The notes under the pieces: generated by a model
Database searches by the model: none
The model's input: the letters and a program-made list of their open reading frames with translations, nothing else
Told to the model about the DNA's origin: nothing
Assembly: GCF_003014555.1 (NCBI RefSeq)
Contig: NZ_PYGE01000017.1
Span: forward strand, 1-64,000
Length of the DNA stretch: 64,000 nt
Direction of reading: 5' to 3'
From: Haloactinopolyspora alba
Lineage (GTDB): Bacteria > Actinomycetota > Actinomycetes > Jiangellales > Jiangellaceae
Shown: positions 1 through 64,000 of the stretch, one piece after another
How positions within the stretch are numbered: the first letter of the stretch is position 1
Layout: the number at the start of each line of letters is the position of its first letter
Position numbers and translations under genes: made by a program

Positions 1-95
1 AGCGCGAAGAACCCCTCACGCACCTCATACGGCAACGCCCTCGGCAATCACAACACCCTCTCCACTAGGCGTTGCTTACACCGATAGATTCCACC

Positions 96-125
96 CCTGG
101 TGACGCGTGCACACGCCTGGTGACG
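96..125 (+). repeat. Partial copy of dispersed repeat family C
   Basis: This 30-bp stretch closely matches the last third of the longer repeats at 27621-27699 and 29472-29550. It has two CCTGGTGA(C/T)G blocks separated by the small palindrome GCGTGCACACGC. It lies just beyond the 3' end of the minus-strand gene that stops at 157. Positions 1-156 hold no gene I can support. The nearest full copies start with a GTTCACCATGGAATTCC block that is absent here, so this copy is truncated or decayed. Confidence 0.6.
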
Positions 126-156
126 TACGGATGCCGGTGACCGACGCGGCCCTGGT

Positions 157-912
157 TCACACCACCAGGTCGGCGACGACGGGACGGTGATCGCTGGCGG
201 ACCGCGTGTCCGGGGAGTCGATCACGCGGCACGACTCGACCCGGATCCCGCCGCGCACGAACACCCCGTCCAGCCGTCGCTCGGGCCGCGACGCGGGATG
301 GGTCGCGGCCGCATCCGAAGCCGCCCCGCCGGCGGCGGTCCCGTCGGCGGCAGCCCCGGCGGCGGCAGCCCCATGCGCAACGGCACCGTCCGCAACTGCG
401 GCGTCCGCGTACTGCGACGCGAGCCGGGTCCAGGTCGGCGCGTCCGGCGTCTCGTTGACCGTCCCCGCCAGCACCGCCGAAGGCACGCCCATCCGGTTCA
501 CCAGGCCGGTGACCTCGGTCAGATGGCGGGCGCGTTCGGCGGCGTCCAGTCCGAGGTGCATCGACGCCGCGCCGAACGCCTGCCCGTCCACTGCCAGCCG
601 CGCGAGAACCGCCCCGCGTGATCCGAGTCCGGGCGTACGGCGCAGCCGGTGCTCCTGCACGTCGCGGACATCCACCCGGATCGACGTCAGCAGCACCGTT
701 CCGCCGGTGGTGCCGCCGCCACCGGCGTACAGCAGCTCCGCGTTCCGCGCCAGCGCCGCACAACGCCCGCGCCACAACAGCACGGTCGGCATCCGCTGCA
801 GACAGACCACGTCCGCCTCCAACTCCCGGAGCACCCTGGCCACGCCGGCGCCGTCGCGCAGGCCGCGCACGTTGTACGAGACCACGCGCAGCGAGGTCGA
901 GCGTTCGGTCAC
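157..912 (-). CDS. Endonuclease/exonuclease/phosphatase-fold protein with altered active site
   Basis: A 251-aa protein that begins at a GTG one base after the stop codon of the ROK gene, so the two are probably co-transcribed. The family fold is shown by SYNVRGL near the N terminus, SMHLGL in the middle, RLDGVFV and the C-terminal SDHRPV motif. Members are metal-dependent phosphoesterases acting on nucleic acids or lipids. Two usual catalytic spots look changed: the LQE box reads CLQRMP, and the GDxN box reads GTVNETP. A 35-residue Ala/Gly-rich insert precedes the C-terminal motif. Activity is therefore uncertain and the substrate cannot be assigned. A longer frame upstream would overlap the ROK gene and lacks family similarity. 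Confidence 0.75.
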   Translation of the reverse strand: MTERSTSLRVVSYNVRGLRDGAGVARVLRELEADVVCLQRMPTVLLWRGRCAALARNAELLYAGGGGTTGGTVLLTSIRVDVRDVQEHRLRRTPGLGSRGAVLARLAVDGQAFGAASMHLGLDAAERARHLTEVTGLVNRMGVPSAVLAGTVNETPDAPTWTRLASQYADAAVADGAVAHGAAAAGAAADGTAAGGAASDAAATHPASRPERRLDGVFVRGGIRVESCRVIDSPDTRSASDHRPVVADLVV

Positions 913-913
913 G

Positions 914-1849
914 TCACTTCCGCGCCAGATCGGCGGCACCGCTGATGCCGGCGTCGTTGCCGAGAGTCGCCAGCCGGATCTCCGGCTCGGGCCGGTGCCC
1001 GCGCCCGGTGATCTGCTTGCGCAGCGTCTCTTCGGCCGGTCCGAGCAGCAGGTCACCCGCGGCCGACACGCCGCCGCCCAGGACGAAGACGGCAGGGTCG
1101 AACAGCGCGGTGAACGATCCCATCGCCTCGCCGAGCCAGCGGGCGAGCTGGGTCATCAGCACCGTCGCGAGCTCGTCGCCGTCGGCGGCGGCCGCGGTGA
1201 CCATCGGGCCGGTGATGCGCTCGGAGTCGCCGCCGGCGAGCGAGAGCAGCCGCTCGGCCGACGGCAGGCTCGCGGCGGTGCGGGCCTCGCGGACCAGTGC
1301 CGTTCCGCTGGCATAGGCCTCGAGGCAGCCGCGCAGCCCACAGCCGCACAGGTGACCGTCCGGAACCATCCGGATGTGCCCCATCTCGGCCGCGACGCCG
1401 TGCGCACCGCGGTAGACCTCACCGCCCAGGACGACGCCGCCGCCGACGCCGGTGCCGATCGTCAGCAGGATCATGTCGTCGACGTCCTCGGCTGCGCCGA
1501 ACCGGAACTCGCCCCACGCCGCGGAGTTGGCGTCGTTCTCGACGACGGTGGGCAACCCGGTCGCGTCGGCCACCCGCTGGCGCACCGGCACGTCACGCCA
1601 GGCCAGGTTGGGCGCGAACATCACCGTCGAGCGGGCGGAGTCGACGAAGCCGGCCGACCCTACGCCGACGGCGTCGATCTGTTGGCCCTCCGCCAGCTCA
1701 CGCGTCACTGCGATGATGCTCTCGACGATGGCGTCCGGGTCCTGCGACGGCGTGTCGCGTCGTGCCCGCGCGCCGATGACGCCCTTCTCGTCGACCACTC
1801 CGGCGGCGATCTTCGTGCCACCGACGTCGACCCCGATGGTCAGGCTCAC
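914..1849 (-). CDS. ROK-family glucokinase
   Basis: A 311-aa cytoplasmic sugar kinase of the ROK family, expected to phosphorylate glucose with ATP. The N-terminal phosphate loop DVGGTK is at residues 8-13, an END motif lies at 104-106, and the ROK zinc site is formed by H158 and the cysteines in CGCGLRGC (168, 170, 175). Length is typical. The GTG start overlaps the stop of the upstream SRPBCC gene by four bases (GTGA), and the downstream phosphatase-fold gene starts one base after its stop, giving a tight three-gene operon. ROK proteins also include repressors, but there is no N-terminal HTH domain here, so a kinase is favoured. Confidence 0.88.
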   Translation of the reverse strand: MSLTIGVDVGGTKIAAGVVDEKGVIGARARRDTPSQDPDAIVESIIAVTRELAEGQQIDAVGVGSAGFVDSARSTVMFAPNLAWRDVPVRQRVADATGLPTVVENDANSAAWGEFRFGAAEDVDDMILLTIGTGVGGGVVLGGEVYRGAHGVAAEMGHIRMVPDGHLCGCGLRGCLEAYASGTALVREARTAASLPSAERLLSLAGGDSERITGPMVTAAAADGDELATVLMTQLARWLGEAMGSFTALFDPAVFVLGGGVSAAGDLLLGPAEETLRKQITGRGHRPEPEIRLATLGNDAGISGAADLARK

Positions 1850-2331
1850 TGGTCAGTTCCGTCCTCTCGGTCCGTGGTCTCGACCCGTTTCTTCAGTTCC
1901 TTCAGCGCGGTGTCGATGATCACCTTCTCGGCCTTGCGCTTCATCAGACCCAGCATCGGGACGGCGACGTCCACGGTGAGCTGGTACGTGACCTCCGTGG
2001 ACCCGTCATCGGCGGCCACCAGCGTGTACGAGCCCTCCAGCTCCTTGATCATCCCACCTTCGACCAGGCTCCACCGGACCTGCCGGTCGCCGTCCCAGAC
2101 GTATGAAAGCGTGTACGTGTCCTTGATCGGGCCGGCGTCCAGAACGAACCTGGCCTGCGCCGGTCGCCCGGCGGCGGTGCCGGTGGCAGTGTCTGGTGGA
2201 TGCACCGACTGCACCTCGACCTCGCGGACCGAGGCGGTCCATTCCGGATAGGCCTCGAGGTCGGCGATGACATCCATGATCGGCGCCGGCGGTGCGGCGA
2301 TGACGATGCTCGACGTGGTCTGCGCAGCCAT
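1846..2331 (-). CDS. SRPBCC-family protein (polyketide cyclase/START-like)
   Basis: A 161-aa protein of the SRPBCC fold, a helix-grip fold that binds hydrophobic ligands. The opening segment SSIVIAAPPAPIMDVIADLE is the usual first strand and helix, followed by the alternating strand pattern and a long C-terminal helix ending in ELKKRVE. No catalytic residues can be named. The gene is first in the operon with the ROK kinase and overlaps it by four bases. Similar proteins sit beside glucokinase genes in many actinomycetes (family knowledge), but the ligand is unknown. Confidence 0.8.
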   Translation of the reverse strand: MAAQTTSSIVIAAPPAPIMDVIADLEAYPEWTASVREVEVQSVHPPDTATGTAAGRPAQARFVLDAGPIKDTYTLSYVWDGDRQVRWSLVEGGMIKELEGSYTLVAADDGSTEVTYQLTVDVAVPMLGLMKRKAEKVIIDTALKELKKRVETTDREDGTDQ

Positions 2332-2385
2332 GACAGAAGTTTCCCATCTGCCGACTCGCGGCCGGTTGTCGGCGTCCAGCGCAGA

Positions 2386-2787
2386 CTACGCCACCGGTGA
2401 CCGGGCATGGCACGGCGGCGTGCCCGGCGGACGGCCCCGCTCGGCCTCGTCCTTGAGCCGGTGGATCCGAGCCTTGTAGCCGAGGGCGTACCGGCGGGCG
2501 AGGCGACGGGTGCGACGCGTGCCGGTTCCGGGTGGCGGCTCGGCACGGAGGAACCAGTGCACGACGACACCGTCTCGCCACGCCTGCAGCCAGATCTCCG
2601 CCGTGCCGGTCAGCGCGCCGCCCACGATCCAGCGCACCCCCTCGTCGCCGCGGTGCTCGCTCACCGCCAGGCGCAGGTCGGGCCACCACGTCCGCCGGAC
2701 ATCGGCGCGCGCGAAGTACATGGCCAGGTCCTGTGGGCGCGCCACGATGAACGACTCGTCACGCAGGTCGATCGAGGGGACGGTCAC
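2386..2787 (-). CDS. Conserved SRPBCC-like protein, unknown function
   Basis: A 133-aa protein beginning MTVPSIDLRDESFIVARP, with a Trp-rich middle (RRTWWPDLRL, VRWIVGG, VVHWFLR) and a very basic C-terminal helix (RRTRRLARRYALGYKARIHR). The strand pattern resembles actinobacterial polyketide-cyclase/lipid-transport-like proteins, but I see no catalytic motif. It is divergent from the sensor-kinase gene starting at 2888, with a 100-bp shared upstream region, and lies 54 bp ahead of the SRPBCC gene on the same strand. Confidence 0.7.
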   Translation of the reverse strand: MTVPSIDLRDESFIVARPQDLAMYFARADVRRTWWPDLRLAVSEHRGDEGVRWIVGGALTGTAEIWLQAWRDGVVVHWFLRAEPPPGTGTRRTRRLARRYALGYKARIHRLKDEAERGRPPGTPPCHARSPVA

Positions 2788-2887
2788 GGCCCAGAGCCTA
2801 TGTCGCGTCCGGCCACGCGTCTCGCAATCCGGTCACCGGCGGCACTTCGGAACTCGTCCAGCGGCGATTTACGGCACACTGCCCCCT

Positions 2888-4459
2888 GTGAGTGTGTGGG
2901 CCCCGGATTCCGTCCAGCGACACTGGCATGGCGTGGCCGTCGCGCGGCCCGGCATGCTCGCTCTCGTCATCGCGCTGACGGGGTCGGCCCGCAGTGTCGT
3001 CACCGACTGGTGGTGGCTGGGGGCACTGGCTCTGGTCGCACTGGCGGCAGCGGTCTCCGAGCGCATCCTGCCCCGGACCCGCATCCGTGTCGGCGCCGAG
3101 ATGGCACTGGCGTCGATCATCGTCGGCCTGGGCCTGCCCGAGGCATATCTGGCGCTGCCGTACCTGCTGGTTCCCGCGTTCGCCGCGGGGCTGGCCGGAA
3201 GCATCGCGGGCACCGCCGTCACCACCTTCACCGGTGCCGTCGGGCTCGCCATCGGCAACGTCCTGGCCGGCGGCGATCTGTTCGAGCTGACGGCGTTCGG
3301 CAGCGTGGCAGTGTGGGTCGTCATCATCTTCGCCACCGGAGCCATCGGCGCGTGGGTGTTGCGGCTGGACAGCATCCAGGTCGCCGACGGTGGACGTTAC
3401 GCCGCCGCCTACCGGCTGCTGTCCGAGCTGCGGGTGGTGTCGCGGCGGCTGTCCGTCGGTCTCGACCCGGGCACGCTCGCCGAGGGTCTGCTCGACCAGA
3501 TCGCCGGGCCGTTGTCGGTACGGCGGGCCGCACTGCTGGTGCGGCGCGAGGGGGGCAACCTGTTCCCGCTCGCCCATCGCGGTGAGGACGACGGCTGGCT
3601 GCTCGGCGCCGAGCGCGACCCGGTGCTGCTCGACGCGTGGAGCAGTGAGGCGCCCGCCTGGACCCCGATGGGACGCCGCGGGTACCGCGTCGTGCTGCCG
3701 CTGCGTGTCGGGTCGCGGACCATGGGCGTCGTCGTCGCCGACGCGCCCGAGCAGGTGAGCCCGGAGGAGCTGCAGGCGGTGGTCAGTTCCACCGACGAGG
3801 GCGCTCTCCGGCTCGAGACCGCATTGCTGTTCGACGAGGTTCGCGAGCTGGCCACCCGCGAGGAGCGGCGCCGGCTGGCGCGGGAGATCCACGACGGGAT
3901 CGCCCAGGAGCTGACCTCGCTGGGGTACCTCGTCGACGACCTGATCGCACGCACCACCGACGTCGACGCCAAGTCGCTGTCGACCACGCTGCGCCAGGAG
4001 CTGACCCGCATCCTGTCCAACCTGCGCCACTCGATCTTCGACCTGCGCAGTGACCTCGACCATGACGCCGGTCTGGGTACGTCGCTTTCGGCGTACGCGC
4101 GCCAGGTCGGCAGCCAGGCCGGGCTGAAGGTGCATCTGGTGCACCAGGAGGAGCACGACCGGCTGCGTCCGGAGATCGAGGCCGAGCTGCTGCGGATCGG
4201 GCAGGAGGCCATCACCAACGTCCGCAAGCACGCCAAGGCACACAACCTCTGGGTCACGATCTCCGTCAGCCCGCCGTACGCACAGATCCGTGTGGTCGAT
4301 GACGGAACGGGCATGCGGGACCAACCACGCGGACGGTACGGTCTTGAGATCATGTCCGAGCGTGCACGGCGCGTCGGTGCGACACTCGTCATCGAAGACC
4401 GACCCGAGAGCGGTACCGTCGTCGACGTATCCCTCGGGAACCATGATGGAGAGGGGTAG
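2888..4459 (+). CDS. Membrane sensor histidine kinase (NarL-type two-component system)
   Basis: A 523-aa membrane kinase. Residues about 20-165 contain several hydrophobic segments (a sensor/anchor region), then a GAF-like region at about 175-310, a HisKA_3 box REIHDGIAQE with phosphoacceptor H335, and a C-terminal HATPase with the N-box EAITNVRKHA and the glycine segment GRYGLEIMSERA. It should autophosphorylate and pass phosphate to the response regulator that starts six bases after its stop. I chose the GTG at 2888 because it follows the divergent intergenic region; longer frames run into the neighbouring minus-strand gene. The signal sensed cannot be read from sequence. Confidence 0.85.
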   Translation: MSVWAPDSVQRHWHGVAVARPGMLALVIALTGSARSVVTDWWWLGALALVALAAAVSERILPRTRIRVGAEMALASIIVGLGLPEAYLALPYLLVPAFAAGLAGSIAGTAVTTFTGAVGLAIGNVLAGGDLFELTAFGSVAVWVVIIFATGAIGAWVLRLDSIQVADGGRYAAAYRLLSELRVVSRRLSVGLDPGTLAEGLLDQIAGPLSVRRAALLVRREGGNLFPLAHRGEDDGWLLGAERDPVLLDAWSSEAPAWTPMGRRGYRVVLPLRVGSRTMGVVVADAPEQVSPEELQAVVSSTDEGALRLETALLFDEVRELATREERRRLAREIHDGIAQELTSLGYLVDDLIARTTDVDAKSLSTTLRQELTRILSNLRHSIFDLRSDLDHDAGLGTSLSAYARQVGSQAGLKVHLVHQEEHDRLRPEIEAELLRIGQEAITNVRKHAKAHNLWVTISVSPPYAQIRVVDDGTGMRDQPRGRYGLEIMSERARRVGATLVIEDRPESGTVVDVSLGNHDGEG

Positions 4460-4464
4460 AGACC

Positions 4465-5109
4465 GTGCCGAAGACGGTCATGCTCGTGGATGATCACGAG
4501 CTCATCCGCCAAGGCCTACGTCGCGCGTTCGAGCGCGACGTCGACTTCACCGTCGTCGGCGAGGCGTCCACGGTCGCCGAAGCACACCGGCTGGCCGACG
4601 CGACGCAGCCGACGGTCGCGGTCATCGACATCAGGCTGCCCGACGGCAGCGGCCTCGAGCTGGCGAAGGCGCTGCGCACCGCACGCCCGGACGTTGGTCT
4701 CGTGATCCTCACCATGTACGTCGGCGACGACCACCTCTTCGGTGCACTCGACGCCGGCGCCTCCGCGTTCGTCCCCAAGAGCGCGCCCAGTGACGAGGTC
4801 GTCTCGGCTGCCCGGCACGCCGCCGCCACCCCGTCGTCGTTCGTCGCCGCCGACCTCGCCGAGGCGATGCAGCGACGGATGCACCCCACCGGGCCCCAGC
4901 TGACCCGGCGCGAGCGCGAGGTCCTCGACCTGCTGGCCGACGGGCTCGGCGTGTCGAACATCGCTCGCAAGCTCTACATCAGCGAGTCGACGACGAAGAC
5001 GCACGTCTCCAAGCTCTACGACAAGCTCGGCGCGTCCAACCGCGCCCAGGCCATCATGGCTGCCGTGCGCGCAGGTCTGCTGGACGACGGAGACGCCGCA
5101 GCCGAGTGA
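4465..5109 (+). CDS. NarL/LuxR-family response regulator
   Basis: A 214-aa DNA-binding response regulator. The receiver domain holds the acidic pair D9-D10, phosphoacceptor D55 (VIDIRLPD), T83 and K105. The LuxR-type HTH follows in the C-terminal third, from LTRREREVLDLLADG to the KTHVSKLYDKLG recognition helix. The GTG start is six bases past the kinase stop and has the Shine-Dalgarno GGAGAGGGG at 4448-4456, so kinase and regulator form one operon. Its targets are not evident; the 46-aa membrane ORF downstream at 5282 is a possible one. Confidence 0.92.
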   Translation: MPKTVMLVDDHELIRQGLRRAFERDVDFTVVGEASTVAEAHRLADATQPTVAVIDIRLPDGSGLELAKALRTARPDVGLVILTMYVGDDHLFGALDAGASAFVPKSAPSDEVVSAARHAAATPSSFVAADLAEAMQRRMHPTGPQLTRREREVLDLLADGLGVSNIARKLYISESTTKTHVSKLYDKLGASNRAQAIMAAVRAGLLDDGDAAAE

Positions 5110-5117
5110 ACGGTACC

Positions 5118-5144
5118 GGTGACCCTCAGTGATCAGGGGTCACC
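5118..5144 (+). terminator. Stem-loop after the response regulator
   Basis: GGTGACCC at 5118-5125 pairs with GGGTCACC at 5137-5144 across an 11-nt loop, nine bases after the regulator stop. There is no U-tract, so it is a U-less hairpin of the kind often seen in actinomycetes rather than a classic intrinsic terminator. Confidence 0.4.
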
Positions 5145-5281
5145 CGTGGTGACGCGACTCAACCGTTCAGGCGATACGTAAGTAACCGGTCACGCGATCG
5201 ACGGAAAAGTGATCTGACCTCACGCTGGAAGGTAGCTGGTGCTGACCGTCGGCACCCGTACGGCCTTGGGGTGAGGCGATC

Positions 5282-5422
5282 ATGCGCGACGCACTACGGC
5301 AGCGAGGTTCAGTACGCCTCGAGTACACATTGGTCCGGCTGGCCGCGGTCGCGGTGCTGCTTGCCGGCATGTGGTTCATCAGCTGGCAGCTCGGGCACAT
5401 CGTCGGCGCTCCGAGCGGGTGA
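5282..5422 (+). CDS. Small single-pass membrane protein (46 aa)
   Basis: A short frame MRDALRQRGSVRLEYTLVRL followed by a hydrophobic segment AAVAVLLAGMWFISW and a short polar tail ending GAPSG. A Shine-Dalgarno-like GGGGTGAGG precedes the ATG. Positive charges before the membrane segment predict an N-in orientation. It is 172 bp downstream of the response-regulator gene and convergent with the NlpC/P60 gene. I do not recognise a family. Base use at third positions is GC-rich as in real genes here. The rest of 5110-5526 shows only the stem-loop at 5118 and a GGATCCGTTGCTC direct repeat near 5510. Confidence 0.5.
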   Translation: MRDALRQRGSVRLEYTLVRLAAVAVLLAGMWFISWQLGHIVGAPSG

Positions 5423-5526
5423 CGAACGCGCGGAGCCGGTGCGCGGCCCGCGACCGCCGGGGGCGAGAAAACGGCGCCCGGCGGATGGTCGGTCAGTTAC
5501 TCGGATCCGTTGCTCGGATCCGTTGC

Positions 5527-6591
5527 TCAGCCGGGCCTGGTGGCGCCGGCGAACGGCATCGTGTCGATCGGGTCGACACTCACCACGTCTCCGGGATGGG
5601 TCGCGTGGACCATCTGCCCGTCGCCGAGGTATATGCCGACATGGCTGATCGGGCTGTAGAAGAAGACCAGATCACCGGGTTCGAGTTGGCTCTTGGACAC
5701 CCGGCTACCCGAATTGATCTGTGAACCCGAGGAGCGTGGCAGGCTCACACCCGCCTCAGCCCACGCCGCCGACGTCAGACCCGAGCAATCCCAGCAGTCC
5801 GGTCCGTTCCCGCCCCAGCAGTAGGCGTCTCCGAGCTGGCTCATCGCGAAGTCGACGACGATCTGCCCCTTCTCCGACGACGGCACGTCGGGCAACGTCT
5901 CTTCGTCGTCCTCGCCGTCGTCGTCCCGGCTGGGCTGCTCGGCTTCCTCTTCGCGCTCGCGCTCGCGTTGCTCCTCGAGCCTGCGCCGTTCTTCGGCCTC
6001 GAGTTCGCTCAGGAGGTCTTCCGCCTCGCCGAGCAGCCGTTCGGCGGCCTGCTTCTCGGTCTCGAGCTCTGCCTCGATGGCTCGCTGCCGAGCGAGCTCT
6101 TCGTCGGCGACCATGCGCGCCTGCTCGAGCCCGCGACGCACCTCCGCCGCCTCGGCAAGCTGCTCGGTCTGCTGAGTGGCGTAGGCGTCGACGACGGAAG
6201 CCTGCGCCAGGAACTCCGCCGGGCTCTCGGCCAGGAAGGTCCGTAACGTCGGGTCGAACCCGCCGGCGCGGTAGCTCGCGGCGGCGAACCCAGCCATCTG
6301 CGCCTGTACGTCCTCGACGGCGGCCTGCTGCCGGGAGACGGCGGTACGCGCACGCTCGATGCGGCGCTGGACCTCCTGCAGCTCCTCGGTCGCCGCGTGA
6401 TACCGCTCGGTGGCCTGCTCGGCCCGGTGATACAGGCTGTCGACGCGGTCCTGGACCTCGGAGATGGTGGGTTCCGGCTCCGCGTACCCGGACGGGGCGA
6501 GCATCACCCCACCGGACGTGGCAAGCGCCGCGATGCACAGGGCTGTCAGCGCGCGACGAGGACGAGAAGACCGACCACGATGCTCAGGCAC
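5527..6591 (-). CDS. Secreted NlpC/P60 peptidoglycan hydrolase with coiled coil
   Basis: A 354-aa exported wall hydrolase. A signal peptide (RRALTALCIAALATSGGVML, cleavage near YAEPE) is followed by a long coiled coil at about 40-225 rich in Glu, Gln and Arg, an acidic linker (SRDDDGEDDEE), and a C-terminal NlpC/P60 domain. The catalytic Cys lies in WDCSGL and the His in ISHVGIYLG; such enzymes cleave D-Glu/DAP stem-peptide bonds. Architecture matches RipA/RipC-type actinobacterial hydrolases whose coiled coil keeps the enzyme regulated. Start is a GTG 42 bases after the small Cys-rich gene, probably one transcript. Confidence 0.9.
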   Translation of the reverse strand: MPEHRGRSSRPRRALTALCIAALATSGGVMLAPSGYAEPEPTISEVQDRVDSLYHRAEQATERYHAATEELQEVQRRIERARTAVSRQQAAVEDVQAQMAGFAAASYRAGGFDPTLRTFLAESPAEFLAQASVVDAYATQQTEQLAEAAEVRRGLEQARMVADEELARQRAIEAELETEKQAAERLLGEAEDLLSELEAEERRRLEEQREREREEEAEQPSRDDDGEDDEETLPDVPSSEKGQIVVDFAMSQLGDAYCWGGNGPDCWDCSGLTSAAWAEAGVSLPRSSGSQINSGSRVSKSQLEPGDLVFFYSPISHVGIYLGDGQMVHATHPGDVVSVDPIDTMPFAGATRPG

Positions 6592-6633
6592 TCTGGTCCT
6601 TCCATAGGCGGGTCAGGCACCTGGGCCGGGAGC

Positions 6634-6885
6634 TTAACCAGCGCGACGTGTGCGCCGCAAATCTCCCGGCGGAGTTTCGCCGGATTTTTCCGCCGCCGTC
6701 GGTGCGCCCTCGTCATCGCGGACCACCAGCCGCAGCGGCGGCACCAGGCCGGCGTCGGCGAGAACGCCGATGGCCTGCTCCTCATCGCCACCGAGGCCCG
6801 GCCCGTCGGATCCGAGCAGCACGGACACGAAGCAGTCCGAACAGGCCAGCCCACGCATCTCGCAGCGATCGCAGTCGATGTGCAT
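6634..6885 (-). CDS. Small conserved Cys-pair protein
   Basis: An 83-aa protein starting MHIDCDRCEMRGLACSDCF, with two CxxC pairs in the first 20 residues (a likely metal site), followed by a hydrophobic strand and an acidic helix region (GGDEEQAIGVLADAGLVPPL). A strong GGAGG seven bases before the ATG fixes this start over a GTG 25 codons upstream. Proteins of this type commonly precede NlpC/P60 genes in actinomycetes (family recollection). Function unknown; the context suggests a role with the downstream wall hydrolase. Confidence 0.75.
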   Translation of the reverse strand: MHIDCDRCEMRGLACSDCFVSVLLGSDGPGLGGDEEQAIGVLADAGLVPPLRLVVRDDEGAPTAAEKSGETPPGDLRRTRRAG

Positions 6886-6976
6886 CGTCAGACCTCCAGC
6901 GTCTCGCGTCGTACGACGGGCTGCTGCCCCGTCCTTTCCGAAGACGCTAGGACCCGCCACCGACAGAGTCGCCGCC

Positions 6977-7032
6977 GTCCGCCGCTCACCGTCCGCCGCT
7001 CACCGTCCGCCGCTCACCGTCCGCCGCTCACT
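6977..7032. repeat. Four tandem 14-bp units
   Basis: Four consecutive copies of GTCCGCCGCTCACC, the last ending ACT, at 6977, 6991, 7005 and 7019. They lie just downstream of the NYN gene stop (minus strand) and upstream of the small Cys-pair gene. Copy number could vary between strains by slippage. Confidence 0.85.
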
Positions 7033-7039
7033 GTCCGAG

Positions 7040-8329
7040 TCACCGCGCGAGCAGCCCGGCCAGCGCCGCCGCGTCGACCGGGCGGACGCCGGGCCGGCGC
7101 ACCCCTTCGGCGACCTCGCGATCGGACGAGACGACCACGACCGCCCGCCCCTCCGGCTCGGCGTCGACCATGCTGCGGATGAGTTCGTCGGCGCTGTGTC
7201 CTTCCGGGCTGAACCGCACGCGCACCCGTTGCGCAGCCGCCACCGGGGGCGGTACCGCGACGTCCGCGCCGTCGAACACGCAGGTCACTTCGGCGCTCGT
7301 GCGCGCAGACAGCGCCGCCAGACCCTGCACCAGACGCGTGCGCTGCGCGTCCAGCGGCATCGTGGGCCACGCGGTCTTGGTGACGTTGTACCCGTCGACG
7401 ATCATGTGCGCCCGCGGCAGCGAAAGCAGTTCGTCGAGGTAGGCGGGCTCGTCGGTGGCGCGCGCCCGAGTGGGGGTCCCGGGCTCCTCACGGGCCGGCT
7501 CGACCGCGTCGACCGTGTCGGCCGGGCGCAGTGACGAGGGCGGCAGCGCCAGTTCGCGCCGGAGGCCGCCTGCGGCCTCGTTCAACGTGTCGATCAGCAA
7601 CGCCAGCCGCGCCGTCCCGAGGCTGCGCTCGGCACGGGTGTCGCGCCGGGCGTTCTCCAGGGCCGTCTCCAGCTCACCGACCCGGGCACGCAGCTTGCGC
7701 ACCTCCGCCTCGGCGGAGCGCTGCGCCGCCTGCGCGTCCGCCAGCCGGCGGGATGCGTCCGCGTGCTCGTCGCGCTCGTTGCTCGCCTGTTCGAGACGCT
7801 GCCGGGTCTCTTGCAGCCGCCGCCGCAACGTCGTGTTCTCCGACTTGAGGCGGTCCACCTCCGCCTTCATCGTCGCCCTGGTCTCGCGCGCCGACGCGCG
7901 AGCGGCCTCCAGCTGCTCACGGACGCGCTCGACCGCTGCCGCCTCGCGGACCCGGCGTTCCTCCTCCACACCGTCGCGCACCGATTCCGTCGCCGACTCG
8001 ACGAGTGACTCCCAGCCCTCCGGACGCAGCAGATACGCCATGACGGCCACGTCGACAGGATCGGCCGCCGCCGGAGGCTCACCGGCTTCGACGGCTCGGA
8101 ACAGCGCGGGATCCGCGTCGGCGGCCGCGTCGAGCACACGGCGGCGGAAACCGGGGTCGGACTCCAAGGCCGCCGCGATGGCGTTGCCGCCCAGCCGGGC
8201 CCGCTTGGCGGCGGCGAACTTGGCCACCGGCCGCAGCGACGCGGGCACCTCCGCCGGCGCGATCCCGCCGAGGACGTCGGCCGCCTGCGCCACGACCCGG
8301 GTCCGGACGGCGTCCGGCAGTGCGATCAC
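7040..8329 (-). CDS. NYN (YacP-like) nuclease-fold protein with coiled coil
   Basis: A 429-aa cytoplasmic protein. The N-terminal 110 residues are Ala-rich and helical, residues about 120-270 form a long coiled coil, and the C-terminal 120 residues form a NYN/PIN-like domain beginning with HMIVDGYNVTKTAWP, with the conserved Asp/Asn of the metal site, then TCVFDGADV and VVVVSSDREV. NYN domains of the YacP group are linked to RNA cleavage or binding. It is divergent from the DEDDh/UvrC-like gene at 8609. The RNA target is unknown. Confidence 0.85.
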   Translation of the reverse strand: MIALPDAVRTRVVAQAADVLGGIAPAEVPASLRPVAKFAAAKRARLGGNAIAAALESDPGFRRRVLDAAADADPALFRAVEAGEPPAAADPVDVAVMAYLLRPEGWESLVESATESVRDGVEEERRVREAAAVERVREQLEAARASARETRATMKAEVDRLKSENTTLRRRLQETRQRLEQASNERDEHADASRRLADAQAAQRSAEAEVRKLRARVGELETALENARRDTRAERSLGTARLALLIDTLNEAAGGLRRELALPPSSLRPADTVDAVEPAREEPGTPTRARATDEPAYLDELLSLPRAHMIVDGYNVTKTAWPTMPLDAQRTRLVQGLAALSARTSAEVTCVFDGADVAVPPPVAAAQRVRVRFSPEGHSADELIRSMVDAEPEGRAVVVVSSDREVAEGVRRPGVRPVDAAALAGLLAR

Positions 8330-8608
8330 GCCCGGCCCGGACCCGCGGAGACGTGACCGCCTCGGCCCCGTGGGCGACGGGCGGTCCCGGACGGCTGTGC
8401 AACGGCCACGTCTTCCACGTATTCCTCCTCCGGCACCACGATCGGTTCGCGGTCGTCCCGCTCACAGTAACTCTGCAGTGGGCGCCTCCGTCCGCCGTAC
8501 AGGCGACGGCACCGCCGCGATGCCGCCCCCGAAGTTCGACGCGTCGGCGGGTCGCGGCCGGAGTCTGTCGGTACCGGTCTCTACCGTTCCGGGCAGAGAC
8601 ATCGACAC

Positions 8609-10384
8609 ATGAGGCACCGACGTCGAGGGAGAGTGAGCCCGTTGACCGCGGCGGCCGTACAGGGCACCATCGACGAGCTCGGCATGCCGCTGGTGTCCAC
8701 CACCTTCGTCGTCGTCGACCTCGAAACGACCGGCGGAGCGCCCGACTCCGCCGAGATCACCGAGATCGGCGCGGTGAAGGTCCGTGGCGGCGAGGTCGTC
8801 GGCGAGTTCCGCACGCTGGTACGCCCGTCCGGCGGCATCCCGCCGTTCATCTCGGTGCTCACCGGCATCACCGACGCCATGGTGGCCGACGCGCCGCCCG
8901 TCACCGCGGCGCTGCCGTCCCTCCTCGAGTTCGCACACGGCAGCGTGATCGTCGCCCACAACGCGCCGTTCGACGTCGGGTTCCTGCGCGCGGCGTGCAC
9001 CGCCTGCGGCATGGCGTGGCCGTCGTTCCAGGTGCTCGACACCGCCCGGCTCGCCCGCCGGGTGGTGGCGCGCGACGAGGCGCGCGACTGCAAGCTCTCC
9101 ACCCTCGCGCGGCTGTTCCGTTCCGGCACCACGCCGAACCACCGTGCCCTCGACGACGCCCGGGCCACCGTCGACGTGCTGCACGGCCTGCTCGAGCGCC
9201 TCGGCAACGTCGGTGTCCACACGGTCGAGGAGCTGAGCCTGTGGCAGAGCACCGTCACCCCCGCCCAGCGCGACAAGCGCCGCCTGGCCGAGACCGTGCC
9301 GAACGCGCCGGGCGTCTACATGTTCACCGCCGACGACGGCGACGTGCTGTACGTCGGCAAGAGCAAGGACATGCGCACGCGGGTCCGTACCTACTTCACC
9401 GCGTCCGAGACCCGTGCCCGCATGACCGAGATGGTCTCGATCGCCACCGCCGTCACCGGCATCACCTGCGCGACACCGCTGGAGGCGGAGATCCGCGAAC
9501 TGCGGCTCATCGCCGAGCGCAAACCGCGGTACAACCGCCGGTCCCGGTTCCCCGAGCGCGGCAGCTGGATCAAACTCACCGTCGAGCCGTTCCCCAGGCT
9601 TTCACTGGTCCGGCAGGTCCGCGAGGACGGCGCCGCCTACCTCGGCCCGTTCGGTTCACGCAGGCTCGCCGAGACGGCCATGGCAGCGGTCCACGAGGCC
9701 GTGCCCATCCGGCAGTGCACCCAGCGCCTCTCCCCCAAGCGCCACGGCTCCGCCTGTGTGCTGGCCGACCTCGGCAAGTGCGGAGCGCCCTGCGTGGGCG
9801 GCGAGTCCACCGAGGCCTACGCCGAGCACGTCGAGATCGTCCGACGCGCGTTCACGGCCGACCCCGGCACCCTGGTCGACGGGCTGCTCGCCCGCATCGA
9901 CGCGCTGGCGCGGCACGAACGCTACGAAGAGGCCGCCTTGCGTCGCGACCGGCTGGCCACGTTCGTCCGGTCCGCGGCCCGGGTCCAGCGCATGGCCGCG
10001 CTCGCCGCGGTGAGCCAGCTCGTGGCCGCGCGCCGCCGGGACGAGGGCGGATGGGAGCTGCACGTGGTGCGGTACGGGCGCCTGGCCGGCGCCGAGTGCT
10101 CACCGCCGCGCGCCGATCCACGTCCGTACGTCGACGCGCTCGTCGCCACCGCCGAGACCGTCGAGCCGGCGCCGCAGCCGCTGCCCGCCGCCACCGCCGA
10201 GGAAGCCGAGTCGCTGCTGCGCTGGCTCGAGACGCCCGGGACCCGCCTGGTCCGAGTGGACGGGTCGTGGACGCTCCCCCGGCCCGCGGCGGCGTCCTAC
10301 CTCGCTCGTGTCGATGTCGGCGAAGCCGACCACGCCGCGGCCCGCCCGTTCGACGACCGGCGTTCGTTCCGGCCGTGGCGGTGA
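8609..10384 (+). CDS. DEDDh exonuclease / GIY-YIG (UvrC-like) fusion nuclease
   Basis: A 591-aa fusion. Residues about 30-200 form a DEDDh 3'-5' exonuclease domain (VVVDLETTG, HNAPFDVGFL, NHRALDDARATVD). A UvrC-type GIY-YIG domain follows at about 228-320 (PGVYMF, VLYVGKSKDMRTRV), then a UvrC-like central region with LGKCGAPCVG and a UVR-like helix segment (RHERYEEAALRRDRL). It lacks UvrC's C-terminal RNase H-like domain. Such fusions are widespread in actinomycetes and thought to act in DNA repair. I kept the ATG at 8609; a GTG at 8633 is possible, but the GAGGGA before it is too close for a normal ribosome site. Confidence 0.88.
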   Translation: MRHRRRGRVSPLTAAAVQGTIDELGMPLVSTTFVVVDLETTGGAPDSAEITEIGAVKVRGGEVVGEFRTLVRPSGGIPPFISVLTGITDAMVADAPPVTAALPSLLEFAHGSVIVAHNAPFDVGFLRAACTACGMAWPSFQVLDTARLARRVVARDEARDCKLSTLARLFRSGTTPNHRALDDARATVDVLHGLLERLGNVGVHTVEELSLWQSTVTPAQRDKRRLAETVPNAPGVYMFTADDGDVLYVGKSKDMRTRVRTYFTASETRARMTEMVSIATAVTGITCATPLEAEIRELRLIAERKPRYNRRSRFPERGSWIKLTVEPFPRLSLVRQVREDGAAYLGPFGSRRLAETAMAAVHEAVPIRQCTQRLSPKRHGSACVLADLGKCGAPCVGGESTEAYAEHVEIVRRAFTADPGTLVDGLLARIDALARHERYEEAALRRDRLATFVRSAARVQRMAALAAVSQLVAARRRDEGGWELHVVRYGRLAGAECSPPRADPRPYVDALVATAETVEPAPQPLPAATAEEAESLLRWLETPGTRLVRVDGSWTLPRPAAASYLARVDVGEADHAAARPFDDRRSFRPWR

Positions 10385-10475
10385 CCGCCCATGACCGTGG
10401 CGGTGACCGCCGTCGCCGCGGCGCCCGGTACTCTCGGCATCGAGCCGGTCCGCAGTCAGACGAGGAGTCACCGCA

Positions 10476-10757
10476 GTGATCACCGCCATCGTTTTCGTCC
10501 AGGCCGACGTGGCGCGTATCCCGGAGGTCGCCGAGCAGATTGCCGCGCTCGACGGCGTCAGCGAGGTGTACTCGGTCACCGGCGAGATCGACCTGGTCGC
10601 GCTGGTCCGCGTGCGCACACACGAGGCCATCGCCGAGGTCGTCGCCGACCGCCTCAACAAGGTCGACGGGGTCCTCAACACCGAGACGCACATCGCGTTC
10701 CGCACGTTCTCGACCCACGACCTCGAGGCCGCGTTCGCGCTCGGCGCCGAAGACTGA
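10476..10757 (+). CDS. Stand-alone Lrp/AsnC ligand-binding (RAM) domain protein
   Basis: A 93-aa protein consisting only of the effector-binding RAM domain of Lrp/AsnC regulators: the strand-helix pattern MITAIVFVQADVARIPEVAE, a VYSVTGEIDLVALVRV strand pair, and TETHIAFRTF. There is no HTH, so it does not bind DNA alone. Family members assemble into oligomers that bind amino acids and may modulate full Lrp proteins. The GTG start has GAGGAG upstream. It follows the fusion nuclease by 91 bp. Confidence 0.85.
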   Translation: MITAIVFVQADVARIPEVAEQIAALDGVSEVYSVTGEIDLVALVRVRTHEAIAEVVADRLNKVDGVLNTETHIAFRTFSTHDLEAAFALGAED

Positions 10758-10962
10758 CGGCGTTCGGATCGCCAACCGCGGCGCGAGAGACCCCGGACCA
10801 CCGGTTTGCGACCAGCCGGGCGACGTACTTCTGGAAGTCGGCCTTGTGATCACGGACGATCTCGGCCATCCGCGGTCACGTCCCGGCCAGCTCACCGAGC
10901 GTGTCGATGATCGCGCAGCCGCGGAAGCCCGCGTCGGACGCCCTGATCATCTTTCGCGGAGT

Positions 10963-11088
10963 GATCAGGTGACGGAGGGGCCTCCAGGGGTGCGTCGGAG
11001 TCACCTGATCGCGTCTCACGATGTGACTGGGGAACGATCAGGTGACTCGGGGGCCGGAAACGGCGGCGATGTGCAACCTGATCGTTCC
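10963..11088. repeat. Intergenic repeat family B, copy 1
   Basis: Between the convergent genes ending at 10757 and 11127, the 11-mer GATCAGGTGAC occurs in alternating orientation: plus at 10963, minus at 11000, plus at 11036, and a degenerate minus copy at 11073. Steps are 37, 36 and 37 bp. GGAACGATCAGGT at 11031-11043 is a perfect inverted repeat of 11076-11088. A second element with the same arrangement lies at 47973-48093. The rest of 10758-11126 shows no gene. Confidence 0.8.
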
Positions 11089-11126
11089 GGCGCCCCGCTG
11101 GGACGCGCAAGTCCAGTTCGCCGAGT

Positions 11127-12164
11127 TCAGCCGGCCGCGGCCACCCAGCGGGCCAGCACGTCCGCGGCGGCGCCGGAGTCGACGGCCCGCTCGACCCGTG
11201 CGTAGGCGCCGCGCAGCCGTTCGGTCAGCTCGACGTCACCGGCCTCCTCGTAAGCCGCCACCCCTGCGGCGGCGTTGAGCAGCACGGTGTCGCGCACCGG
11301 GCCAGGCTCGCCGGCCAGGAACCGCCGGGCGACGTCGGCGTTGTAGGCCGCGTCGCCGCCGCGCAGCGCCTCGGGCTGTGCGGGCGCGACCCCGAGGGCA
11401 CTCGGGTCGAACCGTTCCTCGGTGACGTCGCCGGCGTGCACGACCCAGACGCGGGACGTGGTCGTCGTGGTCAGTTCGTCAAGTCCGTCGTCGCCACGGA
11501 ACACCAGCGCCGACACGCCACGCCCGGCGAGCACACCGGCGACGATGCCGGCCATCCGGGCATCCGCCACGCCCACGGCCTGCCCGCTGGGCCGCGCCGG
11601 GTTCGCCAGCGGCCCCAGGAAGTTGAACGTCGTCGGCACGCCCAGCTCGCGCCGTGGCGCTCCGGCATACCGCAGCGACGGGTGGAACGCCGGCGCGAAA
11701 CAGAAGGTGATGCCGACCTCGTCCGCGATCTCCGCGACCCGAACCGGCGGCAGGTCCAGCCGGATGCCGAGCTCCTCGAGCAGGTCGGCCGCCCCGCACG
11801 CCGACGACGCGGCGCGGTTGCCGTGCTTGACGACCCGGGCGCCGGCCCCCGCTGCGGCGACCGCGGCCATGGTGGAGATGTTCACGGTGTGTGCGCGGTC
11901 ACCGCCGGTGCCGACGATGTCCAGGGCTGGTCCGCGCCCGGTGTACTCGGTGGCGTGCGCGTACATCGCCCGGACCAGGCCGTCGACCTCGTCGACCGTC
12001 TCGCCCTTGGCACGCAGCGCCACGGCGAAGCCGGCGATCTGGGCGCTGGTCGCCTCGCCGCTCATGATCTCGCCCATGGCCCACGCCGTCGCGTCGGTGG
12101 GCAGGTCGGTCCGCTCGAGCAGCGAGCTCAGGACCGACGCCCAGGTGTGCGGCTGGTCGTTCAT
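11127..12164 (-). CDS. trpD: Anthranilate phosphoribosyltransferase
   Basis: A 345-aa enzyme joining anthranilate to PRPP in tryptophan biosynthesis. The PRPP-binding motif [17 protein letters not shown], the [19 protein letters not shown] segment and [13 protein letters not shown] are typical of TrpD, and length is normal. The ATG overlaps the stop of the upstream receiver-like gene (ATGA), so the two are translationally coupled. No other trp genes are nearby, as is common in actinomycetes. The stop is at the edge of the repeat-bearing convergent region. Confidence 0.95.
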
Positions 12165-12580
12165 GACGCCGCGGCCGCGCCGGCCGCACGCCGGCGCATC
12201 AGGTCGGCGACGGCGGAGGCGACGGCGGCCGGGTCCAGCGGATGCGACACCGCCGCCTCGGCACGCGACCAGGTCGCCAGCCAGGCGTCGTCGGGGCGTC
12301 CGATGAGCACCAGTACCGGTGGCGCCTGGTAGATCTCCTCTTTCACCGACCGGGCGATGCCCATGCCGCCTGCCGGCACGGCCTCGCCGTCGAGGACGAC
12401 GACGTCGATGCCGCCGGCGTCGAGGGCCTTCGTTACCGCGGCGTGCGTCGCCACCTCGACGAACTCGACCCGGGGCAGGCCCGCCGCGGGCCGGCGCCCG
12501 ACGGCGAGGCGGACCTTCTCGCGGGTCGCCCGGTCGTCGCTGTAGACGAGGATCGTCATCGTCGGCTCGGTGCTGCTCAT
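12161..12580 (-). CDS. Receiver-like (CheY-fold) protein coupled to trpD
   Basis: A 139-aa single-domain protein with the receiver topology: first strand TILVYSDD with two acidic residues, VVVLDGEAV at the position of the phosphoacceptor Asp, [12 protein letters not shown], and an Ala-rich C-terminal helix. The Lys expected near the end reads SHPLDP, so it is probably an atypical or pseudo-receiver. There is no output domain. The ATG at 12580 is preceded by AGGACCGCAGG. Its stop overlaps the trpD start by four bases. Role unknown. Confidence 0.7.
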
Positions 12581-12863
12581 CCTGCGGTCCTCGCTGGAAA
12601 TCGTCGGATCGGAAGAGACGGTCTCGCACGATCGTACCGGGCGGGGCGCCGGGACCGGTCGGTGGCGCGGGCCATCCGGACGCAGAGCACGGCGACGAGG
12701 GAACGTCAGCGGCGGCTCGCGCGTTGTCCCAGCGGAGCGGCCTGCTCGGAGCACGCGAACGAGGGAAGCCTACCCTTACGTAGACTCTCGACATATTGTA
12801 GACGGACACGCCCACGACACCGAAACCGGGGGCGGGTCGTCCTCGCGCAGAGCGGACGACATA

Positions 12864-13508
12864 ATGGCGGACGTGGCTTCCACAACTGCCGTCGACGCTG
12901 CCCACACGCGGCCACCCGAACGACCGAATCTGGTCTCGGTCGGGGTGATCGTGTGGCTGTCCAGTGAGCTGATGTTCTTCGCGGCGCTGTTCGCGATCTA
13001 CTTCACCCTGCGCTCCAATGCCCCCGGGGTGTGGGACGAACAGTCAGAGCTGCTGAACGTGCCGTTCTCGCTCGTCAACACCACGGTGCTGGTGCTGTCG
13101 TCGGTCACGTGCCAGCTCGGGGTTCTGCGCGCCGAACGCGGCCAGGTCGGCCGTCTCGGCGGGCTCGCCCAGGTGGGCAAGTGGGGCATGCGCGAGTGGT
13201 TCGTGCTGACCTTCGTCATGGGCGCCTTCTTCATCGGCGGCCAGGTCTTCGAGTACGCCGAACTCGTCACGCACGGGCTGACCCTCTCCAGCGACCCCTA
13301 CGGCTCCATCTTCTACCTGGCGACCGGCTTCCACGGGCTGCACGTGACGCTCGGGCTCGTCGCCTTCCTGCTGGTGCTGGGTCGCACGTACATGACCCGG
13401 CGGTTCACCCACGAACAGGTCACCAGCTCGATCGTCGTGTCCTATTACTGGCACTTCGTCGACGTCGTGTGGATCGCCCTGTTCCTCACCATCTACGTGG
13501 TCAAGTGA
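12864..13508 (+). CDS. ctaE: Cytochrome c oxidase subunit III
   Basis: A 214-aa inner-membrane subunit of the aa3 terminal oxidase, with five hydrophobic helices as usual for actinobacterial subunit III. Conserved segments include [42 protein letters not shown] and [15 protein letters not shown], which carry the family's Glu and His residues. It is the first gene of the ctaE-qcrC-qcrA-qcrB operon. The qcrC start lies 11 bases past its stop. The other oxidase subunits are in the convergent ctaC-D-F cluster at 19-22 kb. Confidence 0.95.
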
Positions 13509-13519
13509 CGAGGAGTGAC

Positions 13520-14365
13520 GTGTTCAGTACGCCAACCGGCCGCTCCGGGCGAACCCGGCGCAGGACGCTGTCGACCTGGCGCCGACACCCACTGGCCGCC
13601 GTCTTCGTCCTGATCGCCATGCTGTTCACGACCGGCGGCGCGTACGCGGCGCTGGCGCCGAAGTCCGAGGATCTGCAAGCCGCGTCGTCGACGAAGATCC
13701 AAGAGGGCAAGGAACTGTTCGCCATCGGCTGCGCCTCGTGCCACGGCCTCGGCGGCGAAGGACAGGTCAGAGAGGACGGCACCGTCATCGGCCCGTCGCT
13801 GATCGGTGTCGGCGCGGCCGCGGTCGACTTCCAGGTCGGCACCGGCCGGATGCCCATGGCCGCACCCGGAGCACAGGCCCAGCGCAAGCCGGTCGCCTAC
13901 ACCGACGCGCAGATCGAGGCGCTGGCGGCCTACGTCGCCTCCCTCGCCCCCGGGCCCGAGCTGCCCGAAGAGCAGTACCTCGACGTGTCCGAGGGCAACG
14001 TCGCCCGTGGCGGGCAGCTGTTCCGCACCAACTGCGCTCAGTGCCACAACACCACCGGCCAGGGCGGCGCCCTGAGTATGGGCAAGTTCGCACCCTCGTT
14101 GACCGGTGTCGAGCCGAAGCACATGTACGAAGCGATGGTCACCGGGCCGCAAGCCATGCCGGTGTTCAGCGACGAGACCCTCACGCCCGAGGACAAGCAG
14201 GACATCATCTCGTTCCTGAAATCCGTCGAAGAGGAGCCCAACCCCGGTGGCCTGGGCATCGGCCGCGTCGGCCCTGTCGCCGAAGGGCTGTGGGCCTGGC
14301 TCATCGGCATCGGCCTGCTCATCGGCACCGCCACCTGGGTCGTCACGAGGTCGTCTAAATCATGA
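13520..14365 (+). CDS. qcrC: Diheme cytochrome c subunit of the bc1 complex
   Basis: A 281-aa membrane-anchored diheme cytochrome c that replaces c1 and soluble c in actinobacterial bc1-aa3 supercomplexes. An N-terminal helix (LAAVFVLIAMLFTTGGAY) is followed by two cytochrome domains with CASCH and CAQCH heme sites and Met ligand regions (GRMPMAAPG, QAMPVFS), then a C-terminal anchor WAWLIGIGLLIGTATW. I chose the GTG at 13520 because GAGGAG lies at 13510-13515; a GTG at 13505 overlapping the ctaE stop is an alternative. Its stop overlaps the qcrA ATG (ATGA). Confidence 0.94.
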   Translation: MFSTPTGRSGRTRRRTLSTWRRHPLAAVFVLIAMLFTTGGAYAALAPKSEDLQAASSTKIQEGKELFAIGCASCHGLGGEGQVREDGTVIGPSLIGVGAAAVDFQVGTGRMPMAAPGAQAQRKPVAYTDAQIEALAAYVASLAPGPELPEEQYLDVSEGNVARGGQLFRTNCAQCHNTTGQGGALSMGKFAPSLTGVEPKHMYEAMVTGPQAMPVFSDETLTPEDKQDIISFLKSVEEEPNPGGLGIGRVGPVAEGLWAWLIGIGLLIGTATWVVTRSSKS

Positions 14366-15459
14366 GCGCGAAGGACGAGGACATGAACGGCCACAGCGAC
14401 TCCACGGCGCCGGCGCACCGCGAATCCGACACGCCCGAGACGAGCCCGGCCGAACCGGTCGCCGACCCCGGCCTGCACCACGAGCCCGACCGGCTCACCG
14501 ACGTCGACCCGCGTGCCGAGCGTCGCGCCGAGCGACAGGTCGCCGGGATGTTCTCGCTCGCGTCGGTGCTGATCGTCGCGTCCATCGTCGCCTACGTCGT
14601 CTTCGGCATCTCCCCCGACGACCCGGAGCAGCCGGTCTCCGTCGGCGACGTCCAGATCTCCAACTTCGCGCTCGGCATCACGCTCGGGCTGGCGCTGGTC
14701 CTACTCGGCGCCGGTGCGGTGCAGTGGGCCCGTTCGCTGATGACCTCGCCGGAGGTCGTCCACGAGCGCCACCACCTGCGCGCCGACGACGAAACCCGCC
14801 AGGAGACGCTCGACGCGTTCGAGACCGGAGCCGACGAGACCGGCTTCGGCCGGCGCAAGCTCGTGCGCAACTCACTGCTCGGCGCGCTGGCGTTGCTGCC
14901 GTTGCCGGCCATCGTCATGCTGCGCGACCTGGGACCGTCGAACGGCGAGTCGCCGGGCGAGGTCAAGAAGCACACCATCTGGGGCGAGGGCGTCCGGGTC
15001 GTCACCGACGTCACCTACCAGCCGATCAGGGCCGCCGACCTCGAGCTCGGCCAGCTGGTCAACGCGATGCCCGAGACGTTCCAGGAGCTCGAGGAGCACG
15101 GCCCGGAGCGCATCAACTCTCGCGCGAAGTCGCCGGTGATGGTGATCCGGATGGCTCCGGACGAGTTCGAGATTCCCGCGGGCCGCGAGAACTGGCACGT
15201 CGACGGGATCCTCGCCTACTCCAAGATCTGCACCCACGTCGGCTGCCCCATCAGCCTGTACGAGCGGACCACGCACCACATGCTGTGCCCGTGTCACCAG
15301 TCGACGTTCGACCTCGCCGACACCGGCAAGGTGATCTTCGGACCGGCGACCAGAAGCCTGCCCCAATTGCCGCTCGCGGTCGACGCCGAGGGCTACCTCA
15401 TCGCCCAGAGCGACTTCCACGAACCCGTGGGCCCGAGCTACTGGGAGCGCGGCGGATGA
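14362..15459 (+). CDS. qcrA: Rieske iron-sulfur subunit of the bc1 complex
   Basis: A 365-aa Rieske protein of the long actinobacterial type with three hydrophobic segments (MFSLASVLIVASIVAYVVFG; FALGITLGLALVLLGAG; LLGALALLPLPAIVML) before the soluble domain. The [2Fe-2S] ligands are in CTHVGCPIS and CPCHQSTFD, two Cys and two His. It passes electrons from menaquinol to the diheme cytochrome QcrC. The ATG overlaps the qcrC stop by four bases. Confidence 0.95.
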   Translation: MSAKDEDMNGHSDSTAPAHRESDTPETSPAEPVADPGLHHEPDRLTDVDPRAERRAERQVAGMFSLASVLIVASIVAYVVFGISPDDPEQPVSVGDVQISNFALGITLGLALVLLGAGAVQWARSLMTSPEVVHERHHLRADDETRQETLDAFETGADETGFGRRKLVRNSLLGALALLPLPAIVMLRDLGPSNGESPGEVKKHTIWGEGVRVVTDVTYQPIRAADLELGQLVNAMPETFQELEEHGPERINSRAKSPVMVIRMAPDEFEIPAGRENWHVDGILAYSKICTHVGCPISLYERTTHHMLCPCHQSTFDLADTGKVIFGPATRSLPQLPLAVDAEGYLIAQSDFHEPVGPSYWERGG

Positions 15460-15593
15460 CGGCGGCACGGCTCGACCACACGCACAGCGGTGTCACCGGC
15501 ACGGCTGCCCGCCGCGGTGGCCCCGCCGACCCGCGGACTGAACGTGCCCCTCGACCGCAGCGAACGACGAACGGAGCGCGGCGGACATCATGA
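15456..15593 (+). CDS. Possible 45-aa basic peptide bridging qcrA and qcrB
   Basis: The 130-bp gap between qcrA and qcrB contains one frame that starts in an ATGA overlap with the qcrA stop and ends in an ATGA overlap with the qcrB start. The peptide is Arg/Thr/Ala-rich (begins MTAARLDHTHSGVTGTAARR, ends TTNGARRTS), has no membrane segment and no recognised family. It could be a real subunit or only a device that keeps ribosomes on the message to couple qcrB translation. Codon bias is weak because all frames are GC-rich here. Confidence 0.35.
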   Translation: MTAARLDHTHSGVTGTAARRGGPADPRTERAPRPQRTTNGARRTS

Positions 15594-17239
15594 GTACCAT
15601 CGTCAACGGTGCGGGCAAGGTCGTCGACTTCGTCGACCAGCGGATCACCGCGTCGAACTGGTTGAAGCGGAACCTTCGCAAGGTCTTCCCCGACCACTGG
15701 TCGTTCCTGCTGGGCGAGATCGCGCTGTTCAGCTTCATCATCATCGTCCTGTCGGGCGTCTTCCTCACCTTCTGGTTCAAGCCTTCGATGGCGCACATCG
15801 TGTACGAGGGCGGGTACGCGCCGATGCGCGGGCAGGGCATGTCCGAGGCCTACGCCTCGACGCTCGAGCTGTCGTTCGAGGTCCGCGGCGGGCTGCTGAT
15901 GCGGCAGGTGCACCACTGGGGTGCGCTGATCTTCCTGGCCGCGATGTCGGCGCACATGCTGCGGGTGTTCTTCACCGGCGCGTTCCGGAAGCCGCGCGAG
16001 ATGAACTGGCTGGTCGGCGTCACGCTCCTGTTCCTCGGCGTGGCCGCCGGCTTCACCGGCTACTCGCTGCCGGACGACCTGCTGTCCGGCACCGGGCTGC
16101 GCATCATCGAGGGCGGCATGCTCGCCATTCCGGTCGTCGGCACCTACCTGTCGTCGTTCCTCTTCGGCGGCGAGTATCCGGGTGACGACATCGTCAGTCG
16201 GCTGTACCCACTGCACATCCTGGTGTTCCCCGGCCTGATCATCGCGATGGTCACCGCACACCTGATGATGCTCTGGTACCAGAAGCACACGCACTGGGGC
16301 GGCCCGGGCAAGTCGAACGAGAATGTCGTCGGCGCCCCGTTCTTCCCGGTGTACGTCGCGAAGGCCGGCGGCTTCCAGTTCATCGTCTTCGGCGTCATCG
16401 TGCTGCTCGCCGCGACCGTGCAGATCAACCCGGTGTGGTTCTGGGGGCCGTACGATCCCGCCGTCGTCAGCGCCGGAACCCAACCGGACTGGTATGTCGG
16501 ATTCCTGGACGGTGCGCTACGCGTGATGCCGCCACTGGAGTTCGAGATCTTCGGTCATCCGCTCACGTTGAGCGTACTGATCCCGGCCATCGTCCTGCCT
16601 GGGCTGATCCTGACCCCGTTGGCGCTGTATCCATGGCTGGAGCAGAAGGCCACCGGCGACACCCGCGAGCACCACGTGCTCGACCGGCCGCGCAACCAGC
16701 CGGTCCGCACCGGTATCGGCGTCGCGTTCATCACCTTCTACGTGCAGCTGTGGATCGCCGGTGGTAACGACTTCTTCGCCACCATCCTGAACGTCCCGGT
16801 CAACTGGATCACCCGGTTCATCCAGGTCGGTCTCTTCGTCCTGACCGGACTGGCGTTCTGGGTCACCAAGCGGATCTGTCTGGGGCTGCAGCGGCGCGAC
16901 CGCGACCTGGTGATGCACGGGCGGGAGACCGGCATCATCATGGTCAGCCCCGACGGTGAGTTCTCCGAGATGCACGCGCCGCTCGAGCAGGGTGACGCGT
17001 ACTCGCTCACCTGGCACGAACGGCAGGCGCCGTACGAGCCGGGGCCGGCCACCGACGCCAACGGCATCCCCAACCCGAACTACCGCACCGAGCGGCGCCG
17101 CGCGCGACTGTCCCGGTTCTACTTCGGTGACGTGGTGCAGAAGCCGACGGCCGACGAGCTCGAGGCCGCGCACCACGAGGGTCATCACGCGGTCGAGTCG
17201 GGGCACGAGCACGACGAGTTGACCAGCGGACAGCAGTAA
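15590..17239 (+). CDS. qcrB: Cytochrome b subunit of the bc1 complex
   Basis: A 549-aa polytopic subunit that binds two b hemes and oxidises menaquinol. The N-terminal half has the heme-ligand helices (LLMRQVHHWGALIFLAAMSA with its His pair, and LHILVFPGLIIAMVTAHLMM), the GYSLPDDL segment, and the Qo-site motif NPVWFWGPYDP (PDW follows in QPDWYVG). A long hydrophilic C-terminal tail (about 130 residues, ending HEHDELTSGQQ) is typical of actinobacterial QcrB. Last gene of the operon, followed directly by a strong hairpin. Confidence 0.95.
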   Translation: MSTIVNGAGKVVDFVDQRITASNWLKRNLRKVFPDHWSFLLGEIALFSFIIIVLSGVFLTFWFKPSMAHIVYEGGYAPMRGQGMSEAYASTLELSFEVRGGLLMRQVHHWGALIFLAAMSAHMLRVFFTGAFRKPREMNWLVGVTLLFLGVAAGFTGYSLPDDLLSGTGLRIIEGGMLAIPVVGTYLSSFLFGGEYPGDDIVSRLYPLHILVFPGLIIAMVTAHLMMLWYQKHTHWGGPGKSNENVVGAPFFPVYVAKAGGFQFIVFGVIVLLAATVQINPVWFWGPYDPAVVSAGTQPDWYVGFLDGALRVMPPLEFEIFGHPLTLSVLIPAIVLPGLILTPLALYPWLEQKATGDTREHHVLDRPRNQPVRTGIGVAFITFYVQLWIAGGNDFFATILNVPVNWITRFIQVGLFVLTGLAFWVTKRICLGLQRRDRDLVMHGRETGIIMVSPDGEFSEMHAPLEQGDAYSLTWHERQAPYEPGPATDANGIPNPNYRTERRRARLSRFYFGDVVQKPTADELEAAHHEGHHAVESGHEHDELTSGQQ

Positions 17240-17252
17240 CGCCGGTCGCCCC

Positions 17253-17298
17253 GTCCGGTGTGGTGGAGCACGCCCCGTCGTGCTGCACCACACCGGAC
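17253..17298. terminator. Bidirectional hairpin between qcrB and an SRPBCC gene
   Basis: Arms of 20 bp at 17253-17272 and 17279-17298 pair with a single mismatch around a 6-nt loop; the outer 13 bp (GTCCGGTGTGGTG) are perfect. It starts 14 bp after the qcrB stop, and the next gene is convergent, so one hairpin can serve both strands. No U-tract. Confidence 0.75.
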
Positions 17299-17353
17299 GT
17301 TTCGTTTCCGGGCCATTCGGCCCGCCAGGGTGGTCCTTGGCCCCCTGGACCGC

Positions 17354-17890
17354 TCACCGACTGCGCCTGGACCACGGAGCGGGCACGTCGCGCGGCCGAC
17401 GCGGCTTCCGCGGAGCACGGTCAGCGCTGTCAGGGCTGCCCAACGCGCGGTTCAGGCCGCGCTCACCGTGGCTCATGACGACGTCGTGCCCGTACCGGAA
17501 CAACGGGCGCAGCAGCGGCCCGGCCGCGTTCATCCAGCCTCGCCGCGTCCGCACGCTCCATCGCACGTCGAGCCGGCTCCCGCAGTGGTCCGGCGCGAAG
17601 CCGATGACGCCGGTGCCGTCGAGGTCCCCGGTCACCGCCAAGCTGACCTGTCGTCCGACGTCCACGTCGACGAGCTCGAGTGTCAGCCGCAACCGGTACC
17701 CGATCGGACTACGCCACACGCAGCGCGCGACACTGCCGTACAACTCACCCGTCCGGTCCACCCCGATGGACTCCAGATACGGCCACCAGTCGTGCCACCG
17801 CTGTTCCGGTGCGGTCAGGAACGCCCAGGTCGTGTCGACCGGCGCGGCGATACGCCATACGGTGGCGAACTCGTAGCTGCGGGCCGGCAC
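17354..17890 (-). CDS. SRPBCC-family protein
   Basis: A 178-aa SRPBCC-fold protein. It opens with SYEFATVWRIAAPVDTTWAF, the usual first strand and helix, followed by WHDWWPYLESI and an alternating strand core; the C-terminal helix is LLRPLFRYGHDVVMSHGERG. The last 25 residues are very basic and disordered (RAPRKPRRPRDVPAPWSRRSR region). Ligand unknown. The start lies 9 bp downstream of the stop of the DUF4192 gene on the same strand, so the two may be co-transcribed. Confidence 0.78.
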   Translation of the reverse strand: MPARSYEFATVWRIAAPVDTTWAFLTAPEQRWHDWWPYLESIGVDRTGELYGSVARCVWRSPIGYRLRLTLELVDVDVGRQVSLAVTGDLDGTGVIGFAPDHCGSRLDVRWSVRTRRGWMNAAGPLLRPLFRYGHDVVMSHGERGLNRALGSPDSADRAPRKPRRPRDVPAPWSRRSR

Positions 17891-17899
17891 CTTCCGAGC

Positions 17900-18997
17900 C
17901 TATCCGGCGGCCTTCCTCGCGGCTGCACCGTCCGCCGGCTGTGACGTGTCCAGGCGCTCCCACACCGCGCGCGAGACCTCGCGGATGGCCTCCGGGCTGA
18001 TCTGCCGGTTCAGGCTGTCGGCCAGCATCTGCGCCATCCGGTACGCGGGATCCACCCGCAGGGCACGCTCCAGCGCCACGTTGGCCAGCGCCCCCTCGCC
18101 GAACTGATAGGCGACCCAGGCGAGGAGAGTGCAGGCCGGGGCCGCCGACTCGTCCGGGCTGCGTCGAGCGAGCTCGGAGAGCATCGCCAGCCACACACCG
18201 CCGTCCTGCGCGCCTCCCCCGGTCCCTACCGGCATGGACGCCACCCGATCGCGAGCCTCGGGGTCGACGACACCGGCGCAGATCCGTCCGGCGACCTCGT
18301 CCGCCATGCCGCACGCACCCGCGCTGTACGCCGCCCACACCGCTTCCACCCACCGCGTCGTGACCGACCGGGCGCCGTCGGCTCCCTCGTCCCGTCGCAC
18401 GCGCCGCAGCTCTTGTTCGCCGGCCGCCACGGCGGCCCGCATCTGCGTCAGCCGTTCGCCGGTGGGCCCGGCGACCCCCGCGGCCAGCTCGGCGCGCGAG
18501 GGCAGTACACCGCGTCCGTTGAACGTCCGCTCGGCGCCCAACCGAGCGGCGGCACCAGACATCGACCCGAGCTCGACACCGTCCGGCGGGCAGCACGAGG
18601 GCTCCCGGCACATGTACGACCATCGCCGCCCGTCACGGACCAGCGCCGCATCGTGGACCTGAACGCCGCGGTCTTCCAGACCGGCGCACAACGCGTCGAT
18701 CAGGGCCCGCCGAGGCTCTGCGCGCGCACCGCCGGGAGCGTCCGTGTAGCACGCGACGACGACGCCGCAAGCCTGCTCGTACCGCACCCGCGCCACGATC
18801 TCGCTCACCCACCCGGGCTCGCCGACGTCGGGCAGGTCGATCCGCAGCACGAGGCCGAGCCGGCGCCGCTCACCGTGCAGGCAGACGATGACCAGGCTCT
18901 CCTCGGGATGAAAGCCCAGCAGGTGCGGGATGGCGGACAGTGTCTCGGACAGGTCGCCCAGCTCTACCGGGCCGGGACCGGGTTCACGTGGATTCAT
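17900..18997 (-). CDS. DUF4192-family protein
   Basis: A 365-aa protein matching the actinobacterial DUF4192 family: the N-terminal signature LSETLSAIPHLLGFHPEESL with the following VIVCLHGERR strand, a middle alpha/beta region (ACGVVVACYTD), and a helical C-terminal half with repeat-like helices (CTLLAWVAYQFGEGALANVA). The ATG at 18997 begins the family's conserved N terminus; a longer upstream frame lacks it. Function unknown. It lies upstream of the SRPBCC gene on the minus strand, and downstream of ctaF on that strand. Confidence 0.82.
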   Translation of the reverse strand: MNPREPGPGPVELGDLSETLSAIPHLLGFHPEESLVIVCLHGERRRLGLVLRIDLPDVGEPGWVSEIVARVRYEQACGVVVACYTDAPGGARAEPRRALIDALCAGLEDRGVQVHDAALVRDGRRWSYMCREPSCCPPDGVELGSMSGAAARLGAERTFNGRGVLPSRAELAAGVAGPTGERLTQMRAAVAAGEQELRRVRRDEGADGARSVTTRWVEAVWAAYSAGACGMADEVAGRICAGVVDPEARDRVASMPVGTGGGAQDGGVWLAMLSELARRSPDESAAPACTLLAWVAYQFGEGALANVALERALRVDPAYRMAQMLADSLNRQISPEAIREVSRAVWERLDTSQPADGAAARKAAG

Positions 18998-19104
18998 GCC
19001 GCTGACTCTTCCCGGCCGGCCATGCCGGTCCAAGGTCAGCGAACCAATCTGTGGACAGCCGCCGGAACGAGCGGGCGTTGTGGACAGCGTGCCCACCGCA
19101 CTGA

Positions 19105-19500
19105 TCAGTGCGCGTACTCACCCCGGTAGTACTCGAACACCCAGCCGACCACGGCCATCGCGGCGAGCGCCACGCCGATGATGAAGATGAACCAGGCGAA
19201 GACCAGCCCGAGGAACACCACCGCCGCGGCAGAGGCGCCGGCGAGCGGCCACCAGGAGTGCGGGCTGAAGAAGCCGTACTCGCCGGCCAGCTCCTCGACC
19301 TCGCCGTCGTGCCGGTCCTCCGGACGCGGTTCGATGCGCCGCGACAGGAGCATGAAGTAGAACGCGATCATCCCGCCGAGGCCGAACGTCAGCACGAGCG
19401 CCGTCGTGCCGGTCGGGTCCTCCGACATGAACCAGTAGATCGGCGTGATCACGGCGAAGAAGATCGCCACGATCACGAAGATCATGCCTTCGATCCTCAC
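19105..19500 (-). CDS. ctaF: Cytochrome c oxidase subunit IV (actinobacterial type)
   Basis: A 131-aa membrane protein with four hydrophobic segments: [55 protein letters not shown] and an adjoining helix to VVGWVFEYY. The motif [20 protein letters not shown] between helices 2 and 3 is the family signature. It assembles with CtaC and CtaD of the aa3 oxidase. Its ATG overlaps the ctaD stop by four bases. Confidence 0.93.
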
Positions 19501-21224
19501 TGCTTCGGCTCCTCAGCGTCGGCCGGGCCCAGCACCTGGACCCCCGGTCCGGCATTCGCCGGTTTCAACTGGGACTGTTCGGCGGCTTCCGGGTACTTCA
19601 GATCGAACGCAGGTCGCTCGCTGCGGACCCTCGGCAGGGACGTGAAGTTGTGCCGGGGCGGCGGCGACGACGTCGCCCACTCCAGCGACGCGCCGAAGCC
19701 CCACGGGTCGTCCATGGCCACCTTCGGCGCCAGCCGTGCCTTCCACACGTTCCAGAGGAACGGCAGGGTGGACGCCGCCAGCAGGAACGAGCTGACCGTG
19801 GACACCTGGTTCAGCGCGGTGAACCCGTCCTCGGGGAAGTAGTCGGAGTACCGGCGCGGCATGCCCTCGACGCCCAGCCAGTGCTGGACCAGGAAGGTCC
19901 CGTGGAACCCGAGGAACAGCGTCCAGAAATGGATCTTCCCGAGCCGCTCGTCGAGCATCCGGCCGGTGAACTTGGGCCACCAGAAGTAGAACCCGGCGAA
20001 CATCGCGAAGACGACGGTGCCGAACACCACGTAGTGGAAGTGCGCCACGACGAAGTAGCTGTCCGACGCATGGAAGTCCAGCGGCGGCGAGGCGAGGATG
20101 ACACCGGTCAGGCCACCGAACAGGAACGTCACCATGAACCCGATGGCGAACAGCATCGGTGTCTCGAACGTCAGCGACCCGCGCCACATGGTGCCGATCC
20201 AGGCGAAGAACTTCAGCCCCGTGGGGACCGCGATGAGCATCGTCATCGCGGCGAAGAACGGCAACTCGACCGCGCCGGTGACGTACATGTGGTGCGCCCA
20301 CACGGCCACCGACAGCCCGCCGATCGACAGCGTCGCGAGCACCAGGCCCTTGTAGCCGAACACCGGCTTGCGGCTGAACACCGGGATGACCTCGGTGATG
20401 ATGCCGAAGAACGGCAACGCGATGATGTAGACCTCGGGATGACCGAAGAACCAGAACAGGTGCTGCCAAAGGACCGCACCACCGGCCGATGGGTCGAAGA
20501 TGAGCGTGCCGAGGTTCCGGTCGGCGAACAGCGCGAACAGCGCCGCGGCAAGCAGCGGGAATGCGATCAGCACCAGGATGCTGGTGACCAGGATGTTCCA
20601 GGTGAAGATCGGCATCCGGAACATCGTGATGCCGGGCGCGCGCATGCACACGATGGTGGTGATGAAGTTCACCGCGCCGAAGATGGTGCCGAAACCGCTC
20701 ATGGCCAGGCCGGCGACCCACAGGTCACCGCCGACGTTCGGCGCGTACACCGCCGTCGACAACGGCGTGTAGGCGAACCAGCCGAAGTCGGCCGCGCCGC
20801 CGGGTGTGACGAACCCGGCGCACACGATCAGCCCGCCCAGCGCGAACAGGTAGAAGCTGAACATGTTCAGCCGTGGGAACGCGACATCCGGTGCGCCGAT
20901 CTGCAACGGGACGATCACGTTGCCGAAGCCGATGAACAGCGGCGTCGCGAACAGCAACAGCATGATCGTGCCGTGCATGGTGAACAGCTGGTTGTAGAAC
21001 CCGTCGCTGACGACCTGCTCGCCCGGAGCGTAGAGCTCGGCACGGATCAGCAGCGCCAGCACACCACCGAACAGAAAGAACCCGAACGAGGTGATCAGGT
21101 ACATGTACCCGATGATCTTGTGGTCGGTGGAGGACATCCACCGGACCGCGACGTTGCCCTTGCGCTTGGGGCGCGCCGTCGGGTCGGTCGCGACCGTGGC
21201 GGTGCGCTCGAGGTAGGTGGTCAC
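19497..21224 (-). CDS. ctaD: Cytochrome c oxidase subunit I
   Basis: A 575-aa, 12-helix catalytic subunit of the aa3 oxidase holding heme a and the heme a3-CuB centre. The [13 protein letters not shown] segment carries the CuB ligand His and cross-linked Tyr, WAHHMYVTG the two further CuB His, and [15 protein letters not shown] the heme ligands. It begins with an [20 protein letters not shown] leader typical of the family. Stop/start overlaps with ctaC (upstream) and ctaF (downstream) give one operon. Confidence 0.97.
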
Positions 21225-22063
21225 TGCTCGCCCCCAGCCTCGGTCAGCGGCGTCTCGGAGTAGGAGCCACGCAGCGGCGCCTCGATCTCGCCGGTCTGCC
21301 CCTCGTCACGCAGTTGCTGCATCTGATCCTCGTACTCCTGCTCGGAGACGACCTCGACGTTGAACACCATGGACGAGTGGTAGGCGCCGCACAGCTCCGC
21401 GCACTTGCCCGAGTAGCTGCCCTGGCGGTCCGGGGTGACCTGGAACGAGTTCGTGCGTCCCGGAATGACGTCCATCTTCATGTAGAACGACGGGATCCAG
21501 AACGAGTGGATAACGTCCGGCGAGTCCAGCGTGAACTCCACCGTCTGCCCGACAGGCAGGTACAGCGTCGGGATGTCCGTGGTCGTGCCGACCTCGTACA
21601 CGTCCTCGTCGAGGTAGTTGAACGTCCACGACCACTGCTGCCCGATGACGCCGATCTCGACGTCGGGCTCCTCGGACGTGTCGAGGATCTGGTTCTGGTG
21701 GTCGACCGTGAAGTAGAACAGCGCCGCGATGACCACCAGCGGAGTCACCGTGTACAGAAACTCGATGGGCATGTTGAACCGGGTCTGCGTCGGCAGCTCG
21801 TCGCTGCGGCGCCGATAGGCCACCACGGCCCACAGAATCAGACCCCACACGAGGATGCCGACGGCGAACGCCGCGATCCACGAGCCGACCCAGAGGTTGC
21901 CGATCAGCGGTGTTTCCTCGGTCGCCGGCTCGGGCAGTCCCAGCCGCGACCACTGCTCGTTCGTCTCGGCCGAACATCCGGTCAACACGAAGACCGCACC
22001 GGCGATGACGGCGGCAGCCATGGCCCGACGACGCGCCGGGCGAACCCTGCCAGACTGACCCAC
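21221..22063 (-). CDS. ctaC: Cytochrome c oxidase subunit II (lipoprotein)
   Basis: A 280-aa subunit carrying the CuA electron entry site. The N terminus has a lipoprotein signal ending in VLTGC. Two transmembrane helices follow ([33 protein letters not shown]), then the cupredoxin domain with QQWSWTFNY and the CuA motif [12 protein letters not shown]. The GTG at 22063 has GAGAAGGG upstream; a later ATG would remove part of the signal. Overlaps ctaD by four bases. Confidence 0.95.
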
Positions 22064-22195
22064 GAGGCGCCCTTCTCTACGACCGCTCCCCGACGCTTCC
22101 GGCGACTCGCAACCGGACCGGTGTCGAGAGCAAACTTGTGCTGTCGGGCCCCACCCTAGCGGTTGCGACCCGTCGCCAATCCGGGAGGTTCGACG

Positions 22196-23392
22196 ATGTC
22201 CACACGTGGCGTGTCTACGCATGCCGACGCCCCCGCCGACGAGCCCGTTGACCGGCGCCGCACGCGACATTTCGACGCCGCTTCCGGCGAGCCGTTGCAC
22301 CCGGCCGCGCGCGAGGTGCTGCTCAGCGCACACGACGACGGCTGGGCCGACCCGGCGCGCCTGTACGGCTCCGCGCGCCGCGCCCGCATGTTGCTGGACA
22401 ACGCCCGCGAGATCGTCGCCGCCGTGCTGGGCTGCCGGCCGGACGAGGTGTCGTTCACGGCCGGCGGCACGCACGCCGTGCACTCGGCCGTGTTGGGGGC
22501 GTTCGCGGCGCGGGAGCGGGCGCGTTCGGAGATCGTCGTCTCCGCCGTGGAGCACTCCTCCGTGCTGCACTCCGCGGCCGCGCTCGGCCCGCAGGGCGCG
22601 GTGACGCGGCAGGTGGGCGTCGACGGGCTCGGCAGCGTCGACGCCGACGAGTTCGCCCGCGCGATACATCCGGCGAGCGTGCTCGCGTGCCTGCAGACGG
22701 CCAACCACGAGGTCGGCACGGTTCAACCGGTCGACGAGGTCGCCGAGCACTGCGAGCGGCACGGTGTCGCCCTGCTCACCGACGCCGCACAGGCGGTCGG
22801 GCGCACCGAGCTGCCAACGCGCTGGTCACTGCTGACGGCCAGCGCACACAAGTGGGGCGGGCCGCCCGGCGTGGGCGTGCTGGCCGTGCGCCGCGGCGCG
22901 CGGTGGCGGTCGCCATGGCCGGAGGACGAGCGCGAGAACGGACGGGTGCCGGGCGTCCAGAACGTGCCGGGCGTGCTGGCGGCCGCAGCGGCCCTACGGG
23001 CTCGGGCCGAAGAGGCCGCCGAGCTCGCCACGCGGCACGCCGAACTGACGGAGCGGATCCGGGCACGCGTGCCCGGCCTGCTGTCGGACGTCGACGTGGT
23101 CGGGCATCCGCGCCACCGGCTGCCGCACCTGGTGACGTTCTCGTGTCTCTACCTCGACGGCGAGGCACTGGTGACGGAGCTGGACCGGGCCGGGTACGCG
23201 GTCTCGAGCGGTTCGTCGTGCACGTCCAGCACCCTGCAGCCGAGCCACGTCCTCGAGGCCATGGGCGCGCTGACGCACGGCAACGTGCGCGTGTCGCTGG
23301 GCCCGGACGTCACCATCGACGAGGTCGACGAGTTCCTGGCAGTGGTCACGGACGTGGTCGGCCGGCTGCGACAGGAGGCGGCGGCGCCGTGA
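22196..23392 (+). CDS. Cysteine desulfurase (NifS/IscS-like)
   Basis: A 398-aa PLP enzyme that removes sulfur from cysteine for Fe-S clusters or thiolation. The PLP lysine is K219 in SAHKWGGPPG, the family HEVGTVQP segment is present, and the active-site Cys is C342 in SSGSSCTSS. The ATG at 22196 follows GGGAGG. Its stop overlaps the GTG of the TusA-like gene (GTGA), which strongly links it to sulfur relay. The start is divergent from ctaC. Whether it serves IscS-like housekeeping or a specific thiolation path is unclear. Confidence 0.9.
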   Translation: MSTRGVSTHADAPADEPVDRRRTRHFDAASGEPLHPAAREVLLSAHDDGWADPARLYGSARRARMLLDNAREIVAAVLGCRPDEVSFTAGGTHAVHSAVLGAFAARERARSEIVVSAVEHSSVLHSAAALGPQGAVTRQVGVDGLGSVDADEFARAIHPASVLACLQTANHEVGTVQPVDEVAEHCERHGVALLTDAAQAVGRTELPTRWSLLTASAHKWGGPPGVGVLAVRRGARWRSPWPEDERENGRVPGVQNVPGVLAAAAALRARAEEAAELATRHAELTERIRARVPGLLSDVDVVGHPRHRLPHLVTFSCLYLDGEALVTELDRAGYAVSSGSSCTSSTLQPSHVLEAMGALTHGNVRVSLGPDVTIDEVDEFLAVVTDVVGRLRQEAAAP

Positions 23393-23631
23393 GTGAACAG
23401 ACCGCGAGCCTGACCCTGGACTGCCGGGGCATGCGCTGCCCGCTGCCCGTCATCGAACTGGCGCGGCGACTGAGCGACGTCGCCGTCGGCGATGTCGTGG
23501 AAGTGGCGGCCGACGACCCGGCCGCCGCGACGGACGTCCCCGCGTGGTGCCGGATGCGCGGGCACGAATACGTGGGTGCGCTCCCGGCGGCGGACGGCAT
23601 GCCCGCCTACCGCGTGCGCCGCCTGTCCTGA
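23389..23631 (+). CDS. TusA-family sulfur carrier
   Basis: An 80-aa protein with the sulfur-carrier motif CRGMRCPLPVIELARRL; the Cys of CPLP accepts the persulfide. The short alpha/beta fold continues to the VVEVAADDPAAATDVPAWC segment. It overlaps the cysteine desulfurase stop (GTGA), so desulfurase and carrier are made together. The final acceptor is not evident from the neighbourhood. Confidence 0.9.
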   Translation: MSEQTASLTLDCRGMRCPLPVIELARRLSDVAVGDVVEVAADDPAAATDVPAWCRMRGHEYVGALPAADGMPAYRVRRLS

Positions 23632-23640
23632 CTCGCCAAG

Positions 23641-23739
23641 CGGGTGGTGCGGGGTTCCGCGTCCGTCCGCGCCCGCGGCTCGCTCGTCCCTCGCCCGCCG
23701 ATGCCTGTCCGCACCATGGACGCGGAACCGCACGACCCG
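23641..23739. repeat. Intergenic element family A, copy 1
   Basis: Inverted arms at 23641-23664 and 23718-23739 (GGACGCGGAACC shared exactly, then one indel and one mismatch) enclose a conserved core at about 23665-23717. That core is shared with 37547-37597 and 51705-51753 and contains CCCGCGGCTCG, CGCCGATGCC and CCGCACCATGG. It lies between convergent genes ending at 23631 and 23847, so it can act as a two-way terminator hairpin. Confidence 0.8.
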
Positions 23740-23846
23740 CCGGACAGCCCGTAACCCCGGGGACGAGAACGCCGCTGACCATGGCGGACGGCGGCGTTAT
23801 GCGCCGCCGGCGACCGTGGTCAGCGGCGTCGGATCGCGGAGCTCGC

Positions 23847-24197
23847 TCAGTGGAACGAGTCGCCGCAGGCGCAGGATCCGCCGGCGTTGGGGTTGTCGAT
23901 GGTGAAGCCCTGCTTCTCGATGGTGTCGACGAAGTCGATGGTGGCGCCGCCGAGGTAAGGGGCGCTCATCCGGTCGACGACGACGTGGACGCCACCGAAG
24001 TCCTTGACGACGTCGCCGTCGAGCGAGCGCTCATCGAAGAAGAGCTGGTACCGCAGACCGGAGCACCCGCCGGGCTGCACCGCGATGCGCAACTGGAGGT
24101 CGTCGCGCCCCTCCTGTTCGAGCAGGCCCTTGACCTTGGCCGCCGCGCCTTCGGTGAGAACGACGCCGCCGTCGGTGGCCTGTTCCTGAACCGTCAT
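23847..24197 (-). CDS. HesB/IscA-family iron-sulfur assembly protein (ErpA-like)
   Basis: A 116-aa A-type Fe-S carrier. The three conserved cysteines are C45 (QPGGCSG) and C109/C111 (GSCACGDSF), which bind the cluster for transfer to target proteins. The downstream quinolinate synthase NadA is a [4Fe-4S] enzyme and could be a client. Convergent with the sulfur-carrier gene, separated by the family A element. Confidence 0.93.
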   Translation of the reverse strand: MTVQEQATDGGVVLTEGAAAKVKGLLEQEGRDDLQLRIAVQPGGCSGLRYQLFFDERSLDGDVVKDFGGVHVVVDRMSAPYLGGATIDFVDTIEKQGFTIDNPNAGGSCACGDSFH

Positions 24198-24301
24198 CGT
24201 TGGTCTCCTGACGAGTGTCGACTACGTCTTGGGGGTGACAACGCGCACCCGGCAAGCATTCATTCCTGGCACTTCCATGGTGGCACACGAGACCACGCCG
24301 A

Positions 24302-25423
24302 TCACCTGCTCCACGTCTTGGCCACGCGCTCGGCCACCGCGGCCAGGCTGCGGCCCGGGTGTGCGAAGGCGTCGTCGGTGCCGACCATGTCGACCACCGA
24401 GTAGGCCGCCTCGATGCCGTTGGCGCGCAGCTCACGGTTACCGACCTGGACCGCCCCGGCCATCGCGATGCAGGGACGCATCGCCGGCCCCGCCAGTCCC
24501 GCCAGCCCCGAGACGACCTTGCCGCTCATCGACTGCCAGTCCAGCTTGCCTTCACCGGTGATGACGAGGTCGACCCCGGCCACCAGGTCCGGCAGTCCGA
24601 CAGCCTCGGCGACCGTGTCGAAGCCGGCCTCGCGACGCCCACCGAGCAGCCGCAGCGCGTATCCGAGTCCGCCGGCGGCACCACTGCCCTTCTCGTCCGC
24701 CAGCCGCCGGTCGGCCAGGTCGGCGAACTGCGCCAGGGCGCCGTCGGCGGCGAGCTTGGCGTCGTCGGTGCTGATCCCCTTCTGCGCACCGAACACGTTG
24801 GTGGCTCCGCGCAGCCCGAGCAGCGGGTTCTCCACGTCCGAGGCGGCCACCAGGCTCACGTCGCCGATCCGCTGCCGTACCGGGTCGAGGTCGAGCTCCT
24901 CGATGCCGGCCAGACCCAACGGCCCGCCGGTCAGGGCTTCGTCCGGCACGCTCGTCGCTCCCAGGGCCGCCAGCATGCCGGCGCCGCCGTCGTTGGTCCC
25001 CGACCCGCCGAGCCCGACCACGATCCGTCGGGCCCCGGCCTCCAGGGCCTGCGCGATCAACTCGCCCACGCCGTACGTGGACGCTCGCTCGGCCACCCCC
25101 GGCTCGGGGGTCCTGCCGTCGTCGGCCATCGGCAACAGCGCCAGCCCGCACGCCTGCGCGGACTCGATGTACGCGGTCGTCCCGGCCCGCAGGAACGTCG
25201 CCGGCACCGCGGCGCCCAGCGGTCCCTGTACCGTCACCGCCAGCAGTTCGCCGCCGATGCTCGAGTGCAACACGTCGACGAAACCGGGGCCGCCGTCGGC
25301 CATCGGCACGGCGACGACCTCGTCGCCCGGGGCGGTGCGGTTCCAGCCCTCGGCGATCGCGTCGGCGGCTTCGACGGCGGTGAGTGTTCCAGCGAACTTG
25401 TCCGGTGCCACGAGGATGCGCAT
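24302..25423 (-). CDS. Glycerate kinase
   Basis: A 373-aa glycerate kinase of the GckA/GlxK family, phosphorylating D-glycerate with ATP. The N terminus MRILVAPDKFAGTLTAVEAADAIAEG is characteristic, as are VPMADGGPGF, the GLGGSGTNDGGAGML loop, and LDLVITGEGKLDWQS near the C terminus. The ATG is only 17 bases from the divergent GNAT start at 25441, so one or both messages probably lack a leader. Confidence 0.9.
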   Translation of the reverse strand: MRILVAPDKFAGTLTAVEAADAIAEGWNRTAPGDEVVAVPMADGGPGFVDVLHSSIGGELLAVTVQGPLGAAVPATFLRAGTTAYIESAQACGLALLPMADDGRTPEPGVAERASTYGVGELIAQALEAGARRIVVGLGGSGTNDGGAGMLAALGATSVPDEALTGGPLGLAGIEELDLDPVRQRIGDVSLVAASDVENPLLGLRGATNVFGAQKGISTDDAKLAADGALAQFADLADRRLADEKGSGAAGGLGYALRLLGGRREAGFDTVAEAVGLPDLVAGVDLVITGEGKLDWQSMSGKVVSGLAGLAGPAMRPCIAMAGAVQVGNRELRANGIEAAYSVVDMVGTDDAFAHPGRSLAAVAERVAKTWSR

Positions 25424-25440
25424 GCGGCAGAGTGTGCCGT

Positions 25441-26298
25441 ATGCGCATCCGGCCCATGCAGACCGGCGACGTCGGCGCGGCGGAGCGGATCACCGCGCGG
25501 GCGTTCACCTGGACCTCTGACGGCCACTGGACCGAACGGTCGCCGCAGGCGCGCGACCGCTGGAGTGACCGTGCCCGGCATCTGCTGGCCCTCGACCCCG
25601 GCGGCTGCTGGGTGCTCGACGACGACCGCGGCGACGTGGCCGGCGTCGCCCTCGCCGCACGGCGCGACCTGCTGTGGATCCTCTCGAGCTTCGCCGTCGA
25701 CCCGGATCAGCAGGGCCGGGGTGCCGGCCGTGCGCTTCTGGACGCCGTGATCGACTACGGGGACGGCTGCCTGCGCGGCATGCTCTGCGCCCTGCCGAAC
25801 CCCGCTGCGCTGCGGCGATATCGCGGCGCCGGGTTCACCGTGCACCCCACGATGCGCCTGGCCGGAAGGGTCGACCGGGCGACTCTGCCGGTGATGGAAG
25901 GGGTGCGCGTCGGCACCGACGCCGACCTCGACCTCGTCGACTCCGTCGACCGCCGCGTCCGCGGGGCGACCCGCCGCGGCGACCACACGCTGCTGGCCCG
26001 GTACGGCCCCCTGCTCGTCTGCGACCTGCTGACCGGCAGCGGCTACGCCTGGCTGGACGGCTCGTCGGTGGGACCACTGGCGGCCACCAGCAGGGCGATC
26101 GCGCAGCGGCTGCTGTGGTTCGCGCTGTCGCTCGCACCCGGCGACACCGACGTCGCCGTGCGATATCTCACAGCGGAGCAGGAGTGGGCCGTCGACGTCG
26201 GCCTGGCCGCGGGTCTCGCCGTCCACCAGGACGGATTCCTGGGCCTGCGGCACATGCGGCCACCCGCGCCGTATGTCCCTTCGGTGCCGTTCGGGTGA
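25441..26298 (+). CDS. GNAT-family acetyltransferase (two-domain)
   Basis: A 285-aa GNAT protein. The first domain begins MRIRPMQTGDVGAAERITAR and contains the acetyl-CoA loop VDPDQQGRGAGRALLDAVI; a second, less conserved acetyltransferase-like half follows (GVRVGTDADLDLVDSVDRR). No substrate can be assigned. The ATG at 25441 begins the family's N terminus; the divergent glycerate kinase starts 17 bp away, suggesting a leaderless message. Confidence 0.82.
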   Translation: MRIRPMQTGDVGAAERITARAFTWTSDGHWTERSPQARDRWSDRARHLLALDPGGCWVLDDDRGDVAGVALAARRDLLWILSSFAVDPDQQGRGAGRALLDAVIDYGDGCLRGMLCALPNPAALRRYRGAGFTVHPTMRLAGRVDRATLPVMEGVRVGTDADLDLVDSVDRRVRGATRRGDHTLLARYGPLLVCDLLTGSGYAWLDGSSVGPLAATSRAIAQRLLWFALSLAPGDTDVAVRYLTAEQEWAVDVGLAAGLAVHQDGFLGLRHMRPPAPYVPSVPFG

Positions 26299-26415
26299 AC
26301 GGCGTGGGACGATGGAGGGCGCACCGTGCGTTGTACGCGACGCCGAGGTGATGCGGCCGGACAAGCCGACGACGACGTGCGGCATGCCGGTCGCCGGACG
26401 AAAGGCTGACGAGCC

Positions 26416-27621
26416 GTGACCGTGACCGACACCGGCCAGCCCACATCGGGCGGCCCCGCAACTCCCCTGCCCCTGCTGCTCCTGGGCCGCGACGCCGACC
26501 CGGCCAGCGAACGCGGCGTCGAGTGCCCGGGAGACCTCCCCGCGGCCAGCGACCCCGACCTCGTCGAACGTGCACGGCGTGCCCGCGAGGCGCTCGGTGA
26601 CCGCGCGTTCGTCCTGGGCCACCACTACCAGCGCGACGAGGTCATCCAGTTCGCCGACGTGACCGGCGACTCGTTCAAGCTCGCCAAGGACGCCGCCGCC
26701 CGTCCCGAGGCGGAGTTCATCGTGTTCTGCGGCGTGCACTTCATGGCCGAGTCCGCCGACATCCTGACCGGCGACCACCAGCAGGTCGTGCTTCCCGATC
26801 TGGCGGCCGGCTGCTCCATGGCCGACATGGCGCGGCCGCTGCAGGTCGACGACGCGTGGACGCGACTCGGCGACGCCGGCGTCGCCGAGTCCACGGTGCC
26901 GATCACCTACATGAACTCGTCCGCCGACATCAAGGCGTTCTGCGGCAGGCACGGCGGCGCCGTCTGCACGTCCAGCAACGCCCGCCAGGCTCTCGACTGG
27001 GCCTTCGAGCACGGCGAGAAGGTGCTGTTCCTTCCCGACCAGCACCTCGGCCGCAACACCGCCGTCCTCCAGCTGGGCCTGTCGCTGGACGACTGCCTGG
27101 TCGTCGACCCGCACAAACCGGACTTCGGCGTCACCGACGACGAGCTGCGTGCCGCACGCGTCCTGCTGTGGAAGGGGCACTGCTCGGTGCACGGACGGTT
27201 CTCGCTCGAGTCGGTCGCCGACGTACGCGAGCGGATCCCGGACGTCAACGTGCTGGTCCACCCCGAGTGCAAGAACGAGGTCGTGACCAGCGCCGACCAC
27301 GTCGGCTCGACGGAGTACATCATCAAGACCCTCGCCGAGGCGCCCGCCGGCTCCGCCTGGGCCATCGGCACGGAGCTCAACCTGGTCAAGCGGCTCGCGA
27401 ACGAGCACCCGGACAAGACGGTGGTCTTCCTCGACAAGACCGTGTGCTTCTGCTCGACCATGAACCGCATCGACCTGCCGCACCTGGTGTGGGCGCTCGA
27501 GAACCTGGCCGAGGGCCGGGTCGTCAACCGCATCGAGGTCGACGACGACACCGAGCACTGGGCGCGGGTCGCGCTGGACCGGATGCTCGCCCTCCCCGGC
27601 ACCGGCGCCGTCAAGTCGTGA
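26416..27621 (+). CDS. nadA: Quinolinate synthase
   Basis: A 401-aa [4Fe-4S] enzyme making quinolinate from iminoaspartate and dihydroxyacetone phosphate for NAD synthesis. The three cluster cysteines lie in AGCSMADM, HPECKNEV and TVCFCSTM. The HHYQRDEVI segment and the VFCGVHFMAE motif are typical. An N-terminal extension of about 50 residues is common in actinobacterial NadA. nadB and nadC are not in this window. The stop codon abuts the repeat at 27621. Confidence 0.96.
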   Translation: MTVTDTGQPTSGGPATPLPLLLLGRDADPASERGVECPGDLPAASDPDLVERARRAREALGDRAFVLGHHYQRDEVIQFADVTGDSFKLAKDAAARPEAEFIVFCGVHFMAESADILTGDHQQVVLPDLAAGCSMADMARPLQVDDAWTRLGDAGVAESTVPITYMNSSADIKAFCGRHGGAVCTSSNARQALDWAFEHGEKVLFLPDQHLGRNTAVLQLGLSLDDCLVVDPHKPDFGVTDDELRAARVLLWKGHCSVHGRFSLESVADVRERIPDVNVLVHPECKNEVVTSADHVGSTEYIIKTLAEAPAGSAWAIGTELNLVKRLANEHPDKTVVFLDKTVCFCSTMNRIDLPHLVWALENLAEGRVVNRIEVDDDTEHWARVALDRMLALPGTGAVKS

Positions 27622-27699
27622 ATGACCACGTTCACCATGGAATTCCATGCGTCACCACCCGTACAGGCCTGGTGATGCGTGCACACGCCTGGTGATGGA
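27621..27699 (+). repeat. Dispersed repeat family C, copy 1
   Basis: A 79-bp sequence starting immediately at the nadA stop. It carries GTTCACCATGGAATTCC, then GCGTCACCACCC, then two CTGGTGATG blocks around GTGCACAC. The copy at 29472-29550 (minus strand) matches it along its whole length with about a dozen differences, and a third partial copy is at 96-125. The rest of 27700-27819 shows no gene. Confidence 0.85.
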
Positions 27700-27819
27700 A
27701 CGGCGGACGAGCCCGGCCGTCGTCGGGGGCGGAGCGGGCGCGGCGGCGGTCGGGCACGGTCGCACACAGCGAGGCACGCGCAGCAGTCGGGAGCACTGAC
27801 GACTGGCGGCGTTGCGGCG

Positions 27820-28386
27820 TCAGAGCCCCGGAGCACCCCAGACCGGGAACCAGCGCGACACGTCCGACTCGATGGCCAGGTCGCCGCCGACCAGCGCCCG
27901 TACCTGCAGCTCCAACGCGTTGTCCCGGCGCTGGGACGCGGAGTCGACCGGCGCGAACGGGTAGAAGGTGCCGCGCTTGTACAGGTACACCAGCGCCAGC
28001 CCCTGCCCCTCGTCCGAACGCAGCCCGATGGTGGTGCACAGCAGCGACGGCCCGAACCCGTTCGACTCCAGCGTGGAGTTCACCGCGTGCAGGTCGGTAC
28101 ACAGCTCGGACATCCGTGCCGGGTCACGCTGGAGCACCAGCCAGGTGTATCCGTAGTCGTCGGTCACCTCGTCGGGCTGCGACCCACCGAGCAGCGTGGT
28201 GATCTCGTCCTTGAGACGTGCGAACGGACCGCCCTCGACCTGGCGGAAACACACCGCGCCGACGCCGGTCGGATGCATCTGCGCCGACGCCTCGAGCGTC
28301 AGCGCGGCGGTGGGCAGCGCGAACAGCGCGTCCAGGTTCGGCTGTGCCTGCTTGGAACGGCCGAACAGGGCGTCCAGGAAACCCAC
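27820..28386 (-). CDS. pspAB: PspA-associated protein PspAB
   Basis: A 188-aa protein starting MGFLDALFGRSKQ and including LFALPTAALTLEASAQMHPT, the pattern of the actinobacterial PspAB family. No enzymatic motif is visible. It is the last gene of pspA-pspAA-htpX-pspAB, 3 bases after the htpX stop, so it probably acts in the same envelope-stress response. Convergent with nadA. Confidence 0.85.
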   Translation of the reverse strand: MGFLDALFGRSKQAQPNLDALFALPTAALTLEASAQMHPTGVGAVCFRQVEGGPFARLKDEITTLLGGSQPDEVTDDYGYTWLVLQRDPARMSELCTDLHAVNSTLESNGFGPSLLCTTIGLRSDEGQGLALVYLYKRGTFYPFAPVDSASQRRDNALELQVRALVGGDLAIESDVSRWFPVWGAPGL

Positions 28387-28389
28387 GGC

Positions 28390-29289
28390 TCACTCCTGCC
28401 CGAGCTCGACGGAGATCCGGTTCAGCTGATCGAGGCGCTTCTGCAACGGCGGATGCGAAGCGAACAGCGACGCGATGTCGACCTTGCCGGTCATCGCGGG
28501 GACGAAGAAGAACGCGTTGTACGCCTCGGCCTGACGCAGATCCTTCCGCGGGATCTTCGCCATCTCGCCTGAGATCTTGGTCAATGCGCTGGCCAGCGTC
28601 GACGGCTGACCGGTCAGGATGGCACCGGCCCGGTCGGCGGCCAGCTCGCGGTAACGGGACAGCAGCCGGGTCAGCAGGAAGCTCACCGCGTACACCACGG
28701 CCGCCACGATCATCACGACCAGGACCATGACGGCGGCGTTGTTGTTCCGCCCGCCACGCATCAGCCCGGTCCACAGCAGCATCCGCGTCATGATGCCCGC
28801 GAGCACGCCGACCACCGAGGCGACCGTCATGACCAGAACGTCACGGTGTGCGACGTGCGACAACTCGTGCGAAAGCACCGCCTCGAGCTCACGGTCGTCG
28901 AGGCGACGCTGGATGCCGCGGGTCACGCAGACCACGGCACGGTCAGGGCTTCGTCCCGCCGCGAACGCGTTGGGCAGATCGGCGTCGGCAACGGCGACCC
29001 GCGGCTTGGGCATGTCGGCAAGTGCGCACAGCCGGTCGATCATCGCGTGCAGCTCCGGCTCGTCCGCCGGGCTGACCTCGTGGGCGCCCATGGCTGACAG
29101 CGCGAGCTTGTCGGAGAAGAACCACTGCAACCACAGCGCACCGAGCCCGATGACGACGCCCAGGACCCAGCCGAAGCCGGCCAGCGCGATAGCACCGATC
29201 AGGACGACGTAGAGGACGGCGAGCAGGCCCATCGTCAGGCCCATGCGCGCCGAGAGCCCTCGATCGGGAGCGAACCTTGTCCGCGCCAC
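28390..29289 (-). CDS. htpX: HtpX-like membrane zinc metalloprotease
   Basis: A 299-aa M48 protease that degrades misfolded membrane proteins. Two N-terminal helices (MGLLAVLYVVLIGAIALAG; WVLGVVIGLGALWLQWFF), the zinc motif HELSH with the following VAHRD, two further helices, and RYRELAADRAGA supplying the third zinc ligand Glu. The GTG at 29289 follows GGAGGAGG and is preferred over an upstream frame. Between it and pspAA lies a 255-bp gap that holds repeat family C copy 2. Confidence 0.92.
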   Translation of the reverse strand: MARTRFAPDRGLSARMGLTMGLLAVLYVVLIGAIALAGFGWVLGVVIGLGALWLQWFFSDKLALSAMGAHEVSPADEPELHAMIDRLCALADMPKPRVAVADADLPNAFAAGRSPDRAVVCVTRGIQRRLDDRELEAVLSHELSHVAHRDVLVMTVASVVGVLAGIMTRMLLWTGLMRGGRNNNAAVMVLVVMIVAAVVYAVSFLLTRLLSRYRELAADRAGAILTGQPSTLASALTKISGEMAKIPRKDLRQAEAYNAFFFVPAMTGKVDIASLFASHPPLQKRLDQLNRISVELGQE

Positions 29290-29471
29290 CTGACACCTCC
29301 TCCCCCGTGAGATCGGGCACCGCGTTACCCGAGATGACAACGTCGACGACGACCGTGCGGTTCCGTGGCTCCTTCGTCGTCACCGCCGGCACGGAGCACT
29401 CACGCCGCGGCCGGCTGGTGATCGACACGGGAAGGACGGGGCGGCGCGGGACTCACCGCCCCGGGCCGCCC

Positions 29472-29550
29472 CCATCACCAGGACTGTCCCCGCATCACCA
29501 GGCCTGCAAGGGTGGTGACGCAGGGAATTCCATGGTGAACGTGATCATTT
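29472..29550 (-). repeat. Dispersed repeat family C, copy 2
   Basis: Inverted copy of the 27621-27699 repeat. Read on the minus strand it begins with the pspAA stop codon region and continues GTTCACCATGGAATTCC and two CTGGTGATG blocks. As in copy 1, the same end of the repeat touches the stop codon of the gene upstream on that strand. It splits the psp operon between pspAA and htpX; 29290-29471 holds nothing else I recognise. Confidence 0.85.
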
Positions 29551-29838
29551 CACCGGCGGCTCGGCGGGGATGAGGCCCTCGTCCGTCAGCAGCTCGCGGA
29601 CCTCGTCCACGTGCGCCTCCGCGAACGGCAGCACGAGGTCGCTGTCGACCAGGACGTCGTCGGCGACCGGGGCGCCGACACGACGGACCTCGCCGAGCAG
29701 TGCCTCGAGGGCGGTACGGAAGACGGTGTCGTCGTCGGCGTCGATGGCCTCACCGAGAGCGTCGTCGAGTCGGTTGAGTTCGTCGAGGTGGGCGTCACTG
29801 ACCTCGAACTGGCCCTCACCCATGATGCGGATGATCAC
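29545..29838 (-). CDS. pspAA: PspA-associated protein PspAA
   Basis: A 97-aa acidic protein starting MIIRIMGEGQFEVSDAHLDE, the signature of the PspAA family, with a helical middle and ending LLTDEGLIPAEPPVK. Its ATG overlaps the pspA stop by four bases. The stop codon lies inside a dispersed repeat copy. Assumed to bind or modulate PspA. Confidence 0.88.
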   Translation of the reverse strand: MIIRIMGEGQFEVSDAHLDELNRLDDALGEAIDADDDTVFRTALEALLGEVRRVGAPVADDVLVDSDLVLPFAEAHVDEVRELLTDEGLIPAEPPVK

Positions 29839-30629
29839 AGCTGCCCCTCCTCGCGCTGGCGCCGTGCTTCGGTCTGCGGGTCGGCGGCCGGCTCCGCACC
29901 CTGACCCTCGAGCTGCTTCGGATCGGCGCCACCGGAGATCTCCCCCTTCATCCGGGACAGCTCCATCTCGACGTCACTGGTCGAGGCGAGCTGGTCGAGC
30001 TCCGCGCTGATGTCGTCCTTGGCCGTGCCCGTCGGGTCCTCCAGAGCACCCGAGGCGAGCAACTCGTCGATGGCGCCCGCCCGGGCCTGCATCGTCTGCG
30101 TCTTGTCCTCGGCACGCTGCACGGCCATGCCGACGTCGCTCATCTCTTCGGAGATGCCGCTGAACGCCTCGCCGACGCGGGTCTGCGCCTCGGCGGCGGT
30201 GTAGTTCGCCTTGATGGTCTCCTTCTTGGTGCGGAAGGACTCGACCTTCGCCTGCAGCCGCTGCGCGGCGAGGCTGAGCTTCTCTTCCTCGCCCTGCAAC
30301 GCCTCGTGCTGGCTCTGCAGGTCGGCAATCTGGTTGGACACACCCGACCGGCGCGTCAAAGCCTCGCGCGCGAGGTCCTCGCGGCCGAGCGACAACGCCT
30401 TCTGCGCCTGCTCCTGGAGCTTGTCGGACTGTCCCTGCAGCTGGGTCATCTGGACTTCGATGCGCTTGCGGCTCGTGGCCACGTCGGCCACGCCGCGGCG
30501 CACCTTCTGAAGCAGGTCGAGCTGCTTCTTGTAGGAGTAATCGAGCGTCTCCCGGGGGTCCTCGGCGCGGTCGAGTGCTTTGTCGGCCTTGGCCCGGAAG
30601 AGCATGGACATTCGCTGGAGGATCCCCAT
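29835..30629 (-). CDS. pspA: PspA/IM30 (ESCRT-III-like) envelope-stress protein
   Basis: A 264-aa coiled-coil protein of the PspA/Vipp1 family, which coats and repairs stressed membranes. It starts MGILQRMSMLFRAKADKALD and continues with DPRETLDYSYKKQLDLLQKV, followed by long heptad-rich helices (residues 25-225) and an acidic tail. First gene of pspA-pspAA-htpX-pspAB. The 30630-30749 region carries the divergent promoters for pspA and the DUF3043 gene. Confidence 0.93.
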   Translation of the reverse strand: MGILQRMSMLFRAKADKALDRAEDPRETLDYSYKKQLDLLQKVRRGVADVATSRKRIEVQMTQLQGQSDKLQEQAQKALSLGREDLAREALTRRSGVSNQIADLQSQHEALQGEEEKLSLAAQRLQAKVESFRTKKETIKANYTAAEAQTRVGEAFSGISEEMSDVGMAVQRAEDKTQTMQARAGAIDELLASGALEDPTGTAKDDISAELDQLASTSDVEMELSRMKGEISGGADPKQLEGQGAEPAADPQTEARRQREEGQL

Positions 30630-30736
30630 CTGGCCAGGTATCCCTTTCTCGAGCTGTGCACTGCCGTCTGCAGTGGTTGCCTATCCAAGCCTACGGCGTA
30701 CGGACGTGCAGTGGCAGGGGCGGTTGCGTACTGGCC

Positions 30737-30749
30737 TACCCTGGTAGGC
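30737..30749 (+). promoter_or_regulatory. Leaderless-type -10 element for the DUF3043 gene
   Basis: TACCCT at 30737-30742 fits the actinobacterial -10 pattern TANNNT, and the GTG start lies 7 bases later, exactly where transcription would begin. No Shine-Dalgarno is present, so the message is probably leaderless. Confidence 0.6.
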
Positions 30750-31337
30750 GTGTTCCGTCGCCGCGCCACCACTGAAACCGAAGACACCGCTGCCCAGGAG
30801 CCCACTGTCGCGCCCGAGCAGCCGACCGGCAAGGGCCGTCCCACGCCCAAGCGCAGCGAGGCCGAGAAGGCGCGCAAAGAGCGGGTCCGTCCGGCACTGA
30901 ACCGCAGGGAGAAGGCCCGTCGCGACCGCGAGCGGATGCGCGCCGAACGCGCCCGCACCCGCCAGGCGATGAACACCGGCGACGAACGCTACTTCCTGAA
31001 GCGTGACCAGGGACCTGTCCGGAAGTTCATCCGCGACTACGTCGACTCGCGGCGCACCATCGCGGAGTTCTTCCTCCCGATCATCCTGGTCATTCTGGTC
31101 ACCAGCCTGATCGGCATCCCCGAGATCCAGCTGATCTCCACGCTGGTGTGGGTGGTGGCCATGGTCCTGCTGGTCGTCGACCTGAGCATTCTGGGATCCC
31201 GGGTCAAGCGTGAGGTCCGTCGACGCTTCCCGGACGAACCGTCCAAGGGCAACGCCATCTACGCCGTGACCCGAGCCACGCAGATCCGTAGACTTCGCCT
31301 GCCCAAGCCCGCCGTCAAGCCAGGGACTCACGTGTGA
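30750..31337 (+). CDS. DUF3043-family membrane protein
   Basis: A 195-aa protein with the DUF3043 layout: a basic N-terminal region (PTPKRSEAEKARKERVRP, RREKARRDRERMRAERARTR), the MNTGDERYFLKRDQGPVRKF signature, two transmembrane helices (FFLPIILVILVTSLIGI; LISTLVWVVAMVLLVVDLSI), and a basic tail. Function unknown. The GTG overlaps nothing upstream and fits a leaderless promoter; the stop overlaps the downstream GNAT start (GTGA). Confidence 0.88.
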   Translation: MFRRRATTETEDTAAQEPTVAPEQPTGKGRPTPKRSEAEKARKERVRPALNRREKARRDRERMRAERARTRQAMNTGDERYFLKRDQGPVRKFIRDYVDSRRTIAEFFLPIILVILVTSLIGIPEIQLISTLVWVVAMVLLVVDLSILGSRVKREVRRRFPDEPSKGNAIYAVTRATQIRRLRLPKPAVKPGTHV

Positions 31338-31867
31338 GTAGCGCACCGACCGCAGACCGGGACGAGACGGGGCTCTTCGTCCGGGCGCTGCGGTATTCCG
31401 ACCCGGTCGTCCGCGCACTCGAGACCGAGTTGCAGCAGGAGTACGTGGAACGTTACGGCGACCCGGACGACTCCCCGGTCGAGCCGGACGAGTTCGCGCC
31501 GCCGCACGGGCGATTCCTCGTCGGGTTCGTGGGCAACGAGCCCGTGGCCACCGGCGGCTTCCGGCGCCACGACGACGACGTGGCCGAGATCAAACGGATG
31601 TACGTCTCGCACGACCACCGCGGCGACGGCCACGCCCGGCGCCTGCTGGCCGAGCTCGAGGCCCGGGCCGCCGAGGCCGGCTACCGTCGGGTCATCCTCG
31701 AGACGGGCACCCGCCAGCCCGAGGCGATGACGCTGTACAGCTCCAGCGGCTACGCCCCGACCGCGCCGTTCGGGCACTACGCCGACGCGGACCTGAGCCG
31801 GTTCTTCGCCAAAGAGCTCGACGCGCCCGCCGAGGCGGCCGAGCATTCCGAAGCGTCCGGCGACTGA
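31334..31867 (+). CDS. GNAT-family acetyltransferase
   Basis: A 177-aa single-domain acetyltransferase with VAEIKRMYVSHDHRGDGHAR, the acetyl-CoA loop, and the ILETGTRQPEAMTLYSSSGY motif near the C terminus. Substrate unknown. GTG start overlaps the DUF3043 stop by four bases, so both are made from one message. Confidence 0.85.
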   Translation: MSSAPTADRDETGLFVRALRYSDPVVRALETELQQEYVERYGDPDDSPVEPDEFAPPHGRFLVGFVGNEPVATGGFRRHDDDVAEIKRMYVSHDHRGDGHARRLLAELEARAAEAGYRRVILETGTRQPEAMTLYSSSGYAPTAPFGHYADADLSRFFAKELDAPAEAAEHSEASGD

Positions 31868-31944
31868 CGGGCACCGACGCGAACTGACGCCGAGCGGCTG
31901 TCCGGAAAAGAGTCGCTCGCCGCGCCTGGACGGGCTCGGACGTG

Positions 31945-32166
31945 CTACTCGGGCGGGTTCAGGCTCATCGGGCCGTAGACCTCGCGGTCGTCCTGGCGCA
32001 GGATGACCGCGTCGACTCCGGCCTCGGCCAGTTCACGCCAGTGCTCACCCAGCCAGCTCTCGGCGTCGGACTGTGTGGGGAACCCCGCTTCGGGGCGCCC
32101 GGCGCCGTCGTCCACCCCCTGGACAGGGCCTCCGTCCGCCGCGACGAACTGCCATCTCCACCCCAT
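31945..32166 (-). CDS. Small conserved protein (73 aa), unknown function
   Basis: A short protein beginning MGWRWQFVAADGGPV with a helical centre (SDAESWLGEHWRELAEAG) and ending YGPMSLNPPE. AGGAGGAG just upstream fixes the ATG at 32166. Similar small proteins occur in many actinomycetes as hypothetical genes. The acidic, aromatic composition gives no function. Convergent with the GNAT gene at 31334. Confidence 0.7.
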   Translation of the reverse strand: MGWRWQFVAADGGPVQGVDDGAGRPEAGFPTQSDAESWLGEHWRELAEAGVDAVILRQDDREVYGPMSLNPPE

Positions 32167-32368
32167 GGTCTCCTCCTGATCCACGAACCGGGCGGCGGCC
32201 GCGTCGCCCGCGCCACCGAGACGTGGTCGACAGTACGGGCCGGGTCCGACACCGTCGCGCGCCGGGTGACCGCGTCCGCCACGCGGCGCCGGTGTTACCC
32301 AGATCACACCGGCCACCTGCCGTGACCGCGTCATGACCGCTCGTGCCCGGCGTCATGGAGGTGTCGTG

Positions 32369-32407
32369 GGTGTGCCGTCGCCGCACAGGGGACGGCGACG
32401 GCACACC
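32369..32407. other. Perfect 15-bp inverted repeat in a divergent intergenic region
   Basis: GGTGTGCCGTCGCCG at 32369-32383 is repeated in inverse at 32393-32407 around a 9-nt loop. It sits in the 383-bp space (32167-32549) between the divergent 73-aa gene and the MFS gene, where a terminator is not expected. The rest of that space has no gene; a TTGACA at 32479-32484 and CATAAT at 32495-32500 are promoter-like but are not well spaced. Confidence 0.65.
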
Positions 32408-32549
32408 TGCCACACTCCGCCGACGATCCACCGCAATCCCGACAGATCTCACCTCGCCGCGTGACACTCGAGCCGACCTTGACAAGCAATCCGTCATAAT
32501 GTTGCCTACCGCGTAAAGCTCAGTCTTCGGGGGGTAGGAGATCTTCAAG

Positions 32550-33827
32550 GTGGCACGTTCGGCGACTTCACGTCACCCGCGCCTGCTCAGTGACCCCGAT
32601 GTGTTCCGGTACGTTGCGGCGCGCATCGTCTCGCTGGCCGGCTCCGCGGTCACGTTCATCGCGCTGCCGGTCCTCATCTACGGCATCACCGGGTCGCCGA
32701 CGTGGACGTCGCTCGTCATCGTCGCCGAGGCGGTACCTTACCTGCTGCTGGGCCTGTTGGCGGGGGTCATGGCCGACCATGTCGACCGGCGCCGCATGAT
32801 GGTGACCACCGACCTGCTGGCCGCGGCGACGCTGGCCACCATTCCGGTCGCCGCGTGGCTCGACGTGCTCACCGCCCCGCACGTGCTCGTCGCCGCGCTG
32901 GTGGGGCGGACGATCTTCGTCTTCTTCGACGCCGCCAACCAGGGCGCACTTCCCAGCCTCGTCCCCCGCGACCGGCTCCCGTCCGCGAACGCGTTGGTAT
33001 TCGGCGGCAGCACGGTCGCCGAGACGGTCGTTCCGGTCATCGCCGGCGCGCTCATCGTCGTCGTGTCACCCGCGTCGGTCATCGCCATCGACGTCCTGAC
33101 GTTCGTCGCCTCGGCCATGCTGGTGCGCAGCATCGCCCGGCCGCTCAGCGCGTCCCGGCCGGCGGGGTCGGCGATCGGGTGGTCCGCCGTGGGAGACGGC
33201 GCGCGGTTCATCGTCCGGCACGAGGTCGTGCGCATCATGATCGTCATCGGCGCGCTGGTCGCGTTCAGCGCCGGTTCCCTCATGGCGGTGCTCGTGGTGT
33301 GGGCGGACCGCGTCCTGGACGTGCGTGAGGGCGACTGGCGCCTCGGCGTGCTCTACGGTGCCTGGGGTGTCGGCGCGGTGGTCGGCAGCGTCGTCGTCCC
33401 GATGCTGGTGCGCCGTTTCGGCGGGGTGCGCGCCGCGTTGCTGATCCTCCCGGTCGCGGCCGTCAGCGGCCTCGCGCTGTCGCTGCCGTCGACCTGGCTT
33501 CCCGCGGCCGTCCTGGTGGCCCTGTGGTCGGTGATGTACATCATGATCGCCACCATCTCGGTGACGCTGCGACAGCAGGTCACGCCGGAACCGCTGATGA
33601 GCCGGGTCATGACCGCCGGGCGGATGGCGACGTTCGGCGTCGGCTATCCCGTCGGGGCGCTGCTCGCCGGCGTGCTCGCCACACGTATGGACGCCGACGA
33701 CGCCATCCTCGCCTGCCAGGCCTCGCTGCTTCTCGCCGCTGTCATCGCCTGGCTGTCGCCGCTGCGTTCGGCGCCGCGCACTCTCGCACCGGCCGCCGAC
33801 GCCGACGCACCGAACACGACGAACTGA
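32550..33827 (+). CDS. MFS transporter (drug-efflux type)
   Basis: A 425-aa major facilitator with about 12 helices. The loop after helix 2 reads GVMADHVDRRRMMVTTDLL, the MFS GxxxDxxxRR motif, and the second half repeats the pattern. The N-terminal SDPDVFRYVAARIVSLAGSA resembles the MFS_3-type (enterobactin exporter/multidrug) group. Substrate cannot be assigned. GTG start; GGGGGTAGGAG-like sequence upstream supplies the ribosome site. Convergent with gcvT. Confidence 0.85.
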   Translation: MARSATSRHPRLLSDPDVFRYVAARIVSLAGSAVTFIALPVLIYGITGSPTWTSLVIVAEAVPYLLLGLLAGVMADHVDRRRMMVTTDLLAAATLATIPVAAWLDVLTAPHVLVAALVGRTIFVFFDAANQGALPSLVPRDRLPSANALVFGGSTVAETVVPVIAGALIVVVSPASVIAIDVLTFVASAMLVRSIARPLSASRPAGSAIGWSAVGDGARFIVRHEVVRIMIVIGALVAFSAGSLMAVLVVWADRVLDVREGDWRLGVLYGAWGVGAVVGSVVVPMLVRRFGGVRAALLILPVAAVSGLALSLPSTWLPAAVLVALWSVMYIMIATISVTLRQQVTPEPLMSRVMTAGRMATFGVGYPVGALLAGVLATRMDADDAILACQASLLLAAVIAWLSPLRSAPRTLAPAADADAPNTTN

Positions 33828-33891
33828 GTCCCGCCCGGCGCCCTGCGGACGGGTCAGATGACCTCCCGCATCGTCCGGACGAGGCGCACCG

Positions 33892-34995
33892 TCAGGCGGA
33901 TTCCGCCGATCCGGCTTGCACGAACGGTGGCCGGACCACCTCGAAGCTCTCGGTACGGTTCCGGATCTGCACGGCGACCTCGCTGCCCTCGGTGACCTCG
34001 GGCGGCAGGAGCGCCAGGCCGACGCCCTGCCGCAGGGTCGGCGAGAACGTCCCCGACGTGACGGTTCCCACCGGGTCCGAGTCCACGGTCACCGTCATGC
34101 CGGGCCGCGGAATCCCGCGTCCGAGCGCCCTGATGCCGCGCAGCCGCCGGGCCGGCCCGGCCTCCTTCTCCGCCAGCAGGGCGGCACGCCCCCAGAAGCG
34201 CTCCTTGGACCAGCCGACGGCCCAGCTCGACCGGCCCTGCAGCGGGCTGATCTCCAACGACAGGTCCTGCCCGTGCAGCGGGTAACCCATGTCGGTGCGC
34301 AGCGTGTCGCGCGCGCCGAGCCCGCAGGCGGCGATGCCGTCGGACTCGCCCGCTCGCAGCAGGGCGTCCCACACGGCGGTGGCCGCATCCCACGGGACGA
34401 CGAGCTCGTATCCGCGCTCGCCGGTGTAGCCGGTCCGGCAGACCGTCACGCTCACGCCGTCGAAGTCGGCCTCGACGAACGACATGTACGGGTGCTCGGT
34501 CGGCAGTCCTGCCGCGGCGACGGTCCGCTCGCTGCGCGGTCCCTGGATCGCCATGACCGCGAACTCGCGGTGCTGGTCGCGCACGTCGACGCCGGCGGGT
34601 GCTTCTGCGGCGAGCCTGCGCACCACCTCGGCGTTGTTGGCGGCGTTCGGCACCAGCAGCAGGTCGTCGTCGGCCCGCAGATAGATGATCAGGTCGTCGA
34701 CGACACCGCCGGACTCGTCGCAGCACAGCGTGTACTGCGCCTGCCCCGGGCCGATCTTGTCCAGATCGTTGCTCAGGCAGGAGTTCACGAACTCGCGCGC
34801 GCCGGGACCGGTCACCGAAGCCTTGCCGAGATGGCTGACGTCGAACAGCCCCACCCGCTCACGCACCGCGGTGTGTTCGTCGACGACACCGGAGTACTGC
34901 AACGGCATCGACCAGCCGCCGAACTCGGCGAACTTCGCCCCCAGGGCCTCGTGGCGCTCGTGCAGGGGCGTTCGGGCAAGCGTCGCGTCAGTCAC
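33892..34995 (-). CDS. gcvT: Aminomethyltransferase (glycine cleavage T protein)
   Basis: A 367-aa folate enzyme of the glycine cleavage system: it takes the aminomethyl group from lipoyl-H protein and gives methylene-THF. Motifs include [31 protein letters not shown], the active-site region DDLIIY, and [12 protein letters not shown]. gcvH and gcvP are absent from this window. No glycine riboswitch was recognised in the short upstream region. Confidence 0.95.
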
Positions 34996-35178
34996 CCGAC
35001 CACCTTAGCGACGACCGTCCGGCCGCCTCACCAGCCGGTGTCCGCCAAGGCCACGGCACGTGCCGTGCGCAGCGACGCCCACGCGCCGACGGACCCGCTC
35101 AGCCGGGCGGTACCCCACGCCGCACCGTGACGCTCCGTCCTGTTGCCTGACGTGGCGACGTCGTGCACGCTTTCGGCC

Positions 35179-35928
35179 ATGGTCTCGTCCGTTGCCGTGC
35201 TGTCCGACGTCCACGGCGTGCTGCCGGCGCTCGAAGCCGTGCTGGCCGAACCGGACGTCCGGGCCGCCGAGCGCATCGTCCTCACCGGCGACGTCGCCGC
35301 GGGGCCGATGCCCGCCGAGACCCTCGACACGCTGACCGCTCTCGGTGAACGGGTGGTGTGGGTCCGCGGCAACGCCGACCGCGAACTGGTCACGCTGGCC
35401 GGCGGTGGGCACACGAACATCCCCGACCCGGTGGCGCCGTGGGCGGCGAGCCGGCTCCGTCCCGAACAGGTCGAGCTGCTCGCCGGGCTCGCACACCCGG
35501 TCACGCTGGACGTCGACGGGTTCGGCCCGGTGCTCTTCTGCCACGGGACCCCGCGCGACGACGAAGAGATCGTGCTGGTCGACAGCCCGCCGGAACGCTG
35601 GCTAGACGTCCTCTCCGACGTCGACCCGGCGGTACGCACCGTCGTGTGCGGGCACACGCACATGCCGTTCCAACGGCTCGTCGACCGCAGGCTGATCGTC
35701 AACCCGGGCAGTGTCGGCATGCCGTACGGGGTTCCCGGGCCGCATTGGGCGCTGCTCCGCGACGGTGTCGCGACGCTGCGGCGGACCGCCGTCGACCCGG
35801 ACGCCGCAGCGGACGCTGTGGTCGCGGGCAGCACGTACGCGGAGGCGGCCGCATGGGCCGACGAGTTCGTCCGCACCGCCCACTCCGACACCGAGGCGCT
35901 GGCCGCGTTCACGCCGTCGGCGCGCTGA
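35179..35928 (+). CDS. Metallophosphoesterase (YfcE/MJ0936-like)
   Basis: A 249-aa calcineurin-like phosphoesterase. Metal motifs are VLSDVHGVLPALE, LTGDVAAGP, VWVRGNADRE, FCHGTP and VVCGHTHMPF, followed by IVNPGSVGMP, the full set for a two-metal phosphodiesterase. The ATG at 35179 starts just before the first motif; an upstream start 12 codons earlier is possible. Substrate unknown. Confidence 0.88.
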   Translation: MVSSVAVLSDVHGVLPALEAVLAEPDVRAAERIVLTGDVAAGPMPAETLDTLTALGERVVWVRGNADRELVTLAGGGHTNIPDPVAPWAASRLRPEQVELLAGLAHPVTLDVDGFGPVLFCHGTPRDDEEIVLVDSPPERWLDVLSDVDPAVRTVVCGHTHMPFQRLVDRRLIVNPGSVGMPYGVPGPHWALLRDGVATLRRTAVDPDAAADAVVAGSTYAEAAAWADEFVRTAHSDTEALAAFTPSAR

Positions 35929-36008
35929 TCGGCGGGCCGCGCACACGCTGCGACGCCGGGCGGTAACATCAGCGGAACCGCCTCGAAGTACACGACGTCT
36001 GGAGAACC

Positions 36009-37508
36009 GTGACCAGCATCGCCCTGTCCTCCGCCGCCCCGACAGGTCTCAAGGTCGACGCCGTCGTCGTCGGCGTAGCCCCCGGTGACGACGGCGTCGA
36101 TCTCCTGCCCGGCACCGAGTCCCTGGACAAGGCCCTCAAGGGAAAGCTGCGTTCGGTTCTCACCCAGCTCGGGGCGACCGGCAAGGCGGACGAGGCCACC
36201 AAGTTCCCGGCGCTCGGGGCCGCCAAGGCGCCGGTGGTGGTGGCCGTCGGCACCGGCCCGCTCCCCGAGCACAGTGGTCCGGAACGACACGAGGCGTTGC
36301 GCCGGGCGGCCGGCGCCGGTGTCCGGGCGCTGGCCGGTTCGGAGTCGGTGGCCGTCGCGTTGCCCGTCGACGGTGACGGCGACGCCGGAGCGGTCGCGGA
36401 GGGCATCCTGCTCGGCTCCTACAGCTTCGACCAGTACAAGTCCGGCGAGCCCACGCCAGGTGTCGCCACCGCCACGGTCGTCGGGCCGGGCGTCAAGGCC
36501 AAGAGCGTCAAGGAGGCGGTTGCCCGCGCCGAGGCCGTCGCCGCTGCCGTCAACCGCGCCCGCGACTGGGTGAACGCCCCGCCGCGCGACCTGACACCGA
36601 AGGTGTTCGCCGACAACGCGTCCAAGCTCGCCAAGTCCAGCAAGCTCGGCGTCGAGGTCCTCGACGAGAAGGCGCTGGCCAAGGGCGGCTACGGCGGCCT
36701 GATCGGCGTCGGCCAGGGGTCGTCCAACCCGCCGCGGCTGGTCCGGCTCACCTACCGCCCTGCCCGCGCGAAGAAGCACGTCGTCCTCGTCGGCAAGGGC
36801 ATCACGTTCGACTCCGGCGGGCTGTCACTGAAGCCCGCCGACGCCATGCCGGAGATGAAGAGCGACATGGGCGGTGCGGCGGCCGTCGTCGCCGCCGTGC
36901 ACGCGATCGCGGAGCTCGGCCCGAAGGTGTCGGTCACGGCCTACGCCGCGATGGCCGAGAACATGCCGTCCGGTACGGCCCAGCGCCCGTCCGACGTCAT
37001 CACCATCTACGGCGGAAAGACCGTCGAGGTGCTCAACACCGACGCCGAAGGACGTCTGGTCCTCGCCGACGCGCTCGCCCGCGCCGCCGAGGACGAGCCG
37101 GACCTCATCATCGACGTCGCCACCCTCACCGGCGCGGTCGTCGTCGCGCTCGGCAAGCGGGTGTCCGGCATCATGTCCAACGACGACGACGTCCGCGCCG
37201 GCGTGCACGACGCCTCGCTACGGGCCGGCGAGCAGATGTGGCCGCTGCCGTTGCCCTCCGAACTGCGCGAGAAGCTCGACTCGCCGGTCGCCGACATCGC
37301 CAACATCGGCGACCGCAACGGCGGCTCGCTGCAGGCCGGGCTGTTCCTGAACGAGTTCGTCGACCAGGGAACCAACTGGGCCCATCTGGACATCGCCGGT
37401 CCGGCGTTCAGCGACAAGGCGTTCGGTTACACGCACAAGGGCGGCACCGGCGCGGCCGTACGCACCCTGGTGCGTGTCGTCGAGGATGCCGCAGCCGGCC
37501 ACATCTGA
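36009..37508 (+). CDS. pepA: Leucyl aminopeptidase
   Basis: A 499-aa M17 cytosolic aminopeptidase that trims N-terminal residues from peptides. The metal and catalytic segments are VGKGITFDSGGLSLKPADAM, the signature NTDAEGRLVLADAL, and the K/D residues in MKSDMGGAAAV. Length typical. A GTG start follows GGAGAACC. The stop is followed 14 bp later by the family A inverted repeat. Confidence 0.95.
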   Translation: MTSIALSSAAPTGLKVDAVVVGVAPGDDGVDLLPGTESLDKALKGKLRSVLTQLGATGKADEATKFPALGAAKAPVVVAVGTGPLPEHSGPERHEALRRAAGAGVRALAGSESVAVALPVDGDGDAGAVAEGILLGSYSFDQYKSGEPTPGVATATVVGPGVKAKSVKEAVARAEAVAAAVNRARDWVNAPPRDLTPKVFADNASKLAKSSKLGVEVLDEKALAKGGYGGLIGVGQGSSNPPRLVRLTYRPARAKKHVVLVGKGITFDSGGLSLKPADAMPEMKSDMGGAAAVVAAVHAIAELGPKVSVTAYAAMAENMPSGTAQRPSDVITIYGGKTVEVLNTDAEGRLVLADALARAAEDEPDLIIDVATLTGAVVVALGKRVSGIMSNDDDVRAGVHDASLRAGEQMWPLPLPSELREKLDSPVADIANIGDRNGGSLQAGLFLNEFVDQGTNWAHLDIAGPAFSDKAFGYTHKGGTGAAVRTLVRVVEDAAAGHI

Positions 37509-37521
37509 CCCCGGGGGGTCG

Positions 37522-37622
37522 ATGTGAGTGGTGGGGGCGTCCCGTCCTCGCCCGCGGCTCGCTCGTTCCTCGCTCGCCGATGCCCGTCCGCACCATGGAC
37601 GGGACGCCCCCACCGCTCACAT
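37522..37622. repeat. Intergenic element family A, copy 2
   Basis: Arms of 25 bp at 37522-37546 and 37598-37622 pair with one change, and that change is a G-T pair, so an RNA hairpin would be fully paired. The core at 37547-37597 is shared with copies 1 and 3. It lies between convergent pepA (stop 37508) and the gene ending at 37628. The arm sequences themselves are unrelated to those of the other copies. Confidence 0.85.
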
Positions 37623-37627
37623 GCCGA

Positions 37628-37951
37628 TCAGCTGCCGCGACTGCCGTTCTTGCGGTTCCAGTCCCGCATCCGTTGCGGGTATCCCACGACCTGCGCGTCG
37701 TACGCGGGTATCGCCAGCTTCTTGGCCAGCTCATGCGCCGCTTCGGCGTCCTTGACCCGTCGCCTCGTCCACTCGCCGTCGTGGGCGACGAACACGACCG
37801 TGGTCGCCGTCATCGTCGTCGGCGGCTCCACGAACGCTTCGACACCCCGCCGTGACCGCGCGAAGTCCTCCAGATGACTGGTGTCCGCGTCGTCGGCGGC
37901 GCGATCCAAGCTTCCCTCGGCGTCCTTCCGGCGCCGCTTGAACCACCGCAT
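37628..37951 (-). CDS. Conserved hypothetical protein (107 aa)
   Basis: A 107-aa protein starting MRWFKRRRKDAEGSLDRAAD with a basic N terminus, a central strand pair TATTVVFVAHDGEWTRRRV, a helix rich in Ala/Lys (AAHELAKKLAIPAYDAQVVG) and a basic tail. I do not recognise a function; similar short proteins are annotated without evidence in actinomycetes. Divergent from the lipoamide dehydrogenase gene. Confidence 0.65.
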   Translation of the reverse strand: MRWFKRRRKDAEGSLDRAADDADTSHLEDFARSRRGVEAFVEPPTTMTATTVVFVAHDGEWTRRRVKDAEAAHELAKKLAIPAYDAQVVGYPQRMRDWNRKNGSRGS

Positions 37952-38166
37952 CCGCTACCTCCCTCCTTCTTCCGGTCGCGCTCGGACAGCGGGCATGACC
38001 GTACCGCGACCGTACCTCCGCGCGCGCCTACCCCGGTCCGGTTGCCCGCGGCCGAATACTGAATGCGAAGATGCTGTTGACACAGCAGTGGGGCCCACGT
38101 GGAGTTCGCGGGCGCCACCGCGCCTGACCTGTCGTGACGACAACGACGACTTCGAGGAGATGCATC

Positions 38167-39591
38167 GTGGTCGACAACGGTCCATCCAGCCCGTCCGACT
38201 CGGCTGCCGGTGACTCCGGCGCGCGGTTCGACCTGATCGTCCTCGGGGGCGGCAGCGGTGGCTACGCCGCGGCGTTCCGCGCCAGCGAGCTCGGCATGCG
38301 GGTCGCTCTCGTCGAGAAGGACAAGGTCGGCGGTACCTGCCTGCACTACGGCTGCATCCCCACCAAGGCGCTGCTGCACGCGGCCGAGGTCGCCGACAGC
38401 GCACGTGACAGTGCCCAGCTCGGCGTCAAGGCGACGTTCGAGGGCATCGACGTCGACGGCGTCAACAAGTACAAGGACGGGGTCGTCTCCCGCCTCTACA
38501 AGGGCCTGCAGGGCCTGGTCAAGGCGAACGAGGTCACCCTGATCGAGGGCGAGGGCCGCCTCGTCGGACCGAACACCGTCGAGGTCGACGGCGCCCGGTA
38601 CGAGGGGCGCAACGTCGTGCTCGCCACGGGGTCGCGTTCGTCGTCGCTGCCGGGTCTCGACATCGACGGCGAGAAGGTGCTCAGCAGCTACGAGGCGCTC
38701 GCCCTCGACCGGGTCCCGTCCTCGGTGGTCGTGCTCGGCGGCGGGGTCATCGGCGTGGAGTTCGCCAGCGTGTGGCGTTCGTTCGGCGCGGACGTGACGA
38801 TCGTCGAGGCGCTGCCGCGGCTCGTTCCGGCCGAGGACGAGGCGGCATCCAAGGTCGTCGAGCGCACGTTCCGCAAGCGCGGCATCACGGCCAAGACGGG
38901 GGCGCGGTTCAGCGGTGTCCAGCACACCGACGACGGCGTCTCGGTCTCGCTCGAGAACGGCGAGACCGTCGACGCCGAGATCCTCCTCGTCGCGGTGGGA
39001 CGCGGCCCGGTGACGGACGGTCTCGGTCTCGAGGACGCCGGCGTCGCGGTCGACCGCGGGTTCGTCACCACCGACGAGCGGCTGCGCACCAGCGTCCCGG
39101 GCGTGTACGCCGTCGGCGACGTCGTGCACGGTCTGCAGCTGGCACACCGCGGTTTCGCGCACGGCATCTTCGTCGCCGAGGACATCGCCGGGCTGAACCC
39201 GGTCCCGATCGACGACGCGGGCATCCCGCGGGTCACGTATTGCGACCCCGAGGTCGCCTCCGTCGGCCTCACCGAGGCCCAGGCGGTCGAGCGGCTCGGC
39301 GACGACAAGGTCGAGACCTTCGAGTACAACCTCGCCGGCAACGGCAAGAGCCAGATCCTGAAGACGCAGGGGTTCGCCAAGCTCGTCCGCGAGAAGGACG
39401 GTCCGGTCCTGGGCGTACATCTCGTCGGTGCCCGCGTGGGCGAGCTGATCTCCGAGGCGCAGCTGATCTACAACTGGGAAGCGCTGCCGCACGAGGTCGC
39501 CTCGCTCATCCACCCGCACCCCACGCAGAGCGAGGCGCTGGGCGAGGCGCATCTCGCTCTCGCGGGCAAGCCGTTGCACGTCCACGGCTGA
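38167..39591 (+). CDS. lpdA: Dihydrolipoyl dehydrogenase (E3)
   Basis: A 474-aa FAD enzyme that reoxidises dihydrolipoyl groups of 2-oxoacid dehydrogenases or the glycine cleavage system. The FAD-binding [18 protein letters not shown], redox-active disulfide [20 protein letters not shown]-binding [14 protein letters not shown], and C-terminal [14 protein letters not shown] (catalytic His) are all present. The GTG at 38167 has GAGGAG 7 bases before. The E2 gene follows 79 bp later. Confidence 0.95.
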
Positions 39592-39670
39592 GCCCGATCG
39601 GCATAGGCTTGCGTACGGCGCGTGTGCTCCTTTCAACGCTGATGGTCCAGAGACTTCGAGAGGACTGACG

Positions 39671-41578
39671 ATGGCAACGTCCGTCACCCTGCCCGCACTC
39701 GGCGAGAGCGTGACCGAGGGCACCGTCACCCGCTGGCTCAAACAGCCCGGCGACGAGGTCGCCGTCGACGAGCCACTGCTCGAGGTGTCCACCGACAAGG
39801 TCGACACCGAGATCCCCTCCCCCGTCGCCGGCACCCTGATCGAGGTCAAGGTCGCCGAAGACGAGACCGTCGAGGTCGGCGCCGAACTCGCCCTCGTCGG
39901 CGAGGCGGGCGAGAGCACGGGTGCGGACACCGGCCAGGGCGCGGCCGAGCAGGGCGGCGACGCCGCGGCGCAGCCTGCCGAGCCGGCGCAGGAACAGCCG
40001 GCGCAGGAACAGCCGGCGCAGGCCGCCGCCGAAGAGCCTCCGCCTCCGCAGCAGGCGCCCGAACCGGCGCCCGCTGCCCAGGCACAGCCCGCCGCGGCCG
40101 ACCAGGGCGGTGCGGAAACGGGCTCCGGCACGCCCGTCACGCTTCCCGCGCTCGGCGAGAGCGTGACCGAGGGCACCGTCACCCGCTGGCTCAAACAGCC
40201 CGGCGACGAGGTCGCCGTCGACGAGCCACTGCTCGAGGTGTCCACCGACAAGGTCGACACCGAGATCCCCTCCCCCGTCGCCGGCACCCTGATCGAGGTC
40301 AAGGTCGCCGAAGACGAGACCGTCGAGGTCGGCGCCGAACTCGCCCTGGTGGGCGAAGCAGGCACACCGGCGGGCGGCGGACAGGCCGCCGCTGCGCCCG
40401 AGCAGGCTGCGCCCGAGCAGCCCACCCAGCAGCAGCCGGTCCAGCAGCCCACCCAGCAACAGGCTCCGGCAGCCGCCACCGTTCCGCCGCAGCCACCGGG
40501 CCGGGACGACGCCGCGGCCACGACCGAACAGGTCGAGGACGTCGAGCAGGAGCCCGCTCCGGCCCGGCCCGGCCCCGCGCCGAGCCCGCGGCCGGCCGCC
40601 AAGCCCGAGCCGAAGCAGCCGGCCCAGGCCCAGTCCGGCGACGGCACGCCGTACGTCACGCCGCTGGTCCGCAAGCTCGCCGCCGAACACGGCGTCGACC
40701 TGAGCACCGTCACCGGCAGCGGCATCGGCGGGCGCATCCGCAAGCAGGACGTGCAGGCTGCCGCCGAGGCGGCGAAGGCCGCTCCCGAGCCCAGCGCCGG
40801 CGCACCCGCCGGGGAGCAGCCCGCGGCCGAGCCGGCCGCCGAGCCGTCGCCGCTGCGCGGAACCACCGAGAAGCTCAGCCGGATGCGCAAGGTCATCGCC
40901 AAGCGCGTGCACGAGTCGCTGCAGCAGACGGCGCAGCTCACCACCGTGGTCGAGATCGACGTGACGTCGGTCGCCCGACTTCGCGACCGGGTCAAGGACG
41001 ACTTCGCCCGGCGCGAGGGCGTCAAACTCTCGTTCCTGCCGTTCTTCGCCAAGGCGTCCATCGAGGCGCTCAAGCAGCACCCGAAGATCAACGCGTCCAT
41101 CGACGTCGAGCAGGGCGAGGTCACGTACCACGACCGCGAGAACCTGGTGCTGGCCGTCGACACCGACCAGGGGCTGTTGGTCCCGGTCATCAAGGACGCC
41201 GGTGACCTCAACATCGCCGGGCTGTCGCGCCGGATCAGCGAGGTCGCCGAGAAGGCGCGGACGAACAAGCTCACGCCCGACGAGGCCACAGGCGGCACGT
41301 TCACGCTGACCAACACCGGCAGCCGCGGGGCGCTGTTCGACACCCCGATCTTCTTCCAGCCGCAGGTGGCGATCCTCGGGACCGGAAGCGTCGTGAAGCG
41401 GCCGATGGTCATCGACGACCCCAACCTGGGCGAGACCATCGCGGTGCGGCACATGGTCTACTTCGCGCTGAGTTACGACCACCGCCTGATCGACGGCGCC
41501 GACGCGGCCCGTTTCCTGGCGACGATCAGGCAACGGCTCGAGAGCGGGCGGTTCGAGGCGGACCTCGGCCTGTCCTGA
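39671..41578 (+). CDS. sucB: Dihydrolipoyl acyltransferase (E2) with two lipoyl domains
   Basis: A 635-aa E2 of a 2-oxoacid dehydrogenase complex. Two lipoyl domains start at residues 3 and 154, each with the lipoylated Lys in [10 protein letters not shown]; Ala/Pro/Gln-rich linkers follow each. A peripheral-subunit-binding domain lies at about 325-360 ([27 protein letters not shown]), and the catalytic domain fills residues about 396-635, ending with the [13 protein letters not shown] motif. The two lipoyl domains are identical at DNA level over 197 bp. Whether it serves succinyl, pyruvate or branched-chain E1 cannot be told from E2 alone; sucB is the usual name for this form. Confidence 0.93.
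39698..40347 (+). repeat. Exact 197-bp direct repeat within the E2 gene
   Basis: Positions 39698-39894 and 40151-40347 are identical at an offset of 453 bp and encode the two lipoyl domains. Silent sites are unchanged, so the copies are recently duplicated or kept alike by gene conversion. Differences begin right outside the block. Confidence 0.93.
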
Positions 41579-41632
41579 ACGGTGGTGGGCCCGGTTGGCC
41601 GCGTCGTCGTGCCCGGTCCTCGGTGAGGTGAC

Positions 41633-42535
41633 GTGAAGGTCGCGATCTCCGGAGGCGGCGGGTTCGTCGGCACCGCCCTGCGCGCCTCGCTGCGGGCTGA
41701 CGGGCACGACGTGCTGCGCCTGGTACGCCGCAAGCCCGCCGGCCCGCACGAGACACAGTGGGACCCGGCTCAGGGAGTGCTCGACGTCGGCGACCTTGCC
41801 GGCGTCGAGGCGGTGGTGAACCTCGCCGGTGCCGGCGTCGGCGCGCGCCGGTGGTCGCGGTCGTACAAGCGCTTGGTGCACGACAGCCGGATCCGTTCGA
41901 CGGCGTTGCTCGCCTCCGGGCTCGCCCAGCTGGCCGAGCCGCCGCGGGTGCTCGTGTCGGCCTCGGGTGTCAGCCTGTACGGTCCCGACCGCGGCGACGA
42001 GGTCCTGGACGAGGAGTCCGACGCCGGCGACGGCTTCCTGGCCGGGCTCTGCCACGAATGGGAGCAGGCGGCTGCTCCGGCGCGTGCGGCCGACATCGCG
42101 ATCTGCCATTCCCGCTTCGGCATCGTCATGGATCGCAGCGGCGGCGCGTTGGGACGGTTGCTGCCGTGGTACCGCCTCGGCCTGGGCGGCACGCTGGGCA
42201 ACGGGCGGCAGTTCTGGAGCCCGATCTCGTTGCACGACACCGTGCGCGCGCTGCGGTTCCTGATCGAACAGCACGGATGCGTGGGCCCGTACAACCTGAC
42301 CGCTCCGGAACCGCTGGTACAGGCCGAGTTCAGCCGGGTTCTCGGCCAGGCGGTGAGCCGCCCGCGCCTGCTCCCGGTTCCGGAGACAGCGCTGCGGCTC
42401 GCGGTGGGACAGTACGCCACCGAGATCGTCGGGAGCCTGAACGTGCTGCCGACGCGGCTCACCCAGGCGGGTTTCGAGTTCGACCACCCGGACGCGCGGT
42501 CCATCGTCGGGGCGGGGCTGACCGGCTTCCATTGA
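41633..42535 (+). CDS. TIGR01777-family NAD(P)-dependent epimerase
   Basis: A 300-aa extended-SDR protein. The nucleotide-binding motif GGGGFVGTALR is at the N terminus, NLAGAGVGARRWS and the RSTALL helix follow, and RPRLLPVPETALRLA with GEFG-like substitutions lies near the C terminus; the TIGR01777 pattern LVSASGVSLYG is clear. Substrate unknown; in some species it is linked to cell division (SulA-like family). GTG start. Stop codon forms part of the hairpin at 42533. Confidence 0.87.
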   Translation: MKVAISGGGGFVGTALRASLRADGHDVLRLVRRKPAGPHETQWDPAQGVLDVGDLAGVEAVVNLAGAGVGARRWSRSYKRLVHDSRIRSTALLASGLAQLAEPPRVLVSASGVSLYGPDRGDEVLDEESDAGDGFLAGLCHEWEQAAAPARAADIAICHSRFGIVMDRSGGALGRLLPWYRLGLGGTLGNGRQFWSPISLHDTVRALRFLIEQHGCVGPYNLTAPEPLVQAEFSRVLGQAVSRPRLLPVPETALRLAVGQYATEIVGSLNVLPTRLTQAGFEFDHPDARSIVGAGLTGFH

Positions 42536-42581
42536 TCATCGGCACTTTCCCGGTCATGTGACGGGAAAGTGCCGATGATCA
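42533..42581. terminator. Perfect 20-bp hairpin between convergent genes
   Basis: TGATCATCGGCACTTTCCCG at 42533-42552 is exactly mirrored at 42562-42581 around a 9-nt loop. The left arm begins on the stop codon of the epimerase gene. The pseudokinase gene ends 13 bp further on, opposite strand, so this is a two-way terminator. Confidence 0.85.
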
Positions 42582-42593
42582 GCGGTGGTGCGC

Positions 42594-44552
42594 TCAGCCG
42601 AAGCGCCAGGACGACGTCGAGCCGTTCGGGTCGGCCACGGCCACCAGCGTGGCCTCCCACGTGGTGTCCTCGGTGCCCTCGTTCTCCTGCTCGACCTCAC
42701 CGTCGTCGTTGACCAGCCGGTAGTCGGGGATCCGCTGGGTGATCCGGACCGTGATCCGGCCACCGTCGCGCTCGAGAGGCTCGGCGTTGACCACTTCGAA
42801 GGCGAGGCCCTCGGTGTGCACACCGGCGTCGATGTACTCCTCGATCAGTGCGACGTCCTCGGCGAGCACCGGGTTGCTCGGGGCGTGCACCTGGCACAAC
42901 AGCTCCGGATTCGTCTCTTCGAACGCCTGGGCGCGCAGCGAGTACAGACGCTGCACCTCCTGCGTCCAGTCGGTGACCTCCGGAGGCAACGTGGACGGCG
43001 CCGGCTGCGGCTCGCCGCACACGTCCGTGGACGCCGCGCTGTCCTCCGGGCTGGAGCCGGTGCCGGGGCCCGCACGCACGTCGTCGTCGAACAGGCGCAT
43101 GCCGACGAGAACGGCGCCGGCGCCCAGCAGCAACACGACCAGCGCGCTGACGATCCAGACCCCGTCGGAGCGCTTCCGGCTTCCTGGCTCGCCGGAGCCG
43201 TCGTCGCCGGTATCCTTCGGCGGATCCGTCCGCCCGGTCGAGGCCGACGACTTCTCCTGCCCCGACGCCGCGGTCGTGCGGGCACCGGAGCGCCGCGACC
43301 TGCGGCGGGACTCCGACGACGACGCCGCACCGCCGGCCGCACCCGCTCCGCCGGCCGGCGGGGTCTCGCCGGCGCCCGACGTGCCCGACTGCGATGCCCC
43401 CCGGCCGGACGAGGACGCGGGGGCCGAAGCACCGGACGGCGACGCGGAAGCGCCCGCCGGCGCGCCGGAGCGAGTACCGCCTTCACCGCCACGACGGCGC
43501 CGGCCGGCCGACCGGCCCGTCGCCGGGGACTCGTCCTGCCTCGCCGCTGCGGCGGAACCGCCGGTGGCCGCAGCGCCGCCCGGGTCGGCGTCGGCCGGCC
43601 CGGGCGCCGGCGTCGTGGCGTCGCCGGATGCCGCCGTGTTCCCGGGCGCCGTGGCGTCGGGACGGGCCGGTTGCTGTCCGCTGTCGGCGCGCCGCCGCGC
43701 CCGCCGGCCCATCGACGTCGAGCGTTGCATGTATCCCGCGATGTCGTCGTCGGGCGGGGCGCTGGACACCTGGGGCAACGACCCGGTCGTGGCCTGGCTC
43801 TCCTCGAGCACCAACTCCACCGGTACCGGCTCGGCGATGGCGAAGAACGCGTTGCCGAGGTTGGCGGCGTTCGGGCGCCGCTGCGGGTTCGCGTCCAGTC
43901 CGGCGGTGAGCAGCGCCTCCGCTCCGGCCGCGACCCCGGGCAGCGCCACCTGGGCGGACGGCAGCGCACCCGTCAGCGCGATCATCGCGGCGGTGGCGAG
44001 GCCGTACACGTCGGCGGCCGAACCGGGCGGGGATCCGGCCGCCACCTCCGGCGGGATCGGCCGTGCGTGCTGCCCGACACGCAGCTGGACACCGACCTGG
44101 ACCAGGCCGACACCGGCGACCATCGGCCGTCCGTCCAGGCTGAACACGATGTCGTCCAGGGTGAGGTCCCCGTGCAGGACGCCACGGCGGTGGATCTCGG
44201 TGAGCCCTTCGCACACCGGGGCGCAGGCGGTGACCACCTCGCCCGCCGGCAGCACACCACGGGCCCCGATGATGCCGGCCATGCTGCCGCCCTCGGCGGC
44301 GCCGAGCACCACCACCGGACCCGACGGCCCGGCGACCAGGTCGAGGAACGGCAGTACGTGCGGGTGGTCGATGCTGCGCAGAGTCGGTGCCGCGGCGAGC
44401 AGCCGATCCCGGACGGCGTCCGGGACGGCACCGAGCATGCGCAGCGTGACGGGCCGGCCGGTGGCGTCCTCCGTGGCCAGGAACATCGTCGACGCGTCGG
44501 AACCCAGCCGACGCGTCACGGTATAGCCCGGTGGTGCCTCGTGACCGTCCAT
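42594..44552 (-). CDS. Pseudokinase-like membrane protein (Ser/Thr kinase fold, degenerate)
   Basis: A 652-aa protein. The N-terminal 270 residues follow the protein kinase fold, but catalytic positions are altered: the VAIK lysine reads R38 (PVTLRML), the HRD loop reads HGDLTLDD (127-134) with Lys and Asn replaced, and the DFG segment reads VAGVG (145-149). A disordered region of about 180 residues (Ala/Gly/Ser/Pro-rich) precedes a single membrane helix near 462-484 (VSALVVLLLGAGAVLVG) and a 165-residue outer domain. The HGD Asp survives, so binding of nucleotide is not excluded. Similar to actinobacterial pseudokinases with a scaffold role; partners are unknown. Confidence 0.82.
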   Translation of the reverse strand: MDGHEAPPGYTVTRRLGSDASTMFLATEDATGRPVTLRMLGAVPDAVRDRLLAAAPTLRSIDHPHVLPFLDLVAGPSGPVVVLGAAEGGSMAGIIGARGVLPAGEVVTACAPVCEGLTEIHRRGVLHGDLTLDDIVFSLDGRPMVAGVGLVQVGVQLRVGQHARPIPPEVAAGSPPGSAADVYGLATAAMIALTGALPSAQVALPGVAAGAEALLTAGLDANPQRRPNAANLGNAFFAIAEPVPVELVLEESQATTGSLPQVSSAPPDDDIAGYMQRSTSMGRRARRRADSGQQPARPDATAPGNTAASGDATTPAPGPADADPGGAAATGGSAAAARQDESPATGRSAGRRRRGGEGGTRSGAPAGASASPSGASAPASSSGRGASQSGTSGAGETPPAGGAGAAGGAASSSESRRRSRRSGARTTAASGQEKSSASTGRTDPPKDTGDDGSGEPGSRKRSDGVWIVSALVVLLLGAGAVLVGMRLFDDDVRAGPGTGSSPEDSAASTDVCGEPQPAPSTLPPEVTDWTQEVQRLYSLRAQAFEETNPELLCQVHAPSNPVLAEDVALIEEYIDAGVHTEGLAFEVVNAEPLERDGGRITVRITQRIPDYRLVNDDGEVEQENEGTEDTTWEATLVAVADPNGSTSSWRFG

Positions 44553-44608
44553 CCGACCATCGTTTCAAACGTCGGCCCGATCCGCGCCACGGCCCGGCAC
44601 ACATCCCC

Positions 44609-44620
44609 TACGATGCCAAC
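44609..44620 (+). promoter_or_regulatory. Leaderless-type -10 element
   Basis: TACGAT at 44609-44614 is followed six bases later by the ATG at 44621, the spacing of a leaderless transcript. No Shine-Dalgarno is present. Confidence 0.55.
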
Positions 44621-45130
44621 ATGCAGGGGGTCGTGGCTGTCGCTGCTCCGGACAGCCCGTTCGGACTGCCGCTGTGGCTGGGGATCGCCACGATGTTCGC
44701 CATCGTCGTCATACGCGCCCAGGCCACGTACTGGATCGGCCGGGCAGCGGGCTCCGGATTCGCAGGTTCGCGGTGGGCACGCCGGATCGGGCGGGAGCGC
44801 ATCGACCGCGCCGAACGGATCGTCGCGCGGTACGGGCCGGCGGCCGTGACGTTGTCGTTCCTGACGGTGGGCGTCCAGACCGCGGTCAATGCGATCGCCG
44901 GGACCACTCGGATGCCGTTCGGCCGCTATCTCGTCGCCATGCTCGCCGGGTCCGTCATCTGGGCGACCATCTGGACCGCCGGTGGCCTCGGCGTCGTCTG
45001 GGGCGCCCTGCTCGTCGTGTCGCAGTCGCCGGTGACCGGCGGCGCGGTACTGATACTTGTCATCGTGATCGGCGCCGCAGCTGCCCGCCGGCGCAACCGG
45101 GCCCGGGTTGGTGAGGGCGACCGGCGGTGA
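44621..45130 (+). CDS. DedA/VTT-like small membrane protein
   Basis: A 169-aa membrane protein. Helices: PLWLGIATMFAIVVIRAQAT, a FLTVGVQTAVNAIAGTTRMP segment typical of the SNARE-associated (VTT/DedA) fold, YLVAMLAGSVIWATIWTAGG and a C-terminal helix AVLILVIVIGAAAA, then a basic tail. It lacks the first half of a full DedA protein, so it may be a short variant. Divergent from the pseudokinase gene. Confidence 0.72.
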   Translation: MQGVVAVAAPDSPFGLPLWLGIATMFAIVVIRAQATYWIGRAAGSGFAGSRWARRIGRERIDRAERIVARYGPAAVTLSFLTVGVQTAVNAIAGTTRMPFGRYLVAMLAGSVIWATIWTAGGLGVVWGALLVVSQSPVTGGAVLILVIVIGAAAARRRNRARVGEGDRR

Positions 45131-45192
45131 CCGGGACGCGTGGGAAGCGACGCCTCACGCGCACCCCCGCCACCGCCGGCGGACCGACCGGG

Positions 45193-47004
45193 CTACGGTG
45201 TGCCGTCCAGCTCGCGGTGGCCGTCCGGACCGGCTTCGACGACGGTTGCCGACCTGGCGCCCGACGACGCGCCGTCGCCGTTCGGACTCTTCGACGTCTC
45301 GCTGCCGCTGACCCGGAGATGGAAGTCGCCGTCGTAGCGGTCGAGACCGTAGTTCACGGCCTGCTCCACCGCCTCGACCCCTCGCTCCTCGCACAGGATC
45401 AACGGGTCCGACCGTAGGTCCTTGGCCAAGGCGACGCAGATGCCGATCATGACCACCATGAACGGGGCTCCGGCAAGGATGGTCAGGTTCTCCAACCCTT
45501 TCAGCGCCGCCGCGCCACCACCCCCGATCATCAGCATGATCGCGGCGACAGAACCCATCAGGACGCCCCAGAACACCACGATCTTCTTGTTCGGTTCGAT
45601 CGACCCGCGTTGCGACAACGTGCCCGTCACGATGGACGCGGCGTCGGCGCCCGACACGAAGAAGATCGCCACCAGCACCATGACGATGACACTGGTCACG
45701 GTCGTCAACGGGAAATGTTCCAGGACCGAGAAGAGTTGTTCCTCCTGCCCGGTCGGATTCTCCGCTGTCCCCGCGATGTTCTCTCCGCCGCGCTGGAGGT
45801 CGATCGCAGAACCCCCGAAGATGCAGAACCAGACGACGCTCACGGCGCTCGGCACCATCAGCACGCCGATGACGAACTGCTTGATGGTCCGCCCCCGGCT
45901 GATCCGGGCGATGAACATGCCGACGAACGGCGCCCACGACATCCACCAGGCCCAGTAGAAGATTGTCCAGCCCGAAACCCAGTCCTGCATGGCGTCGCCA
46001 CCACTGGCCTCCGTTCGAGCCGCCATCTCGGCCAGGTCACTGAAGTAACCACCGATCGCGGTGGGCATCATGTTCAGGATGAAGATCGTCGGCCCGGCGA
46101 CGAAAACGAAGAACGCCAGGATCGCCGCCAGCACCATGTTCGTGTTGGACAGCCACTGAATGCCCTTCTCCACGCCGGACACGGCCGAGGCGACGAAAGC
46201 GAACGTGAGCACGGCGATGACGGCGACCAGCATTCCGGTGCCGACATCGCCGATCCAGCCGACCTCTTCCAGCCCGCTGCCGATCTGCAACGCGCCGAGG
46301 CCCAGCGACGCCGCGGTTCCGAACACGGTCGCGAAGATCGCGAAGATGTCGATCGCCTTGCCCAGGCCGCCCTCGGTCCGGCGCTTGCCGAAGATCGGCG
46401 TGAAGACCGAACTGATCAATTGACTCCGGCCGCGACGGAAGGTCCCGTACGCGATCGCCAGCCCGACCACGGAGTAGATCGCCCACGGATGCAGAGTCCA
46501 GTGGAACAGCGTCGTCGCCATGGCCGTGTTCATGGCCTCGACGCTCTCGGGCTCACCAGCCCCCGGAACCGGATCGGTGGTGAAGAACGTCAGCGGTTCG
46601 TTCACGCCGAAGAACATCAGGCCGATCCCCATGCCGGCGCTGAACATCATCGCGATCCACGACGACGTCCGGAACTCCGGCTTCTCGTCGTCGGCGCCGA
46701 GCGGGATCCGCCCGTACCGCCCGAACGCGATCCACAGCGCGAAGGCGACGAAGCCGCTCGCGGTGAGGGCGAAGGCCCAGCCGAGGTTGTTCGTGACCCA
46801 TTCGAGGCCACTGGCTGAGGCATCACCCAAGGATTCCGTGCCGGCGAATCCCCATATCGCGAACGCGAGGACGATCGCGCCCGCCACGCCAAAAACGATC
46901 TTGTCAGTTGGGCGCTTCTCATCCGCTTTCACGGTCACAGCGCCGCCATCGCCCGAGTCATCGAGTAAATCCGGTGTCGCATCGTCGTCTCTGTCGAGTG
47001 TCAC
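45193..47004 (-). CDS. BCCT-family betaine/choline transporter
   Basis: A 603-aa sodium-coupled transporter for betaine, choline or similar, used in osmoprotection. About 12 helices; the family signature WTIFYWAWWMSWAPFVGMFIA with the Trp-rich substrate box is complete, and GMGIGLMFFGVNEPL is the sodium/substrate motif in helix 3. The C-terminal 60 residues are hydrophilic. Start is uncertain: I chose the GTG at 47004 (MTLDRDDDATPD); a Shine-Dalgarno-like GAGGAGG lies upstream without a well-placed start. Confidence 0.88.
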   Translation of the reverse strand: MTLDRDDDATPDLLDDSGDGGAVTVKADEKRPTDKIVFGVAGAIVLAFAIWGFAGTESLGDASASGLEWVTNNLGWAFALTASGFVAFALWIAFGRYGRIPLGADDEKPEFRTSSWIAMMFSAGMGIGLMFFGVNEPLTFFTTDPVPGAGEPESVEAMNTAMATTLFHWTLHPWAIYSVVGLAIAYGTFRRGRSQLISSVFTPIFGKRRTEGGLGKAIDIFAIFATVFGTAASLGLGALQIGSGLEEVGWIGDVGTGMLVAVIAVLTFAFVASAVSGVEKGIQWLSNTNMVLAAILAFFVFVAGPTIFILNMMPTAIGGYFSDLAEMAARTEASGGDAMQDWVSGWTIFYWAWWMSWAPFVGMFIARISRGRTIKQFVIGVLMVPSAVSVVWFCIFGGSAIDLQRGGENIAGTAENPTGQEEQLFSVLEHFPLTTVTSVIVMVLVAIFFVSGADAASIVTGTLSQRGSIEPNKKIVVFWGVLMGSVAAIMLMIGGGGAAALKGLENLTILAGAPFMVVMIGICVALAKDLRSDPLILCEERGVEAVEQAVNYGLDRYDGDFHLRVSGSETSKSPNGDGASSGARSATVVEAGPDGHRELDGTP

Positions 47005-47154
47005 AATGGAATCGGCGCCCCTGCGGACGCCCCTCCTCTCGAAGGCAATGGTCCGCGTGCCAACGTAAACGTCCGCGCACCACACACCAAAGCCGGACAC
47101 ATGCGGCGCGTCCGGGGCTGAACGCCGTCGCAGCGATCGAGCCAGGGGAAGCAG

Positions 47155-47871
47155 ATGACGAGAACGCCGACGATCCTCGCCACCAGCGGCGGGTTCGAGC
47201 ACGACGCACGTCACCAGTTGGTCCCGTCCGGGCTGGTGAAGAAGGCATTGGAGCTATCGGGCACAGCCCGGCCGAAGATGTGTTTCGTCGCCACCGCATC
47301 CGGCGATGCCACCGATGCCATCCAGCTCACCTACGCCGCGTTCGCCGGCTGGTCCGTCGACGTGTCGCATCTGGCGCTGTTTCCGATGCCCAACGTCGAC
47401 GACATACGGGCTCACCTGCTGGCACAGGACGTGATCTGGGTCGGCGGCGGGTCGGTGGCCGGCCTGCTGGCGATGTGGCGGCTGCACGGCCTGGACGTCG
47501 TGCTGCGTGAGGCGTGGGAGGCCGGGGTCGTGCTCGGCGGGGTCTCCGCCGGGTCGATCTGCTGGCACGTCGGCGGCCCCACCGACTCGTTCGGCCCCGA
47601 CCTGCGCCCGGTCACCGACGGCCTCGGCCTCGTGCCGTTCGGCAACGGCGTGCACTACGACGGCGAGCAGCAACGGCGCCCGCTGCTGCACCGCATGGTG
47701 GCCGACGGCACGCTGCCGCTGTCGTACGCCACCGACGACGGGGTCGGCCTGCATTACGCGGGCACCGAGCTCGTGGGCGTGTACTCGGAGGTCGAAGGGG
47801 CCCGCGGCTACGTCGTCGAGGCGGCCGGCGGCACCGTCACCGAGACACCCCTGAAGCCCGTCACCGTGTGA
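47155..47871 (+). CDS. Peptidase E-like S51 serine peptidase
   Basis: A 238-aa peptidase of family S51 (dipeptidase E, Asp-X specific). The nucleophile Ser lies in GGVSAGSICW, and the first strand segment TILATSGGFE and VIWVGGGSVAGLLAMW motifs fit the family. Target peptides unknown. Its stop is followed by the repeat-rich convergent region. Confidence 0.85.
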   Translation: MTRTPTILATSGGFEHDARHQLVPSGLVKKALELSGTARPKMCFVATASGDATDAIQLTYAAFAGWSVDVSHLALFPMPNVDDIRAHLLAQDVIWVGGGSVAGLLAMWRLHGLDVVLREAWEAGVVLGGVSAGSICWHVGGPTDSFGPDLRPVTDGLGLVPFGNGVHYDGEQQRRPLLHRMVADGTLPLSYATDDGVGLHYAGTELVGVYSEVEGARGYVVEAAGGTVTETPLKPVTV

Positions 47872-47906
47872 ACCGCCGCCGTGCCGCCCAGCACAGCCGC
47901 CCGCGC

Positions 47907-48093
47907 GTTGTCACCTGATCGTCGTTGTGTCACCTGATCGTCGTTGTGTCACCTGATCGTTCTCGTCCGGGTGATCAGGTGACCGAAAGCGCGGCGGACG
48001 CAGCCGGCTGTCACCTGATCACTTCTCATCATGTGGACACGAAACGATCAGGTGACGAAGTCCCGCGCGACAGGGTCGGACCGTCACCTGATC
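47907..48093. repeat. Intergenic repeat family B, copy 2, with 19-bp tandem units
   Basis: Three tandem 19-bp units of GTTGTGTCACCTGATCGTC type start at about 47907 (GTCACCTGATC at 47910, 47929 and 47948). Then follows the alternating ladder of the 11-mer: plus 47973, minus 48010, plus 48046, minus 48083, with steps 37, 36 and 37 bp, the same as copy 1. The stretch 47872-48179 between convergent genes has no gene. Confidence 0.88.
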
Positions 48094-48179
48094 AACAGCG
48101 AAGCGACGTCCAACAGCGAAGCGACATGCAACGACGAGTCGACTTCAGCACCAAAGGGACGACGTGCCGACCGTGTGAG

Positions 48180-49193
48180 TCACGGCGCCAGGACGGCCAG
48201 CTTCTCGTACGACCGCACCCGGTCCGCGTGCGGCGACACCGTCGTGACCACCATCAACTCGTCGGCGCCGGTACGGTCGAGCAGCGACGAGAGCTCGCGG
48301 CGCACGGTGTCCGGTCCGCCCACCACCTGTCCGCCCAGGAACGGTTCCATCGCGGCCAGGTCGGCGTCGCTGAACTCGTACGCGGCCGCCTGCTCCGGCG
48401 TCGGCAACGGGCCCGGCGAGCCGCTGCGCACCCGAAGCATGGACAGCTGTCCGGGCTTCGCGAGCCAGGCGGCGTGCTCGTCGTCGTCCGCGAGCACGAC
48501 GCTGACCGCGACCATCGCGTACGGCTTCTCGAGCGTCTCGGACGGCTGGAACGACGATCGGTACAGCTGCACCGCGGGCTCCGTGTTCGCCGAGCTGAAG
48601 TGGTGAGCGAACGAGAACGGCAGCCCGAGCGCCGCCGCGGCCTGTGCGCTGTAGCCGCTGGAACCGAGCAGCCAGATCGGCGGCGCCAGACCGGCGCCCG
48701 GTGTCGCCGTGATCCGCCCGTACGGATGACCGTCGGGCCACACACCGGAGAAGAACGCCCGCAGCTCGGCGAGCTGTTGCGGGAACTCCTCGGCCGAGAG
48801 GCCTTCAGCCGAGCGACGCAGCGCGCGTGCCGTCACCGAGTCGGTGCCGGGGGCACGGCCGATGCCGAGGTCGATCCGGCCCGGGTGCAGCGCCTCGAGC
48901 GTCCCGAACTGCTCGGCGACGACCAACGGGACGTGGTTCGGCAGCATGACTCCGCCCGAGCCCACCCGCATGCCGCTGGTGGCGGCGGCGACCGCGCCGA
49001 TCAGCACCGCAGGCGCCGAACTGGCGATGCCGGGCATGCTGTGGTGCTCGGCGACCCAGTACCGGCGGTAGCCGAGCGCGTCGACGTGCCGGGCCAGGTC
49101 GAGGGTCTGCGACAGGGCTCGTGCCGGCGCCGACCCCTGGACGACGGGAGCGAGGTCGAGCACGGACAACGGTACCGATCCGAAAGTGGCCAC
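48180..49193 (-). CDS. LLM-class flavin-dependent oxidoreductase (luciferase-like)
   Basis: A 337-aa TIM-barrel F420/FMN oxidoreductase, group MsnO8-like. It starts [20 protein letters not shown] and carries [20 protein letters not shown], the substrate-binding segment, and [17 protein letters not shown]. Reaction unknown. The GTG at 49193 begins the family's N terminus; an upstream frame would run into lipB's promoter. Divergent from lipB. Confidence 0.85.
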
Positions 49194-49238
49194 GATGGTC
49201 GCCAACGACGGCGATGGCTCTGTGCTTCCCGTGCGGCG

Positions 49239-49251
49239 TAATCTCTGGGAT
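49239..49251 (+). promoter_or_regulatory. Leaderless-type -10 element for lipB
   Basis: TAATCT at 49239-49244 precedes the GTG at 49252 by seven bases, the leaderless spacing. This decides the lipB start over longer alternatives. Confidence 0.6.
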
Positions 49252-49902
49252 GTGGCCGAACTCCGGGTGATCCGACACGAGGGACTTGTTCCGTACGAGA
49301 CCGCGTGGGAAGAGCAGCGACGCCTGCACGCTGCCCGCGTGGCCGGCGAGATCGACGACACGGTGGTGCTGCTCGAGCACGAGCCGGTCTACACGGCCGG
49401 TAAACGCACCAAACCGTCGGACCGGCCGTTGCCCGGCTCCGGAGCGCCGGTCGTCGACGTCGACCGTGGCGGCGAGATCACCTGGCACGGCCCGGGCCAG
49501 ATCGTGGGATATCCGATCCTCGCGCTTCCCGAGCGGGTGGACGTCATCGGCTACGTGCGCCGGGTCGAGCAGCTGATGATCGACGTGTGCGCCGAGCTGG
49601 GCGTCGACGGCGTCCGAGTGGACGGACGAAGCGGCGTGTGGATCCCCGCCGACGGACGCGGACCGGAGCGCAAGATCGGCGCCGTCGGGCTCCGCGTCGC
49701 CCAGGGGGTCAGCATGCACGGCTTCGCGCTGAACTGTAACTGTGACCTGACCTGGTACGACCGCATCGTGCCGTGCGGCATCTCGGACGCGGCGACCACG
49801 TCGCTCGCCCGCGAGGCCGGGCGCGACGTCACCGTCGCCGAGGTGCTGCCGCATGTCGAACGTCACCTCGACGATGTGCTCGCGCTGCAGCCGCACGCGT
49901 AG
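49252..49902 (+). CDS. lipB: Octanoyltransferase
   Basis: A 216-aa enzyme transferring octanoyl from acyl carrier protein to lipoyl domains. Catalytic Cys is in [10 protein letters not shown], Lys in [11 protein letters not shown]; the [16 protein letters not shown] segment is the family signature. The chosen GTG at 49252 follows a leaderless promoter; a start at 49186 would overlap the divergent gene. lipA follows 9 bases after the stop. Confidence 0.95.
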
Positions 49903-49911
49903 GGTGTTGAT

Positions 49912-50856
49912 GTGACTGTCGCACCGGAGGGACGTCGGCTGCTGCGGCTCGAAGTGCGCAACAGCGAGACGCCGATCGAGAGAAAGCCGTCCTGGATCAA
50001 GACCAAGGCGACCATGGGTCCGCAGTACCGGGAGCTGCAGTCGCTGGTCAAACGTGAAGGTCTGCACACGGTCTGTCAGGAGGCCGGCTGTCCCAACATC
50101 TTCGAGTGTTGGGAGGACCGCGAGGCGACGTTCCTCATCGGTGGCGACCACTGCACCAGGCGGTGTGACTTCTGCCTGATCGACACCGGCAAGCCGGACG
50201 ACCTCGACCTCGACGAACCGCGCAGGGTTGCCGAGTCGGTCCAGGCCATGGAGCTGCGCTACGCCACCGTCACCGGTGTGACCCGTGACGACCTGCCCGA
50301 CGAGGGCGCCTGGCTGTACGCCGAGACCGTCCGCCAGATCCACGAGCTGAACCCGTCGACCGGTGTGGAGATCCTCACACCGGACTTCTCCGGCAAGGCC
50401 GACCTGCTGCAGCAGGTCTTCGACGCCGAGCCGCAGGTCTTCGCGCACAACGTCGAGACCGTGCCCCGCATCTTCCGGCGGATCCGCCCGGCGTTCACCT
50501 ACGAACAGTCGCTGGACGTCATCTCGATGGGCCGCGCGGCCGGCATGGTCACCAAGTCGAACCTCATCCTGGGCATGGGCGAGACCCGCGAGGAGATCTC
50601 CGAGGCGCTGCGTGACCTGCACGGGGCCGGGTGCGATCTGATCACCATCACCCAGTACCTGCGGCCGTCGGTGCGCCACCACCCGATCGAGCGGTGGGTC
50701 AAGCCCGAGGAGTTCGTGGAGCTGAGCACCGAGGCCGAGGAGATCGGCTTCGCCGGCGTCATGTCCGGGCCGTTGGTGCGTTCGTCGTACCGCGCCGGAC
50801 GGCTGTACCGCCAGGCGCTCGAGGCACGTCAGGGGCAGCCGGCCACGGCCACCTGA
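49912..50856 (+). CDS. lipA: Lipoyl synthase
   Basis: A 314-aa radical-SAM enzyme that inserts two sulfurs into the octanoyl group made by LipB. The auxiliary cluster motif [12 protein letters not shown], the radical-SAM triad CTRRCDFC, and the C-terminal [11 protein letters not shown] Ser that binds the auxiliary cluster are all present. GTG start. Lipoylated clients in this window are the E2 at 39671 and, via the H protein elsewhere, the glycine cleavage system of gcvT. Confidence 0.97.
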
Positions 50857-50953
50857 CGGCGACCGCCGACGGTGATCGTCACCGTTCCGATCCGCTTCTG
50901 GCGGGCCGGTGCATCGACGGTCACCGGATTGCCTCGCGCCGGGCCGGACGAAG

Positions 50954-50965
50954 TACCCTTCTGGC
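50954..50965 (+). promoter_or_regulatory. Leaderless-type -10 element for the DUF4191 gene
   Basis: TACCCT at 50954-50959 lies six bases ahead of the ATG at 50966. Confidence 0.55.
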
Positions 50966-51673
50966 ATGGCGCGTAACGACGGACAGCAGGACTCCGCGGA
51001 GAAGAAGGGCCGCCTCGCCCAGGTCAAGCAGACCTACCAGATGGCGAAGCGGTCCGACCGCTGGATCGGCTGGATCAGCCTGGGCTACATGCTCGGCGTC
51101 CTCGCCGTGGCGGCCGGTGTCGGTCTCCTGCTGCAGCCCATCTGGCTCTGGCTGATCATCGGTCTGCCGATGGCGATGCTCGTCGGTGCCATCATCTTCG
51201 GGCGGCGAGCCGAGCGGGCCGCGTACTCGCAGATCGAGGGCCAGCCCGGCGCGGCGGCAGCCGCCCTGAACACGCTGCGCAAGGGGTGGGACGTCTCCCC
51301 GATGATCGGCGCCAACCGGTACCAGGACGTCGTTCACCGTGCCGTCGGCCGCCCCGGCATCGTGCTCATCGGCGAAGGTGAGGTGCCCAACCGCGTCGGG
51401 AACCTGCTCGCCCAAGAGAAGAAGCGCCACGCCCGCGTCGCGCCCGAGACCCCCGTGGTCGAGATCCTCGTCGGCCGTGGCGAGGGGCAGGTGCCCCTCC
51501 CCCGGCTCACGCGTAAGCTGAACAAGCTGCCCAAGAACATCCGCCCGGCCGAGGTCACCGAGCTGCGTCAGCGGCTCCGCGCGCTCGGCACCCAGCCGGT
51601 GGGGATCCCGAAGGGACCGTTGCCGAAGGGCGCCAAGCTGCCCAAGGGCGGCGGGCCGATGCCTGGGCGCTGA
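50966..51673 (+). CDS. DUF4191-family membrane protein
   Basis: A 235-aa DUF4191 protein: a basic N terminus (KKGRLAQVKQTYQMAKRSD), two helices (LGYMLGVLAVAAGVGLLL; LWLIIGLPMAMLVGAIIFG), a cytoplasmic GRRAERAAYSQIEGQPGAAA segment, and a C-terminal Pro/Gly/Lys-rich tail. In actinomycetes this family lies just downstream of lipA, as here. Function unknown. The ATG at 50966 fits a leaderless promoter; the longer frame upstream lacks family similarity. Confidence 0.88.
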   Translation: MARNDGQQDSAEKKGRLAQVKQTYQMAKRSDRWIGWISLGYMLGVLAVAAGVGLLLQPIWLWLIIGLPMAMLVGAIIFGRRAERAAYSQIEGQPGAAAAALNTLRKGWDVSPMIGANRYQDVVHRAVGRPGIVLIGEGEVPNRVGNLLAQEKKRHARVAPETPVVEILVGRGEGQVPLPRLTRKLNKLPKNIRPAEVTELRQRLRALGTQPVGIPKGPLPKGAKLPKGGGPMPGR

Positions 51674-51688
51674 CTCAGTCGGTCAGCT

Positions 51689-51769
51689 GGTGCTGATCGA
51701 TGCCAACCTCGCCCGCGGCTCGTACCTCGCCGATGCCCGACCGCACCATGGCCGGCATCGATCAGCACC
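51689..51769. repeat. Intergenic element family A, copy 3
   Basis: Perfect 16-bp arms GGTGCTGATCGATGCC (51689-51704) and their inverse (51754-51769) flank a shortened core at 51705-51753 that shares CTCGCCCGCGGCTCG, CGATGCCCG and CCGCACCATGG with the other copies. It lies between convergent genes ending at 51673 and 51785. Confidence 0.85.
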
Positions 51770-51784
51770 ACCGCACCGGCGAGT

Positions 51785-52198
51785 TCAGACGTTGACGACG
51801 GCGGTGTTCGACGCCAGGTCGTGCAGTCCGCGGCCCTGACTGGTGAACACCAGCGGCGGGATGACCAACGCGATCAGCGCGGTGCGTACCGCTGCCGTGA
51901 TCGGGCTGACACGGTGGCCGTCGAGGTGCACGACCCTGATGCGCAGCAGGACCTGTCCCATGCTCGCCGCCATCGTCGCCGTCGACGCCACCACGATGAG
52001 GTACCAGCAGATCAGCGGCGCCCACACGGCAGTGCTCTGTGGATCCCAGGCGGCGCCGCCCACGACCACGGCAGCCAGGATGTTGGCGAGGATCCAGTCG
52101 ACCGCCAGGGCCGCGAACCTCCGCGGCCAGCTGGCCGGCGAGCCCGGTCCCGCCGTCGGCAGCCGCGGCGCTGTGGCGGAGTGCTCGTCATTGCTCAC
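51785..52198 (-). CDS. RDD-domain membrane protein
   Basis: A 137-aa RDD protein. PRRFAALAVDWILANILAAV contains the defining Arg and Asp of the first helix, a second helix follows (LICWYLIVVASTATMAAS), then LLRIRVVHLDG and a third helix with a final GLHDLASNTAVVNV. Function unknown. Such genes often flank glnA in actinomycetes. GTG start. Confidence 0.85.
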   Translation of the reverse strand: MSNDEHSATAPRLPTAGPGSPASWPRRFAALAVDWILANILAAVVVGGAAWDPQSTAVWAPLICWYLIVVASTATMAASMGQVLLRIRVVHLDGHRVSPITAAVRTALIALVIPPLVFTSQGRGLHDLASNTAVVNV

Positions 52199-52308
52199 CC
52201 GACGAGCCTAGACGTTGGCGTCCCGGAAAACCGCCTGCCCCATGATCATCGGAGTGAACGCGACCGGATCCGCGCCCACACCACAGTGCGGAAACCCCTG
52301 CCGTCCGC

Positions 52309-52346
52309 GTAACACCGGTGAAACACTCGAGACACGGTAGGGAAAT
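52309..52346 (+). promoter_or_regulatory. GlnR-type box upstream of glnA
   Basis: Four 5-mers spaced by exactly six bases: GTAAC (52309), GAAAC (52320), GACAC (52331) and GAAAT (52342). This is the alternating gTnAC/GaAAc pattern of two GlnR dimers known from Streptomyces. The third 5-mer has one change and the last ends T. A -10-like TAGCGT is at 52357-52362, which puts the box where an activator would bind. Predicted to control glnA by nitrogen supply. Confidence 0.75.
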
Positions 52347-52443
52347 GCCGGGATTCTAGCGTCCGGGGCAAGGAGAGCGATCCGGTCAGCGCTGACCGTG
52401 ACACCCCCCGACTTGCGCCGCGCCAGGTGCGAAGGAGATGCGG

Positions 52444-53868
52444 ATGTTCACCAACCCCGACGAGCTCCTCAAGTTCGTCAAGGACGAGGGCGTCGAGTAC
52501 ATCGACGTCAGGTTCTGCGACCTTCCTGGGGTCATGCAGCACTTCAACGTGCCTGCCAAGGCGTTCGACGCGGACGCGATGGCCAACGGCCTGATGTTCG
52601 ACGGGTCGTCGATCCGTGGTTTCCAGGCCATTCACGAGTCCGACATGAAGCTCATGCCCGACCCCGCGACCGCGTTCGTCGACCCGTTCCGAACCGCGAA
52701 GACGCTGGTCATGAACTTCTCGATCGTCGACCCGTTCACCGGCGAGCCCTACAGCCGCGACCCGCGCAACATCGCCGCGAAGGCCGAGGCCTACCTCGCC
52801 AGCTCGGGCATCGCCGACACGTCGTTCTTCGGTCCCGAGGCGGAGTTCTACGTCTTCGACGACGTCCGCTTCGAAACAAAGCCGAACGCCGGCTACTACT
52901 ACATCGACTCCATCGAGGGCGCCTGGAACACCGGCCGGGTCGAAGAGGGTGGCAACCGCGGCTACAAGACCCGCTACAAGGGCGGCTACTTCCCCGTCCC
53001 ACCGGTCGACCACTTCGCTGACCTGCGCGACCAGATGAGCAACACGCTCACGGCCGCGGGCTTCGAGGTCGAGCGCGCGCACCACGAGGTCGGCACCGCG
53101 GGCCAGGCGGAGATCAACTACAAGTTCGATACGCTGACGCATGCCGCCGACCAGCTGATGCAGTTCAAGTACATCATCAAGAACGTCGCCTGGGAGGCGG
53201 GCAAGACCGCCACGTTCATGCCGAAGCCGCTGTTCGGCGACAACGGCTCCGGCATGCACTGCCACCAGTCGTTGTGGAAGAACGGCGAGCCGCTGTTCTA
53301 CGACGAGCTCGGTTACGGCGGCCTGTCCGACGCGGCGCGCTGGTACATCGGCGGCCTGATCAAGCACGCGTCGTCGCTGCTGGCGTTCACCAACCCGTCG
53401 GTGAACTCGTACCACCGGCTCGTGCCCGGCTTCGAGGCGCCGGTCAACCTGGTGTACTCGCAGCGCAACCGTTCGGCCGCGGTGCGGATCCCGGTCACCG
53501 GCACCTCGCCCAAGGCGAAGCGGATCGAGTTTCGCGTGCCCGATCCGTCCAGCAACCCGTACCTGGCGTTCTCGGCCATGCTCATGGCCGGCGTCGACGG
53601 CATCCGGAACAAGATCGAGCCGCCGGAGCCGGTCGACAAGGACCTCTACGAACTCCCGCCCGAGGACTACGGCAACATCGCCACCGTCCCGTCGTCGCTG
53701 CCCGAGGCGCTGGACGCGCTCGAGAACGACCACGAGTACCTGCTCGAGGGCGACGTGTTCAGTGAGGACCTGGTCGCGACCTGGATCGACTGGAAGCGCA
53801 CCAACGAGGTCGACCCGATCCGGCTGCGCCCGCACCCGCACGAGTTCGAGCTCTACTTCGACATCTGA
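52444..53868 (+). CDS. glnA: Type I glutamine synthetase
   Basis: A 474-aa GS-I subunit (dodecamer) making glutamine from glutamate and ammonia. Motifs: [11 protein letters not shown], the metal residues in [26 protein letters not shown], and the ATP-site region [10 protein letters not shown]. Adenylylation Tyr is Y402 in [11 protein letters not shown], so it is the GSI-beta type. I chose the ATG at 52444 because GAAGGAG (52431-52437) abuts an earlier ATG too closely. A GlnR-type box lies upstream. The integrated element begins just past the stop. Confidence 0.96.
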
Positions 53869-53897
53869 GCAAGCTGACCCTCTGACCTGCGACGGAG

Positions 53898-54980
53898 CTA
53901 GTTCACCACCTCCTCGTTCCTCAGAAATTCCTCAGTACGGTCGACCAGGACTGCCTCCACTGCGGTCCTGGTCGACTCGTCTGTGTCGGGCCAGAGGTGC
54001 GAGTACGTGTTCAGCGTCGTCGTCGCACTCGCGTGGCGCAGTCGGTGCTGCACCACCTTCACGTCAGCTCCGCTCGAGATGAGCAGGCTGGCGAAGTAGT
54101 GCCGCAGGTCCTGGTACCGGAAGCCGTCGGGCAGGCCCTCGACCTTGCCGCGTGCGGTGCGGAACGCTCGCTCCAGCTTCCACGGCCCGACCTGGCCGCC
54201 GAAGTCGTCGGTCAGGATCCACTCCCCCGGCCACCGGGCCACCTGCTGCGAGAGGGCGCTGACCAAGGTGTCCGACACGGGGATCGTGGTCTTCGACATC
54301 GCGGTCTTCAACGGCGCCGCCGGGTACTGCACGGCCGGCCGGATCTCGCGCTTGAGGAACACCACGTCGGCGACCCGCAGACCGCATGCCTCGCTGACGC
54401 GCAGGCCGGCGAACGCGCCCAGCAGGATCGCGACCCGGTAACGCTTCGGCATGGCGTCGTACAGACCCCACACTTGGGCCGTGGTGGCCACGTAGGGCCG
54501 CTGCTTACCCATGGGCGGGGAAGTCCGCCGGGAGCACGGGTTCCGCGCCAGCACGCCATCGTGGACGGCGTCACCGAGGATCTGGGACAGCCGGCCGTGC
54601 AGCGCGTAGACGTACGACGACTCATGCTCGTCGGCGATCAGCCTCGCGCACCACGCCTTGACGTGGCTCGGGCGGATCTGCGCGAGCGTCATCTCGCCGA
54701 ACTCGTCCTTGATCCGCGCAACGTGCACCTTGGCCTGGCGCACCGTCGACTCCCGGCGCGTGGCGTATCCCTTGAGCCACTCATCGCACCACGCCGACAC
54801 CGACTGCTTCCGGTCCCCCGGATCCGTCCACGTGCCCGTGGTCAGCTTCGCGAGCTCGCCGTCAAGCCAGGTCTGCGCATCGACCTTGCGCGTCGTCGTC
54901 TTCGTGAACTGCCGGCCGCCCGGGGTCGCCCGGTAGCGCGCCTGCCACCGGCCATTCGGGAGCTTCCGCACGGTGGCCAT
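53898..54980 (-). CDS. int: Tyrosine-type site-specific integrase
   Basis: A 360-aa phage-type integrase. Residues 1-55 match the Arg-rich arm-binding type (KLPNGRWQARYRATPGGRQF), followed by the core-binding helices and the catalytic domain. Catalytic segments: AFAGLRVSEACGL (Arg I), QDLRHYFASLLI (HxxR box, with Gln where His is usual), HASATTTLNTYSH (nucleophile Tyr). Start is the ATG at 54980, overlapping the upstream stop by one base (TGATG). It points its 3' end at glnA, the expected place for the attachment site. Confidence 0.93.
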   Translation of the reverse strand: MATVRKLPNGRWQARYRATPGGRQFTKTTTRKVDAQTWLDGELAKLTTGTWTDPGDRKQSVSAWCDEWLKGYATRRESTVRQAKVHVARIKDEFGEMTLAQIRPSHVKAWCARLIADEHESSYVYALHGRLSQILGDAVHDGVLARNPCSRRTSPPMGKQRPYVATTAQVWGLYDAMPKRYRVAILLGAFAGLRVSEACGLRVADVVFLKREIRPAVQYPAAPLKTAMSKTTIPVSDTLVSALSQQVARWPGEWILTDDFGGQVGPWKLERAFRTARGKVEGLPDGFRYQDLRHYFASLLISSGADVKVVQHRLRHASATTTLNTYSHLWPDTDESTRTAVEAVLVDRTEEFLRNEEVVN

Positions 54981-55531
54981 CAGTCGGTCTCCCCCGGCCC
55001 GCGGATCAGTCCTGCTTCCTTGGCCTGCTGGACGCGTCGAGCCGCGGTTCTCCGCGTGTACCCCAACAGCTGCTCCACGGCCTTGGTGGGCGTCCCCGTG
55101 CTGGCGTGCTCCTCGTAGACCTCGGCGACTCGCTCCAACTCGGCTGGATTCGCGCCGCGCGATCGTCTGGCGATAGCGGCGTCTACCTCGCCGATTGCCC
55201 CCCAGACCTCTCGTTCGTCGCTGAGGTCTACCTGCCTCAAGGCCCCGCGCGAGTCGGGCACGTATGCGTGGACCATGAACGCCTTCAGGGCCAGTTTGTC
55301 CATCGCGATTGTCGAGAGATCGACGGTACGCACGCCTCGACCTTCGGCCTTCGATTTCCAGACGAGTGACACGCACTCGGGCACACCGTCGCGGATCTCG
55401 AAGTCCGCGTAGAGGTCAGGTGCGCCCTTTTCGCCTACGGACTCCATCCTCGTCTTTCGCGGCACCTGGGCGTCGCCCAGTGGAACCAGGTCAAGGTCCG
55501 TGACGAGCCAGCGAACCCTACTGCTGCGCAT
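54980..55531 (-). CDS. Integrase-linked protein with C-terminal HTH-like tail
   Basis: A 183-aa protein. The first 120 residues (WLVTDLDLVPLGDAQVPRKT, then a beta-rich region) match no family I can name. The C-terminal 40 residues resemble a helix-turn-helix used in element repressors or excision control: KAVEQLLGYTRRTAARRVQQ. The ATG at 55531 has GGGAGG upstream. It is translated into the integrase (TGATG), so it may control integration or be a repressor. Alternative: a replication-associated protein. Confidence 0.6.
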   Translation of the reverse strand: MRSSRVRWLVTDLDLVPLGDAQVPRKTRMESVGEKGAPDLYADFEIRDGVPECVSLVWKSKAEGRGVRTVDLSTIAMDKLALKAFMVHAYVPDSRGALRQVDLSDEREVWGAIGEVDAAIARRSRGANPAELERVAEVYEEHASTGTPTKAVEQLLGYTRRTAARRVQQAKEAGLIRGPGETD

Positions 55532-55819
55532 CCGGTCTACCTCCCTACGCCAAAAGTAGGGGCCACGATGGCACCCATTTGGCATCGCCAACTCTGCCAG
55601 TGGCATGCCACCGTTGTCAACGGTGGATCGAGTGAGACGCCGTTGACAACTCAACAGAGCACCGCACGAGGACATCGGACTCGCCAGGACGCCGCGCTGG
55701 TACCGCGGTCGAGCGAGAGGGATGCCGGGGGAACCGGACAACGGGCGTGCGGCGGGAGCTGGGACCCGGTGAGCCAGCGACATCAACCGACAGACCTACC
55801 GCCCGAGGGGGCGACTCTC
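55532..55819. promoter_or_regulatory. Divergent control region with operator-like palindromes
   Basis: A perfect 19-bp palindrome with 9-bp arms (CCACCGTTG-T-CAACGGTGG) is at 55608-55626. An 11-bp part of it, GTTGTCAACGG, recurs inverted at 55640-55650, 27 bp away. TTGGCATCGCCAA, another small palindrome, is near 55580. A candidate minus-strand -10 (TACTTT) lies at 55559-55554. The region lies between divergent element genes and has no frame of its own, so it is the likely switch point for a repressor encoded by the element. Confidence 0.65.
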
Positions 55820-56005
55820 ATGAGCGAATTCATGACGACGAACGAACTCGCGGAGATGCTCCGCACCTCGCCCGAGACATGCCGCTACTGGCGCCACCGT
55901 GGAACCGGCCCGCGTTCATTCAAGGTCGGCCGGCGCGTGCTGTACGACCGCGCCGACGTCGAGGCGTGGATCAAGGCCGCCCGTGACGAGCAGGTGCCGG
56001 CCTGA
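55820..56005 (+). CDS. AlpA/excisionase-type HTH protein
   Basis: A 61-aa MerR-like DNA-binding domain of the AlpA/Xis type: MTTNELAEMLRTSPETCRYW, RHRGTGPRSFKVGRRVLYDR, and ADVEAWIKAARDEQ. Such proteins direct excision or act as small regulators in integrated elements. The ATG at 55820 is downstream of GAGGGGGCG. First gene of the plus-strand operon; its stop overlaps the next ATG (TGATG). Confidence 0.88.
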   Translation: MSEFMTTNELAEMLRTSPETCRYWRHRGTGPRSFKVGRRVLYDRADVEAWIKAARDEQVPA

Positions 56006-56298
56006 TGGACACATACGAAAGCCGCCCACACGGGGCGGCTCCCGAGTCGACGGCGCAGACGACTGAGACCAGCCTACCGCCGCTCACCGCCGAGGACTGG
56101 GAGCACGCGGCCCGCGCCGTGAACGGTCTCTTCGTCGCCGTGGTGCACCTCGCCAGCGATCGACTCCGCCGTTACCCGTACGCGACGCTGGCGGCTGCTC
56201 AGCGCAAGGTCGACCGCGCCCGTGAGAACGGGCACGAGGCGTCGGTGGTCCTGGCTGAGCTGCGCCCAGTGGTTGTGCTGCCCGAGGTGGTCGGATGA
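56005..56298 (+). CDS. Small protein of unknown function (97 aa)
   Basis: A 97-aa mostly helical protein with a polar N terminus (SRPHGAAPESTAQTTETSLP) and a helix rich in Ala/Arg (TLAAAQRKVDRARENGHEAS), ending in a hydrophobic strand VVVLPEVVG. No family recognised. It overlaps the HTH gene at its start and the next gene at its stop, so it belongs to the same message. Confidence 0.65.
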   Translation: MDTYESRPHGAAPESTAQTTETSLPPLTAEDWEHAARAVNGLFVAVVHLASDRLRRYPYATLAAAQRKVDRARENGHEASVVLAELRPVVVLPEVVG

Positions 56299-56645
56299 CG
56301 ACGGTCGAGTTCGCTACCAGGCTGCTCGAGCTCGGCCGGGCGCGCGGCCCGGTGCCGCGGTACGGCAGCAGCGAGTGGGAAGCGCTGGGCCCGACCGATC
56401 CGCGTCGCTTCGCCGCGGTCGTGGCCGCCGCTGAGTGTTGGCGCCGGGACAGCGAGCCGGAGGCGATCGCCGCACGGCTGCGGGCAGAGCTGGCCGAGGC
56501 CGACCTCTATGTCCGGTACCGGCTCGCTGAGGCGTCCAGAGACGTCGCCGGCGCGTATTCCGAGCTCGTCGACGAGCGCGGCCAGGTCGTGTCGTACGCC
56601 GAGCTCGTGCGGCGCCGGGCCGATCTGCTGGGGGTGGCGTCATGA
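56295..56645 (+). CDS. DUF2742-like protein
   Basis: A 116-aa protein with the DUF2742 pattern GPVPRYGSSEWEALGPTDPR followed by RFAAVVAAAECWRRDSEPEA, and a helical tail. The family is found in mycobacterial prophage-like elements of the phiRv1/phiRv2 type, next to integrase and replication genes. Function unknown. It overlaps both neighbours (ATGA). Confidence 0.65.
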   Translation: MTTVEFATRLLELGRARGPVPRYGSSEWEALGPTDPRRFAAVVAAAECWRRDSEPEAIAARLRAELAEADLYVRYRLAEASRDVAGAYSELVDERGQVVSYAELVRRRADLLGVAS

Positions 56646-57916
56646 GTGAGGTGACCACTCTGTCGGCGGTCGTGCCGGAGTCGGTGCAGTGGCTGTGGCC
56701 GGATCGCCTGCCGGTGGGGAAGCTCGTTGTCCTTGACGGGGACCCGTCTACGGGCAAGTCCACGCTGACGCTCGATCTTGCCGCGCGTGTGTCGGCGGGC
56801 AAGCCGTGGCCCGACGGCGCTGTCAGTGCGGGTCCGGCGGACGTGCTGCTGTTGTCGGCCGAGGACGGACTCGGCGACACCGTCCGGCCCCGGCTGGATG
56901 CCGCCGGCGCCGACGTCGCCCGGGTGCACGCGCTCGTTGACGTGCCGCTCACGGACGAGGACGAGGTCACGCACCGGGTGCCGCCACAACTGCCGCGCGA
57001 CATCGGCCACATCGAGCGGATCGTGCACGACTACGACGTCCGGCTGGTGGTCGTCGACGTCCTGATGGCGTTCCTCGCCGGCGGTGTCGACAGCCACCGC
57101 GATCAGGACGTGCGCGCCGTGCTGCATCGCATGTCGGTGATGGCCGAACGCGCCGGGTGCACGGTTCTGCTCGTCCGGCATCTCAACAAGGCCGGCGCCG
57201 GGTCACCGATGTATCGCGGCGGGGGCAGTATCGGCATCATCGGCGCGGCCCGCGCGGCATACCTCGTCGCTCGTGACCCGGACGACGAGGGCCGGCGGAT
57301 CGTCGCCGTGACCAAGTCGAACCTGGCCGTCGAGCCGCCGTCGTTGGCGTACCGACTCGTCGACGACCCCGACAACGGATGCGCCCGCGTCGAATGGGAA
57401 GCCGGCACCGTCGAGCACACCGCCGCGACCCTGCTACGCGGTCCTGTTGACGAGGACGAGCGCACCGAGCGCGACGAGGCCGCACAGTGGCTACGCGACT
57501 ACCTCGCCGACAGCGGCGGGCAGGCAGCGAGCAAGGACATCTTCAAGGCCGCCCGGACGGCCGGACACTCCGAGCGCACTCTCAAGCGCGCGAAGCAACG
57601 CGCCGGCATCACGCACCAGTCGAGCGGCTTCCCACGCACGACGTACTGGGAACTGCCCGCACAGTCGGGCCAGCAGGGCCAGGACACAAATCAGGTGGCC
57701 CAACTGGACCCCCGTGGCCCAACTGGACGTGACCAGCACAAATACGCGCCTCAGTCGGGCCAACCGACACAGTCGGGCCAGTCGGGCCACCCCACAGAGA
57801 GTGACCCGACTGGCGCCACCGTCTTCGACTTTCCCGCCCCGGCCGACGACTGCCCGCAATGCGGTTTCGGGCTCGCCACGATCGGCCACCGCGTCAACTG
57901 CAAGGAGACATCATGA
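56642..57916 (+). CDS. RepA-type AAA ATPase (replication/helicase-like)
   Basis: A 424-aa ATPase of the AAA_25/RepA group. Walker A is GDPSTGKST (about residues 33-41), a second motif VLLLSAEDGLGDTV, Walker B VRLVVVDVLMAF, and the HLNKAG segment typical of RecA-fold RepA proteins of plasmids and phages. After about residue 265 comes a winged-helix-like region (AASKDIFKAARTAGHSERTL) and a Gln/Ser/Pro-rich tail with repeats of QSGQ, ending in a CPQCG pair. Probably loads or drives replication of the element. Overlaps its neighbours by four bases. Confidence 0.78.
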   Translation: MSEVTTLSAVVPESVQWLWPDRLPVGKLVVLDGDPSTGKSTLTLDLAARVSAGKPWPDGAVSAGPADVLLLSAEDGLGDTVRPRLDAAGADVARVHALVDVPLTDEDEVTHRVPPQLPRDIGHIERIVHDYDVRLVVVDVLMAFLAGGVDSHRDQDVRAVLHRMSVMAERAGCTVLLVRHLNKAGAGSPMYRGGGSIGIIGAARAAYLVARDPDDEGRRIVAVTKSNLAVEPPSLAYRLVDDPDNGCARVEWEAGTVEHTAATLLRGPVDEDERTERDEAAQWLRDYLADSGGQAASKDIFKAARTAGHSERTLKRAKQRAGITHQSSGFPRTTYWELPAQSGQQGQDTNQVAQLDPRGPTGRDQHKYAPQSGQPTQSGQSGHPTESDPTGATVFDFPAPADDCPQCGFGLATIGHRVNCKETS

Positions 57917-58092
57917 CCACACCCCCGAACTCCTACCGGATCGCGCTCGCTCGGTTGTTCGCCGAGTGCGAGGACCGCGGTCTCGGCACCTGGCAACCGA
58001 CGTTCCAAGCCACCCCCGGACGCGAGGACGAGGCCGCCGACTACATCGAGGCCCGCGCCGAGTTCGTCGCAGAGCAGGAGTTCACGCCGTGA
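57913..58092 (+). CDS. Small protein of unknown function (59 aa)
   Basis: A 59-aa acidic protein, MTTPPNSYRIALARLFAECE, ending EFVAEQEFTP. Helix-rich, no motif. It starts inside the ATPase stop (ATGA) and its own stop overlaps the next GTG (GTGA). Confidence 0.55.
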   Translation: MTTPPNSYRIALARLFAECEDRGLGTWQPTFQATPGREDEAADYIEARAEFVAEQEFTP

Positions 58093-58229
58093 TCCCGCTC
58101 GACACCACCGGCCACGGTGATGCCGGCACGTACGACTGCCAGCACTGCCGAGCGGTCGTGCCGCTGCCGGAGCTGCTCGACCACCTGGCCGCGCATCGTG
58201 ACCCGTCGACCGACGAGGCCGAACGATGA
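58089..58229 (+). CDS. Tiny Cys/His-pair protein (46 aa)
   Basis: A 46-aa peptide starting VIPLDTTGHGDAGTYDCQHC, with CxxC followed 15 residues later by HLAAH, the layout of a C2H2-type zinc finger. Part of a run of overlapping tiny genes (GTGA start, ATGA end). Probably binds zinc; role unknown. Confidence 0.5.
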   Translation: MIPLDTTGHGDAGTYDCQHCRAVVPLPELLDHLAAHRDPSTDEAER

Positions 58230-58396
58230 CCCGGCCGGGGCTCGTCGACGAGCACGGCGTTCGCCATCGCGCCGGCTGCACCGTGCCGGGGTGGGTCGGT
58301 GGCCGACCGGTGATCGCCGGAACGACCATCGCTACCTGCGCCGGCTGCTCGGCCGTGCGGATCGTTGCCGCTACGACTCGGGAGGTTCGGCGATGA
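58226..58396 (+). CDS. Tiny Cys-containing protein (56 aa)
   Basis: A 56-aa protein, MTRPGLVDEHGVRHRAGCTV, with a central strand (VIAGTTIATCAGC). Cysteines at 18, 38 and 41 include a CAGC pair. Starts in an ATGA overlap with the previous gene and ends in one with the next. No family recognised. Confidence 0.5.
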   Translation: MTRPGLVDEHGVRHRAGCTVPGWVGGRPVIAGTTIATCAGCSAVRIVAATTREVRR

Positions 58397-58647
58397 GTTA
58401 CGCCGTTCGATGCGCCGTGTGCAGCGACTGGACTCCGGTGCGCGGACCGAGCCCGGTCAAGCGGCCGGTGTGCGCGCACTGCTCCACCGAGCAGCTCCGT
58501 CCGGGTCGTATCCGCTCGGCGTGTGTGCACTGCCGCCGTCCGATCGTCACACCGAGTTTCGTCACCCGGCCCGTGTGCAGCGCGTGCCGAGACGACGCCG
58601 GCCGGAACGTCCGGCCGGTCACAACGAAGGGGAATCCCGATGCCTGA
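58393..58647 (+). CDS. Small zinc-ribbon protein (84 aa)
   Basis: An 84-aa Cys-rich protein: CAVCSDW, CAHCSTEQ, CVHCRRP and CSACRD give four CxxC knuckles, as in double zinc ribbons. Mobile elements often carry such proteins, which can bind DNA or other proteins. Overlaps the previous gene by ATGA. Confidence 0.65.
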   Translation: MSYAVRCAVCSDWTPVRGPSPVKRPVCAHCSTEQLRPGRIRSACVHCRRPIVTPSFVTRPVCSACRDDAGRNVRPVTTKGNPDA

Positions 58648-58768
58648 CCACACCGACCACACGCGCCGCGTGCGCGATCTGCTCGCCGCCGAGACGGCGA
58701 AGTTGCCCAAGGTGGACGCCAACGGCCACCCGATCGAACCCGACCCGGGCACCCGTCCGGCTCGCTGA
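58640..58768 (+). CDS. Tiny protein (42 aa), unknown function
   Basis: A 42-aa peptide, MPDHTDHTRRVRDLLAAETA, ending PDPGTRPAR. It starts before the zinc-ribbon stop in another frame, with AAGGGGA upstream. Conserved feel is limited to the charged helix. Uncertain as a gene. Confidence 0.4.
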   Translation: MPDHTDHTRRVRDLLAAETAKLPKVDANGHPIEPDPGTRPAR

Positions 58769-58805
58769 CCCGACCCATTCCTCCACCGAACGGAGAACAA
58801 CTCTC

Positions 58806-59492
58806 ATGGCCATCACTCGCACAAAGCCGGAAATTCCGGCAACCCCCGGCCTGCCGCACGGCGTGCCGACCACCCTGCCGGCGTTCCTCGCTACCGGCCC
58901 GCTGTCGAAGCTCGCCGCAGAGTTCGGGCGACTGGCCAGCCAGTACGCCTCCCGCGCCGAGGCACATCGCCAGATCGCCAACCCGGCGGCCCTCAACGCC
59001 GCCGTCCAGCAGGACGACCTCGACCACGCGCTGGCCGTCCGCAACGGCGAGGACGACCCCGGGCCGGTCAACGTCACCGCCTGGCGCGAGAACGAGGAGA
59101 CCGCCCGTCGCGCCGTCGCCGGCAGCCGCGACGCGATCAAGCTCGCCTGGGCCGACCTGCTCGAGAAGCTTGCCGACGAGGACGCCGGGGGCAAGCTGCT
59201 CGGCGAGATCGAGCACCGCCGCGACGACGCCCGCGCCCGCCTGGCTGAGGCCGTCGAGCAGGTGCGCTCGATCATGGCCGAGCTGGACATGGCCGACGAC
59301 GAAGCGACCTTTGCCAGGCGCGCGCACGAATACGCGATCGAGCGCGTGACCGGTCACAAGTTCAACAGCACTCAGGCCCGCATGTGGCCCCAAGGCGCGG
59401 TCGTGGGGCAGCCCAAGCCGATCATCCTCAACGCCCGCCCCGAGCCCTCCGAGAACGTGCTCGCCACCCTGGCGGCCTACCGGCAGGGCTGA
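58806..59492 (+). CDS. Helical protein of unknown function (228 aa)
   Basis: A 228-aa protein with a Pro-rich start (EIPATPGLPHGVPTTLPAFL) and then almost all helix, including coiled-coil-like stretches (EHRRDDARARLAEAVEQVRS). No catalytic motif. Good ribosome site before the ATG. Position between replication and packaging genes in the element suggests a structural or regulatory role, but I cannot assign one. Confidence 0.65.
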   Translation: MAITRTKPEIPATPGLPHGVPTTLPAFLATGPLSKLAAEFGRLASQYASRAEAHRQIANPAALNAAVQQDDLDHALAVRNGEDDPGPVNVTAWRENEETARRAVAGSRDAIKLAWADLLEKLADEDAGGKLLGEIEHRRDDARARLAEAVEQVRSIMAELDMADDEATFARRAHEYAIERVTGHKFNSTQARMWPQGAVVGQPKPIILNARPEPSENVLATLAAYRQG

Positions 59493-59500
59493 CTTTCTAC

Positions 59501-59606
59501 CGGGGTGGGGGCGTCAGCGTCGCCCGGCCGCGGGCGTGCCCACGCGGTCCGGGAGCGATGGCCGAGCGGTGACCCGTCACCACGCCCGACCAGCGCCCCC
59601 ACCCCG
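59501..59606. other. Structured region with long-range inverted repeat
   Basis: CGGGGTGGGGGCG at 59501-59513 pairs with 59594-59606 over 80 nt, and inside that interval GGTGACCCGTCACC forms a further hairpin. The 145-bp space between the 228-aa gene and the HNH gene has no other frame. It may be a structured RNA, or DNA site such as a packaging (cos-like) region given the HNH nuclease and small terminase just downstream. Confidence 0.55.
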
Positions 59607-59637
59607 GCAACACACCGACCCACTACAGGAGGCCCCG

Positions 59638-60030
59638 ATGCCCCGTGCCTGGTCACCCTGCTCCGCCCCCGGCTGCCCGGAACTCACGCCGCCCGGCGTC
59701 AGCCGCTGCACCCACTGTTCCCGTACCGCCGACAAGACCCGCCCATCCTCCGCCGCCCGGGGGTACGCCAACCGCCCAGCATGGCGACGAGTTCGGGCAC
59801 GCCTGCTCGCTGAGAGTCCTTTCTGCACGTGCACTGACGACGGGCACGGGCACGGCTCGCGCTGCCCACAGGCCGCCACTGTCGCCGACCACTACCCGAC
59901 AACGCGTGCCGAGCTACTCAAGCAGGGTGTTTCCGATCCCGACGCGCTGCATCGACTGCGTGCGATCTGCGCGAGCTGTCACGGCAAGCACACAGCCGAG
60001 CAATCGCCAGGCGGATGGAACACGCGATGA
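59638..60030 (+). CDS. HNH endonuclease
   Basis: A 130-aa HNH nuclease. N-terminal Cys pairs (CSAPGCPE, CTHCSR) suggest a zinc knuckle, and the HNH core is VADHYPTTRAELL followed by ALHRLRAICASCHGKHTAEQ. AGGAGG six bases before the ATG fixes the start. In cos-type phages and satellites an HNH nuclease sits beside the small terminase and helps to cut or package DNA; the terminase small-subunit gene follows here. Confidence 0.85.
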   Translation: MPRAWSPCSAPGCPELTPPGVSRCTHCSRTADKTRPSSAARGYANRPAWRRVRARLLAESPFCTCTDDGHGHGSRCPQAATVADHYPTTRAELLKQGVSDPDALHRLRAICASCHGKHTAEQSPGGWNTR

Positions 60031-60171
60031 CCGACCGAGGGGGTGGGCACGGACCTCCAACCGGGGCTTCGTGGAACCCGCGGAGGAGGACGGAAGAGTC
60101 CGCGCCACCCTGAAACGAACCGAAACTGATCATGAACCGAGCAGAAATGCTGCTCAGAGGGGGTCGAGACC

Positions 60172-60540
60172 GTGAGCGAGTCGACACCGAGGGCGCCTCG
60201 AGGCACCGGAAACGCCGGCAAACGGCTCTGGAACAGCGTCGTCGAGGACTACGACCTCGACCAACACGAGCTGTCGTTGCTCGGCGAGGCCGCCCGCGTC
60301 ACCGACAGACTGGACGCGCTCAACGCCGTGCTCGCCACCGAGGGCGTCATGTCGCCGGCCGGCGACGGCAAGGTGCATCCGGCGCTGGTCGAAGCGCGAC
60401 AGCAGGAGATCACGCTCGCGCGGCTGCTCGCTGCTCTGCGCATGCCGTCCGGCGAAGAGGGCGACCAGCAGGCCAGCGCCCGGCCGCAGCGCCGCGGCGG
60501 TGCCCGTGGCGCCTACGGCATCCGAGGTGCGGTCTCGTGA
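60172..60540 (+). CDS. Phage terminase small subunit (P27-like)
   Basis: A 122-aa protein with the pattern of P27-family small terminases: a charged start, GKRLWNSVVEDYDLDQHELS, then LLGEAARVTDRLDALNAVL, KVHPALVEARQQEITLARLL and a Gly/Arg tail. The family binds packaging-site DNA. No large terminase follows. GTG start with AGAGGGGG upstream. The 141 bp between the HNH gene and this gene hold no frame. Confidence 0.65.
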   Translation: MSESTPRAPRGTGNAGKRLWNSVVEDYDLDQHELSLLGEAARVTDRLDALNAVLATEGVMSPAGDGKVHPALVEARQQEITLARLLAALRMPSGEEGDQQASARPQRRGGARGAYGIRGAVS

Positions 60541-60830
60541 AGCGCCGAGCCAGGCCGACCGCAGCCGACGAGCGCGGCGTACCGGCGGTGCTGCTCGACC
60601 CGGACGCTGCGGTCTGGCACGACCGTGCCGCTCATGTCGACTTCATGGCCGCCCGTGGCTGGTCCCCCGACGTCCGCGACAGGTTCGCCGGCTCGCACGC
60701 CGGCGCGCCGCCGGCTGCACGTCGACAGGTCGCCGTCGCAGCGTGGGCCGTCGAGCACGGCATCTCCGACGTGCCAGGCGGCCACCCAGACTGGCACCAG
60801 CTGCGAGAAATGGGGCTGCATCCATCATGA
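60537..60830 (+). CDS. Protein of unknown function after the small terminase (97 aa)
   Basis: A 97-aa protein starting KRRARPTAADERGVPAVLLD with Trp/His-rich segments (AAVWHDRAAHVDFMAARGWS, HPDWHQLREMG). No family recognised. GTG overlaps the terminase stop; its stop overlaps the next ATG. Confidence 0.6.
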   Translation: MKRRARPTAADERGVPAVLLDPDAAVWHDRAAHVDFMAARGWSPDVRDRFAGSHAGAPPAARRQVAVAAWAVEHGISDVPGGHPDWHQLREMGLHPS

Positions 60831-61060
60831 GACGTCGCGCCCTCGACGACCCAGCCGCCATCGCGCCGGCCTGGGTCCGCACCTACGACCCGGCCGCCTG
60901 GGCCGACCCTGCCGACGAGATCACCGCCGAGTTCCGCGACCTGGCCGAACAGTTCGGCCCACACATCGCCCGCGAGGTCCGCGCATGCACCCGCTGGTCG
61001 GATGCATGCCGCCGCTGGTGCGACGAGCACGGCGTCACGCTCAAGGCTGCCAGGCGGTGA
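60827..61060 (+). CDS. Small protein of unknown function (77 aa)
   Basis: A 77-aa protein, MRRRALDDPAAIAPAWVRTY, with acidic helical region (ITAEFRDLAEQFGPHIAREV) and a Cys/Trp-containing tail CTRWSDACRRWC. Last gene of the plus-strand operon. Function unknown. Confidence 0.55.
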   Translation: MRRRALDDPAAIAPAWVRTYDPAAWADPADEITAEFRDLAEQFGPHIAREVRACTRWSDACRRWCDEHGVTLKAARR

Positions 61061-61062
61061 CG

Positions 61063-61602
61063 TCAGCGAACCGGGTGTGCGTCCATGAACGTGCCGAGCG
61101 CGTCGAGCGCCTCGCCGAGGGCGCGCACTTCTTCGACCGTTACGGCTTCGGAAACGCCACTCGCGCGGCGCCGGTAGGCACGTTGCCGACAGGCCGACGA
61201 GCAGAATCGGCGGTCCGTCCGGCCGGTGAGCTCGGTGCCGCACCCCTCGCACGCCGTTACGGCTGACGAAACGTCACTCGTCCTGGCCTTGCTCGCCCGC
61301 ACCGTGCACGCTTTCGAGCAGGTGACGTACTTCATCCGGGGATGTCGGCCGCGGATCACGGTCCGACTGCATCCAGCGCACGGGGTCGGCTCGGTCGGCG
61401 CGGTGCCGCCATACAGTCCCATGACGACCGGATCGGCATGGTTGTCGCCGAGTCGGTAGCTCTGTCCGCCTGGCCGCCAGCACTCACGGCAGATGACGAA
61501 GTCCGAGACGAAGCGCCCCCGGAACGGCCCGATTCTGCCCTCGACGCGCAGGACCAGCTCGCCCGGACCCGGGTCATGCCCACACCACAACGGCGTTTCC
61601 AT
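61063..61602 (-). CDS. Zinc-ribbon protein
   Basis: A 179-aa protein with several Cys pairs: CRECW, CAGCSR, CSKAC, CEGCG and CSSACRQRAYRRRA, the last resembling a known zinc-ribbon/DNA-binding tail. The ATG at 61602 starts METPLWCGHDPGP; a TAGCGT -10-like element lies 7 bases ahead, so it may be leaderless. It is the only minus-strand gene between the plus-strand operon and the hairpin region. DNA-binding regulator of the element is plausible; targets unknown. Confidence 0.65.
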   Translation of the reverse strand: METPLWCGHDPGPGELVLRVEGRIGPFRGRFVSDFVICRECWRPGGQSYRLGDNHADPVVMGLYGGTAPTEPTPCAGCSRTVIRGRHPRMKYVTCSKACTVRASKARTSDVSSAVTACEGCGTELTGRTDRRFCSSACRQRAYRRRASGVSEAVTVEEVRALGEALDALGTFMDAHPVR

Positions 61603-61648
61603 AGGCGTAACGCTACCGGACCGACTGACGTTTCCGTAGCCGTAACAC
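61137..61648. repeat. Four copies of a GTTACGGCT..GGAAACG motif around the zinc-ribbon gene
   Basis: A 17-20-bp motif occurs at 61629-61648 and 61594-61613 (minus orientation, upstream of the zinc-ribbon gene) and at 61137-61156 and 61254-61273 (plus orientation, inside the gene). The two upstream copies are 35 bp apart. The motif is an imperfect palindrome (GTTACGG-CTA-CGGAAAC), as expected of a dimer site. Confidence 0.65.
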
Positions 61649-61716
61649 GCCCAACCCGGGCCATCTTGCCGGCGGCGCACGAACTCACGTCAGGGGGCCG
61701 GTAGCCTGAAGGTCAG

Positions 61717-61760
61717 GTGTTCCTGCCCTGCCACACGGGAGAGGGACAGGGCAGGAACAC
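61717..61760. other. Perfect 14-bp inverted repeat
   Basis: GTGTTCCTGCCCTG at 61717-61730 and CAGGGCAGGAACAC at 61747-61760 flank a 16-nt loop. It opens the gene-free 61681-62675 region. It may be a terminator, an origin-related hairpin or a protein site; no U-tract. Confidence 0.7.
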
Positions 61761-61945
61761 ACCCGACCTGGGCACGACTCGGTCTAGAGGTGTCGGCCGG
61801 CCCGGCGCCTATGCTCACAAGGACGAGACAGGCCGACCGACACTGGCCGCACCGTACCGGCCGCCGGGTGTCGGCGCATGGGAATCGCAAGGATCCGCGA
61901 CGACCGGGGTTCGAGCACCGTCCATCCCCCCCAGGCCGGAACCGA

Positions 61946-61981
61946 TTGACCTGCACCCGGCGAAGACCGGGCGCAGGTCAA
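61946..61981. other. 15-bp hairpin with one mismatch
   Basis: TTGACCTGC-CCCGG (61946-61960) pairs with 61967-61981 around a 6-nt loop, with one mismatched position. Nearby at 62000-62040, CCGCGGTTC recurs twice. No frame covers this part. Confidence 0.6.
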
Positions 61982-62114
61982 CCCCGGCCACACGACCGCG
62001 GTTCAACCGCCGGTGTTACGACGGTGCTCACCACCGCGGTTCGCCCAGGGTCGGCCGTCGGTCTCAACCGTTACCGTCAGGGCAACGGATCGCAGCACGG
62101 GGCCGACGATCTGC

Positions 62115-62381
62115 ATGGTCAATCTGACCATTCAGCTCCCCGCCGCCCGCGCCCGGGCAGGACGATCTCGCTGGATCAACTGGCGCAGATGAGCCACTCC
62201 CCGCCGCCCGCGCCCGGGCAGGACGCTATTGGAGATTCTTCCAATATCTCGGCATGGCCTCCCCGCCGCCCGCGCCCGGGCAGGACCTGCGAGGTGCGGG
62301 AAATCCCGCACCTGACCAGCTCCCCGCCGCCCGCGCCCGGGCAGGACACTTCCTGACGTGCACGTCCGTAACGGACGTGCA
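62115..62381. repeat. CRISPR-like array of 28-bp repeats whose spacers are hairpins
   Basis: Four identical 28-bp repeats start CTCCCCGCCGCC and end GGGCAGGAC, at 62136-62163, 62197-62224, 62259-62286 and 62320-62347 (periods 61, 62, 61). Spacers are 33, 34 and 33 bp. Each spacer and both flanks form a different hairpin: 62115-62131, 62165-62190, 62227-62246, 62292-62313 and 62359-62381. The repeat has an internal stem (GCCCG/CGGGC). No cas gene lies in the window. The region 62382-62637 that follows has no gene. Confidence 0.85.
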
Positions 62382-62637
62382 GCGGCTGGGTTCACTTCTG
62401 GCTGCTGCGGACAGACTGGGGGCTTCCCCCTCCCTCCGGTCGGGGATCACCCACTGCGCTTCGCCCCGCCCAGCACCTCCGGACCGACGTCGTCGTGACG
62501 CCGGCCTGTGCCGTATGTCGTCGCCGGTGATCAACCGACGCCGGCCACGTGCCCTTTCGTGGCAGCGCATGAGGGCAGCCTGTCTGTTCGCTCACCGGCC
62601 AGTGAGCACGGAGGACGAGGGTTGTAGCTCCGCTCAG

Positions 62638-62669
62638 AGCCCCGGCGGCTTTCGACGGCCGCCGGGGCT
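62638..62669. terminator. Strong 12-bp hairpin before the minus-strand operon end
   Basis: AGCCCCGGCGGC (62638-62649) and GCCGCCGGGGCT (62658-62669) pair perfectly around an 8-nt loop. It is placed 7 bp past the stop of the gene ending at 62676, as expected for a terminator of that minus-strand operon. Confidence 0.75.
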
Positions 62670-62675
62670 GGTCGG

Positions 62676-62999
62676 TCAGACGAGGGTCGTCAACCGGGTG
62701 TGTGCGGCATCGAGCGCGTCACGTACACGCGTAAGATGCCTCTCACTGAGCACGACGGAGACGTGCCGTAGACCGGCCGCGGGGACGAGCACGACCGCCG
62801 GCCGCGGGTGGTCCTCGTCGTGTCCGACGAGCAGGACTTGCAGCGTGCACGGGCCGCCCGGGTGCACACCCTCGACGATCTCGCTCACGAGGTACGCGAC
62901 GTGCTGACCGTCCGCGTGCCCACCTTCGACCTCGTCGCACCACAACACGTCACACGCGCCCGACTGGCGCTGATACGCGCCACTGCCACGGCCGCCCAT
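62676..62999 (-). CDS. Small protein of unknown function (107 aa)
   Basis: A 107-aa protein starting MGGRGSGAYQRQSGACDVLW, then a helix and a strand pair (HVAYLVSEIVEGVHPGGPCT, LQVLLVGHDEDHPRPAVVLV), ending in a helix with TRLTTLV. No family recognised. The ATG overlaps the stop of the 55-aa membrane gene by one base (TGATG). Last gene of a minus-strand run of four. Confidence 0.6.
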   Translation of the reverse strand: MGGRGSGAYQRQSGACDVLWCDEVEGGHADGQHVAYLVSEIVEGVHPGGPCTLQVLLVGHDEDHPRPAVVLVPAAGLRHVSVVLSERHLTRVRDALDAAHTRLTTLV

Positions 63000-63166
63000 C
63001 ACGGGCCGCCCGTCGGGCCGCACGACTCGTTGCCATGGACGTGGCAGTTCCACCCGGTGTCATCCTCGGCAGGCTCACGGCTGTCGAGGACGACGCCGGC
63101 CACGATCAGCACGGCCATAGCCGCCAGGATCGACAGCAGCAGCACCAGCGCGTCACGCCGGCTCAC
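62999..63166 (-). CDS. Small single-pass membrane protein (55 aa)
   Basis: A 55-aa frame: a basic start, one hydrophobic helix (VLLLSILAAMAVLIVAGVVL), then an acidic tail with two Cys (NCHVHGNESCG). The positive-inside start predicts the tail outside. It starts in a GTGA overlap with the gene upstream and ends in TGATG. A small membrane protein in such elements often modifies the host cell surface, but there is no evidence here for a function. Confidence 0.6.
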   Translation of the reverse strand: MSRRDALVLLLSILAAMAVLIVAGVVLDSREPAEDDTGWNCHVHGNESCGPTGGP

Positions 63167-63309
63167 TGCTCGTCACCACCCTCGTCGACGAGCTCGCGAA
63201 CCGTGGCCAGCGCACGCCGCAGCCGCACCAGCGCATCGCTCGCGTCGTCGAGCCGCCGGAACGCCTCTTCCACGGCATCGGCCGGGGTCGTTGCCGTCGG
63301 CGCGCTCAT
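63163..63309 (-). CDS. Tiny helical protein (48 aa)
   Basis: A 48-aa acidic helix, MSAPTATTPADAVEEAFRRL, continuing with DDASDALVRLRRALATVREL. It overlaps the upstream gene (ATGA) and the downstream membrane gene (GTGA). No family recognised. Confidence 0.5.
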   Translation of the reverse strand: MSAPTATTPADAVEEAFRRLDDASDALVRLRRALATVRELVDEGGDEQ

Positions 63310-63959
63310 CGGGACCCACCCCGCGCGAGCAGCTCGTCCGTGCGGCGAGCGGACTCACGGTCGTACTCCCTCGCCTGGGAGATCAGCGCGTCCCGCAGGT
63401 CGTGCAGCGTGCGCACGGTCGCGTCGATCTCCTCGACGGCCAACGACGCAGCCCGCCTCGGGTGAACGTCGTCACCCTGCGGCCGGATCTCGCGGGCGGA
63501 CCAGATAGCCAGCAGCCCGCCGAGCTCACGCAGGTGGTCGCCGGCAGCGTCCTCGTGCACGCCGACCTCGCCGTCTGGGTTCTCGGCGTCGACGACGTCG
63601 GGCTCCGATGGCCGTGACGCGTACGTCTTGCCGTCGGTGCCGGTGACGGGGGTTGGTTCAGGTGATGCATTTGCATCACCTGCCTGTAGGTCGCGAACGA
63701 TGGTCGCCTGGTCCATCCCGGTGGCGGACCCGATGGCCCGCGTCGACATGCCCTCGGCCTCCACCTCGTCGAGGTGGTGTCTCAGGGCCGCGGCGAGCTC
63801 ACCGGCGTCGGACTCCGCGACCGCTCGCACGAGCTGGTCAATGAGTCCTGCGGCCGCGGCCGGGTTGAGCTGGATCATGACGCCGTTGTCCCCGCTGTCG
63901 AGGATGACCCGGCCTACATGCTCGGTCCAGCGCGCCGTTAACGGCGCCGTGCTCGTCAT
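63306..63959 (-). CDS. HTH protein of mobile elements (217 aa)
   Basis: A 217-aa protein. The middle has a helix-turn-helix-like segment GMSTRAIGSATGMDQATIVRD, followed by DANASPEPTPVTGTDGKTYA, a motif I recall from HTH proteins in actinobacterial integrated elements. Two helical domains flank it. Likely a DNA-binding regulator of the element. First gene of a four-gene minus-strand operon; 63960-64000 holds its upstream region and shows nothing I can support. Confidence 0.65.
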   Translation of the reverse strand: MTSTAPLTARWTEHVGRVILDSGDNGVMIQLNPAAAAGLIDQLVRAVAESDAGELAAALRHHLDEVEAEGMSTRAIGSATGMDQATIVRDLQAGDANASPEPTPVTGTDGKTYASRPSEPDVVDAENPDGEVGVHEDAAGDHLRELGGLLAIWSAREIRPQGDDVHPRRAASLAVEEIDATVRTLHDLRDALISQAREYDRESARRTDELLARGGSR

Positions 63960-64000
63960 GCTGACGTAGGTGGTGGGGGTGCGCGGGGGTGTGCCGCGGT

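Follow-up and report, generated by a model that had tools for sequence, protein, structure and literature searches.

An orphan array of identical 28-bp repeats and mostly hairpin-forming gaps in a phage-satellite-like island of Haloactinopolyspora alba

A 28-bp repeat, CTCCCCGCCGCCCGCGCCCGGGCAGGAC, is present in four 100% identical copies within a stretch of 64,000 nucleotides from Haloactinopolyspora alba (positions 1 to 64,000 of contig NZ_PYGE01000017.1, hereafter the window), beside gaps that are mutually unrelated in sequence and have a form in common. The hairpins beside these repeats are real. Unusual as the array is, it stands as a lone orphan, found in this genome only. Our preferred reading, which we hold tentatively, is that a phage-satellite-like island carries, in its accessory arm, a structured non-coding module whose 28-mers would act as binding sites and whose hairpins would act as spacers.

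Layout of the array and its hairpins

The four repeat copies occupy 62136..62163, 62197..62224, 62259..62286 and 62320..62347 on the + strand, and the gaps between consecutive copies measure 33, 34 and 33 bp, giving periods of 61/62 bp. This layout agrees with the initial annotation, which had described four identical 28-bp repeats at 33-34-bp spacing. The repeat has G or C at 25/28 positions, an internal 5-bp stem (GCCCG/CGGGC) with a 4-nt loop, and an inner palindrome, GCCCGGGC. Scanning of the 5.5-Mb genome for the repeat with up to 3 mismatches returned only the four array copies, and a candidate degenerate extra repeat at 62095-62107 is weak, with 9/13 matches that are equalled by 0.56% of window positions.

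A protein-coding repeat was considered and rejected, as periods of 61/62 shift the reading frame and codon-position GC is flat in the five ORFs that overlap the array (GC3 of 0.66-0.76, vs 0.84-0.85 in the AAA, HTH and terS genes); the latter is a weak test, the HNH ORF also having a GC3 of 0.74. Known RNA families were not found in the window at Rfam gathering thresholds, the tRNA scan returned none, and promoter and terminator scans detected neither, the promoter consensus being that of sigma-70 only. Type III antitoxin repeats and REP/BIME elements were also weighed as candidates.

Five positions adjoin the repeats, and four of them hold a perfect stem of at least 7 bp. Upstream of repeat 1, the hairpin at 62115..62131 has a 7-bp perfect stem (62115-62121/62125-62131) and a 3-nt loop; gap 2 carries a 7-bp perfect stem with a 6-nt loop at 62227..62246 (62227-62233/62240-62246), gap 3 a 9-bp perfect stem with a 4-nt loop at 62292..62313 (62292-62300/62305-62313), and a 10-bp perfect stem with a 3-nt loop lies downstream of repeat 4 at 62359..62381. 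The first and last of these flank the array and lie outside its true gaps. In gap 1 (62164-62196) there is only a weak bulged stem at 62165..62190, with two G-U pairs of the + strand; its longest perfect stem is 4 bp, a length attained by 45% of real type I-E CRISPR spacers. Because gap 1 is not exceptional, the initial annotation went too far in calling every spacer an inverted repeat: its stems of 7, 7, 9 and 10 bp are there, and as spacers the description fits gaps 2 and 3.

The excess of hairpins was measured against two backgrounds. In the rest of the window, 1.65% of 5637 33-mers have a stem of at least 7 bp, which gives a binomial probability of 3.7e-7 for four positions out of five. 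Among real type I-E spacers such stems are present in 9/582, for a binomial probability of 2.8e-7; this control comes from 33 loci examined, 30 of which yielded arrays of I-E dimensions, 32 in all, and from these came the 582 distinct spacers. The downstream hairpin position was scored on 40 nt and the others on 33, a small advantage. For the true gaps alone, the presence of such a stem in two out of three has a p of 7e-4 against the real I-E spacers. Nowhere else in the window are such stems as closely packed, the array having four in 280 bp vs at most three elsewhere.

Folding energy gives a more uneven picture across the five positions. Compared with the 582 real spacers, only two positions are exceptional, gap 3 (0.7%) and the downstream hairpin (0.9%), whereas the other three are ordinary (28%, 43% and 53%). 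Against GC-matched window stretches on the + strand, the five positions in order fall at 6.4%, 8.9%, 6.9%, 0.14% and 0.24%, and against mononucleotide shuffles their p values are 0.023, 0.064, 0.045, 0.001 and 0.011. For the 300-bp stretch as a whole, none of 200 dinucleotide shuffles is as stable on either strand (z of -4.4 on the + strand and -4.3 on the - strand, scores that owe part to the repeats themselves), so the earlier suggestion of structure beyond chance is upheld on both strands.

The host island and the search for relatives

The array lies in an integrated element of ~10.4 kb (53842..64253) whose ends are 27-bp exact copies of the 3' end of glnA, attL at 53842-53868 and attR at 64227-64253 (L026 4227-4253), just outside the window. 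The chromosomal genes upstream of 53.87 kb are, as we take them from their translations, lipB, lipA and glnA, and this block is retained in relatives. The alignment of the att sites continues to about 64421, with 71% identity over 199 columns, core included, and the integrase-end-like sequence up to about 64421 suggests remnants of a second element.

Within the element, a tyrosine integrase gene (53898..55376, - strand, ORF as listed, matches starting at residue 133) is followed by genes for an HTH_17 or excisionase-like protein (55568..56005, + strand, ORF as listed, match in the C-terminal part) and an AAA_25 replication helicase-like protein (56642..57916, + strand). The 3' part of the AAA_25 gene contains four iteron-like CAGTCGGGCCA direct repeats at 57662-57789, a candidate origin. 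Further along are genes for an HNH endonuclease (59536..60030, + strand; phrog_589, 5.4e-13), a terminase small subunit (60172..60540, + strand; phrog_1496, 1.5e-21), a protein with a weak HNH-like match (61063..61680, - strand; phrog_1271, 1.8e-9) and a protein of no assigned family (62676..63053, - strand), which has weak matches (2.7e-4 and 9.2e-4) in 2/21 other genomes of the order. In G011, one of these two genomes, the weak relative of this last gene and a gene for a related terminase small subunit are 3.2 kb apart. The element also encodes a DUF2742-like protein, its match falling just under the cut-off. No capsid or tail match was found among the element ORFs scanned, the two genes to the right of the array being outside the PHROGs scan, and PADLOC returned no match for seven element proteins. 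An integrase, replication functions and a terminase small subunit are thus present in an island of ~10.4 kb with no full virion set, and because of this gene make-up and size the island appears phage-satellite-like, an assignment drawn wholly from gene content.

The array itself is located in the right arm of the island, within a non-coding stretch of about 1 kb that separates the genes at 61063-61680 and 62676-63053 (both - strand); it lies 1.6 kb past terS and 4.2 kb from the AAA gene. Both of its non-coding flanks are related to other mobile-looking DNA. Flank A (61721..61891, + strand), which includes a hairpin, has a counterpart of 79% identity elsewhere in the genome, in a prophage-like region on a different contig (G000:C31:35612-35788, - strand; L122 9612-9788, - strand), where the segment lies between two convergent ORFs. 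In the 10-bp part of the flank A hairpin, comparison of the two copies by eye shows 6 pairs kept, 2 changed on both sides and 2 broken. For flank B (62409..62536, + strand), the counterpart is intergenic DNA of a relative with 80% identity (G016:C32:173640-173768, - strand; L123 9640-9768, - strand), possibly part of an integrative element, to judge from the ORFs there. Reading of 1.5 kb around each counterpart revealed no array, and weaker matches of flank B in other family genomes are short and were taken for chance. The relationships of the two flanks place the array within a mosaic of non-coding pieces. The same non-coding kilobase also holds longer perfect or near-perfect hairpins at 61717-61760, 61946-61981 and 62638-62669, with arms of 14, 15 and 12 bases.

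Searching for the repeat in other genomes, a check that the initial annotation had proposed, revealed no second array in 22 family genomes, an 84,980-species collection, IMG/VR, phages or plasmids. With up to 3 mismatches, the repeat is found among the 22 family genomes in its own genome only. The 21-base repeat core has 6 single occurrences in the 84,980-species collection, none of them in an array when the context of all 6 was viewed. Exact patterns for the repeat core, the three gaps, the downstream hairpin and both flanks each gave no match in IMG/VR, and a search of IMG/VR with the AAA protein gave no result. In blastn searches with the array, phages and plasmids gave nothing at 1e-5. At E values up to 10, there were 17 phage records, on the repeats, the upstream hairpin, gap 3 into repeat 4 and the downstream hairpin, the top one being that of Escherichia phage TL-2011b, whose 35-base match at 62108-62142 (E 0.007) covers the upstream hairpin and the edge of repeat 1, and 91 plasmid records, with a best E of 0.3 among the best 20 of the 91. 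We rejected these matches as relatives of the array and took them for chance. The open-access literature search likewise found no family of this kind. The initial annotation had spoken of a conserved unit with covarying hairpins, a claim that is not supported, as no homologous second copy was found for comparison.

Related islands were approached through the terminase small subunit, which has matches at 29 places in 25/393 genomes of the class, its own included. Of the 28 other places, 20 were viewed with their flanks (one contig being only 3.3 kb), and none of the 20 showed an array of this type, so that it does not belong to the core of such islands. The G011 stretch with relatives of both the terminase small subunit and the 62676-63053 gene has none, and another of these loci, L064, has a 12-base triplet and nothing array-like.

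The array being non-coding, confined to one genome and without a relative found, it could be a neutral tandem repeat whose hairpins are coincidental or by-products of fold-back mutation. We regard this as very unlikely, since four exact 28-mers and a hairpin excess with p about 3e-7 need a cause. Moreover, plain tandem duplication cannot produce the array, because its gaps are unrelated in sequence.

Comparison with CRISPR arrays and other stem-loop arrays

Identical 28-bp repeats with unrelated 33/34-bp gaps are the layout of a type I-E CRISPR array. Type I-E arrays of Actinobacteria have 28-29 bp repeats, 32-34 bp gaps and a stem within the repeat, all of which are also seen here, and genuine arrays of the same family (L158-L160, in G019, G020 and G021) equal the array in their dimensions, with 28-bp repeats and mostly 33-bp spacers. 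These family arrays hold 10-62 repeats, lie beside cas1 and occur in 3/22 family genomes. Both cas1 and I-E cas2 are present in the same three family genomes. Of 1276 control 28-mers matched in GC and stem, 99.7% by best score and 99.5% by mean score align less well with I-E repeats than the array's repeat does on the + strand (p about 0.003, with only I-E repeats compared). One explanation that draws on these likenesses is a type I-E mini-array that has diverged or become an orphan, or else a mimic of such a repeat carried by a phage, like a Racr-like decoy; for the reasons that follow, we consider it unlikely.

The sequence and the layout of a I-E repeat never occur together in one orientation. 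By eye, the + strand repeat starts with CTCCCCGC like I-E repeats and has its stem misplaced, whereas the - strand repeat has its stem in place, and there 7.5% (best score) and 2.4% (mean score) of controls score equally. The I-E 3' handle (ATNNTCC-like) is absent from both orientations, judged by eye, so neither combines I-E sequence, a stem near positions 6-11/16-21 and the handle. The array's own genome (G000) gave no match to Cas1 (PF01867) or I-E Cas2 (PF09707), the two cas proteins searched for. Stems of at least 7 bp, present in two of the three true gaps, are a feature of 1.5% of real spacers.

Most real CRISPR spacers also have no known protospacer. Here, no convincing protospacer was found in phages or plasmids by blastn, or in IMG/VR by exact search with the three gaps and the downstream hairpin, and the TL-2011b match spans a hairpin and a repeat edge and not a bounded gap. 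The gaps are unlike ordinary acquired spacers, as first noted, in their hairpin excess over the 582 I-E spacers as well as in the lack of phage or plasmid matches at 1e-5 and of exact IMG/VR hits; the initial annotation had named phage- or plasmid-matching spacers together with cas genes as the outcome that would overturn it, and neither a convincing match nor Cas1 or I-E Cas2 was found.

Viral mini-arrays carry repeats identical to those of the host, according to a review (PMC11656645). Racrs and viral mini-arrays (PMC10651486, PMC11656645) resemble this array in having short repeat units in a phage-like element without cas genes; Racrs, however, are solitary repeat units vs the four copies here, and the 28-mer does not closely copy any of the I-E repeats tested. 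A CRISPR array is thus unlikely, only the 28/33 dimensions fitting well. There is a caution in this for annotation, as dimensions alone mimic a CRISPR array while most other features tested disagree.

The nearest published likeness that we found is TIGR-Tas, whose arrays are described (PMC12045711) as tandem stem-loop units with stems that are 'variable but consistently palindromic', in loci found in phages and proviruses. In TIGR units, two variable spacers lie within the stems, between box C/D motifs, whereas the stems of this array close over 3-6 nt. In addition, the four units here all have one and the same segment between their hairpins. The Pfam Nop model has no match in the array's own genome; this model may miss Tas proteins, its controls having matched in 4 archaea only.

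Other clusters of stems were sought in loci of at least 3 kb, 1.18 Mb in all, with overlaps counted and the best cluster taken per locus. Besides CRISPR loci and this array, three loci (L078, L074 and L067) have at least 4 stems in 280 bp. The L067 cluster, which we take to be probable RNase P RNA, was dropped as a comparable array. The other two hold 8 perfect stems apiece, 7-10 bp long and spread over about 400-520 bp, at 15140-15535 of L078 and 14304-14825 of L074. L078 has relatives in two 11-kb Mycolicibacterium phages, Alyssa1 (L194) and JSForest1 (L195), which have hairpin arrays at 4951-5258 and 4921-5264 respectively. The hairpins lie inside an HTH gene in both phages and in the corresponding ORF of L078. 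Some neighbouring hairpins share a stem (3/8 in L078, 4/10 in JSForest1 and 2-3/8 in L074) and the remainder differ; the shared stems would be as in initiator-binding iterons. At roughly corresponding places in different elements, the hairpin form is kept and some stems differ, as with TGGCTCA/TGAGCCA in JSForest1 and GTGCGGG/CCCGCAC in Alyssa1.

Like the present array, those of Alyssa1, JSForest1, L078 and L074 are dense, tandem series of 6-10 bp stems, many of them different, in satellite-sized elements, and hence hairpin arrays are not foreign to satellite-like elements. Unlike it, they have no 28-bp repeat between hairpins and include groups of neighbouring stems that are alike. The long identical repeat between hairpins is the distinguishing mark of this array.

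Possible roles of repeats and hairpins

A constant sequence that alternates with a mostly constant shape is most economically read as a series of binding sites with hairpins to separate them. On this reading, the 28-mers, identical in all four copies, are constrained in sequence and most likely represent one protein-binding site, while the gaps would be constrained in length (33-34) and, mostly, in shape (a short hairpin), and not in sequence. Hairpin gaps would then hold the putative binding sites apart, and if transcribed, the chain of hairpins could act as an RNA scaffold or decoy. The binding site, its protein partner and the spacer role of the hairpins are what we infer from this pattern. 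Several features argue for a structured module of this kind: repeats are exact while gaps share form and not sequence, hairpins exceed two backgrounds and the 300-bp fold has z-scores of -4.4/-4.3, the 61/62 periods break the frame, and the non-coding flanks are common to other mobile-looking DNA at 79-80%. Against it stand the single array in a single genome, one gap in three without a clear hairpin and the three positions out of five that are ordinary by folding energy; furthermore, perfect stems fit DNA palindromes equally well as RNA.

If gaps constrained in shape are real, they would be a cheap natural way of spacing identical binding sites. In that case, the location within a phage-satellite-like island would point to a part in the contest among satellite, helper phage and host. 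A further-reaching proposal, which we consider quite unlikely, is that of a new type of array, with a fixed repeated sequence and intervening segments that are selected for length and hairpin only, the reverse of CRISPR logic. If true, the satellite would encode a scaffold of RNA (or DNA) on which one putative protein-binding site is displayed several times, possibly so as to disarm a host or helper-phage protein.

For the structured module that we prefer, a transcribed RNA form is slightly more likely than a DNA site, transcription itself being presumed. A cis-acting DNA site, serving as replication iterons or in partition or packaging, with 28-mers bound by protein as duplex and palindromes that bend or extrude, is possible though doubtful. 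Repeat spacing of 61-62 bp corresponds to 5.8-5.9 helical turns, the 28-mer has its inner palindrome, and the hairpin arrays of L078, L074, Alyssa1 and JSForest1, with many mutually different stems, offer a precedent in other satellite-like elements. Those arrays, however, have no long identical repeat between hairpins, and some of their neighbouring hairpins share a stem, as initiator-binding iterons would, whereas here none do. Of the functions that the initial annotation had listed, structured RNA, a DNA site and a new system remain candidates, and an origin and a packaging site are somewhat less likely. An origin role is weakened because the element has other iteron-like repeats inside its replication gene (57662-57789); the 28-mers are identical as iterons would be, yet they lie 4.2 kb from this AAA gene, itself with its own repeats. 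A packaging site is made less likely by analogy with Alyssa1, where the terminase gene adjoins the end of the record, while the array here lies 1.6 kb past terS.
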